DNA from: Tetrahymena thermophila SB210
Taxonomy: Eukaryota > Ciliophora > Oligohymenophorea > Hymenostomatida > Tetrahymenidae
Reading direction: 5' to 3'
DNA length: 64,000 nt
Assembly: GCF_000189635.1 (NCBI RefSeq)
Contig: NW_002476221.1
Span: 1 to 64,000 of the forward strand
Numbering within the stretch: position 1 is the stretch's first letter; the number at the start of each line of letters is the position of its first letter. The position numbers and the translations under genes are program-made. The notes below the pieces were generated by a model that made no database searches, was not told the DNA's origin, and saw only the letters and a program-made list of their open reading frames with translations. Of the stretch, positions 1 to 64,000 are shown piece by piece.

Positions 1-168
1 CCCCAACCCCAACCCCAACCCCAACCCCAACCCCAACCCCAACCCCAACCCCAACCCCAACCCCAACCCCAACCCCAACCCCAACCCCAACCCCAACCCC
101 AACCCCAACCCCAACCCCAACCCCAACCCCAACCCCAACCCCAACCCCAACCCCAACCCCAACCCCAA
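1..168. repeat. Telomere, (CCCCAA)28
   Basis: Twenty-eight uninterrupted CCCCAA hexamers occupy the left edge and stop abruptly at a unique AT-rich sequence (CAGATAAAAT...). This is the C-strand of the GGGGTT telomere known from Tetrahymena. The left end of the window is therefore a true chromosome terminus of a macronuclear chromosome. The tract has no variant repeats, as expected for telomerase-added sequence. The first gene's stop codon lies only about 530 bases inward. Confidence 0.99.
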
Positions 169-695
169 CAGATAAAATATAACTATTATTCTTCTAATTT
201 AAGTAATCTTTTTCATATAATTCTTCAAATTGTTAATAATTAAAGAAAATTTTTTGGAGTTTTTAGAATTTGATAATCTAAAATAGTCAAAAACAATATT
301 TATTTATTGTCAATTTTAAAAATTCAATTTTATTGATTGATAACAATCAAATTATTTACTATGATATTAATTAAAAATTATTTCTTCACTTATTTAATTA
401 GCAATATATAATTTGATTAGAGATATTTAATATAATAATTACAGAATGATTAAATTTTAAATACAAAAATCTTTTCACTAGAACAAAATTTAAAAATAAT
501 TTAAAGAAATTCTATGTATGCTTGTTAAAATATTTCTATATTTAAGAACGATTAAAATTAAACAAGAAATGATTATTGATTAAAATTTAATATTTAATAC
601 ACTAAAAAATATAAATATTGATAAATATAAAGTTGTTTTGTTATTAGTTTGTAAAATTGATATTATTCAAACCTTTTAAACTAGATTGCTTAATC
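169..695. other. Subtelomeric AT-rich DNA, no gene seen
   Basis: This is AT-rich sequence between the telomere tract and the stop codon of the first gene. I see no open frame with protein-like composition under the ciliate code and no repeat array. It probably holds the 3' UTR of the minus-strand LysM gene and the short subtelomeric spacer. Confidence 0.7.
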
Positions 696-1367
696 TCATT
701 TATATTTTTTATTTTTCTTATCCTTTTATTCTGCTTCTAAATCTTCATTGTAGTCTTACTATGCTTAGTTGATATCCCAGTCTGCAGCTTCTAAATATAT
801 TCTAGCTACCCTTGTCTACTAGTCTTTTCCTTAGAGTATTTTATGTTTGAAGAAGAAAATTAGCTAATCTTCGCGAGCTTTAACTGGATCTATTTCTAAG
901 TTGCTTAAGTTATTTGCTTTAGGATTTGGAATTTTTAATTCCTTCTTGTAGTAAATCTCATCAGAATGTAAATCATTTGCTACTTTAATGCGATGTTCAG
1001 AAACTTAGTATTATATAGAAATTCCTAATAAAGTATCTGTTGGTAAAATCTTGTGTATTATAAATTCCTAGTTATTTTAAGATTCAGTGTTTTATTGAGG
1101 TGCTATATTTATTTATCTTTGCTAGCCAAGCATATTTCCTTATTGTTAATTGCTATTGTTGCTATATGATATATTATTTTATTGATTTGCTAATAAAAAC
1201 TATTAACTTTCATCATTTAGAGTATTTATAGTTTCTAAATCATAATTTGAATTCTATATTTAACCATGTTGCTACTATCTAACAGGTATTCCCATCACAA
1301 TAGGCTGCTAGTAATTGATATTATGAAGCTCAATATTTTGCTATTAGTTCATATAATAATTATTCAT
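696..1367 (-). CDS. LysM-domain protein with UBA-like C-terminus
   Basis: This is an intronless reading frame of 223 residues under the ciliate code, ending in TGA. The first 100 residues are Asn/Gln-rich linker. Residues 103-148 form one LysM domain: HKILPTDTLLGISIQY, then a VANDL...ELKIP ending. This is the pattern of eukaryotic intracellular LYSMD1/2-type proteins rather than secreted chitin-binding LysM. Residues 176-209 (RVARIYLEAADWDINQAQQD) look like a UBA or UBA-like three-helix segment, followed by a Lys-rich tail. There is no signal peptide. The start was chosen at an AAAATG context at 1367. An in-frame ATG at 1484 could add 39 residues without an intervening stop. The function is unknown. 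LysM plus UBA-like suggests an adaptor that recognises a glycan-like or nucleotide-like ligand and ubiquitin, which is inference only. Confidence 0.85.
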
Positions 1368-2146
1368 TTTAGTTAGTTTAATTAAAGGAAGTGTGTAGTT
1401 TAAGATTATTGTTTTACAAATTTTTGCAGATTGTATTGTATTTATTATATTTTGTAAGTTCCTGATTAGATCAAATTTTGACATCAGACAAACTCAAGCT
1501 TCTTATAAGATTTAATAATAAATTTCTTATCTATCACAATTATTTTTTGAGAAAATAGTAGATATCAATAAGGAAATTCAAAAAAAAAATATATTCTTTT
1601 ATATAAAGAGAATTTCAATACAAACTTAGTTGAAATTATAAAAAATAAAATATTAAATATTAAATTTCCAAAAAAATTTTTTGGGGAAATTTAAATCAAA
1701 GAATTTGTTTGAAGTGAGAACGAACTATAGTTTATATAATAAAATATTAGAAATAGTAGAAAAATAAATAAAAGAAATTAACAAAAGAAATAATTATATT
1801 AGCTAAATATTATTTTTAATTTAGTTTTTGTCAAAATTTTATTGATACTATAATTTCACTTCTGAAAATATTAACTTACATGAAAAAATTTAATTTAAAA
1901 ATTTGCAAAAGAATACACACATCTAATCATATTTCACTCAAAAGTTAATTAGTTTTACAAAAAATACACTCTGATATTAAAATTTTCTATATAAATTTAT
2001 GATCAGTCAATAGTCAATGAGGAGTTAATCAATAAATGAGATTATTTTCATGGTGGTTATTAATTATAATTTTTCAGAGCATAAAGAATTAATTGGTTTT
2101 TGAAATTAATTTACTTAGTTATACTATAAGATGGGAGGTAGAAATT
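1368..2146. other. Intergenic AT-rich spacer
   Basis: This spacer lies between two minus-strand genes. Part of it (1368-1484) is an in-frame extension of the LysM gene. The rest is AT-rich with no protein-like frame. It presumably holds the promoter of the LysM gene and the 3' UTR of the Josephin gene. Confidence 0.6.
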
Positions 2147-2758
2147 TCAATTATTTTTAGCAATATCATTGCTTAATTCTTCTTTTCCTTGAATAATTTC
2201 ATTTTTGTTCTCATTAATATCTTAATTTATTTGTTAATCATAATCTACTTTTCTGACAATTAAAATTTAACCATTATTTTTCTTTACTTCTAACAAAAAG
2301 TCATATAAATCATCATTTGACATTATTTAAGCTGCATTTTATTTAGAATCTAAGTTATAAATCTCATTATTTATTACTTTTATAGTGAGCCAATGATGAG
2401 TATTGCATCCTATTATTTTATCAAAAGTGTTTTTATACTAAACATTTAAAATTAAGCCAAAAATATCATTCTTTTATTCTAAAAGGTTTAATTCTTTCAC
2501 ATCTTTTCTCATATCAAACCACTAAATTGTATGACCATTATTTTAAAGTGCCTTATCTATAACATTGATATCATAATTTCCTAGCTTAAATATATTTCTA
2601 TGAGGGTTGTAAATAAGATATTTAGTTTTTGTTAACTAATCGCAAATATCATCTAAATCTTTGCTTGTAAATTTTTTAGCTTAATAAAGGTTATTTAAGG
2701 CATGTTTAGCACAAAAAAGCATTTTTTGCTTTTCATGGTAAATTTTCCCCTCTTCCAT
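2147..2758 (-). CDS. Josephin-domain deubiquitinase (JOSD-like)
   Basis: This is an intronless frame of 203 residues. Residues 5-25 (KIYHEKQKMLFCAKHALNN) match the Josephin signature, with the catalytic Cys at about residue 16. The conserved AL...W.D.R segment follows. The catalytic His is in THHWLT (about residue 122) and the Asn/Asp of NLDS is at about 135-138, so the cysteine-protease triad is complete. The family removes ubiquitin. The size and near-absence of other domains resemble JOSD1/2 rather than ataxin-3, and no UIM or polyQ tract follows. The start ATG was chosen because the domain begins immediately after it. Upstream sequence stays in frame for about 33 codons (Lys-rich) until a TGA but has no ATG, so a further 5' exon cannot be excluded. 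Confidence 0.9.
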
Positions 2759-4374
2759 CTTAATTTTACTTTCTATTTCAAGAGCCGAATTCTTTTCTTT
2801 ACTTTTCTTACTTACTTTTTTCTTCTTTTATAAAAAATGATAAGATATATTATGTCAAATTTTATTTGCTTAAACTGATTAATCAAAGATCAAAAGGAAA
2901 TTAGAATATATTAAATTAATGTAAAATTTGTTAACTTTTGTTACGAAGTCTGTTTGCTAATAACAATAAAACATCCTTTATGATAAATTTATATTTAAAA
3001 AATTTTTTAGTTATTTCTTATATGAAAATATCATTTCTCCAATCAGATTAAGATTAATAAACACCTGCAAAATTGAAAGTATATAGGAGTAAATTATATC
3101 ATTCAATTTTTTCTAATTTTTTAAATATATTATTTTAATTTAAATTAATTAAAATTTTAGAATAAAATATTTAGATAAGGTAAATTTTTTTAAATCAGAA
3201 GCCTAACCTCTATCTAATCTGTATCACTTATTATTATTTTCTTAATTATGCCCCTATCAGATTATTATTTATTTTCTGATTGATAGTTAGGGTCTTCGAA
3301 ATTCAGCTTAATAATAATTATTCTGATAAACTATGCTATATTTTTTTTTTTAACATATTTTGAAATATGAGATGATTAAACTTATATTTTTAATAGATAA
3401 AAGAAATTAATTATAAATTTAATAAGTTATTTTTAATCATTAAAAATAATTTACCAGAATATTGAAGTATCTTACCTTATTAAATTTTTATAAAAGGTAA
3501 AAAATTTTATTTTATCAAAGTGATAATTAAATTAAATATTAATTTAATAAAACTCCATTTTTTTTTATTTTTTATCAGGCTTAATTCCAAACCATCTTAT
3601 CTTTCATTTGAGGAAATTCAATTATAGTAAATTAGATATGTTAAATAAGATATTATGAGATGTATGAAAATAATTGATTGCTTTTACAGAAAGTTGTAAA
3701 AATCTTAGAAGATAATTTTAAACTAAATTCAATAAATTTTTTTTATTATAAATTTAAATATTAAGAAAAAAATTAACATAATAGAAAAGTGTAACACTCT
3801 ATAATGAAATTTTTAATACAACTTATAATTAATTATATTGCTTTTATTAAAGATTTTTTAAAAATTATATTTTGAATCAAGTATTCATAATTTCATAGTA
3901 TTTATAAATAAATCTATTAATTTTGAAATAATTTAAATAAATAAATAATGAAATTTAGATAAATAAAATATTCTCTAAAATATATTAATTTCTTATTGTA
4001 AAAATTTTAAATATTATTGTAGAGGATTTTTGATATAAAAATCTGAGTAGGATATTTTAATATGGCTATTACATGACTTATTTAAATATGCTAGATGAAT
4101 TATATAGATAGATATTCAATAAGACTTTAAACTGGTTATGCTCATATTTAAAAGTTTGGTAAAATTTAAATTGAATTTAAGAAATTAGAATGTATGGTTT
4201 AACACCTTAATTATCTTTTTAAGATTAATAGAAGAAAGAGTGGGTAAAAGAAAAAGAAAAAAAGAAAAATAAAATAAATAATCAAAAAATAAATAAAGAT
4301 ATTTTTAATAAAGTTAAAAAAAATTAAAATAGGATTCGTTCATAAATATAATAAATCATAATCAAATAATAGTG
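2759..4374. other. Intergenic region between divergent genes
   Basis: About 1.6 kb of AT-rich DNA separates the divergently transcribed Josephin and N-myristoyltransferase genes, so both promoters should lie here. I see no coding frame. A less AT-rich patch near 3235-3290 contains an imperfect inverted repeat (CTATCAGA ... TCTGATTGATAG). Confidence 0.6.
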
Positions 4375-6329
4375 ATGGAGCAAGATAAATAAGAAAATTA
4401 ACCTACTGTTCCTGAAGAGGAAAAGAAACAAGTTTAAGAAGCCTAATAAGAAGTTCCTACTGAAAAGTAAAATAGAATTAATTGATTACAACTGATAAAA
4501 TTTTATTCCAATAGAAAAATCTTAAACATTTTATTAATTAATTACTTATAGTAACACTTTATTGTAGACTAACTAATGGTAATTCTGGAATACTTAGCCA
4601 GTTCCCAAGATGGATGACCCTTTTCCTGAAAATGTACTACATTATGAATATTTTTTGAAGATTATAATAAATTATAGAAATAAAATGATAATATAATTAG
4701 GTTATTTAACTTTTTCAATTTTTAAATTTAAACAGTCTGGTCCTATCGACGTCATTAAAAAGCCTGAAGATGTCCAAAAAGAACCTTACAACCTTCCTGC
4801 TGGTTTTGAATGGTGCAATCTTAACTTGAAGAACAAAGATGACCTTGATTAGGTATAGATTATTATAATAAGATTAAAATAAATTGAAGTAGCACTAATA
4901 AAATTAGCTTTGCATTAAAATTTACATTTAAATAACTTAAAGAGAAAATGTTGTTTTTTATCTCAAATTAATTGAAATGGCTTTTTAAGTTTATAGCTTA
5001 AAGATGTGCGCCAATTCATTTTATGCCACTTAAATATAAAATTATATTTAATTATTGTATTAAGGATTATTTTTAATTATTTCAAAGCTTTACACATTAT
5101 TAGTCGAAAACTATGTTGAAGATGACGACAATATGTTCAGATTTGACTACTCAAGAGAATTCTTAAGATGGGCTTTGTCTCCCCCTGGATAATACGAAGA
5201 TTGGTTAGCTGGTGTTAGAGTTACAAAAACTAAGAAATTAGTAGGCTTTATTTCTGGTATCCCAGTCCATATGGTTGTAAGAAAAAATTTTTAAAATTAA
5301 AACAAATAGCAAGATATTCAATCAAAATTTTAAACTAAAATCTATAATAGTTGCAAAAGAAGGATAATATTAAAATGACTGAAATCAACTTTTTGTGCGT
5401 TAATAAGAAGTTGAGATCTAAGAGATTAGCTCCTGTTTTAATTAAGGAAATTACTCGTAGAGTCAACATCAAGAATATGTGGTAAGCTGTTTACACTGCT
5501 GGTGTTCTCATTCCTAAACCCATTTCAATTGCTTAATATTTCCATAGATCTTTGAACCCCAAGAAACTTATTGAAGTAATTAATTTAATTTATTTTATAA
5601 TTTAAAATTTAATTTCTATTAAAATTCGAATAAGATTTTTAATAAATTTGTTAAATATTGTTTCTATTTTTAATTAATTGCGAACATTTTAAATAATAGA
5701 TTAACTTCAGTAGCTTAGGTAAGAATTAAACTATGGCTAGAGTTCAAAAGCTCTACAAACTTCCTGAAGAGACCACTATTTAGGGATTAAGACCTTTCAC
5801 TAAAAAAGATGCTGCTGCTGTTACACCTTTGCTTAACAAGTATTTGGAATAATTTGATTTATATCATTCATTCTCAGTTGAAGATGTCAAGCATTACTTT
5901 ACCCCAGTTGAAAATGTTATTTATTCCTATGTTGTTGAAAGTTAAGATAAGTAGATTACTGACTTCTTCAGTTTCTATTGCTTACCTTCTACTATTATTA
6001 ACCATCCTAAACATAACTAACTCAGAGCTGCTTATTCCTACTACCACTTCTCAACTGCTACTCCTCTCAAGGACCTTATTTATAATGCCTTGATCCTTGC
6101 TAAAAAGTATGACTTCGATGTCTTCAATGCTCTTAATTTAATGGAAAATACTTAATTCCTTGACGTAATATATTATTATTTAGAGTAATTATTTTTTTTT
6201 AAATTTTAATTAATTAATATATAGGAACTTTTGTTCAGCCCTGGTGATGGTAATTTACATTATTACTTATATAACTGGAGATTATCTGAATAATTCAAGC
6301 CCTCTCAACTCGGTATGGTTCTCGTTTGA
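4375..6329 (+). CDS. NMT: Glycylpeptide N-tetradecanoyltransferase (N-myristoyltransferase)
   Basis: This enzyme transfers myristate from myristoyl-CoA to N-terminal glycines of cytosolic proteins. Seven exons join in phase: 4375-4466, 4552-4633, 4736-4852, 5088-5276, 5351-5575, 5700-6164 and 6225-6329. Hallmarks in order are FWNTQPVPK near the N-terminus, [11 protein letters not shown], then [18 protein letters not shown] and [17 protein letters not shown]. These are followed by [20 protein letters not shown] of the acyl-CoA-binding core and YHFSTATPL near the end. The protein ends LGMVLV, close to the usual NMT C-terminus. The first 40 residues are Glu/Gln-rich, as in other eukaryotic NMTs. 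All GT and AG borders are canonical and phases agree throughout. Many glutamines are TAA or TAG codons. Confidence 0.97.
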
Positions 6330-7412
6330 AAAATCTAATAAAATTTAAATTTAAATAATTTAAAGTATAAATCAACTAAAATAATATTTAATTTAACATG
6401 TAAAATGTATTTTTGGTTTGCTTATTGTGTTATATAAATCTTTTTAGAAATTTATTAGTTTAAATTAAATCTTATTCATTTATTAAAAGCATTTTCAATC
6501 TTTATTCAAATATGTTTCAAATTGAGTTATAAATTTACTCAATAATTAATTTTTCTTTTTTTTGTTTTGTCCTGATTTATATCTTCATAAATATCTTAAA
6601 TGAAAAATAAACTTTTTTTTTGAGTGAATATCAATAGTTTTTTAATAAGTTTAGTTATAAAATGAGTTAAATCAGACACTTGAAAAATAAAAATATTTTT
6701 AATTATTTAGAAATTTTATAGAAAGAAATAAAATGAATGAAAATATAAAATTTCTTATTGAATTATTTAAATTAATTAATATATTTAATACAAAGTTTAT
6801 TTTAGTAAAAAAAAAACAAATAAGATGAATATTTTTTAAAGATAAAATCACTATTTATGCATTAAAGGTCAACAAAAATATATTTTTCTTTGGTTACTGA
6901 AGTCCAGAGATCAAAGATTATGTTAAAGTAAACTTTTTTTTTATTAATTTCCTATTAAATTTTTAAAAAATATGAAAAATTATTTAAGTCAAACAAATAA
7001 TATAAAAAATATTAGAAACTATGTTAAATTATTCATATTAAGTAATCAAATGAATGAGAATAAATAAATAAATATTATATAAAAATGAACTATTTTAATT
7101 ATTTCAACATCATGTACAAAGTTTTATTTGTATGTAAAAATAAAAAATTGAATTAAATAAATATATGAAAAATAAATTAAGACTGACATATAAAATTAAA
7201 AAAATAAGAAAATATTTAAAATAAATTTCTAATAAATTATATGAAATTGAAACAATAAAATAAAATGAATAAATTACATTTATTAATTAAAGAATTAATT
7301 TTCACATTTTATATACAATTTTATATGGGTAAGTAACATATATTTTAAATTAAATAAATCTATTCACAATTATTTTATTTATTTATTTATTTATTTTATA
7401 TATATATTTATG
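6330..7412. other. Convergent intergenic region
   Basis: About 1.1 kb of AT-rich DNA lies between the convergent 3' ends of NMT and the giant DUF4378 gene. Short ATTT microsatellite runs occur near 7375-7395. There is no protein-like frame and nothing resembling a tRNA. Confidence 0.65.
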
Positions 7413-10400
7413 TCATTTTTATTATAACTAATTATTAGTATTACATTATTCATTGAAAAGTTATAATTGATTATTAGATATTTTTCTAAACTCATTACAA
7501 GCTTCATATATTAGCAAATCAAATACCATTTGACTTAATTCGACCTATACTTCTGTTTATTCTTCATCATACAATATCCATTTTTCTTCATTTTCAATAA
7601 CCTATTATTTAGAATTTTAAATTAAAATTCTTTATTTTAATTAAATTTATTTTATTTACCTCTGCTGATAGCATACGATTTAGTCTATCTTCTTTAATTT
7701 ATTGAAGGTAATCTTCATCAAAATGAATTCCTGGTTAAAATTGTGAGTCTTCCTTATCTACTATTATACCACATAGACATGAAGACCACTCAATTACTTT
7801 TTCAGAAGCCTTTTGAAGAATTTTAGGAATATCTTATTATGAATGGGGTTTTTCAGATATTTTTTCATGTGTTATTTTCCATGGGAAAGGCTTACCTCTC
7901 AACCCATACATTCTTTAATAATCTAAAGCTTCATTAAAAGCTTCGAAAATTGCTTTATTATGTATACGCTCCAAGGTTTAAATCAAATTATCTCTTATCT
8001 TATCTTAGCTTGGCTAAATATTTCTTTTTCTTTCGATATCAGTGTACAATTTACCATCTAAAATAGGTTAAGTTGAATATGAAGATTCATCTGAAGTGTC
8101 TAATTAATCTTCTTATCCATCATACATATGAAGTAGCTTCAATAATTCTTCAGGCTATGGACCTAGCCAAGTATTTATGTGGGTTAAGAATTTTGTCTTG
8201 TAATCATTATCATCTAGTTTAAAATATTTATACTTTAGTTTAATTTACATAGCAAAAATATTTACTTGAAATATGAGTACTAACGGTGTGTATATATTCT
8301 TTGACAGTATTTAAATTAGTTTTAAACCCTTATCTTTAGATTACTATTTTTTAATAAAAATGTAAATTTAAATTATTAAACTGATAAAAATTATTTTACT
8401 TCTTTAATTCATTTAAGTTTATGGTTAGTTATTTTTATTTTCTCCATCTGCTTTCTATTAGCCTTATTATTAGCTAACTCTCTTTGATTGTATTGTTTAT
8501 ACTTCTTTATTAAAAATAATAAATATTATTTAAATTTTAAATTTAGGATAAAAAACTTTAAATTAGCTATTTAAATGTAAATAAATAGTCTATTGTTAGA
8601 ATAAAGAAAAAACTTACCATCAAATGCTTCTTTTAAGAGATCATTCAAAATGATACTAACAACATTTTCAGCTTCTTTTTCTGGTGCCTTTTAATCTTCT
8701 TTTTAAATGCTTGATTGTTTAATTTTTTATTACTAGATATATTGATTTTGTTATTCATTTAAAGATTCATCTTGCAAATGTTTTTATTAAGCATGATTTA
8801 GAGAAGCGCTCTTTGAATTAATTCTATTTTCCTTTTAATTAAAATGGTCACTCTCATCATCATCGAACTCCTCTATTTGATTTTCTTCTTGATCAATTTC
8901 AAATTTATTTAAATAGTGAGACTTATTATTTACACCTTACTATTTAGGTTCGTTTTCATGCATTTGGTCTTCTATTTTCAAGCATTAGCTTTAAGTTTGA
9001 ACTACTGGTATGTTTTCATTAGATTCAGTTTCACTTTGAGTTGGACTAACCTTTTAAAGTGGAGCATTTGATAGGCATTCACCTGGATTATATTAGTTAA
9101 TTAAATTTGATAACTTAATAAACCCGCCATTAATTCCTTTTTATGCATCTGGTACTATGAAATCTCCTCCTGATATATTTGGGTTATTTACTTAGTTTGT
9201 AGAGTCAGAATCTAGTGGTTTAAGATTTTGATAATTGTTTTAATACAGCTAGCTTGCTGAATCATCTAATAGTTCCATTTCATGAATGTTCAAATCAGAT
9301 GATTGGTTGTTATTATTATGAGCTTGAACCATATCATCAGATAATTCTTTGATTTCTTACAAGTGATGATTGTCTTTTTCTGCTGTAAGATAAATCTCGC
9401 TTACATTATCGATATCTTTACTTGTAGAATAAATTAAATCTGATCTATCACTTTTTGCATTTGAAAGTTTAAGGAAATTCTATGAGCCAGTTGCATAAGG
9501 TGCAGCAGATAACGAGCTCTAATTGTTATTAGGATTATAAATATTATTTGGAGCAGCACTTAGTGCACTATTATTATTGCTGACACTTTATACAGAGACA
9601 ATTGAAGAATTTTATTATACTGAGTATTACTTGATTTATTTTTGATAGAAATTACCACTTTTGTGATCACCAAGAAAATCATTTTGTAAATCAAAGTTGT
9701 TATCATTCTAGTTTTCACCTTCTTTTTAATTATTTTTTTAAAGCATAACTCCAACTCTTTTAGGTTATGGCAAATCATCTTCCCACTCAATAGATTAATT
9801 TAAATCTTCATCTCCTGAAATGTCAACTTCATGGTCTTCGCTTTATTTGCTATTTGTTTTTTCGACAGATCTTTAATCAATGCTACCTTTTTCATTAGAT
9901 TGTAACAATTTTTTCTTATCAGAACTTGGTCTACTTTAAATATTGACACTAGCTGCTGATAGTTAATTTGGGGTGTTGTTAATCTACTAATTATAATTAT
10001 CAGCTTTATTAAAGGGTGGTAGATCGTGATCTTCAATCGTTTCTATTGATGATGTTTATTATGAAGGTTAATGAGAACCAGAACGGTTTAAGCTTCCTTT
10101 TCTTTGCTAAATAAGATCGCTATTATTATTGGCACCATTTAAAAAGTTCTTACTAGATTCATCAATATATTTTAGATCTTAACTATCCTAAGAGTTATAT
10201 CTAACTTTAGAATTAGAATCAGTGTTTTTTATATTAATTTAAATGTTATTCATTCCAATTTGTGGATCTCTATTGTTATTTTCTTAATTATATTTTATTA
10301 GATTAGAGCGCAAAGAGTTTTAAGAACTCTATTATACTGATGAGGAGTGTAGACTTTCAAAGTCATCCTCTTAAAATCCCTCTGGAGAGCTATTAGGATT

Positions 10401-13400
10401 TCTCTTAGAGCTAAGACTGCTTTACCCACCTCTTTTCTTTTCAAATTAAAGATTCTTCTTTTCCTCATCTGTAAGAGGACGAGCTTCTACATCTTTAACG
10501 TTTTTACTGTTAAAAGACTTCTAGCTGGCTTGATTAGAGGCTTCATCTAAATTTTAAAGTTGATGTTAAGACTTATCTTTTGATAATTTTCTTAAAGATT
10601 GAGAAGAAGATATATTGTTGTTGTTATTGTTATTAGAGTTTATGTTAGGATTGCTTAAATTATTACGACTGCTACCACTGCTATTTGCTAAGCTTTAAGC
10701 AGCTCCAGTGTGAGTGAGTTAATTATTATTTGGTGTATTTTTTAAATTAGACTTATTTATTTTTTTTAAGTCTGCAAATATTTGCTGATTCGTTTAGTCA
10801 TATGATGAGCTGCAATCAAAGTCATCTATGACTTTAATATTGCATGAAGATTCAGAATCTGGAGTACAAGCGGCTAATAAAATTTCATGTTATTGTTTCT
10901 TTTTATGATGTTTTTAAATATCTTTGTTTTGCTATTACTAAGCAGATGCTGGGATTTATTAAGGGTGAGGATGATGATGGTGGAGATAATATCTATGGGA
11001 TGAAGAAGCTGAAGAATTCATATGGTCTTCTTCTTCGCTTAAAGAAACACGATATATATCAAAATCTGAATTAGGTAATAAATTTTTATACGAATTAGAT
11101 GATAAAACAGCTTTTTTCTTCATTTGCTTTGAAAATTCAATGTCACGTTAGGTCTTTTTAATAGTTTCTTCAGTGCTAAGGATGGTCTTTTGCATACTTA
11201 GTTTTGTTTTTTCTATTTATTGCTATTCTTTGCTCACCCATTTTTCCAATTCTTACTGTTTACGATAGAATGATTTTGGAGATATTCTTTATTTGTCAAA
11301 CATGTTTTAAAGCTTTTTATTTTTTGCTTCTCTTCTTACATTTAGAGCTTATTGAGCCACATCAAAAATATGGTCTATCTTATCCATTTACAGAAGTTCT
11401 TTTAATTTACGATCATCAAATTACTCGCCAAACGAGTTTTACTCAAAAATAGATTTTATTTAATGTTCACTAGATCCACGGACAGATTCTTCACCATCTG
11501 TAGAATGTGTATGAACTCTCATAAGGTGTTTTTAGACCATGGAATAAGAAACACTAGGACTTGTGCATGAACTGATAGATTATTCATCTCCTCCTATGTT
11601 TTATTTTTCACTATTTTCTTATTCATCATAAAAATTCATTCTTTAGCCAGACTATTATTTATCATTCATAGCTTTTTACTTAGATTGCATAGTATTTTGT
11701 GATTATTATTTTAGCTATTTTGTTTATTCACTTCCACTTGTTAAATTCTTTTAAGTATTAGTAGCATTACTACCACTGTTAATATTATTGTTGTTTAAAA
11801 AGTCATCTTCAAATCTATATTAATATAAAAAAATTTAATTAAATTTAAATTAATTTGTATTAATTACCTCATTTTATCCTCTGAAATGTTATTATTGTTT
11901 CTTGAAAGGTTGTTTAGATTACTGTTAGTAGTTAACTAGTTAGAATTGTTGGTATCCTATTGTTTAATTGTATTATTTTCACCTAATTCTTTAGATTTTC
12001 CTTCTTCTTATTCCTATTGAACAGTTTCATTTCTGAAATAGCTTTCTGTGATTTTATCAACATCAATTTTCAAGTCTTTTTTTCTTTATTATTTTTAACT
12101 TTTTTCACCAGATTATACATTTATTTTATTTTAATCTTCACTATTTCTACCAAACTAACCCTTTTCATTACCAATTACTTATTTTTCATAAGGTTGAGGT
12201 AAGTCAAATTTAAAAGGAGAGTCTTTCTTTTATTTAAAATTTTGTTGGTTTTCTTAATTTTTACCATTAAACTTTTAGGAGCTGTTACTATCTATTGAAA
12301 CAAATTTTTCATCTGCTTCATCTACTGAAGAAATTTAATTTGAAAATTATTGTTATTTTTAAATAGGTTTCTTATTAGATTATTGCTAAATACTACTGTC
12401 AGCTAAGGATTCTTATTCTTAGTATAAGCTATTTTCCTTTTATTTAAAAATTAGATTTAATAAAATAATTAAAATAACAGTTTGTTTATTTACCTTAAGC
12501 TGTTAATTATATTCTAAGTATTTCCTATTTATTTCACTTAACAATTTCATTTGTTCTGCTGCTTCTTTAGGAATACTTCCTTAGTTTTGAAGGTCATTTA
12601 GTAGGGCTATCATTTAATTCCATTTTTGAGCTTCTTCTTCTTTTATTTTAGTTATTTCATTTTCATATTGCTGCATCATGCTTTTAGACATACTATTTAC
12701 TGATGTGTTGTGACTCTTTTTTTATGAATTTTCTTAGTATGAAGATTAATTTTAGTTAAAGCTATTTTTATTATTTTAGCTAGAAGGCTATCTAGAATGT
12801 TAAACGCTAGAGTAATTGCTTTAATGCTCTGAATTTTCGCTCATAAAGGTATTACTGATTTCAGGAATAGCATCAATCCTATTAAGTTCATCATTCAATT
12901 TTTCTCTTAAAAATTCAGTGCTGCTTTTATCTCTTCTCTTTTTATTATTAGCACTACTGCTCTAAATATTCGAAGTCATGCCTTTAGTCATATCTAAGAA
13001 ATCGCTTTTATCAAATTCTTTAACAGTTACAAGACTTCTTTGATGCTCATTAATTTCCTTAAATAATAAAGTATTATTCTACTACGGATCATTCAATCCA
13101 ACTAAATCATTTACTCCTCCTCCCTAATTTTCATCTAAATCATCTTAATTAAGATACTTTTTATCTTCTGAGCTCATTTAATATCTTTGCTATCCTCCTG
13201 CTATTAAGTTATTTAATTTTTAAGTATCTAAAGCTCCTGATGTCATCAAGAAATTTTGGCGTTGATAATTGCTATTTTGAATAGTTTAATTCTCAAATAT
13301 TTCGTTAGAGCTTCCTCCTAGAACTTACATATCAGTTTCCTTTTTTTATATTTATATTAATTTAAATAAAAATTAACAAATTTAGTAATTATTTATTACA

Positions 13401-16400
13401 TATAAATTCTTCTAACTAGTTTTCTTGTGTTAGTTACTCCACTCTTCATTAATGCCTAGCTCGTTAATTAAAGTATCATCTACTTTTTATTTTTCTGCTT
13501 TTATTTATAATATAAATAAATTTTTTTAATGTAAAATAAATAATGAAACTTACATTTTTAGCTATGCTTTGAGTTGTTGTTTTTAGTATTAATTTATTCT
13601 ATTTCTTATTCAACTTCAAAATTTTAATCATTACTTTTGATAGAAAGATTAAGTTAAGGCTTTTTTTTTATGTTTTTTGTTATTTAGGCTTCTTATTATC
13701 CTTATTTATTTGACTAAGCTTGACTATCAGTGCTTTGTTAAGGTTTTTTAAGCTACTATTTAGCTAATAATTCAATTAATTCTTCACTACTATTAGGCTT
13801 AGATAATTATTTGCTACTTTGTTTTGATATTTCAGCTTTATTATCTGATAGGGATTAATCTAAGTAATTATTTATCATCATATTTTAATGTGCTGAAGAT
13901 TTATTTTTTGATGAATTTTATTACAAATTTTAATCTTAAAAGCCTTATGAATTTTAATTTTATTATCTATGAGAGCTTTAGAAGGAATTTTATCCACTTT
14001 AATCAAAATCGTCTTCATAATCTTAAATATTAATTTAATCTTCTTCACTAAAATCTTATTGTTGATAGTTTTAAATTCTACTTTTCATTGAATCTCTTTA
14101 TAATTGTCTATAAATCATCTACTATTCCTAATCTAGCTCTTCATAATCCCTTTACTAAATACCACCCTTTATATCACTTTGATATTTATTTTTGTTAAGA
14201 TGAGAAAATTCCTCTTCTTCCTCATCATTGATTTATTTTTTTTGACTTTCTTAATCATCTGTTTAATCCTGATTATTTCCTTAATATATATTTTAATTAC
14301 TAATCTTTTTTGTTCTATTATTTTATTCATTGATATTATCTTCTTCAGTTTAATTTGTAATTATTATTTTCTCTATTTATTCAAATTTTGATCCTAATTT
14401 AGAATTTTATGGCTATTAAGCTATATTTTATTTGCCCTAAACGTTATTTTAACTATTCTTCATAGCTTGCTTATGAAGATCTTGTAATAATTAATCAAAC
14501 TCAAATTCGTCTTAAATTTCAATTTCTTCTTCGTCTTCATTATAATTGTATTATTAAAGCTTTTCTGTTTGATTATAAGTAATCTATGGATTGGAATTAG
14601 ATTTATTTGAAGTTTGTTATTAAGGATTTCTTCCTATTTTGGTATCATTACTTTCTTTCTATTTATTTTGAGTGGAATTACTTTCTTTGCTTGATTTTAT
14701 AAAACCATATTTACTAAATGGGATTTCTTCTATTTACAATTCTTTGTTAGATGAGTCTTAAATTATATTTTGATTATTTTTATTGATACTATTAGCCATA
14801 GACGATTTATTTATAATTTCTTCTTCTTCATCTTGGTCAAGGCTATAGTCATCAATCGCTCTGTTTGCTTTTGAATAGATTCCATTAGAATTTCCAAGAA
14901 GCTCCTTATTAAAATTTTTATCTTCTTCATCATCAACATCCTAATAAATTTTTTTGTTAGCTAAAGTTGAAGTAATTTCTTTCATATTAGTTATATTTTC
15001 TGTATTGTTGTATGTTTAGTTATTAACACTTTTTGGAGTTTTCATTTATTCTTAAGGTTAATGCTTACTGCTTGTTTATAAATTGAGCATAATTAATCTT
15101 TCATCATTAGGATTTCTATTAGTATTAGAAGCTGATTCGTTTCTTTCTGTATAAATTTACATTCCTTCGTTCAGTTAATCAGAGTCATGAGCATGGTCAT
15201 AATGATTTTGATATTCCTTTTACAATTAATCCTCAAGTATAAGATATCTTTTGAAAGCACGAGTTACAACTCTGCGAGTCTTTAATTCTTTTAAGCGTCT
15301 AATAATAACTCTAGCAGCTTATTTTTTAGCACTGGTGATAATCTCTTCTGGAATTTCTTTTTTATTTTACATTTGAGGTGGATTTTATTTTTTATAGTTT
15401 AAGCTACTGCTTAGGTTAATTTTATTCTTGAAAGTTGTTGATTTCTCTTAATTTGGTTATTTTTAAATATTTTCTTGGTATTCTTTTTCTATCCTTCTCA
15501 TCTCCATAATATTTAACTCTTATTCTGAGCGCTAGCTGCTTTATTAACTTTTCTTATCTTCATTATTAATAGTAGATTGGAGTTATCCTTTTTCAGAAAA
15601 ATTACTTGTATCTAACTCTTCAATTTCGAATGGTTCATCAACATTGTTATTAGCAACTTCTTCAGCCTTGTCAACCTATTCATTATCTTCTTGCAAATGC
15701 TCATGAGCATTACATCTGTCTTCGATTTCAAAGTCTTCTTATTCGTTTTAATCATAATTTTCTTACTCCTAATCATATACTTAAGGTTGAGGCATTCCGT
15801 AAATCTAATATGCCTACATTTAATGACCAATGAAGTCCTCTTAATCATCTTCTTCAGGAACAATATTATCTTCTTCACAATAATTTTCATATAATTATCT
15901 TACATGATTTTAACTTGTATTCAAATTATAATAATCATTAGGTACAGGATTATTTTACTACATCTAATAATAAGGCTATTAGTTTTCTTACTGATTTTCT
16001 TCATCTTCGTAATATTCTTCTTCTTCTTCCTAATAGACAGGATTGCTTGCTTCCAAGTTTTAAAATTTTTATAAAAATTCTTGTTAAATCATAAGCAACT
16101 CCTCTTGAGTTAAACTTGCTATTTACTCATCTGTTAATAACTGCTATAAATATTGAATTAATTCAGAATTAAAATTATTATTCAAAAAAATTAAATTAGG
16201 ATCTTGTTATTGATGATGATTTTGTAATTTTTATTCTTTTTAAAAATTTTGATTATTATTTTAATTATTTATCTTTTTGTTCTTTTTACCACTCTAATTG
16301 TTTGTGTTTTGATTATTATTGTCTTTTGATTGAGATTTTTTATTTTTTTGTTTTTTATCACTTAATTTAGACTAAGGACGAGATAAGTTTAAGCCTGGAG

Positions 16401-19400
16401 AAGGAACTGAAACAATATGATTTGATTATCTACTGCTGCTTCCTTATCCAGTACCTCCAACAATGTCGCTATGACGTTGAGGAATATTATTTTTAGATGA
16501 GTCCTTAGCTCTTGGGATAGGTATGTGATTCGATTCGCTATATCTCTATTGTATTTGAGACGATGCAGGCCTATTATTTGTATTGCTATTATATTTGCTC
16601 GAATAATTAACTGAATTATTATTTTAGGAATTACTGCCCAAATTAAACGAAATACTGTGATCAGTAAATTTATCCATTTTATTTTTATGTTCTTTTTATT
16701 CATTTACAAAAGAAAAACTCTAATTATGAGCTGGTAGTTGCTTACCCTATCTCTTTTCATCTATTTGTTTTTTAACATTCTTAGATATTATTTGGGATTT
16801 TAGTTTAAGCTATCTCAGCTTTTCTTCAAGTTAACAAATAGTATTTTTTTAATCGTTTTAGGATATAGGGTTTTCATAATTTTCTTTAACTTTATTTGAA
16901 GCAGTAACACCACTCCCACGAGATTGTGACCTCTTTTATGGAGCTAATACTGAATTATTAAGATTGCTGTTGTTTCTCGAATGTCCCTTACTATTATTTG
17001 CAGTTTTAACTGAATTTTTATCAGGATTAGACATGGGATTGATGATAACATTGCTTTTTGTACTTTAAGAAGCATTATTTATTACAACATTATTTGGATT
17101 TACAAAAATATTTGTATTATTATAGCTATTTTAATTACTAAAAGACTTTTTGCTATCATAATTTTATTATTAACTTCTATTGTTTGAGTTTGTTGTAAAG
17201 TCAAAAGTAAAACTTTTTTCTGTTAAAGGTTAATTTTCTACTTCTTTTTACCATTACTTGTAATTATTCTAGATAATCTCAAATTTATAATCTTCAAAAC
17301 CACTTTCATCATTTAGATTGTTGTCATGTTAAAATGAATTAAAATTATTATCAACATCCTTAGCAGCAAAAGAGTTATCCTTGTTCAAATTACTTTTAGG
17401 AATATTGATTACAGATTAGTTTACAGATTTATTAGATTGGTTAGGGCGTTATCTTTAAGAAGACTTTGATCTTTATTCTCTAACATGTTAATCTAAATTT
17501 TCTAAATTCTTTTTTACAATTTTTTTTCTTTATTTTTCAAGGTTTTCTTCAGATTGTTTCTATTTTTATTTTTTTTAAAGCTGCATATAAAAATGGATTT
17601 TTTATTATTCTTCTTAACTTAACTCCTTTTTATTTTCTTTGTTTTACAGCATCAATTAGTCGTACCATATTTTATGTTCTTTTTTTTAATTAACAAATAA
17701 ATAATTTTGTATTTGATTGACTGATTTAATTGCGAATATAATATGTTAATTACTTAAAATTAATTTATCTATTTCTTCTTAGGAAAAATTATTTAAAAAT
17801 TAGAGGCCCATTTCTTCTCTCCTTTCCTTTTCTGTCCTGCTTTTTGAAGGGGATATATCCTATAATAAGCAAAAAAATAAAATGAAGTAAAAAAATTTTA
17901 TTTTTTAAATACTTTAATAGATCTTTCCCTGCTTCTATCTTTTTTTTATTTAAATTTTTACTGGTCAACTCCCCAAGCAAAACTTTAATCACTACTTCTT
18001 TTTACTACAGTAATCTTTTATGCATTCATTTATCTTATTTCTGAATTTTTTTGCTAATTTTCTTTTTTTTTCAAAGCCTTTTTTTGATTTTCTTCTTCTT
18101 CATTTTTTCTTTTTAGAAATTCTTCTTCTTTAAGTTAACATTTTAAAATAGTTTTTTATAAATGAGATTAAAAAAATTTGATTCTTACTTTATTTCTGCT
18201 TAATATTATTTAAAATCATCTATTAAACTTCCTTGCATTTTTCATCATTTATCAAATAATTTTTGTTTTGAGGACTGTTTTTTGGTTTATTAGCATTTTA
18301 GCTTGCACATCTCAAATTTAAAAAATCATTTCCAACTTCTATTTCATTTTTTAAATTTTAAATAAATAAAAAAATAATATTTTTTGAAATTTACTAATTT
18401 TTTTTAGCTCTTTCTGATTTTGAATATGGTTTTCAAATTTTCTTGAACTGTTGCTCCTTTCTTTAATTTTATGATTTCCTTGGCTACTTACAGCTCTTTA
18501 GCGACTTCTAGATCTTGATTTACTCCTGGATTATTGAAACTATTAACTTTATTTAAAAAATAGCTTTAATTATGACACAAGAGGCTTATTACCTTTTATT
18601 TTATTCATTATTTCTTGAACTTGATCTTTTCTTTTTCTTTTATCTACTAGATGGAGTTTAGGAATTTCTACCTTTTACTCTAAATGAAAAAGTAGTTTAT
18701 CTTCCTGAATTTTTATTGTTAATTATATCTTCTTAATTAGTTATGTTTTACATCATTCTTACATATTCCTAATGCTACTAATTCTATGCTAATCCTCCTA
18801 ACATATCTTCTCCTTATACATTGCTGTGGTAATCAATGGCTGCATTGCTATTATTTTCAAATCGATCTGAGAACTCCTTTTCACTATTAAATTCTTCAAG
18901 GAAGTTGTTGTTCATTTCTATTAAAACCAAAAATTGATTATATATTGAATCTCGAAAGCCAAATTTTAAATTGAGTAATCAAAATCTATTTTCAAATTTA
19001 AAAATAAAGCTGTTTTTACCGATTTAATCTTGAAACCCTTGCTCATTATGTATTGCATACGATGCATTCTATATTGCTTTGTTTTAAAAAAGAAATGAGC
19101 TATCCTATCCTTTTTCTTATTTCTAATCTTTCTTGGAGTGTGCATTCTTGTTCCCAGAATCTTTGTTTTATTTTTTCTTTTTAGGAGTTTTTGATTTTTT
19201 AACTACTTTTAACACTCCTCCTACTTTTTTAACTTTCTTAACTTATCCAAAGAAAGCAGTTGAATTATCGTTAGACCCTTGAGCTTAAACATGATTAGAA
19301 TTATTAGTATTATTAGACTAAGGTGATAAAGATCTATTTTGGACATTCATAGTACCACTGCTAATAGCTTTCATTGATTTAGAAGCTGCTGTTTGGTTGT

Positions 19401-20280
19401 TTGAAGATTTACTATTAGCTTTTTACTAAGTAAGTATACTATTCATTTGTATTATCTCTTCGCCATCATCATACTCATTTAAAGAAATATTGTTTGCTCT
19501 CATGTTGGTTTGATAATATAATTATCTTTAGTTTTCTTTGTTGAAACTATTAGGTTGAGTTATGTAATTTTGTTCAGCTTATATAAGTTCAATATCTGGA
19601 ATATCCAAAAAAACGCTATCATCTTAATTACTTAACTTACTAGCGCGACCACGACTATTACTTCTGTTTTTTTTCTTTGTTTTCATTAAATCTACAGGAA
19701 TAGGGAATTTTCCTATTAGATAGTTAAAATAAAATATAATAAAAATCTTGATACTTTGCTTTTTTTCAATATTGATCTTGATTTTAGTAACTTATTGACT
19801 AACTATATTAATTAATTAACTTAATTAATTTTAATAAATGGATACTTATATTTTAATTCTAGGTTGTACTACTACCGCTGATTATAAGACTGTTTTAATT
19901 TTCTATCTTTCTTCCTATAATTAAACTGCTATCATTCTAATTACAATAACTTTCTCCTTCTATGTAGCTAATATTTATAAAAACAAAAGCTTTTTAATAT
20001 AACTTTAATAGAAAAAATTGCTAATAACAAACCTTCTATTGAGTCCCTATTAATAATGCTTGATGTAAGTTTTTGGGACTCCTGAGGTATCTGGATGTCC
20101 GATATCTAATGAGAGATTAAAGTGATTGTTTGATTGCTGAATATAATTATTTTTCTAAATATTTGAGATGTCTATATGTAAGCGCTATTTAGTAATTTAG
20201 TTTGAGTTCATATTTTTGTTGCTATTCTAAACTGTTCTATCTATTCCTTCTTTTATGTTGCTAATACCTGTACTATTCAT
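7413..20280 (-). CDS. Giant low-complexity protein (~3,900 aa) with IQ-like segment and C-terminal DUF4378-like domain
   Basis: This is a single minus-strand gene of at least a dozen exons read from ATG at 20280 to TGA at 7413. Phases match at every junction tested. Examples are introns 19968-20032 and 19713-19845, and the introns near 18.9, 13.5, 13.35, 12.45, 11.85 and 8.6 kb. The exon from about 16.3 to 13.56 kb alone reads about 2.7 kb without a TGA. Most of the protein is Asn/Gln/Ser-rich linker with Lys/Arg- and Arg/Ser-rich patches near the N-terminus and several Glu/Lys coiled-coil stretches. Around 15.3 kb lies an IQ-like helix (AARVIIRRLKELKTRRVV). The last two exons (about 8.2-7.41 kb) carry a folded region: FLTHINTWLGPQPEELLKLL, then RIHNKAIFEAFNEALDYQR and a C-terminal VELSQMVFDLLIYEACNEF. 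This resembles DUF4378, found at the end of plant TRM/LONGIFOLIA and many ciliate proteins. A microtubule or basal-body role is plausible but inferred. Confidence 0.82.
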
Positions 20281-22257
20281 TTTATAAATCACTTTAGTTA
20301 GTCTTTTATTAATGTCTATTCTATTATAAATATTACCCTCAGTTGTTAGCTTATTTTGCTTCTGATTTTTAGTGAGGGTTTAAGAAAATTTAAGGCCTGT
20401 TTATTGAAAGTAAAATATTGTGAGCCTTATAAACCAATCTTAAGTTTGAATTTGATTTTTTGTTTTTTACAATAATAAATAAATAATAATGTTAATTATA
20501 TTGCCAAAGGTTTTTTTCCGTGATTTAATTTTTCAATTTACTAATTTGCAATTTATAATTTGTTAATATGATTGATTATCTATGAATCTTGTTAAAACTA
20601 AATAACTCCTCTCCTTTAAATTACTTCCTTTTTTTGAATTGATTTTTAAATTTTCATAGATTATGTTATGTTGGCATATATCTCTATTCTCTTCATAAAT
20701 GTATAGTATTTTAATCCCATTTATTTTTTAATCACATTTTCAAAAATAAGCATGTAATTTAATTTTATTCATCTTTCAATTTTAATTTTCCTGATATTTT
20801 TAATGAATATAAAGTATAAGTAAATATGCCATTCATTTAAATTGAATTTACTAATTCTAATTTGATAATGCTCATGCAAATAAATTTATATATTTTTTTT
20901 AATGAATCTTAAATTTATTTTCTTAAATTCTTACACAATTTATGAATATTAAAATAAATTAATTTATTTTATTTTTTTACAATTAAATATAATTTTATTT
21001 AAATTAAATGTACAAATATTAAATATATTTTATTTTAAAACATAAAGTATATAAAATTTTACTATTAAAATAGGATATTTATATATTTAAAATTTTATAA
21101 ATGCAAATTTGATTAATTTAAATCTTGGTATTATCTTTTTAAGTAATTATTAATTCAAGATGGTTAAAAATAATAAATTATGTTTATTAAATATTTATTA
21201 ATTGGTAAGACTTTTCAAATTAAATTAAAATACATACAATTAAGTCTTTTTATTTAAAAAAATAAATCAAAATTAATAATTAAGTTTACAAAAGCTGCAT
21301 CTTAACTTTATATTTTAAGATTATTTTTACATTTTTCTCACATTTTTTAATATAATTATTAATTTAATTTTTATGTAATATCTTTTGCTAAATTATAAAT
21401 TTATTATAAGCTTTTTTAGATTATAAAATGCATTAATATATTTTAATTTTATAAATAGATAATAAAAATATTTTATAGATAAAATTATTGATATAAAATG
21501 TATAATTAATTTAATTTTTAATCAATAAAAAGAAATAGATAAAACAAAATTAAAAATAAAATTTTTAAATTTAAATTAAACCATAATTATTTAAAAATAA
21601 TTAATTAAAAATATAATTTTTAAATTATTTAAATTTTAAAATAATGTTTAATTTTGTTATTGTTAGGGCTAATCCTAATAAAATATTTTTAAAAGTTATT
21701 AAAATTTAATATTTATAATTTTAAAACTTCTTATTAAATAAGATTTTTTATTAAAATTTTATAAATTATTTATTATGATTCAAACCAATTTTATCTTTTT
21801 AAGCTTTGACATTTTTTTATTCATAAAATATAAATAAATATATTTATTTTATTAAAATATATTAATTTTATACATGATTTTTTAAATTAATAAAATTAAA
21901 AAATAAATAATTAGAGTTAGGAAAAGAAATCTTGTTATTAAATTAAATATTTATTAAATCAATTATTTAGAAAAATCTATTCTAAAAAAGTAAAAAATCA
22001 CAGGAAATATTTAAAACTTTTAAAAGTAGATTTAGTATCTATAATAAATATACAATTTGTGGATATCAAGTTTTTTTTTTATGATTCTTTTAAAAACTTT
22101 TGAATTTTTTAAAGAGTTCCAGTCTTATTCTTAATTAATTATAGTCCAAACAACTAAAAAAAGATTTAATTATTTTAAAATTTTTAGTTTTCTTAATTAG
22201 TTATAAGATTCGATCATAAATTTTTTACTATAAACAAAGCTAAATTTTAATATAAAA
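20281..22257. other. Divergent intergenic region, ~2 kb
   Basis: Very AT-rich DNA separates the divergent giant gene and the CFAP20DC-like gene, so it should contain both promoters. It is mostly homopolymer-like A/T runs with no coding-like frame, no tandem array and no recognisable RNA gene. Confidence 0.7.
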
Positions 22258-25200
22258 ATGTTTTAAAATGCTTATTAAGGAGGCACTCATGTAGAAATAT
22301 ATGATGCAAAAGGTATTAAAATATTTTCAATATTTTTGTTCCAATATAATAGATTTGTTTTAAAATCAGTCAACAAAGATAAAGAAAAAAGTTACGCAAA
22401 TCTCTATAGAATGACAACTCCTTAAGGATATTCAAAAGTATTTGATAAGGATATTAAAGGTATTAATATAAAAGAGGCATTAAAACTTAAGCAATGTACT
22501 TTTTTATATAAAAAGGATATATTTATAGCATAGATGGACATAGTACTAAAATGAGATTTCCAAAAGAAGATAAAATTGATTTATGTATAGTTTAGCATTT
22601 TCTTGTATTTTAGATTTATCTACCGTTTGGTTCACCTTGGAATTTAGAAATTGGCATAGCAGATACCTAAAAGGTAACAAAATTAGTTGATGTAGGATTA
22701 AACAATTACAAATTTTATTCATTAGGTAAATAGGAGAATTAATTTAGTAAGTGCTTTAAATAAAATAGAAACTAAGTATTTTCACGTTAAAGTCCCTAAC
22801 GATATTATTAGACGTGGAGAATGGTTAAACTTAAGTATAGACGTTAATAGTTTTATGGAAGCTTGGAAAGGTATTTGATAAATAGCATTAATTTTAGAAC
22901 AATTATATCATATTAAATATCAGTTAGTAAGTATTCATTCTAAAATATTTTGTTAAAAATTCAAGGATCCACTTTTCGTTCTATTGATAGTATAACAATC
23001 GGATCAACCTGTAGAATTCGTAGAATTTTTAGTATGAAGAATCCTCTTTTTGAGTTCAGTTCAGAAGATAATGCAGAAGAGCAAATGTATTTGCAATCCT
23101 CTTTATATAATTAATAAAAACCGTAAGATTGTATTTAAATTTTGTAAACATATAATAATAATCACAAATCATATATTAGAGAAGATATACCTAAAAATTT
23201 TGCCTTTCCACCTGGCTTTTAATATTCCAATCAGCTAGTGAATTATCAAAGAATTTTAGATAATGTTGATCCAAAATATCTTGAAAGTATAAGTGATTCT
23301 GTTGATACATTAAAAATGAATAATCCTGCTTCATCTGTCCCAAAATCAATGTATAAAAACTCTTTAACTAACAATACCAACAATGTTAAAGCTATTGCTA
23401 CAAAATCAATCAAATAAGGCATAGGCATTAATAATAGTGTATAAAAATCAATCCCAGATGTTACTCATGATTTTCATGAAAAATCAACTATGGGATAAAA
23501 GTAGATTGAAACATAGAAAAAATCATATGCTAGAATAGACAGAAGCCCTCCTTCTATCTAAAATACTTAATAGCAAAATTCTAAATATAATTCTTCAACT
23601 AAAAGAGAATCATCTATTTCAAGTAGTCATAATTTAGATGAAGAGCAAAAATATGATACTAACTTAACAAAGGCAAAACCTCGCTAAGCTTCAAGAGTGA
23701 TTAATATTATAATTCTTATTTTATCTACTAATAGTTTATTCAATTTGTTTTATTGTTGTAAAATAGGAACCTGTAAGACAATCTTTGAAAACATAGAAAC
23801 CCCCTTAACCACAAACCAATAATAATAACAATCTTTAGTAAGGGTAGCAGATATAAAAAAATATTCCTAAATCTCCAATAAGCTAGTCACTTAAATCACC
23901 AACTACATCACTTAAGGATATAAATTAACCACAAAATTCTTCATCGAGACAGCCAACAAAGAACTAATAAAGACAACCATCAACTTAAAAGAAAGAAACA
24001 TCAGCTAATATATAAAAAAACAATCCTTGGTATGCAGGTGTGAATAAAGGTCCTAAAAAGTAATTTGATGATAAAGGTTAAGAAGATAATGAAGAAATAG
24101 AAGAAAATTTGGAAGCAGAATATTACGATAAATATGAAATAGATGAAGAATTACCATAAACAATAAAAAAGAAAGAATCTAAAACAAATACTTCATCACC
24201 CTAGATATCTCAAAAAATGACCTAATAAAATGATAAAAATTTAAATAATTAAAATAAAAATAATCTAGGATAAGTTAAGAGTTAATAATTAAAAGAAAAA
24301 TCTTTAACTCAATAACTTGAATCTAAAAGAAATGTCAAAAGTGCAAATAATTTTGGAAAAAAGGCTTCATTAATTGACCCGAAAAAAACAAAGGAGGGAA
24401 ATAAAAAAGACATCCAAAAAAAAGAAAACCAAAATGATAAAAATTAGAATTTAGGATATGAAAACTAAAATGCATTTAACAGCATGAACACAGATTTAGA
24501 TGAAGAGAGTTATTTCTAACTAACTTAAAAATTTAATACAGTTAGCGATCCAAATCAATTTAAAGATCTCTTTGCAAATTCAAATCGTAAATAAAAATAA
24601 TAAGCCGAAGATTCTTATGGCCAGGGCGAATATGATGATTTAGATTAAAGAGAAATAGAAGAAGACATTGTTACTGATTAAAATCATAATAATCCATCTA
24701 TAAATAAAAATACAAGTCAAAATAAAACTACCACTAAAAATACTAATAATAATAATAATGCTAAGAGCTTCCTTAAACAAGATACTGTAGAGAGCAAAAA
24801 ATATTAAACAAACCGCGATTTCTCTGGAGAAAAGAAGAATTAATAGTTTGAAGATAGCCTCGAAGGACCTTACATTGAAAGAAACTTAGAAAACGATGAT
24901 GAAAATTATCAAGATGAGTTAAATGATAAGTATGCCTCCCCGGATAAGGATGATTAAGGAAATAACTACTCTAATCATAATATTTATGAAAATCATCTCA
25001 ACAAATTTATTAATAATTCATAAAGACCCTTTACACCTCCTTTTTAAGCAGTTGTTCCTTTGCAAGGAAGTTCAATAGTAACTAAAAAAAATAATTAAAC
25101 AGTAGTAATTCAAAATCAAGGCTATTATGAAGATGATGGAAATTACAAAAATGAATAAAATAAAAGCAATATTTCAAAAAAATCAAATAGAGTAGATAAT

Positions 25201-25302
25201 AACGATTTTGAAGATTAAGAATAGCTAGAAGTTATTTACGATCCTGTTCTTAACTGTTATTATGATCCAAACAGCAAGCAATATTATGAGCTTAAATCTT
25301 GA
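22258..25302 (+). CDS. CFAP20-domain protein, CFAP20DC (C3orf67)-like
   Basis: Six exons join in phase: 22258-22312, 22370-22459, 22516-22673, 22726-22870, 22966-23696 and 23767-25302. The first 210 residues are a CFAP20-like domain. It starts MFQNAYQGGTHVEIYDA, then KVFDKDIKGYIYSIDG and FLVFQIYLPFGSPWNLEIGI, then RRGEWLNLSIDVNSFMEAW and STCRIRRIFSMK. The opening MF.N.YQGG.FVEI is characteristic of CFAP20DC rather than the short axonemal CFAP20. The remaining 700 residues are Asn/Gln/Ser/Glu-rich disordered sequence. The protein ends in a Tyr-rich motif, YDPVLNCYYDPNSKQYYELK, just before TGA. CFAP20 family members are ciliary and centriolar. Localisation here is inferred. The fifth intron has an atypical donor, GTGATT, but both flanks agree in phase. 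Confidence 0.9.
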
Positions 25303-25833
25303 TTTAATAAATTATTCTTTGTAAAAATTAACATTTATTTACTTTTTATTCTTTTTAAAACTTAAAATTGTTTATAAAAATATTTAAAATAAAATAAATA
25401 ATAAATTAAATAAATTTTGTTTTCCACAATATTTCATTTAATGTTCTAATTTTCATCAATCTGTTTAAAAATTATTTATATTTTTATTTTTATACATTTT
25501 TTATCTTTTTAAATTAGAATATTTATTGACATTTATCAATTAAAATCGTTTTGGATTTAAAAATAAAAATTGATTTAAATTCATTATATTTTAAATAAAA
25601 ATTCATTTATTTTTATTATGTTTTAAATAAAAAATCATGTTATAAAAAATAAAAAATTATAATTTATCAGTATTTATGCAAATTTTGTAAAAAATTTTGT
25701 TTGGTTTAGTGATTTGATAGATTTGAAATTTTAATAAATTTAAAAATCTAAACAATTAAATTTTCAGGTTTTAATATTTAAGTTCAAAAAAAAAATATAA
25801 ATAGCAAATATTGTTAGAAAGCAACCAAAAAAA
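25303..25833. other. Intergenic spacer between tandem genes
   Basis: About 530 bases of AT-rich DNA lie between two plus-strand genes. There is no protein-like frame. Presumably it holds the 3' UTR of the CFAP20DC-like gene and the promoter of the APC2 gene. Confidence 0.65.
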
Positions 25834-28800
25834 ATGAATATATTTGAAATATTTTAGCACGATGAATACATTAAATAGAATCCAGAGATTCTATAATTTA
25901 TTTACGAGATGTAAAAGGAATGGATAGATTTTAAGGGAATTATAGACAAATTGTTTGTAGATTTAGAATACAATAGTAATTTATTTTTTACAACATTATC
26001 AAAAAGATTCATAATAGTTATCTGTGACTAAAGCAAAATAAAAATAATACTAAAATTTTGAGAAATTTAAACGTATATTCATTTTTTAATATATTAGAGC
26101 TTAAAGTTAGAGAGTAATGGAATGTTATAACCTAAAAGAGATAGCCTTTAGTTAGAATAATTAGAGAGTACTATTTTAGTAATTAGGATTTTATTTTAAT
26201 GTAGCTTAAATAATAAAAATATTTTATTTATAGATAAATTTGAAAAGCATATGCTTAAAGAATACAAAGATGAATTCTATTCTATACTGAACTTAGATAG
26301 AACGGAAAGCGAGATAAATACTCAAAATTTTATTAAGGCACTACTTTCTCTTAATAAAAAATATGAAATTCATATGAACTTCTTGCAAGATCTTGATTTA
26401 GAGTGTGAAGAAATGCAAAAAAAATAAAATTTATCAGTTAATTTATCTTAGATATTTAGCTTGAACCTTATTGAGATAGCAAATTTAAATGAAAATATAT
26501 ATGCTTTCTACAGGTATAGCTGAATTTTTATAATTTCTTTAATTTTCTTTTTCTTTGAAAAGCAAAAAGTAGTTAAAAAATGTTAATTGATATAGCTTTT
26601 ATTTATAATTAGAAAAGAGCTTATAAAATTTATGAAATTCGTATTAAAAGAACACTCAAGCCAAATAGATCAATCGCTTATTACTGAATCTAGAAGAACT
26701 CTTATAGAAAATGAACCTGAAAACTTTTAAGTTGATGTAAGTTTAAAAAAAAAATAAATTATCTAGAATTAAAATTTAAATTTACTTAATTATTAGATCT
26801 ACTAAAACTTTTTTTAAATATCTATTGAACTTGGATTCTACACAAAATCCTTATAAATATTGAATGAAGTGCTTGTAAAAGACATTCAAGAGTATATAGA
26901 GAGCTAATAAGAGGCTCTATAAAATAATACTCCTATTTTAAAGAGGTGTATTTCATATTTTTCTAACTTTCACTTAAATTTTCTTCAAGTTATTGCTCAG
27001 AGTGTTAAAACAATATCGAGTAAAGAAATATAACTTGAATAACTATAAGGAGAGCTTAAAATTCTTTAAGATTAGCTTTTGAGTAAAATATATGAGATCT
27101 ATGGTAAAATATGTATATAAAATATTTTCAGAATCGTGTTAGAGTTTCCAGAATCTTACGAACTTGTCTAAGAATTAAAAGAAATTGTTGAAAAGACAAA
27201 TCTAGTAAATAAATAATAAAAAAATTTATAATTTTATCAAACTTAAAAAACTAATTTTCTTAAAAATTAGATATTTGACATGTGTGATTTTTTGTCTAGT
27301 TAAATTAGTTAAAGATTGCTAATACCTGGAGTTATAACAACAAACATTTTAAGCTAATACATAAATTGTCTTTAAATTCTTTAAATTATAGATCCAAAAG
27401 CTCTTATTTTGGGTAATTTAACATATCTATTTGTCATAACTAAATAACTAACTAAATAAACTTAAATTAATTTATAGAAAAAGTTACTTTTCCTATTAAA
27501 AATTATCTGCTTAAAAGAAATGATACATTGAGATGCATTATTGAGCATTTAACTGATGATAAAAATACAAATAAATTAGTTCAAGAAAGACTAAAAATTC
27601 CTTCTAAATTTTAAAGTTATGATTTATCCTCAGATGAAGATGAAAACGAGGCAGAGAAATGGGAAGTTTAATATTTAAACTAAAAAAAATCGGAAGCAAT
27701 TAGTATTAAATATTTTGTTTAAAGCTTGTTTTTAATTATTTATTGGTAAAGAAATTAAGTATTAGGAGAGTGACTTACTTAGTATTTTGGTTAACTTGTA
27801 TGGATCACAAGAATCTTTCATTAGCGAGTATCAAAATATGCTTGCAGAAAAAATGATGGGAACAAGAAATTTTGATATTGATGAAGAAATCAAAAATTTA
27901 GAACTTTTGAAATTAAGATGTGGAGACTACAGCCTACAAGTAATTGATTGTTGTCAGCTAAAAATTTTTTAATGATAAAAATAAAATATAAATTAGACTT
28001 GCAACATTATAGTTAAGGATGTTAAGGATTCAAAAAGAATTGACAACTTGATTCATTCATATAAAAAACCTATTAACCCTGAAGCATCTCTTAAGAATCC
28101 TCTACTTTCTATTGATTAACTTCACTGCATGTTTGTTTCTAAAGGATATTGGCCTATTAATTATGAAGTGGAAGGATTTCCTCTTCCTTCTTATTTAGAG
28201 CCACTCTTCTAAGAATATGCAAAGAGATTTGAAAGAAATAGAGCTATGCGTAAGCTAATCTGGCACACAAATCTTGGTCACGTTAATCTCACTCTTACAT
28301 TTGATAATGGAGAATTTGAATTTAAGTGTCTCCCAATTCATGCAATCTTAATTGGTTATTTTGATGAAACAAGTATAAAAAAGTTAAAGTTGTATTTAGA
28401 GTAAAAATATTTTATTATAAAATAAATAGGATTTAATCCAGAAAAAGGAGTTTCATCTGATTTTTTGAGTCAAGAAACATAGTTATCATAAAACTAAGTA
28501 AAGTAGAAAATGGCTTTTTGGGTTCATAAAGGAGTTGTAAGAGAGTTTAAAAAGTAAGTGCCAAAAGCTTAATCAAGTAATTTCAAGAATTTCTAAGGAT
28601 ACAATGAAGAAGGTGCAGAGAACGCTGATAATGATGTTAATGTATACTTTCCTGTTAGGGTTTATGAGAAATTTAGGGATTCAGAAAGTAAAGTGAGAAA
28701 ATCTTATTCTTTAATAACAGTATTTTATATTTAAAATAGATCTTATTTACTGTGAAGATGAAGAAAATGAAATGATTCTTAGAGATTAGTCTTACATAGG

Positions 28801-29170
28801 ATTTGAAAATACTCAATTTATAAAAGTATTTATTAAATTATTTATTCTATTCATTTAATTTTAACCCTATTTTATTCTTTTTATTTTTTAGTATATCGAA
28901 AACTTGATAATTAGCATCTTAAATAAAACCGGTCCAAGATCAGCTTCATAACTACATTGCTTGCTAAAGACACTCTATAAAACTGATTTAGAATATCCTG
29001 TTTAAGAAGATTAGATTAAAGATGTGCTTAGAAATATGAGCCAAGTAATTCATTAAAAATTATTCAATTTTAAACTTTATAAATTTAAAATTTTTAACAA
29101 TAAGAAACATAAATTGATATTCAATGGTGAAGACTACTCATTACCTATTAGTTAAGAAAAAGTTTAATGA
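25834..29170 (+). CDS. APC2: Anaphase-promoting complex subunit 2 (cullin-like scaffold)
   Basis: This is a multi-exon gene (roughly ten exons) whose product is the cullin-like catalytic scaffold of the APC/C E3 ubiquitin ligase. The clearest cullin-homology stretch begins VNLYGSQESFISEYQNMLAE with ELLKLRCGDYS, matching APC2's SIYGS.D.FI.EYR..LA and ELLKLRFG. It continues with DQLHCMFVSKGYWPI, AMRKLIWHTNLGHVNLTL and CLPIHAILIGYFDE, and the winged-helix segment KMAFWVHKGVVRE. The C-terminal WHB-type domain follows, and the protein ends SLPISQEKVQ. Upstream, the segment EFPESYELVQELKEIVEKTN aligns with APC2's N-terminal cullin repeats. These features separate it from canonical cullins. The exon 1/2 junction near 25976-26099 is uncertain because two acceptors are possible. 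The last exon starts at about 29104. Confidence 0.92.
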
Positions 29171-29976
29171 AAATTAAGTGATAAAATGATATTAAATTTT
29201 AGCATTTGTAAATAAATATGTTTAGCAATTATTTTTAAAAATAGCAACATTTTTAAACCTTTCAAGCATAATTCTTTTATTGTTTTAATAATTTTCTTTA
29301 AAAATTCTTAATCTGTAAATTAATATAAATTTCATAAAAAATGTAAAAAAATTTTGTTAAAATCTTATCAACTATTTTTTATATTAACTTAGGTTAATTA
29401 ATTTATGGATTAAAATATTTATTTTTTATATGATAAATATAATAATAGAATATTTGAATTGTTTTATATAAGTAAACAAGACAGAACTAATTTATTTCAA
29501 ATATCCTATCCTATTTTTAGGAAAAAAAGATTTTATTTATATTTTTAAATTAATTTATTCTTCTCAAATTACTTTTTTTTGATAAAATTCATAGAATTTT
29601 TTGATTGTTCTATCTTATGTAAGCGTAGAAAAATGAAAAAATTACAATCACTCGTATTAATTTTAGGAAATAAGTATTAATTTATTGATTTAATCTGATT
29701 CTTTAAATAACTTTTTTTTGATAATTTCAAAGAAATTTGTATTGCTCTATGATATTCTTGAAAAACCTGATCAAAACAAACAATAATTTGATTAATTCGT
29801 TTAAATGCAGAAAATCAAAAAAAGTAGATTACTTAATAATATTTGATAAAAATGCATAGAAATTTATTTCTCACAATATAAAATAAAAAAATATTGCTTA
29901 ATAGATTTTTTTACTAAAAACTATAGATACTTTATTATCAATTTATTTAAAATGTATTAATTAATCAATCAATCAA
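29171..29976. other. Convergent intergenic region
   Basis: About 0.8 kb of AT-rich DNA lies between the 3' ends of APC2 and the acyltransferase gene. A short AATC microsatellite (29963-29979) overlaps the acyltransferase stop codon. Nothing else is recognised. Confidence 0.65.
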
Positions 29977-32322
29977 TCAGTTTTATTACATTTATTTACT
30001 TTGAACTGTAATTGATTTTGCATGTAAATTTGATATTTGAGAGGACTCATTGTCTGAAATTTAAGATTTGTTAATATTTAAGGATTTTGTGTTACCTTCT
30101 TGGGTTAACTCCTCCAATTTAACTCTTTCCAACTTCTAAACAGGGGCACTAGATGGTTTTCTACCTCCTAAAAGAATTTATGCAAGATTCATAATTGGAA
30201 TTTCAATAATTAAAGCAACTATTGCAGCAGCAATAAGGGTAAAGAAAAACTCAGAGAAGAACATTCCAATAAGATTTTCACTATCATAATAAACTGCATC
30301 CTTAGAGTACCACAAAGTGAAAAGAATAATAATGTAGTGAGTTAAGTAACCACCAAATGAAAGACGCTGTAAGAAAGCAAACAAAGTGTTGCTAAAGAAC
30401 TTAGCTATTAAATCCTTTGATCCAAGCATACCAGGAATCATAAAACAAGTTGTTGCAATAACGTACCATGTTCTGCAAGTTCCAAACCAGAAGTGCTAGA
30501 AATCAGCATTCCAGTAATCGTTTCCATGTACTTGCATCTAATGAGGAGCAAATACGAGTCCCATCCAGAGACCAAAACCTAATGCGTAGAAAATATATTT
30601 TCCAAGTGAGTGTCCAGCAAACTTTTACATTTTTGTCAAAATTCCATTGCATTTATTTTTAGCCTTATCAAACTAATGTTCCTTGTAAAGTATACCAAAG
30701 AAAAGTCCAACAAAATATGGAGAAATACGAGCCCAGGGTTTAATGTAATAATCTTCATAATAGTGGTCTAAGCTTAAAGCTTAGATATTTGAAGGAACCA
30801 TAAATTCATATTTGAATGATAAGTAAATAGAGACAGACTAGAAGACAGCGAAGCAAACACCAACAGAAATTTTTCCGATTAAACGATTATTTTAGTAAAT
30901 GATTAAAAGAATCATACCAAAAATAAACATCTAGAAATCATTAGATAAATACCATCCCCAAGGAACGCATTTTTTACCTTAACCTGGGAATAAGTTGTCT
31001 ATGAAAAGGAGATTTTACCACCAGCGTGTATCGCATAAAGCTGCTCCATGCATAAAGACATCCCAAGTGGGTGAAGAACCTACAAAGGGAGAAAGTCTCC
31101 AGTAAAACATCAAAACTAAAAAGTAACAAGGGAATATACGGAATACTCTGTTAATAATAGCAAACAAGAATGAAATTGCAGTCTTGACAGGTTTTTTCAT
31201 TGAAAAATTACGCTATTATTTTTCATCAGCGACAACATAAGCCAAGAAGAAACCACCTAACCAGAAAAATACATCAACAGAGTAAAGACAAGAAAAGAGG
31301 AAAAGTACAAATGATCTATTTTAAATGATCATCAAGTCTTAAGGATTACTCATGTAGTTCATGTGAAGATAGAATTCATGGCCAAAAATAACTTACATAA
31401 AGCAAAGAGAACGGATACCATTAAAAACAAGTAAATCGTCATTATTACTTTTTAATGTAAACATTTTTTTCACATTATCAGGCAAGTTCCAGCATTGAAC
31501 TACTCTCCACCAGAAGGGTTCTTTTTTGGGTCTTCCTGTTGCTGCTGCTACTTGACTAACAGTGTTGCCATTGGTCATACTAACAGATGGTTATGGTCCA
31601 GAGTAAGTATGAGATGGTCTAGAAATTTGAGAATTAGATTATGAAATCATACTTGTTGAAGTGGCTCCTTAAGTATAGTTAATTTGAGTTTAGTATCTAG
31701 TATTATCTTGTAAAATGGCTTTATCTTTCTTTCTTTGAAGCAATTTTAAGATAGGAGCTAAAATAGAGCATGTGCTTACTAAAACTATAGTAAATAGTGC
31801 TATAATATATCCAGCTGTAGCCTTTGATTAAGTATCTTCCTAATAAGGGACATATGTAATAACTGTTTAATTATCTCCTTCAGTTAAATTAACTTAAAAT
31901 TCAGGAGGTTTAGGTATATCTTGCTAGTGAGGGAATATATCTTTAATTGTTTATAGAATCTTTAAAAGTTCGGCTGTTGCCAATTAAGAATTGCTATTCA
32001 TGACTTCTGCATTACAAACTTCGTACATACAAAATCCTAAATAATATTCTAAGTTATTAGGCAAGGTTAAAGTTAATCTAACAAATGTCATTTAAGGAAG
32101 GCTGCGACATTTTTCAACATCTCCTTCGTCATTAAGCGTTCTTCCAGAATATAATAAAGTATTTCCGAAAGTAGGTGGCAAAGGTTTTTTATTAGCTATA
32201 CTATTACTGATACTGTCTAAATAAGTTTGGCATAAAGTGAAATCAGTGCTTTAAGATAATCCTTATCCAAATATACTGAAAACTATTACCAATCCTATGA
32301 AAAATTTATAGGTAAATTTCAT
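29977..32322 (-). CDS. Acyltransferase-3 membrane protein with NRF-type N-terminus
   Basis: This is an intronless frame of 781 residues. It begins with a signal peptide (MKFTYKFFIGLVIVFSIFGQ). A Cys-containing luminal region follows (CQTYLDSI, EKCRSLPQ, FCMYEVCNAEV), as in nose-resistant-to-fluoxetine (NRF-6) proteins, then a transmembrane helix (ATAGYIIALFTIVLVSTCSI). The acyltransferase-3 domain starts at FNGIRSLCFMQVIFGHEFYL, carrying the GIR...H pair considered essential in the family. It continues with VDVFFWLGGFFLAYV, RVFRIFPCYFLVLMFYW, WGWYLSNDFQMFIFGMILL and several more membrane helices to about residue 720. The cytosolic tail is Ser/Gln-rich. The family transfers acyl groups to extracellular or luminal substrates. 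The substrate here is unknown. Codon use is less AT-skewed than in neighbouring low-complexity genes, which suggests good expression. Confidence 0.93.
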
Positions 32323-34068
32323 TTTTTGAAAACAAGTTTGAGTGAGCAGGGTTTTTACCTTTAATTTGCTTGCTTAATGAAATTTAATTTGATTTTTCTG
32401 ATTTTGTGAATTATCTTTTTCTCTAAATATTAATTATTTACCAAAAAAAATACGAATTTCATATAAATATTCGTTTATGATTGATAAAAGCTTTAAAGGT
32501 AGTAAATATCTTTACTTTATGTAATATGATGCAATTCATCAAGTATACCACCTAATAAGATACCTAATTTATTAAATTAAATTTTTCAGATTCTGTCGCC
32601 GATTAGACTGTACTTTATATATCAATAAAAGAATTTACTACTATTTATTAAATCATTAGCATTTATTTATGTAATGTATAGTAATTCTTTTATTATATTC
32701 CTATCTGAATATAAAATATCTTCAAGCTTTAAACCATCTAAAATTTAATCAAAATTGAATACATTTAAATTTATTTTTCACCTCTTAAAATGAAAAATTG
32801 TAATTCATTTATTTAATAAGAATAAACAAAAGATTATTCACTTTAAATTAATATCATCAAATTAGCTTTTACATAATCAATTAAATAAATATTCGATAAT
32901 TTTTCTTATGAGTGTAACTTATAAAAAAATAAAAAGAATTACTTAAATACTAATCACACATATTATTAAAAAATAATAAATTAAAGTTTATTAATTCCAA
33001 AATATATTTTGTTATATTTTACTAATTTTAGATAGTATAGACTTGCTTAGATTAAAAATAAAATGAAAAATACTTTTATAAATTAATAAAAAAATTTTTT
33101 TATGAGTAAATTGGTTTTAATCTACTAAAAATCAATATTTATTTAAAGATCTTTATATATTTAAATTAATTAACTTTATTACCATTTATTGATAATTTTT
33201 AAGATTATTTATAAAAGTTTCAAAAGATAAATTTATTTAATTTTTAAAATTGGATCTAAAAATTTTTAAATAAAGAATATTTTTGTTGTACTTTACTTTA
33301 CATTTAAATAAAAACTTAAATATTAAGTACAGTTTTAACTTGCATATCTCAATAAAAGGAAAAATTATAAAAAGCAATTTATTCTCAAAAATTAATTAAA
33401 AAATTATTAGTATTTTTCTTTATAAATTTTAAATTAATTGATATTACAATTCAGAAAAAAATAAATTATTTTTAAGCTGAATTAACTACTTTATTATTTT
33501 GTGGTAGTATTCCTGATTTAAGAAATAAAAACTCAAATTTTTTATTTATTTAATCAATCAATTTTTTTCTTCTTTTTTTTAAATTACAGTTATTTTTTGA
33601 TTTTTATGTTGAATATTTATAAAATTTGTATTATAAGAAATAAAAGATTTTCAAAAAGTAATAATTAAATGAGATAATCTTAAATATAAATATTAGAAAA
33701 ATAATAAATTGTGTTTTTAGTATTTTTATAATTTAAGTATTTTTAATAATTATTTTTTCTATGTTACATGTATTTGTATCAAAATATTATTTTTTTTGAG
33801 ACCATTTATCTAACTTGTAAATTCTATTTTGAGTATCTACTATAAAAAAATATAATTATGTGACAATTTGCATATTTTTAACTATTTATTGCAATATTTT
33901 TTACTTTTTTTATAAAGTTTAACGTTATTTATCTTTAAAAGTAAAAAACAACAAAACCAGTTAAATTTTTATTAAAAAAATAAATACTTAAAAAATTAAT
34001 ACTTTTAAACATCTAATCAATTAAAAAAATAAAATAGCTTTGAAATAATTTTAAGTAAAATAAAAGAA
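32323..34068. other. Divergent intergenic region, ~1.7 kb
   Basis: This AT-rich spacer separates the divergent acyltransferase and CFAP97-like genes. It contains long A/T runs and no protein-like frame on either strand under the ciliate code. Confidence 0.7.
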
Positions 34069-34979
34069 ATGTGGAATGTGATATCAGGCAATGAATACTT
34101 AAAGCAGAAAAATACTACTCATGTAATTATCATTCTATTTTAACTTTTTCACATTTAGCGATTTATTAAGAATCAAAAAAGGCATTTAATTAATATAATC
34201 GGAGCAAGACCAGCAATAACTAATGACTTACCATGGTATCCTTCTCATTCCCTTTCTAAAAATACAAATAAGTTCTCTATATGTAATTAAATATAAAATT
34301 AACTTATAATTAATTGGTTTTTTAAGAAAGAAACATTAAGGTATTCAATGATAATTAAGTTCTACTTAAAAAAATGATGGAAATAGACTAAAAAGATGCA
34401 TAACTAAGTTAAAAAAAGCTTAGTAAAAGTTTTTAAATGCACAAAATTAAAAGTTCTGCAGAATATGTTAGAAAATCCAATGAGAAATTTATTGGAATAG
34501 AGAACTAAGTAAAAATTAATAAATAATTAAAAAACCATTTTAAAAAATTTAAAAAACTTTAAATTTATTTGTAAATTTAGAAAATGTTGTAAAGAATAGT
34601 ATCATAAAAATCAGTATACTAAAATAAAGACTTTAAGAAATAAAACCTTTAAGCTAATTTATATAAGTAAAATATAAGTAGATAGAATAAAAGTAAGTTT
34701 AATTTTCATTATATTATTTACAAAATTTATAAATATAAGAATATAACCTTGATTATACTATTCTTGCAAAAAAAGAGTTACTCTCTGATTCTGCATTCAT
34801 AAGAAGATCCTCACTTTCTAGTAATAAATATATTAAGAATTCTATAATATTAATAAATTATTTTTATAAAAATAATAGCATAAGCTTATTCAAGCTTTTC
34901 AAAATCACCTATTCTTATGGCTTTGAATTCAAAGAAGAATGAAAATGCTAAAGATTTTATAGATTTCCCAATACTCTGA
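34069..34979 (+). CDS. CFAP97 / Hemingway-family protein
   Basis: This is a small protein of 217 residues in six exons that all join in phase: 34069-34122, 34159-34282, 34327-34508, 34581-34692, 34740-34820 and 34879-34979. Residues about 25-95 match the CFAP97 (KIAA1430/Hemingway) domain. They read ARPAITNDLPWYPSH, the family's RP.I....P....H element, then Lys-rich helix and NDNQVLLKKMMEIDQ, the family's NRLLLEKM.. element. The family is ciliary: Drosophila Hemingway is needed for motile cilia and sperm flagella. The remainder is Ser/Lys-rich and ends DFIDFPIL. The gene lies 0.9 kb from the convergent FA2-like kinase. The match rests on a short domain, so it could be missed by simple searches. 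Confidence 0.8.
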
Positions 34980-35860
34980 ACTATAAATATAATTATTACA
35001 TAAAGCGAATTTATTTATTATTAATTTTATGTTATATTTAAAAAAAATTTTAATATAATTTATGAGTCTTTATATATTGTTAGTTATATTCTTTTTTCTC
35101 AACATAATTTTTAATTCCTCTAGCACATTCGTTCAATATCATCTATTTAAATATATTATAAAAAACTACTTTAAAAAAACTAAATGTTATACTTTCAAAG
35201 CTTTTTTTTGGTAAAAACGATTTAGGATTTAGGCTTTAAATGTGATATTTTACTTCACCAATTATATAAATAAGGCTATATGTTTATTATTCATAACAAT
35301 TAATTAAAATTAGATAAATAAAGAAATAAAATAGCATTACCAATATACTATTTTTTAGAATTAATCAAATTGTTTACTATTAATATAAATTTATAATTAT
35401 TAATAAGAATATGCAATTTTTTAATCTTGAAAATAAAAATAACATGATTTTTATAAAAGATAATTGATAGTTAAAATGAATTGAATAAAGCTTTATAAAA
35501 TTTTATGAATTACTCAAACTTAAATTTTATTAAAAATAAATAAAATTCTTATTAAGAGATAGTAATTAATTGCTTAAAGAGCTTTTGATAGTATAATTTA
35601 TTTTTGGTGATTTAATTGTGATTATAAATTATAAGTTATATTTAATAAAGTATAATAGTCAATTAGAATAGTATCTAATTACTCCCTAGCTAGCTATTTA
35701 GTTAGTTTGCTCTGATTCTTGAATTTTATATACTTCAACATTTATTTTGTGGCTTATTTCATCTTTATAGGAAAATAGGGAGTGAGTTGCAGATGAAATA
35801 AATTTATTTTAATTAATAAGATTCATAAATAATTATATATAATTTTCACTATCAAATTCT
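34980..35860. other. Convergent intergenic region
   Basis: AT-rich spacer between the 3' ends of the CFAP97-like gene and the NEK kinase gene. A weak inverted repeat (ACTCCCTA near 35681 and TAGGGAGT near 35777) is present. There is no coding-like frame. Confidence 0.6.
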
Positions 35861-38607
35861 TCAAGAATTTAAGACATCTTCCTGAGCATAAATATACTAA
35901 TATTTATCTTAAGAAGCCATACTATTGCTTTAAGGCATGCTAGCATTCTTGATAGAAAGAATTTTGGTTCTATCATTCTTTTTTAATTATCTGTACCTAT
36001 CTTTTAAGTCATTAATAGGATCTAAATTTACTTTGTAGGCTTTAGTAATTTCTTTAATTTTTGCATTTTCTTTGTCTAGGCTTCTTGCAGCATTTCCTAC
36101 TATGCCCAGGCCTAGTACACCGCCACCTATCATATTATTAGTGCTTCCGCTATTCGAATTTCCTATTCTAGGTAGTTTTGAGCCATTTATGTTTGGAAGT
36201 CTGTTACCATTATTATTTTGGCTAATATTTTAAATTATGTTAATCATTTAAAAAATTGATAAGTTTAAAATATTTTTACTCTTCATAAATGATAGATTAG
36301 TCAATAGAATTATTTTTTCTCTGTTTGGAAAGCAGTGGCTTGGACTCTCCTTCAATATCTAATAGATTTATTCCTTAATTCTTTTTCTTTTTCAATGGAG
36401 AAAGCTCTTTTTTCTTTTTGATTGGAATGTAAGTTGGTTGAAGAGATTTGTCGTTATTTAATTCATATTGTTACTATATTTCATAATCATAAATTAAATA
36501 TCAAAAAAATTTTAGATTATATTTACTTTAAGCTATAGTATGTCTATTGGTTTTGAGTGCTTTGTTGAATGTATATCACTCTTAACAGATTCAGGATAGT
36601 AATTTGGAGAAGCCAGACCATATTTATCATACTTTGATTGGATTTCATACTTGTTAATATGCTTTTTAGATAAGCTTCTGGGATGAACCTTATGAGCTAA
36701 AGAAACTTATGAGGACTAATCATCATATGCATTTTAATTTATTTCACTTCCTCTTTCATCGATTTCTTCTCTGTTGCTAGTTGTGCTTGGCACATTATTA
36801 ATAATAGAACTTGGATTATTATTAGGTGGCACGTTCTCATTACTTTTGTTAGAATGATGATTCTTTCTTTGCTAAGGAATCTTAGGAAGTACCAATTACT
36901 TCATTTATTCTGGAGACGGAGAAGGAGATTCACGATCAGGTATATCGGTATACCCTGCTAAAGTTTGCAAAAATCTTCTTTTATCTATTCTCTTAGTTTT
37001 TAAAGGTTCATAATTTGGTTTAGGTAATCTATCAGTAAGATAATGCAAATTTTTAGGAATTTTTATGGTATTCAACAAGTTATTTTAAATTGCTTCGTCA
37101 ACTTCAGTTAATAAAGAATCATTCATTCTTTTAATTACAGCTGGCATTTAAAGAATTTTATCTTTTGTTTTAAAAATAATAAAAACTCTAAAAAAATAAT
37201 AATTATATTAAATGTAAGTTAAATTGATCATTTTCAATTACCACATGAGGGTCTTAATTGAGGGGATACTTATAAAAGGGATCTAATAATATTAGCTAGA
37301 TCTTAAGAGAAATGAGGCGGGATTCTAGGATAGTATCCTCTAATAACTTTTTTATAAAGACCTTCCATATCTTCAGCCCTAAAAGGTGGTTTAAGAGTAG
37401 TCATTTCATATAAAACACATCCTAATGACCAAATGTCAGATTTACTGTCGTATGCTTAATCTTTCCACACTTCTGGACTAAATAAAAAATTAAAATGCTT
37501 ATGAAGTTCAATCTAAATTAATTTCGATGTTAGAAAAATTATATCTCATATTTATATATTTGCATTTATTATTTTTTAATAGAGTAAGGTAAATTAAAAA
37601 CTTTCTAAAAAATTAAGAAAAATTAAAAATAGAAAAAGAAATCTAATAAATGTTTAAAAGAGATATGAAATAATTTATATTTCTAAATGTTTTATTTTAG
37701 GGAGTAAGAGGAGTAAAATATATTCATTTATTTATTTTTACCTGGCGTAGTAAGGGGTACCCGTTTAAGTATATAATAATCCTTATTTAGCAACTTTTGA
37801 AACGTTCATATCTCCTAACTTAACAATACCTTCTTTAGTTAGAAACACATTTGCGCTCTTATTTTTATATAATATATATATATTAATTAAGAATTAATTT
37901 ACTATTTTCTTTGTTTTTAAATGATTATTTATATATATATAATTTTTTTTTCTATTTAAGCAAAAAAAATTTAATGTTTTAGTTTTTTCCGTTTAAAGAA
38001 AAAATCAAATTAAATATTGATTGCCCAACTTAAAAATCATCAAATCAACTAATATATAATCTATCTATCAACCTTGAGATCTCTGTGAAATATTTATAAG
38101 CTATGAAGTGCTTTCAGGCCTTTGACAATCTAATTTTAGTAGATAAATTTAAGAGTTACTCTTAAAAATTATATTCTTGAGAAAATAAAAAATATAAAAA
38201 TCTACTTAAATAAAAATATGCCATATCTCTTGTTCTGGAAAAAGTTATCCTTTTTTTTGAAATTCTACTATTTTTTAATAGAGATCTCCATTATCTGCAT
38301 ACTCCATTACAATACTTTAAAAAATAAAAATATTTTGTTTTAACAGGACTATATAAAATATTGAATTTTACCATAATGAGTTTGACATTTCATCGACAAA
38401 AGCTTCCTTATATCCAATTATGTTTGGCTATCTAATAGAAGCTAAAATTCTTACTTCGTTCAAAGCATTTTATTTTTCTTTGTCAGAAAGGTTCATGAGC
38501 TTAACTTTTTTAAGCGCATACTCATTATCATCGCTAATCCTCTTTACTTTATATACACTACTATATGCTCCTTCACCTATTCGTTAAATGAATTAATTTT
38601 AATACAT
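35861..38607 (-). CDS. NIMA-related protein kinase, FA2-like
   Basis: This is a multi-exon Ser/Thr kinase. The start MYQNQFIQRIGEGAYSSVYK places the Gly-rich loop at the very N-terminus. The sequence continues with EYALKKVKLMNLSDKE (catalytic Lys), ALNEVRILASIRQPNIIGYK and IVMEYADNGDLYQKI. The catalytic loop is FHRDLKSANVFL, with the intron falling just after DLK. The Mg-binding motif is GDMNVSK instead of DFG. The activation segment is TGTPYYASPEVWKD and then DIWSLGCVLYEM. This combination is typical of the FA2/NEK branch, whose members act at basal bodies and in ciliary disassembly. The C-terminal third is low-complexity Pro/Ser/Asn-rich and ends AQEDVLNS before TGA. A long intron (about 260 bases) splits YYAS from PEVW. 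Position next to two CFAP-family genes fits a ciliary role, but that is inference. Confidence 0.9.
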
Positions 38608-40113
38608 TTTTAATATAAAATATATTTCGAATAATCTTCATCTTTTCTATATAAAATTATTTGGAAGAGGTATCTTTAAATTGATAAATCAAAAAATTAT
38701 TATATCTGATTTTAATGGTTTCATAAGGATACTCTAAAATAATTTGATATGCTGATAAATTATTTCTAGCTTAATATGGTAATTTATTTCAAATAATTGC
38801 CTAGTTTTTGAATGATAGGAAATTCCTTTAGAGACATTCCTTTTTATAAAGAGAAGAAAGTGGAAAGAATTATTGATTGATCTATTAATACAAGCCTTTG
38901 AAACTTATTACTTTACTGTTTTTTAATGATAAAATTATATATATAAATTGTTTATTTCTTTCCTTGAATTTATTATTAATTAAAATAAATTAATTGATTG
39001 ATTGATTTGATGATTTGATAAAAGACCAATCACTAAATTATCAAACATTCTTTTCATAATCAGCTTTCATAAAGACAATAAATATGAAATCATTTAAAAA
39101 TTTCATATTTTTGATAGCATTTCTATTTGCGCATATTTGAATGTTAATTGACTTTCTTACAATTCTATCCTGAATTAATATTTTTATCAATTTTTAGTTA
39201 AACTAAAAAGCTTATTATTCTAGTAAGAGTTAAGAAAAGGCTATAAATTAACGTAGAATTTTTATAAATTATTTATTAACAGAATACCCTATTCAAGTTA
39301 ATTTTAATATTTTTATTTTAAATAGTTTATAAAATCTTCATTTATAATCGTTAACTACTGCTTTTAAACAGATAAAAACTTTATTAAAACAAAAATTAAT
39401 CTTACTTTTAAATAGAATAGTTATAAAAGATATAATTTAAACGTTAACAATATTATTATATCCTTTTAAATTGAAAAATAAGACTCTCATTTTAAAAGGA
39501 AAAAAACAATTTCACAATTTAAAATGTAATTTTTTAATTTGAATGAACTTTATTAAAATAATTTATAATTAAAATTAAGCTTAAATAATAAATACTTTAT
39601 TATTGAAGTCAAATGAAAAATTTTATTTATTTATTTTATTTAAAATTAAGAAATGATTTTCAATTAATATTTTATTTTTCATATTTTGTAGTATTATTTT
39701 TAAACTATTATAAAATAAATATAAAAATAATTAGGATACAAATTTTCACATATTTGTCTAAAATAATCAAGATATTATTTATTATTTATAAAGTTTATAA
39801 TTAATGGAAAATAAATAATGTTTTTAATTTGATGTTGATCAAAAATTTAATATAAAAAAAAAGAATATCTAAATATTTGAGCTTGTCTATAAAATTCAAT
39901 TATTATAAAAAGTATTATACAATTATGTGACCGAAAACATTTAATTGCTAAAAGAATAAATAAATTACAATTAACATTAATATTTAATAGTAAATTATTC
40001 TATAAAAATCATAACCCAACAAATTTGAATAATAATAATAATTATAATAAAAATTTGTTATTAGTATTTTCAAGAGGTAAAAAGTTAATTAAATGTATTA
40101 AATTGGTGTAAAC
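38608..40113. other. Divergent intergenic region
   Basis: About 1.5 kb of AT-rich DNA lies between the divergent NEK kinase and the Asn/Gln-rich gene. A TTGA microsatellite lies near 38993-39012. A short 63-codon frame at 39613 is composed of A/T-rich codons and is not protein-like. Confidence 0.65.
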
Positions 40114-41457
40114 ATGATTGAAAATAATAATCTTCCTCAAACTCAAATTCTATAACAGTCTTTAAATATTATTCAAGAAGATAAATAATAGAATTTATTT
40201 AATAGGATGCATTATGGAATTTAAAATAGAATAAGTATGTAAAATCAACAAGGTGAAATATTAAATACGCATTAAACTAAAAATGATTAATTCTACAAGA
40301 ATTAGTTATAAAACTAGTTTTAATGTAGCAATAACTTCTCTGAGTAGAATGTAAATAATTAAGTTATCCATAAAAACAATATCAATAACAATCAAACTAA
40401 TTAGGTAAACGATAAAATTATTTAAGGTACTTTAAATGATTTAGGATAAAACTCCTATGAAAAAAGCCTTCATAATTAATAATTTGGAAATGGATAAGAA
40501 AGAATATAAATCATCAATGGTGAATAAATGAAAGATCCCAAATTTTAAGAAAATTTTCACATCAGCAAACTAAAAATATAAATGTAATTAAAGCACATTG
40601 ATACCGATTAAATTCAGACTTTAGGTAATTTGGTTGCTAATTAAGAAAATTAGTAATAAGTAGAACAGTAATCATTATCAAAACTAATTCAAAATAATTT
40701 AGGGAATAATATCATAGATCCATTAAATTTAAATAAATATGCCTCTTAGAATACTTAAGCAATAAGTGATATTTAGTTAAATAGCACTAATTAGATAAAA
40801 AACTTTTAAAATTATGGTAATAATTAAAGTTACTTATAATCTGTTTAAGGTAATAATGTAGAATGTTCAAAAGATTAGTATTGTTATCAACGTGATAGAT
40901 CTTGTAGCAATTAAACAACTTTGTTAAATAGAAAATCATCAATAAAAGAAAATTAATTAAGTGGGTTTAGAAAAAATTCAAAAAACAACCCTCAAAAAAA
41001 AAATGAAGAAAATGAAGTAAAGGTTAATTAATATAATTAGGCTCAAATTTAAATCTTAAATGTCTAAGATTAGTAGTAAGCTTAAGAATTTCCATATAGA
41101 GTGAGCTTTTAATCAAATTATTCTTCAGAGTAATAACAAATTTCTCCAAGATCATCTAAAAGAGAAACTATATCGTTTGTAAATCATAAGAATTCTTCTT
41201 CATCTTCTTAGTCATCCAATAATTTATTTGAGGTAGAGTAATATGGACCATGTAATGAGTAGAATTGTATATTTTAAAAATAGACAATTGAGTAAATACA
41301 TCACTAAATCTAAATCGATTATGGTAAAATATTTTGTAATTTAAAATAGTGCTTTCTTTTCAAAAATAAACTACAAAAAATAAAAATAAAACAAAAATTG
41401 AAGTAAAATATATAAATAAATAAAGTCTGTTAAGGGTAAAAATTCTACAATAAATGA
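40114..41457 (+). CDS. Asn/Gln-rich orphan protein, 447 aa
   Basis: This is an intronless frame of 448 codons from ATG to TGA under the ciliate code; under the standard code it is full of stops. Composition is dominated by Asn, Gln, Ser and Lys, with most Gln encoded by TAA or TAG. I recognise no conserved domain, signal peptide or membrane segment. Low-complexity stretches alternate with short charged patches, for example SPRSSKRETISFVNHKNSSS, a possible phosphorylation cluster. A Cys-containing basic C-terminus follows (ILF, CNLKQCFLFKNKLQ). The long uninterrupted frame and AACATG start support a real gene. Function is unknown. The Asn/Gln richness is prion-like, which is common in Tetrahymena and is weak evidence of anything specific. 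Confidence 0.7.
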
Positions 41458-42712
41458 TTATTTTCAATATCAATTATAAAGAATAATTGATTGAATAAAA
41501 ATTAAAAGGTATTTACTTTTCTTCGAATTTTCGATTTAAAGATTTTGATGTAAAATTTAAGGACTAAATTAAACTTTATCTGCTTAACCGCAGGTTATTT
41601 TTTTCCAGAATATTTTTTAATTCACTTAATTAAAATTCACATTTTTCATAAAATCAAAAAGAAAAAGGAAAATATATTTTTTTTGATTTAGATGCTTAGT
41701 AAATTTTATATTTTTTGAACTAAAGTAGTGGCAAATATATTTACCCTAAAAGATATCTGAAATAATTAGTTATATTTGAGAGCATATTGTTATTTTTTTT
41801 TCCCCTCTTCTTTTATTAATATAACCATTTCCTTCTTTACTATATTAAGAATAAAGAAATTTAAAGGAATTTCATTAGTCTGACTATTAAATTTAGTAAA
41901 AATCGCTACTTGCATAGTAGTCTAGCCTCAACCACTAGAACAATTATGAACTAAGAGAAGAGATGGTAAATTAAAAAATTTTTACTTTTAAATCTTAAAA
42001 ACTATATACTGTACTAATAATAATATCAAAATTTTTTGTGTGAAATAAAATTGATAATATTTAAAATATTTCTAATAATCAAGATAATTTTTATTTTTAA
42101 TTTATTCCACTAATCATAAAAATTATTTTGAAAGAAAAACATACTAATTATTTCCAAATAAACATATTTTCTTAATTGAAATTAAAAACATTAGAAATTT
42201 ACTAAATAAAATTTGAGTATAAATCAACAATCGTGCATGCCAACATTATAGAATGAATAATTTAACATCTAATAAACGTAGCCTTAAATCATACAAAAAG
42301 AATTAGTGTCAACCTAATAGACTTAATTGCTTGCCTCCATACCATTGGGTTTAGAATATTAAGAAATCAATGGGCTTGAAAAAAAGTAATTTTGATATTT
42401 TAAATACTCATTATTATAACAATCCCCACTGACTTTTGGTTTAATGATATTCTTAATAATTTCAAAGAAAAAGAAAATTATAGGGAAAAAAAGAAAAGAA
42501 TTTTTATATTGTTTATATCTCTTAAAAAAAAGTAGAGAAGTGAAAGAAAATAAATACAAAAAATTAAGCGAACCAAGTATTTTTTCATAAAAGCATAATT
42601 ATTACTTTAAAAGCTAAAAAGTGTTTAATTATAAAGGTTTTAGCATTCAAGGAGTACGCCATTTTACTAAGGAGAATAAGAAGATAAAAGTTTTGATTAG
42701 CAGCCATAAAGA
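41458..42712. other. Intergenic region
   Basis: AT-rich spacer of about 1.25 kb between two plus-strand genes. The stretch near 42200-42440 is slightly less AT-rich, but I could fold no tRNA from it and find no protein-like frame. A promoter for the zinc-finger gene is expected here. Confidence 0.55.
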
Positions 42713-45700
42713 ATGAGCATTTTAGCAAATGGAGCATAGCCACTAATAGCATTAACTCAATATGATTAAACAGCGATAAATACTTATACATAGTAATAAT
42801 TATCATCTCCTTCAGTAGCAACAGTGATGCCACAGAATCAAAATTTAGGTGTATATGAAAATTAAAAATTAATAGATATTAGTAAATAGGATCTATTATA
42901 TAATAATAATTAGGCTAAATAATAGCAAACAAATATTGGCTACTAAACTCAAATGTATTTTTTTTCTTCATTTTTTCGAAAAATAATGATATTAATACTT
43001 TTATTAAAAATAGGAATTATGAATAAAGCAAAATCTAAGAAGCAAATAATTAAAATTCAACTCATTTAGATCACTAAAAAAAAAGAGAAGAAAGTACTAA
43101 ACAATATTCAGCAGATAAATATCGCCATAGTAGGAAAAAACGCTCTTCATCATCTTCTTAGCACTCTGCTAAAAGAAGTAGAAGTCGTTCAAAAGATAAG
43201 AAAAAATACAACAAAGACTCAGGAAAATAATCTTCTAAAAATTAAAATCATTAAAACTCTTCACATCATAAAACCTATCCTAAACCTCCAACTATAAATG
43301 AAGGTAACAATATTTTTATTTAAATTAAAACTCCTAATTGAATATTTATGCTAAATTTTAATCAATCAAACTAAAAAATATTTACTTTTTAATTTTTTTT
43401 ATGTGATGTTTAAAGCAATAAACTTTAGTCTTTCTTTTATTTCGATGAAATATTGTATAAATAATACCTTTTTGATACGATAAAGACTTATTTAATAATT
43501 CAGTTTTGATTAAAAGGGATTAAGCTTGCAATTTAGAAAAAAGTGAACTAATAATTATTATAAAATGCTAGCAATATTTTTTTCTAATCAATCACTTATT
43601 TAATAATTTAGTATTATTATTAATTTTTAACCACATTAATTCATTTGTGTGTTTTCAAAAAATTTAGCAATTTATTATTACAATATTTTATTTTTAAAAT
43701 TTTAAGATATAAAAGTTTAAGATATTTAGTTCTTTCTATTTAAAAAACGATTTTAAGAATTAAATTTCCTTTTATTTTATTTTTTCATCGATTTAATAAT
43801 ATTAAATTATTGTTTTTTAAAGAATTAGGTGATTGGAAATGCTTTGAGTGTGGAAATTGGAACTTTGCTAAAAGAGTAAATTGTAATATATGCTAGCATG
43901 CGAAAGCTGACAAAAAAAAGAATAGTAATTAGGGATCTTAATCTTCTAATCATTAAGGAAATAGTCATCACAGTAATAGTCATCACCATCATTAATCTTC
44001 ACAGTCTCATATACAATAAAAAAACCACCAAATAAATAATCATCATTCTAGCTAAAAAGAAGATATCAAGCATTCTTCTCATAGTCATCATAATTCTCAT
44101 CATCATTACCATCATGATAGTAAAAAGTCTAGAAGAAGCAGAGAACGCTCGCATGATAATCAAAGCTCTCATGATTTAAATAGAGGGCATCATCATCGTT
44201 CTTCATACACAGATTTAGCTTCTATTGATGATAATAAGCGCCATGATGTTGGGAATCATAAAAATTAAATGAAAACTAATTACTCTAATAAGCATGAGGA
44301 TGATTATCACAAAAGAAATAATCACTAATCTCATCACTAAAACAGTAGTATGTATTAACACACAAATAATAATAATGTTCATTAAAATCATTACAACCAT
44401 ACTAATTCTAGCCATAATTTAAGTAATAATAACTCACATATGAGTAATCACCATCACCATCATAGCAGTAGTCATCATCATAGTAATAATAACCATCATC
44501 ACCATAATACTAGCTATAATAATTATGGAACTAATTATCACAGTTAAAAAGGAGATAGATAAGATGATTATTAAAACGATTATGATAGAAAAAAAGATCA
44601 TACCCATAGTAGCAGAGACAAAAAGTATGATCACTCTTCTAATTCATAAAATTAAAATAACAATCATAGTAATAATTATCATAATAGCCATAATAGTAAT
44701 TATTAAAATAATGGACATTATAGATAATCATCTTAAGAAAGGCACCATAATTCAAATAGTCATAATTATTCTAATACTAATAATTAGCATTAAAGTGGAG
44801 GTAATTACCATTAGGGTGGTAATAATCATCACTAGAGTGGAAATTATCATCACTAAAGTGGAGGTCATCACCATTAAAGTGGAAATCACCATCATCAAAC
44901 AGGAAATCATCACCATTCTAGTGGAAATCATCATCATTCCAGTGGAAATCATCATCATTCCAGTGGTAATCATCATCATTCCAGTGGAAATCATCATCAT
45001 TCTAGCGGAAACCATCATTAGAGCTAAAGTCACCATCATTCAAGTAGTAATCATCACCATTCAAATGGAAGCCATCATCATTCCAGTGGACATCATCATA
45101 ATTCAAGTGGACATCATCATAATTCAAGTGGAAATCATCATCATCATCATTCAAGCGGAAATCATCACCATTCAAGTGGAAGTAATCATTAAAATGGAAA
45201 TTAATATCATTCAAGCAATAATCATCACCAAAACAGCAATAATTATCATAGTTAAAGTAGCAACCATCTTAATCATCATTCAAGTAATAACAGTCATCAC
45301 TCTAGTAACCACAATCATTAAAATGATAGTCATCATCAATAAAATAATAATCAACACCACTAAAGTAGCCATCACCAAAACAATTAATTACAAAATTAGC
45401 AAAATAATAATTAAAATAATAATCCTAATTATTTAAATAACAATAATCACAATTTAAGTGTTAGTAGTCAGCAATAAAGTAGTAATAATCAGCTTAACAA
45501 TAGTAATCATTAAAATTAAGCAATGCATCATAATTAGAATAGTAACTAAGGATAGAATATTGATCATTATGGAAATAATCATTTAAATACAAATTAGATA
45601 AGCAGTAACAGAAAAGATTATGAGGATTAGAGTTATAATCATTAATACAGCAACCAAAATAATGATAACTAAGCTTATACAAATAAAATTATTTCTTAAT

Positions 45701-46896
45701 CTAATCAAAACTCTGTAAATAATGTTAATAGCAACAATTAATTTGAATATAATTAGCTTTAACAACAAAATTAATAAAATATACAATAGTATAACTAAGC
45801 AAATTCTGTTAGTAGCTATCAAATTAATTAAGGATATTAAGATTAATAACTGCAAAGTCCTTATCCGTAATAATAATAATAATAGTAATAATAATATTAG
45901 TAGACTAACTAAAATTTAGGTAATTAATCATAATACAACTAAAACTAACAGAATTTGAATCATAGTGGTTAAATTTAACAATAATATCAGTCTTCCTAGC
46001 AACAAAATTAATAATATATTATGAATAACTAATAAAACTAACAAAACAATCCTTAAGTATAGTAAAATAACTAAGTTCAATAACCTTAAAATTATCCTTA
46101 TCAAAGTAATTAATAAATCTTAGAAAATAAAAATGAATTTTATAATAATAGCTATTAAGGATTTTAATAAAAAGTTAGTGAAAGTAGAGGACATAGCCAA
46201 CATCATAATAGAAATTCTTCTCCCTCAATAATTTAATAACAATAGCAATAATAAAACTTCTAATAATTGTCAGGATTTTAACAAAATGTGTATGAATATG
46301 ACAAACCATACTAATAATTAGAAAATAAATCTTAGTAAGAGTAATATTTATAATAAAAGACTTGCATTAATGAGCAAAATAATTAATAATTTGTAGATCA
46401 ATAGTATATTAAACATTAAAAAGTTAGTGAAAATAGACAAGAAAACTACACATCTTCTTTTTCAAATAATAATTAAATTAATGAGAATATTTAACCTTAA
46501 TAAAGATAAAATATATCATAAACACCTAGTAGTGTGTAAATTAAATAAAACAATTCAATATAGAACTCAACTGGCAATTAAGCAAATAGTAACATCTCAA
46601 ATGATAGATCTTCATATTCTTAATCTAAAAAATCTCATAACCATAGTCATAAAAGCGAAAAAAAAGACAGCTCTGAAAATAGATCAAATCAAAAGAAACC
46701 ATTTTAAAAAAAGGAAGGGGACTGGGTATATTTTTCGATACTTGCTAATTATTTTATAATTTTTTAAATTAACAATTTTAATTTAAATTACTAAATTAAT
46801 GTAATAATTTATAATAAATAGGTTTGTCATAAATGCAAAAATATAAACTATGCTCGTAGAGATGAATGTAATCTTTGTAAGGAAAAGAAAAAATGA
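42713..46896 (+). CDS. Two RanBP2-type zinc fingers flanking a ~950-residue His/Asn/Ser repeat domain
   Basis: Four exons join exactly in phase: 42713-42954, 43014-43303, 43829-46725 and 46822-46896, giving 1,167 residues. An N-terminal Arg/Ser/Lys-rich region (KKRSSSSSQHSAKRSRSRSK) precedes finger 1, DWKCFECGNWNFAKRVNCNIC, at about residue 178. The very C-terminus is finger 2, DWVCHKCKNINYARRDECNLC, followed by KEKKK and TGA. Both fit W-x-C-x2-C-x3-N-x6-C-x2-C perfectly. Such fingers bind single-stranded RNA (ZRANB2, FUS type) or ubiquitin. The Arg residues after Tyr/Phe-Ala favour RNA. Between them lies a very long His/Asn/Ser/Gln/Gly-rich domain, including a tandem GNHHHSS repeat. The RS-like segment plus paired fingers recalls splicing factors such as ZRANB2, but the order differs. 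The 525-base intron 2 is unusually long for this window. Confidence 0.9.
44798..45192 (+). repeat. In-frame 21-base minisatellite encoding GNHHHSS
   Basis: Degenerate tandem units of 21 bases (GGAAATCATCATCATTCCAG type) lie in frame within exon 3 of the zinc-finger gene. The most regular copies run from 44902 to about 45022. Outer copies drift to GGHHHQS, GHHHNSS and SGNHHHHHSS. The CAT-rich units leave the other five frames largely free of stops. They therefore generate spurious Ile/Val-rich plus-strand frames and Met/Ile-rich antisense frames. Confidence 0.9.
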
Positions 46897-47955
46897 TAAT
46901 TTAATATATTTTTTAGGTAATAACAAAAGAAAAAAAAGATAAAGATAAATATATTTAATAGTATAAAAAGATTATATCTTTATTAATAATAATAAAATAG
47001 TATAAAACTTTGGATTAGGCTATGTTAAAAATATTATTTTTTAGAAATGATGATAACCTACCTAATTAAGAACCTTTTTAATTGAATATGTAACTTAAAA
47101 AACATATTTTGATACTAACTATTAATTTAGTAAAAAGTAATTAATACTATATAACTCAACTAAAATTAAATTCGAAATTATTTAAAAAATATAAAAAACA
47201 AACTACAAACAACAGTATTAAAACTAACCATTATAATATATTTACAGAAAATATTTTAAATTAAATTCTAATAATAATTGCTATTTTAATTTTATATATT
47301 CACTATATATTACAAGATAATGAAATAATTTTAATTAATTCCTAGTAAGCTGTTTTGGTATCAACTCTATATTTTTAAAATAATCAAATTTTTTGATGTT
47401 ATAAATATTTAGATATTTATTAGTTATTCCTTAACTTTTGCTTTCTAAAATTATTCTCTTTTTTTTCTAATAGATATTATGTATTAAAGTATAGATATAA
47501 TTTATTAACAAAAAATAATATAACTGAAGTTATAAACAATTTATTTTATTCAAGCTTTATGAATTTTTTTTTTTAATTTAAAACAATAAATAATTAATAA
47601 TTAATTTAAAAAAACCATGAAAAATAAATAAACTCTGATAATATAAATGAAGAAAGTAAGTAATAAAAAACAAATTATTCTTGAAAGAAACATAAAAAAT
47701 AAATATGTATGTAGTAAATACTATTTCTATATAAATGATTCATTTGCAACAATCGTTTAGTATTATCTTTATTAATTTTAATATAATAGAAAATAAGAAT
47801 GGGTTTTTTATTTAGAAAATAAAGTAGGTATGTATTTATTGCCTTGATTATTAGATAAATTGTTGATTTTTGTTGTTGTTGTTGTTGAAGTTAATGTTAG
47901 TATAACTAATAAGAATTAAGAAATGTGATATTTTCTTTTAAAATATCAAAGTCTT
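46897..47955. other. Convergent intergenic region
   Basis: About 1 kb of AT-rich DNA lies between the zinc-finger and AGC kinase 3' ends. A short TTG microsatellite (47872-47887) lies just past the kinase stop codon, in its likely 3' UTR. Nothing else is recognised. Confidence 0.65.
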
Positions 47956-50613
<2,658 letters not shown>

Positions 50614-52297
50614 TTGTTTTTATTTGTCTCTGTCTTTTTCTTTATATCAAAAATTATTAATACGCTCTTTTAAGCTTTTGTTTTCTTTCTTTTTTATTTT
50701 TCCTCTTTTTACTAAGTTTTGGAGTTGTTATTATTATTGATTTTAATTTAATAAATTTTTTATTTATTATAAATAACTTTTGCCTAATGTTCTCTCACAT
50801 ATAATTCATCAAAATTCGCTAAGTGATTAGACTGCAATATATTTTTGATAATCAAATTTTATTTATTTATTGACTCAATTTTATTTTGTTTTAATTTTAT
50901 AAGTAAATTAAGCAAGTTATTTATCAAGGAAATAAAAAACCTGTTCTTTAAAAATTTATAATTAGGTAGAAAATCATATATAAAATATCACTTAGTTCTA
51001 TGATTTTATAGGTTGATTTAAGACTTCTAACTCCTTTTTTCATCTGGTAAATAAAACTCAAAGCGAGTATGCTTTATTTTTATTTTTTTTTTAAACAATA
51101 AAAAATTAAGATAGAACTATCTTTATTTTTTTTCCAGCCATTAACTAAAATCTAATTACCATTAATTCTTTCTCACAGCAAGCCTTAAAATAAAAACTTT
51201 TATTATGACAATAAATAAAATTAATACATTGGTAAAATCTATATAATATGTTTAGATAGTCAAAAACATATTATAAACTTTATAATTACTGGTTATTATA
51301 TATTATTGAAACCATTTAGGCTAAACCTTTCTATTTATAGCATATTTATTTTTATTTGCTAGAAGATTTTGTTAGTTTTTTTATTTAAAATTGTCACTGA
51401 TTGATTTGTTTTTTGATTAATTCAGGAAAGAAAAAGTAAGAATTAGTTATATTAATATTTTTGCTAAAAATCTGTTATAATATTTGCTTAAAGCTTCAAA
51501 ATGGTTAAAAAATAGTAAAATCATTTATATTTTTTAGAAGATTGTTTTAATCCATTTATTTTATGTGTTTTAATATGGAAGTAATAAGGTGAGCCTATTC
51601 AAGGATCGTAATTTATTTCAGTTTTATTGATTAAAAAAGAGAAGTGTACAAGTTTTTATTTTTTATAGAAGCTAAAAAGAAAACAAAACTATGAATAATT
51701 GAGCAAATAAAAAGTAACTTAGAGATTTTTAGTATTAGAAAATAAAAAATTTCATTCATACAAAAGTAAGTAAGTATTTTAAAGGACTACTGAATTTATA
51801 AATTGAATGCTAAACATGACAAATATTTATTTCTTAACGTTTCCAAAAACACTTTTTAATAAAATAAAAAAATCAATTGATTCGATTATTCAACCTTTTT
51901 AATTAGTGCTTATAATAAAACTAAAGTAGATCTAAAGCTATTTTTTTTTTCAACCAATATATTTTAAGAACTAAGATTTATATTAAATGTGCAATAATTA
52001 ACCACAATTTTATCTGAAAAGTCATCAGTGAAATTTTTATAGACTAAAGTACATTAAATTTAACTTAAATCTTCAAATAACTATAGGTGATTTATGAAAT
52101 TATATTGGTGGCCAAAGAAAACTTTTTTAATTCTATACTCTATCTTAATATCAATGTATTGATCCATAAAATATAAAAAATGTCTTGATTAATTGTTAAA
52201 ATTTTATAAGCTTCTCAAAGAAAATTTTACTAAAATATAACAAATATATATTGTGCAATATTAAATAATCTAATAATTTTGATATCATTTAACATAT
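50614..52297. other. Intergenic region, ~1.7 kb
   Basis: AT-rich DNA between two minus-strand genes, with promoter sequence for the AGC kinase expected at its left side. The frame at 50552-50740 on the plus strand is antisense to the kinase start and is not a gene. No protein-like frame was found. Confidence 0.65.
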
Positions 52298-52921
52298 TCA
52301 CTCTACCCCTCCAAAATGTTATCTTAGTATTGGTTAAAATACATAATCAGAAATGTTTTACACACAAGAATTTCCTTCAGTCATTTAGCTGAGAATTTTT
52401 TCTGATAAATCATATGATGAATCTCTCATTTAAATGATCATTTTACGAAGATCTTATTAATCTAAATTTTATTGATTTAGCTAAAATAAACAATAATCAG
52501 TATGGTTTTCTACTATCCTGCAGAGCTATGCCGCAAGTTAATCACAGTTTTTCTAATCTAAAATAGAAGATATACCTCCAAAAATTATAAAACTAACACT
52601 AGTAAATGGAATTAAAGGAGGAGGAACTCTGTGAATAACAACCTGTTCATTTAACTAAGCTAAATGCTAATTGTGAAGGTCTCTCAAAATTCTAAGCTCT
52701 GAATCTGATTCAATGTTTTTAAAATAATGATAAGTTTCTAGAAGCTATATTAATGATTGCTTGTATGCAACATGACTGCTTATAATTTTTTAAACCAATT
52801 CTTATGCTTTATCAACTCTTTCTAATGGTATACTTTCTCTTGCAACGCTAAAATATTTAATATTTTTATAATTAAAATAATTATTAAATTTTGAATTATT
52901 CCTAAACAATCTGTATAACAT
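52298..52921 (-). CDS. Divergent COQ7-like (5-demethoxyubiquinone hydroxylase family) protein
   Basis: This is an intronless frame of 207 residues. The first 25 residues (MLYRLFRNNSKFNNYFNYKN) are Arg/Asn/aromatic-rich without acids, like a mitochondrial presequence. The rest aligns by eye with COQ7. RVDKAQE matches RVDHAGE, and LHNQHLAQLNEQVVIHRVPP matches the EKDHL..FNEL...RVRP segment. LIPFTSVSFIIFGGISSIL matches LMPLWNVLGFALGAGTALL, and a VEN segment matches VEES. RDSSYDLSEKIL stands where COQ7 has RDEELEHHDIGL. The first Glu and one His of the di-iron site appear kept. The Glu of EKDH and the final ExxH pair are replaced, so oxygenase activity is doubtful. It may be a regulatory or lipid-binding paralogue. 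The family assignment is from pattern recall, not a computed alignment. Confidence 0.6.
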
Positions 52922-54531
52922 CTTTTTTATGTTTTGTTTTAAATGAAAATATTATCTTAAGTGTGAATATTTATTTAATGTTTATAAATACATTTATAAA
53001 TAATAAAATATACAATCTTATTTAAATTTGAATATATAAAATTATATTATTTTTGGTTATTTAATAATTAGATCAAAATATGAATATATATAAAATGCTT
53101 AATAATAAAATATTAAATAACGATATTAATATGATTGAATATAAAAAAGATACAAATTTAGCAAAAATAATAAAATAGCCATTTATTTTTAATATTTAAA
53201 TATTTTTATTTGAATGAAAAAAATTATTGAAAACATGAATTTAAAAATAAAACAATTTAAAATTCACATTTATTAATTTATTTTTAATTAATTTGTTAAT
53301 TTTTAATTTATAAATAAATTTAGATATATTAGTTATAATTTGCACGCTATTTTATTAAATGTAATAAGAATATTTAATTTTTTGTTTTGTTTACTAAAAT
53401 AATTTATGCTATTGGTCAAAAATTTAATTTAAAGAATATAATTTATTTTAAAATTGGAGTGAAAAATTTATTTTAAATTTGAATTTAAAAATCAAAACTC
53501 TTAAGAAGACATTTTTTTAAATTATTTTTAAATTAGTAATTTGATTATCAATAAATTTAGAATTAATATAAATTATAGTTTTACATGCTATTTGTGCTAA
53601 AATATAATAAGAATGTTAATTTTTTGTTTTTTAATAAAATAATTTATGCTTTTTGGTAAAAAAAAATAATTCCTAACTTGTAACTTATTCTAATAATAAA
53701 AAATTTTAGAGAGTTTAAAAAGAATTAATAATATATGCAAATTAATTGGATTTCAATATAAAAATATATAATTTAAATATATATAGTATTTAATATGATA
53801 TATACTTTGAGTAAAATAATTTAGATTTCACTGAAAAATAAAAAGAAAATTTTAAAAGATGTTATAATTTATATAAATTAAGGAGAGCTTTTTTTATACT
53901 TTGGAGACTAAATATGAATAATAAATAATAAATAAAGATACTTTGTTTATTCACTTTTTTAAATTGAAAATTATTTTTGGAGAAAAAAAAATTTTTAATT
54001 GATTTTGATAGTAGTTTATTGAATATAATACTTTCAATTTTATGTTGAAGCTTTATAAGAGAAAGTGATTGATATATTGTAAAATTAAAAAGTATCTAAC
54101 AAAAGAAGTTGGATGACGTTGAGTATCTTAAAAAAAATAATTTAAGATTATTTTAAATTTTGAGAGAATTAGAAAGTAAAAGAATATGGATAATAAATGT
54201 TAAATTTTTCATCATCAGGTTTGAACTGGTAAACATTCACTTTATATTCTTCAATACAATTTTAAAGATAAGCAAGCCTATTCAATTAATTATCATAAAA
54301 TGAAAATAAAAGCAACAAGTTTTGAATATAAAAGTTTTACTCTCCCGTAGCTAAGAATCTATTTGTACTTTAACTATTTCTTTTTTGATATTTTCTCTTA
54401 ACTTTTGAAGGAAAGGTATCGATTTAATTGTGAGAAAAAGAAAAAATAATTAAAAAATCCAAATAATTTATCAAAAAAAATTAATAAAAAGGTATTTATA
54501 TTCATATACTCTTAAGTTAAGATATTTTAGA
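52922..54531. other. Divergent intergenic region with a diverged direct repeat
   Basis: About 1.6 kb of AT-rich DNA separates the divergent COQ7-like and Rab genes. It contains two similar segments of about 110 bases, annotated separately. I found no coding-like frame under the ciliate code. Confidence 0.65.
53315..53660. repeat. Diverged tandem duplication of ~110 bases (copies 53315-53422 and 53551-53660)
   Basis: Both copies share, in the same order, TAAATTTAGA, a GCTATTT core preceded by TTTGCAC or TTTACAT, and TAATAAGAAT. TTAATTTTTTGTTTT and AAAATAATTTATGCT then follow, and each ends in TTGGT(C)AAAAA. The spacing is about 237 bases. Base composition makes chance similarity likely in this DNA, but the collinear blocks over 110 bases look like true duplication. 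Function is unknown. Confidence 0.55.
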
Positions 54532-55164
54532 ATGATTAAAGATTACGACCATTTATTCAAGCTCGTCATTATCGGAAATAGCGGTGTTGGCAAATCTTCT
54601 TTATTGCTTAGATTTAGTGACGATCAATTTAACGAAAGCTATTTAACCACAATTGGTGTTGATTTTAGATTCCGTACTCTTCCTATTGATTAAAAGTAAG
54701 TTAAGCTTTAGATTTGGGATACTGCTGGTTAAGAACGTTTCAGAACAATTACTTCTGCATATTATAAGGGTGCTGATGGTATTGTTATGGTTTACGATGT
54801 CACATCTGAAAATTCTTTCTAAGATATTGATAAATTTTGGATTAGCGAAGTAGAAAGCTACGCTGAAAAGAATGTTGAATTACTTCTCATTGGTAATAAG
54901 AGCGACCTTGAAAAACAAGTTTCAACTCAAACAGCTTAAGAATACGCTAAATCAAAAAATATGGAATTCTTTGAATGTTCTGCTAAAACATCAGATTCTG
55001 TCTAGTAAGCTTTTCTTACCTTAGCTCGTAAGCTTATGAATAAAAAAGAATAATTAAATAAGCCTAAGTAATACGCTCCTTAAGGTGGATCTACTCAACC
55101 TCGTTAAAATCAAAGTCTCTCTAATAGAAACAATGTTTAGAAGCAAGATAAGGGTTGCTGTTGA
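54532..55164 (+). CDS. Rab GTPase, Rab1/Rab35-like
   Basis: This is an intronless frame of 210 residues. It shows the P-loop GNSGVGKS (15-22), switch I TTIGVDF (about 39-45), WDTAGQ (62-67, its Gln encoded by TAA at 54730), NKSD (122-125) and SAK (150-152). A C-terminal Cys pair for prenylation ends the protein (KGCC). The N-terminal [20 protein letters not shown] is closest to Rab1, Rab8 and Rab35. The family regulates vesicle traffic by cycling between GTP and GDP states at membranes. All catalytic residues are present. Codon use is the least biased toward low-complexity in this region, which suggests a well-expressed housekeeping gene. Confidence 0.97.
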
Positions 55165-55873
55165 TTTCAAAAATAATATTTCATATTATATAGTAATCAA
55201 GCGCTTGATTAAATATATTGCTTTAAGCAAATGATAAATATCCTAAAAAATACTGATTAAAACATGAAATTTTACTAATTAGGATAATAATAAGTATTAG
55301 CAATAATATTAAAATCAATATCAAATTTATAAAAATATAAATTTTTTTTATTTGAAGAATCTTATAATTGTTTGTTATATGTAATCTGTCAGGTTGTATT
55401 CTTAAATATTAATTAATATATTTTCTTAGCACATTTAAAATTCAATTTTTTCATTAAAAAATATCAATTTTAAGAAAAAATATAATCCAAATCCAATAAA
55501 TATTTAAGAAATCTAAAAATAATTTTCCCTTTTTATTAAAAAATAATTTATTTTTGTTAGTACTATTTTGAATTGCTGTATAATTTAACAAATCGACCAA
55601 GAAGTTAGAGAAATATTTTATAAAATGAGCAATAATCATAAAAAGTAAAGCGAGGTATGATATTACTTTTGATATTTTAAAATTTTGTAATAAATTTAAT
55701 TTCAAAATTAATAATAAAAAACTAATAAATTATGTAAATTTGGCGGATTCATTATTTTTTTTTGAAATTTGAAAGCAATTTAATATTTCAAACAAATTTC
55801 AATATTCATATTTTATAAATATAATTAATTAAATAACTACCTTAGAATATTATTTGATAGCCCTTTTGTTAAA
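55165..55873. other. Intergenic spacer
   Basis: About 0.7 kb of AT-rich DNA between two plus-strand genes. The minus-strand frame at 55454-55705 is AT-driven and Phe/Leu/Asn/Lys-rich, with no sign of being a gene. Confidence 0.65.
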
Positions 55874-57235
55874 ATGGAAATTGACAACACGATTCACTCC
55901 ATATCAATTAATGAAAGAGCTTTTCCAGTATTCTTTTGTAAAGAGCACCCAAAATATGAATTAAATCTCGTTTGTAGAGAAAAAAAATGCATGCATATGG
56001 GCTTAATATGTGCTAAATGTTTGGAAGCATTCCATATTAATAAATTACATACCAAAAATAGCTTTTTGGGAATTGATGATGTAATTAACTTATGCTTAAA
56101 AGTTGCTAGTCCTGTTATTTTATCATAGAATACTCATCCAGCGCACTTTAAAGATGCCAATTATGATAGCTAATTTTACAGATTGGATATACTCTGCAAA
56201 AGTATAATAGAAAAACTTAAAGATTTTTAGTTAAAGATTAATTCTTTAGTCAAAAAACTCGAGTTAAATTTAAAAGAGAACATCATACAAATCAGAAAGA
56301 AAGCAGTAAATAATCTCGGAGATGTAGGAGAGCTTTTAAATTTAATTCATTAAAAAGTAGGGTATTCTGAAATTTAAGATAAAACTACAAGACTACGAGA
56401 ATCTTAAAAAGAGCTATTGAAAGATATAACTTAGAATTAATTAAATTTTTGTAATTAAAATATAAACTAAAAACTAAACTAAGTTATTGATAAAGAAGGA
56501 TAAAATAATTTCAGTAAAAGAAATTTATAAGAAGAAAATAAGTAAAGGTAATTTACTGATATTATTAATAGGATAACTTCAAAATTATCATTAGATGCAA
56601 AGATTATTTAAATTTAAGAAATAAATGAATATATTAATAATTACGAATAAGACTTATTAGAATATGAACATGATTTAAAAAGCGAAATTGATACAATTAT
56701 AGATCAAACTTCACAATTTATAAAAAAATATTATAACCAAAAAGAAAATGCTGAAATCAAAGAAATCTTGTAATTCTAGCAAATTTAACAATTAAAAGAA
56801 AATAAAATTTATACTAACATAGCTTTAAATAAATAAAACCTATTATTTAAAAGCTTTTATAGTGGTCAAGTACCATGCTGGATTTAACTTGTAGATATAT
56901 TAAAAGATGTCTCTTTAACTTAAAATATCATTGTCTTAATATCAAGAGGAGATATAATTACTAAATATTTAAAAACTGATGTGCAAACTTTCTTACAAAA
57001 TGATTCTTTTCTAGACTCATTTACAAATCAAAATCTACTTGAATACCAAAATGATGAGCTATAATCCATGTAATTACCTTAGCTCTTCCTCTATACAATC
57101 TGAAAAAATTATAATAAAATAAGTCTTCGATTTAACAAACCTTATTCAAAATATTTATCACTAACATCAAAAAGCTTTTTAAAATTAATTATTACTTTCT
57201 CTTTTAACTTATCATACATACTACTCTATATATGA
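55874..57235 (+). CDS. B-box-type zinc-finger protein with coiled coil
   Basis: This is an intronless frame of 453 residues. Residues 17-60 hold a B-box-like zinc finger: FFCKEHPKYELNLVC, KKC, LICAKC and FHINKLHTK, giving the C-x2-H...C...C-x2-C...H-x4-H ligand order. No RING domain precedes it. Residues about 105-300 are Lys/Glu/Gln/Asn-rich and amphipathic, probably coiled coil (IIEKLKDFQLKINSLVKKLE and similar). The last 150 residues are more globular, with SRGDIITKYLKTDVQTFLQ and a hydrophobic end. B-box plus coiled coil is the TRIM core without RING, common in ciliates. Partner and function are unknown. TAA and TAG glutamines hide nearly the whole gene from standard-code searches; only its first 84 codons appear as a frame. 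Confidence 0.82.
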
Positions 57236-57894
57236 AAAATCCTACCTTTAAATATTGTTTAATAATTAAAATTCATTTTTTGTTATAAAAAACTAAACTC
57301 TGTTTGAAATAAAAAAATATTTTCTCTTAAAAGTAAAAAAGAAAAATTAAATAAAATTATTAATAAATTAGTTCATTAAATATATTCAATTTTAAATTGT
57401 ATTTAATGTAAAAAATATTTAATCTTTTTGATAATCTAAATAAAATTATTGATTTAGATGCTCAATAAATAAATAATGAATTCTTTCTTTTCTCAGTAAA
57501 GAAATATATTTCTCATTTTAATAGAAAAGAGGGAAATGTTATCAGAAAATTATGGATTTCTTATAGATAAATATAAATGTGGATATATAAATAAAAAGGA
57601 TATTAAGTTTTTCTTTAGAAAATAAGAAACTTAATTTGAGAATAAATAAATGTATAGAATAGGTAGGAAAACAAACAAAGCATTCTGACTTGAATATACA
57701 AATACCAGCTAGCAATATAAATAGAAAAAATATAATTCAAAATTCATATAAATAAATTAATTAATCATTAAGATTTTAGAATTTAAATATATACAATTTC
57801 TTCAGAGAAAGTGATAACTTAGGATTAAAAAAAGGAAGAAAAGAATTCATCTATCATATCTTCATTGCTCAAAAAAATCAAAACTGTATTTGGA
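57236..57894. other. Intergenic region and possible 5' exons of the USP gene
   Basis: The part before 57475 is AT-rich spacer. From ATG 57476 a frame of about 60 codons ends at a possible donor near 57661. A plausible intron joins it in phase to sequence that runs open into the USP gene (HQDFRIQIYTISSEKV, then EEKNSSIISSLLKKIKTVFG). This may be the true N-terminus of the USP protein, adding about 140 residues, or transcribed leader sequence. Confidence 0.4.
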
Positions 57895-61838
<3,944 letters not shown>

Positions 61839-62265
61839 TTTTTTTTTACAAATTAACTCAGTTTTAAATAAATAAAAATTTAAAAATATTATTTGGTACA
61901 TAGTAAGAAATATTTTTGTTATGTAAACTCATTTCATAATTATTTTTTTAACTAAAAATAAAATAATAAAGCTTTTTTAAAAAATTTGTATTTGATGAGT
62001 TAATGAATTATTTGTTTTTATATTTATTACGAAAAATGTTTATGACCATTTTTATTTGAAATGAAGATTGATTACATTTTTTAGCTTTCATTTTTTTTTT
62101 CACAATTTTAAAAAATATTTTTGATTCCTAAATTTTATTCTACATAAAAATATTTGTTTTATGCAATTAAAATACTTTCTATTTTATTTACAGATTTTTA
62201 ATAATCAATATTAAAAAAAATATCTTGTTTAATAGCAAAATTTTAACTGTTGAGTATTAAACTAA
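61839..62265. other. Intergenic spacer
   Basis: About 0.4 kb of AT-rich DNA between two plus-strand genes. It should contain the USP 3' UTR and the promoter of the next gene. Nothing else is seen. Confidence 0.65.
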
Positions 62266-64000
62266 ATGTAAAGGAGAATATTTTAAAGTTTAATAAAATA
62301 GAATTTATTCATAAAGAATAAGAGTGTTTAGGGAATATATAGATCTAAATTTTATAATTTGCAAGCTTAAAGCTTTTCAACATCATAAAAAGAAGATATA
62401 GATCTCAATTAGTTGACAAGTGAAATCGAATAGCTTAAAAAGAAAGTTGGAACAAACACTCAGCCAAAAAGCTCTATGTAAGATGGTAAAAATAAAAATA
62501 GGTCAAATATTGTTAAAAAAAGTAAACTAAAATAATCAAATTAGAGTAGCTAAGTGAATTGAGTTAGTTCGAAGCATTTTAATCAGCATCTAGATACGCA
62601 TCATTAGAAAAATTTGAGTTGGCAGAATAAAAATTTTAAGAAGCTCTAAATATACTAAATGAATAACAACCAGACAGAATAGATTTATAGATTATATTAA
62701 TGAAAAGGTGAATAAATTTAAATTAGATAATTTTTATTCCACAAGCGAGAAAATTCATTTTTTATGAAAATATAATTAACAGGTTGGCTTTAATGTATAA
62801 ATTGCAAGACAAAAATTACTTATTAACACCTCTTCTAGAAGATATATATTTTAAGCATCTAGCTTTTTATTCTTACAAAAATGTTGATTATATTAAAATT
62901 TTAAAAAATCTACTGACTCATTACTGTATTTATGATTTAGAAAGGGTAAATAAATGCTTAAAAATTATACATTTTAGCTTTATATTTAATTTCTACTTTT
63001 AGTTTAATAATTAATTTTCACTTTTAATACAAATTTGTTTTAATAATTTATAGGGATCTATTTTTCTAGAAATGATTCTTGAATAACTTCAACATGAGGA
63101 AATTCCTAAAGTTATTGTTAGAGATATTTATTTATATGCTGGAGTAATTTTTAAATAAAATATTTATCCAATAAATTAATATTTATATTTAAGATAATCC
63201 ATGCTCTTAAAGGTGATGATTTCAATCAATCAGAAAGATTCCTATAAGAATCTATTTAGGCAGGTTTATAACCAATTCAAAAAGGTATAGCAATTAACAA
63301 TAGATTCATAATAATAAACTGAATTAAAACTATTAATGAAAAGGTATTGCTTATAACAATCTTGCTTGTGTAACTTATTGGAATTGTCTAAAGCTTCTTT
63401 TAGAGTTATCCCAAACAACAAAAGAAGAAGAAAAAAAGCAAAAGTAACTTCAAGAGGAGATATAAGAAAGAATTCAATTAGTTGCTCCATTAATAAAAAG
63501 AGCTTTTAATGCTTTTGAATGTTATTTAATTTTTTATTAAAATAAAAACTTAATAACTTATTTAAATATTTTTATAATAGTTGAAGAAAAAAATAGATAA
63601 AAAGATTAAATTAATGAATAATAATTTACGATACTTAAAAAGCTCTTTGATGAAGAATAAAAAGTTTTTGATCTTACTGGCTTAGTAATAAAATATTCAT
63701 ATATTAATTAATAAATTATTTAAAACTACAAAAAATTTTTAGAAACCTGAAGATGTTTTACTCAAAAATCCTATGAGTTCTGTATGTGCTATGAATATGG
63801 GAGAATTTTTATTTTATTCTGGAGATTTTAATGTAAAAATTATTTTTTTGAAATAGCTGCATAAATATTTTTTGTAAAACAAGGCAAGCTAATTTTGGTT
63901 ATAAGTTAGCCAATATTCATCTACAAAGCTTGAGTCATTACATCGTGTGCTAAGAACTATAGTAATATCAGCTTTAGCTGCTAAAAAACAAAATAAAATA
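62266..64000 (+). CDS. Mitochondrial TPR-like protein, 3' end beyond window
   Basis: This is a multi-exon gene cut by the right edge. The N-terminus MQRRIFQSLIKQNLFIKNKS with GIYRSKFYNLQAQSFSTSQK is Arg/Lys/Ser-rich and nearly acid-free, a classic mitochondrial presequence. It is followed by DLNQLTSEIEQLKKKVG. An intron beginning after GAT-G near 62486 joins in phase to ASLEKFELAEQKFQEALNIL, a TPR-like helix pair. Later exons give QLQHEEIPKVIVRDIYLYAG, RFLQESIQAGLQPIQK and GIAYNNLACVTYWN, again TPR-like. The architecture is reminiscent of TTC19-type mitochondrial TPR proteins, but no diagnostic motif is seen, so I name only the repeat class. The frame is still open at 64000. Confidence 0.7.

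Follow-up and report, generated by a model that had tools for sequence, protein, structure and literature searches.

RanBP2-type zinc fingers of the ZRANB2 type are known to read splice-site-like RNA, and histidine tracts are known as a nuclear-speckle signal in human proteins. In the human SR-like splicing factor ZRANB2 (ZNF265/ZIS) the two fingers are near neighbours in the N-terminal part, and the FET proteins (FUS, EWS and TAF15) combine a single RanBP2 finger with a low-complexity region and an RRM. The passages of PMC3384923 on domain layout describe ZRANB2 as carrying a Glu-rich domain and an RS domain at the C-terminus in addition to its two fingers, and those of PMC7154859 on the finger family give the core consensus W-x-C-x(2,4)-C-x3-N-x6-C-x2-C. 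In the part of PMC6384913 that treats RNA contacts, ZRANB2 recognizes GGU through D4, N14, R19, R20 and N24, RBM5 has K at position 19 and binds GGG, and the EWS and FUS fingers have W at that position. For histidine tracts, the relevant sections of PMC2644819 define an extended His repeat by an uninterrupted stretch of 5 or more His with less than 50% interruptions overall, assign to speckles 15 of the 22 human polyHis proteins that are nuclear, and report that in HeLa cells GFP with 5 His did not localize and GFP with 6 His did so weakly. Excerpts of other reports describe the histidine-rich domain of cyclin T1 as supporting phase separation (PMC8257543) and squid His-rich proteins as Tyr-dependent (PMC6884462). 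The subject here is a single predicted ciliate protein that combines a His tract with fingers of this type, placed far apart along the chain.

The window, the whole 64,000-nucleotide stretch of DNA that was analysed, covers the telomeric end at which a macronuclear contig of a Tetrahymena-like ciliate begins and opens with CCCCAA, which we take to be the Tetrahymena-type telomere repeat; elsewhere in the genome, contig C67 carries a telomerase RNA that matches Rfam RF00025 across the full model and whose sequence is probably that of T. thermophila. The gene's coding span runs on the plus strand from 42713 (ATG) to 46896 (TGA) and, read in code 6 (UAA and UAG as Gln, TGA as stop), gives 1167 residues in a four-exon model. 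The features are as follows.

1..169, plus strand: telomere repeat at a macronuclear chromosome end, 28.2 copies of CCCCAA with 100% matches in Tandem Repeats Finder
42713..42954, plus strand: exon 1, from the first ATG of the open frame; Q/N-rich N-terminus
42955..43013, plus strand: predicted intron 1, 59 bases, GT..AG, 13.6% G+C
43014..43303, plus strand: exon 2, carrying the basic Arg/Ser patch
43123..43206, plus strand: basic Arg/Ser-rich patch RHSRKKRSSSSSQHSAKRSRSRSKDKKK, residues 118-145, NLS/RS-like by inspection
43304..43828, plus strand: predicted intron 2, 525 bases, GT..AG, 15.8% G+C
43829..46725, plus strand: exon 3, 2897 bases, with finger 1, the entire low-complexity spacer and residues 1-3 of finger 2
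43829..43893, plus strand: RanBP2-type zinc finger 1, GDWKCFECGNWNFAKRVNCNIC, residues 178-199, 22.8 bits (first base of Gly178 at 43303)
43906..45276, plus strand: His/Ser/Asn-rich region, residues 204-660, His 120/457
44779..45188, plus strand: 21-base array of NHHHSSG-type units, period 21, 19.4 copies, 75% matches (Tandem Repeats Finder)
45277..46713, plus strand: Q/N-rich region, residues 661-1139, His 26/479
46717..46878 (46717-46725 joined to 46822-46878), plus strand: RanBP2-type zinc finger 2, GDW joined to VCHKCKNINYARRDECNLC, residues 1141-1162, 29.2 bits
46726..46821, plus strand: predicted intron 3, 96 bases, GT..AG, 10.4% G+C, interrupting finger 2 right after GDW
46822..46896, plus strand: exon 4, including the TGA stop

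The splicing pattern is a prediction from sequence, in which the introns have 10-16% G+C and the exons 26-28%, and an alternative acceptor for intron 1 at 43028 likewise preserves the frame. The assignment of both fingers to a single gene is supported, because finger 1 and the three opening residues of finger 2 share one exon of 965 whole codons and because the repeat within that exon shows coding-frame constraint (see below). A codon-usage model trained on 831 codons from conserved window genes gave the annotated frame a higher score than either of the other sense frames in all six exon pieces. An antisense frame, however, outscored the annotated one in five of the six (0.458 versus -0.002 in the His segment), so we regard this model as weak evidence. 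We rejected an antisense open frame of 1029 residues (44069-47155) as the coding frame, since both fingers lie on the plus strand and the variable position of the repeat would, from the coordinates, be its second codon position.

Both fingers match the RanBP2-type core consensus. The first begins at residue 178, where the first-pass annotation had placed it approximately, and the second, GDWVCHKCKNINYARRDECNLC, begins at residue 1141 and leaves five residues beyond its last Cys, which bears out the description of a finger at the extreme C-terminus. That annotation had also called the two fingers perfect, which holds for the Cys pattern but overstates the scores: against Pfam PF00641, finger 2 (E 5.2e-7) exceeds the 27-bit gathering cut-off, whereas finger 1 (E 5.4e-5) falls below it. 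When the window was read unspliced in six frames, the Cys pattern occurred once, at finger 1 (finger 2 requires splicing), and it was absent from all 60 order-2 resamples. An unspliced search of the whole genome with PF00641, at E up to 0.001, gave four matches, neither window finger among them. A single-sequence structure prediction for finger 1 was uninformative, returning helices instead of a zinc-ribbon fold (mean pLDDT 67, pTM 0.32).

Among PDB sequences, the best match of both fingers is ZRANB2/ZNF265 (E 2.8e-5 for finger 1, 2.5e-7 for finger 2). When human ZRANB2 finger 2 was searched into the genome, window finger 2 ranked first and window finger 1 third among six matches; the same search with human ZRANB2 finger 1 gave no match in the window and three on contigs C248, C138 and C389. 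At the five GGU-contact positions, by our own position mapping, finger 2 has D, N, R, R and N (5/5) and finger 1 has D, N, K, R and N (4/5, with R19K). Other fingers of the same genome likewise retain most contact residues, and the RNA-type set is therefore no distinguishing mark of the window gene; Phe or Tyr occupies position 19 in the C309, C389 and C138 fingers, and the C154 finger is without the RNA-contact residues. We infer, with good support, that both fingers would bind RNA, because they are closest to ZRANB2 and retain its RNA-contacting residues, in keeping with the annotation's proposal of an RNA-binding protein.

The gene product thus shares with ZRANB2 two RanBP2-type fingers with GGU-contact residues, along with Arg/Ser-rich segments. 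In contrast to the close N-terminal fingers of ZRANB2, however, 941 residues separate the fingers here and finger 2 is C-terminal, and an extra His/Q/N spacer is present. In place of C-terminal RS and Glu-rich domains, basic RS patches lie in the N-terminal quarter, one at residues 118-145, which locates the Arg/Ser-rich N-terminal patch noted earlier, and another at residues 275-286 (44119-44154). Seven of the protein's 16 SR/RS dipeptides fall at residues 120-139 and three at residues 661-1139. The product is most likely ZRANB2-like in mode of action; orthology to ZRANB2 is not supported, because the architecture differs from that of ZRANB2.

The spacer had been described as about 950 residues of His/Asn/Ser repeat. 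Its length agrees well with that description, but its composition is not uniform, consisting chiefly of the His/Ser/Asn-rich region followed by the Q/N-rich one. The whole protein contains 155 His in 1167 residues, and its His density peaks at 44 per 100 residues. Among 693 six-frame open frames of at least 100 aa, drawn from 124,243 bases (~0.12% of the genome), the runner-up reaches 13 and the 99th percentile is 10. Within this sample, the His peak stands far apart from the other 692 frames. HHH triplets predominate, and the longest pure His runs are two of 5, the length at which the GFP fusion did not localize in HeLa cells. The spacer is probably disordered.

The 21-base minisatellite was also confirmed; an average match of only 75% between its copies suggests that a large part of the array has some age and is not newly unstable. 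All similar pairs within it lie at offsets divisible by 3. With lags chosen on the DNA and counts restricted to repeat units at least 75% alike locally, codon position 3 differed in 15 of 68 comparisons at lag 21, compared with 9 of 140 at the first two positions (Fisher p 0.002), and in 18 of 54 against 11 of 108 at lag 42 (p 0.0008), values to be read with repeat sites not being independent and with a CAT/CAC transition bias that may add to the third-position excess. Over all pairs of 21-base windows, differences at positions 1/2/3 numbered 67/37/130 at 81% identity and 449/281/538 at 70%, the excess declining as less similar repeat pairs enter. The amino acids of the protein repeat seem to be under selection, because near-identical units differ mainly at third codon positions. 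An earlier tally, in which 84 of 97 single-change codon pairs were synonymous, was discarded because its units had been picked by their amino acids.

Two tracts, at residues 385-403 (12/19 His) and 614-625 (8/12 His), satisfy the extended His repeat definition. As far as the published excerpts describe them, the polyHis nuclear-speckle proteins (cyclin T1, DYRK1A, YY1 and others) likewise carry extended interrupted His tracts outside folded domains; here, by comparison, the His-rich region of ~457 residues is far longer than the human tracts compared and is borne by a ciliate RNA-finger protein. Unlike the Tyr-dependent squid proteins, it has only 3 aromatic residues in the 144 of its core tract. 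Nuclear condensation is plausible by analogy. The annotation's phase-separating nuclear protein is consistent with the two tracts, but the speckle targeting that underlies this comparison was shown in human cells, and a ciliate equivalent of speckles is not assured, because a survey of Stentor, in the portion that covers SR proteins, gives SRSF1-12 as N/A (PMC9505925).

The explanation we favor, at somewhat better than an even chance, is that the gene encodes a nuclear protein of the ciliate that binds RNA in the manner of ZRANB2 and that its His tract localizes or condenses. Each finger would bind one single-stranded GGU-containing site resembling a 5' splice site (AGGUAA in ZRANB2). Placed at either end of ~940 low-complexity, probably disordered residues, the fingers could grip two RNA sites that lie far apart, or two different RNA molecules. 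The Arg/Ser patches may direct the protein, which would have a role in pre-mRNA processing, to the nucleus and the pre-mRNA machinery, and the His-rich tract, with its Q/N-rich tail, may concentrate it in nuclear bodies. If this is true, it would suggest either an ancient or a repeated origin of His-driven nuclear localization, and the protein would offer a natural, simple design for bridging two RNA sites in a cell that is easy to tag.

The spacer might instead be mostly neutral low-complexity filler of an AT-rich, Tetrahymena-like genome, with the fingers alone mattering, and an inert His tract would make it an ordinary low-complexity insertion. Q/N-rich sequence around fingers is indeed common in this genome, N+Q making up 25-32% of the frame in four other finger genes (and 17% in the C154 and C214 finger frames), and replication slippage can create a tandem array. 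However, the His density is unmatched among the frames examined, His-richness extends beyond the array (65 His in residues 204-516), and the third-position variation and frame-preserving offsets described above are at odds with neutrality, so that we consider this reading unlikely, if worth keeping in view.

We give considerably less credence to a FET-like transcription or RNA factor built from a prion-like region and a RanBP2 finger. The fingers also match FUS and TAF15 among PDB sequences (E 6.7e-6 for finger 2 against FUS), and the protein, like FUS, EWS and TAF15, joins a RanBP2 finger to a long low-complexity region rich in Q/N/S/Y. It differs from them, however, in having a second finger; both fingers carry R or K at position 19, like ZRANB2 and RBM5, in place of the W of EWS and FUS, and a Pfam scan of residues 1-300 and 1071-1167 found no RRM in these two parts, PF00641 being the sole hit in the former and exon 1 carrying no known domain. 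Equally improbable, in our judgment, is a metal-binding protein whose His tract serves as a buffer for zinc, copper or nickel, with the fingers making protein-protein contacts: the protein has 155 His, and HHH clusters could chelate metals, but both fingers retain the RNA-contact residues, which are absent from the C154 finger.

A broader and rather doubtful reading is that ciliates possess a class of double-ended RanBP2-finger, RNA-bridging scaffolds with an interchangeable disordered spacer, of which the window gene would be a His-rich, possibly pH- or metal-tunable version that may regulate itself. Self-regulation is suggested because the 5' splice site of the 525-base intron 2, AAG|GTAAC, contains the ZRANB2 hexamer AGGUAA. 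This may be chance, since the plus strand of the window has 25 copies of AGGTAA and the gene has 3, and since GGT is less frequent in the gene than across the window.

Among the records listed, titles and abstract openings of open-licence Tetrahymena papers on RanBP2 fingers, His-rich proteins, phase separation, splicing and nuclear speckles made no mention of the gene. In the same genome, a gene on contig C309 (L018) has a RanBP2 finger close to each end of a probable single frame, the two lying ~2.35 kb apart in the DNA and the second leaving 25 residues beyond its last Cys. In contrast to the window gene, its fingers have Phe at position 19 and its frame is 1% His. The C309 fingers are likely to belong to one gene; the first is complete only with an inferred 94-base intron, and rejoining the frame requires another intron, for which there are 42 GT..AG choices.

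From its first ATG at 42713, the finger gene (42713-46896, plus strand) reads in code 6 as a single frame of 1167 residues across three inferred GT..AG introns of 59, 525 and 96 bases, and it ends at a TGA at 46894-46896. Exons of this model have a G+C content of 26-28%, versus 10-16% for the inferred introns. The 5' splice site of the 525-base second intron, AAG/GTAAC, contains AGGTAA (43302-43307), the hexamer of ZRANB2, possibly by chance, since the plus strand of the window holds 25 such hexamers. The open frame that encloses exon 3 runs to 1128 residues, whereas the longest frame of an order-2 resample of the window averaged 466 residues and never exceeded 642 in 60 resamples. Frame length is nonetheless insufficient as proof of coding, because an antisense open frame that overlaps the gene (44069-47155, minus strand) is also long, at 1029 residues. 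We dismissed this antisense frame as a gene; it is probably a product of having TGA as the sole stop together with a CAT-rich repeat.

We also asked whether the 21-base tandem array (44779-45188; 75% matches) is translated, comparing each site in 44779-45260 with the site 21 or 42 bases on where local identity was at least 75%. At lag 21, differences affected 15 of 68 sites at codon position 3 versus 9 of 140 at positions 1 and 2 (P = 0.002), and at lag 42, 18 of 54 versus 11 of 108 (P = 0.0008), these P values being nominal because sites are not independent and a CAT/CAC transition bias may add to the third-position excess. Among all similar pairs of 21-base windows, codon positions 1, 2 and 3 carried 67, 37 and 130 differences at 81% identity, a strong excess, and 449, 281 and 538 at 70% identity, where the excess was weak. 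These patterns are most simply read as translation of the array in the plus frame, with its amino acids preserved.

The first-pass annotation had described about 950 residues of His/Asn/Ser repeat between two perfect RanBP2 fingers, one near residue 178 and one at the C-terminal end. The finger positions hold (starts at residues 178 and 1141), as does the length of the spacer, at 941 residues, but only its first part is His-rich: histidine makes up 120 of 457 residues in 204-660, and 55 of 144 in 517-660, which contains no K, R, D or E, while residues 661-1139 are Q/N-rich with 26 of 479 His. Histidine peaks at 44 per 100 residues in this gene; the runner-up reached 13 among 693 six-frame open frames (100 residues or longer) in 124,243 bases, comprising the window plus eight loci, of which seven were chosen as finger carriers. 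Q/N richness is common, at 25-32% in four other finger genes and 17% in the finger frames of contigs C154 and C214.

"Perfect" suits the cysteine pattern of the fingers better than their profile scores. Finger 2, GDWVCHKCKNINYARRDECNLC, which is assembled by an inferred splice immediately after GDW, scored 29.2 bits against Pfam PF00641, above the 27-bit cut-off, but finger 1, GDWKCFECGNWNFAKRVNCNIC, scored 22.8 bits, below it. ZRANB2/ZNF265 was the top match for both in PDB sequence searches. In an alignment of the genome's fingers, finger 2 has all five residues reported to read GGU (R19, R20, D4, N14 and N24; PMC6384913); finger 1 has four, with lysine at position 19, as in RBM5, which binds GGG (PMC6384913). 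Judged by sequence, the protein bears RanBP2-type fingers of the RNA class.

The source DNA is the macronuclear genome of a Tetrahymena-like ciliate: a tandem-repeat search found CCCCAA x28 at the window start, long open frames emerge when UAA and UAG are translated as glutamine (code 6), and a ciliate-family telomerase RNA lies on contig C67. The window forms the beginning of contig C280. We searched this genome (101,022,631 bases, 445 contigs) by family and by peptide, in six frames, unspliced and keeping the best candidates, so that counts are lower bounds. Further fingers lie on at least seven contigs (C442, C154, C214, C138, C389, C309 and C248). The window's fingers were absent from the matches of the unspliced PF00641 family search (E up to 0.001). 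With human ZRANB2 finger 2 as query, window finger 2 ranked first and finger 1 third of six matches; with human ZRANB2 finger 1, the window was absent from the three matches. The C248 gene (minus strand) has two closer fingers, the first spaced C-x-C, not C-x2-C, which may be a degenerate or variant ribbon. An RS-rich gene on C442, with a RanBP2 finger and a zinc-finger-like C-terminal end, looks RBM5/RBM10-like by inspection.

A second gene, on the minus strand of C309, has RanBP2 fingers near both frame ends, between about 3280 and 5790. The finger near the frame start, GDWVCLLCNNLNFSFRNECNRC, is completed over an inferred 94-base intron, and the other, QDWICPRCTNLNYSFRKLCNKC, lies 25 residues from the frame end. 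The two fingers likely share a single gene, though this falls short of proof, because the 94-base intron breaks the frame and rejoining it needs a second inferred intron, for which there are 42 GT..AG options (the first six place the fingers 688-731 residues apart). The double-ended layout is thus probably present at least twice in the genome. The C309 gene nevertheless differs in having Phe at finger position 19, where the window gene has K/R, and a Q/N-rich spacer in a frame with 1% His; a His-rich spacer was found once, in the window gene, among the finger genes examined.

RNA-type fingers together with Arg/Ser patches point to nuclear pre-mRNA; ZRANB2 is reported to bind single-stranded AGGUAA and change splicing (PMC3384923, PMC7049692). 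A six-His tag concentrated GFP weakly in the nuclear speckles of HeLa cells and a nine-His tag did so clearly, and of 22 human polyHis proteins that are nuclear, 15 went to speckles (PMC2644819); residues 385-403 and 614-625 satisfy that paper's definition of an extended His tract. The His-rich domain of cyclin T1 is reported to support phase separation (PMC8257543). From the fingers, Arg/Ser patches, His tracts and cyclin T1 precedent, we infer an RNA-bridging protein that would be concentrated in nuclear bodies. Counting against this reading, pure His runs do not exceed five, the His core has few aromatics, the precedent for a His signal described in PMC2644819 is human only, and PMC9505925 gives SRSF1-12 as N/A in the ciliate Stentor. 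In architecture the protein is not a ZRANB2, as its finger spacing and RS position differ, and on the features examined it falls outside the FET proteins; it fits the sequence definition of extended polyHis proteins. Literature searches yielded no published work on the gene among the matches listed. Its parts are known, their order is unusual and the spacer is extreme.

Other genes recognized in the window are as follows.
22446-24065, plus strand: CFA20-domain gene (Pfam)
29980-32535, minus strand: acyltransferase gene (PF01757)
48336-49334, minus strand: AGC-type protein kinase gene (PF00069; RAC and PKA kinases top in PDB)
58333-61835, plus strand: DUSP/UCH ubiquitin peptidase pieces, probably one gene (Pfam)
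The kinase gene lies downstream of the finger gene and is convergent with it.
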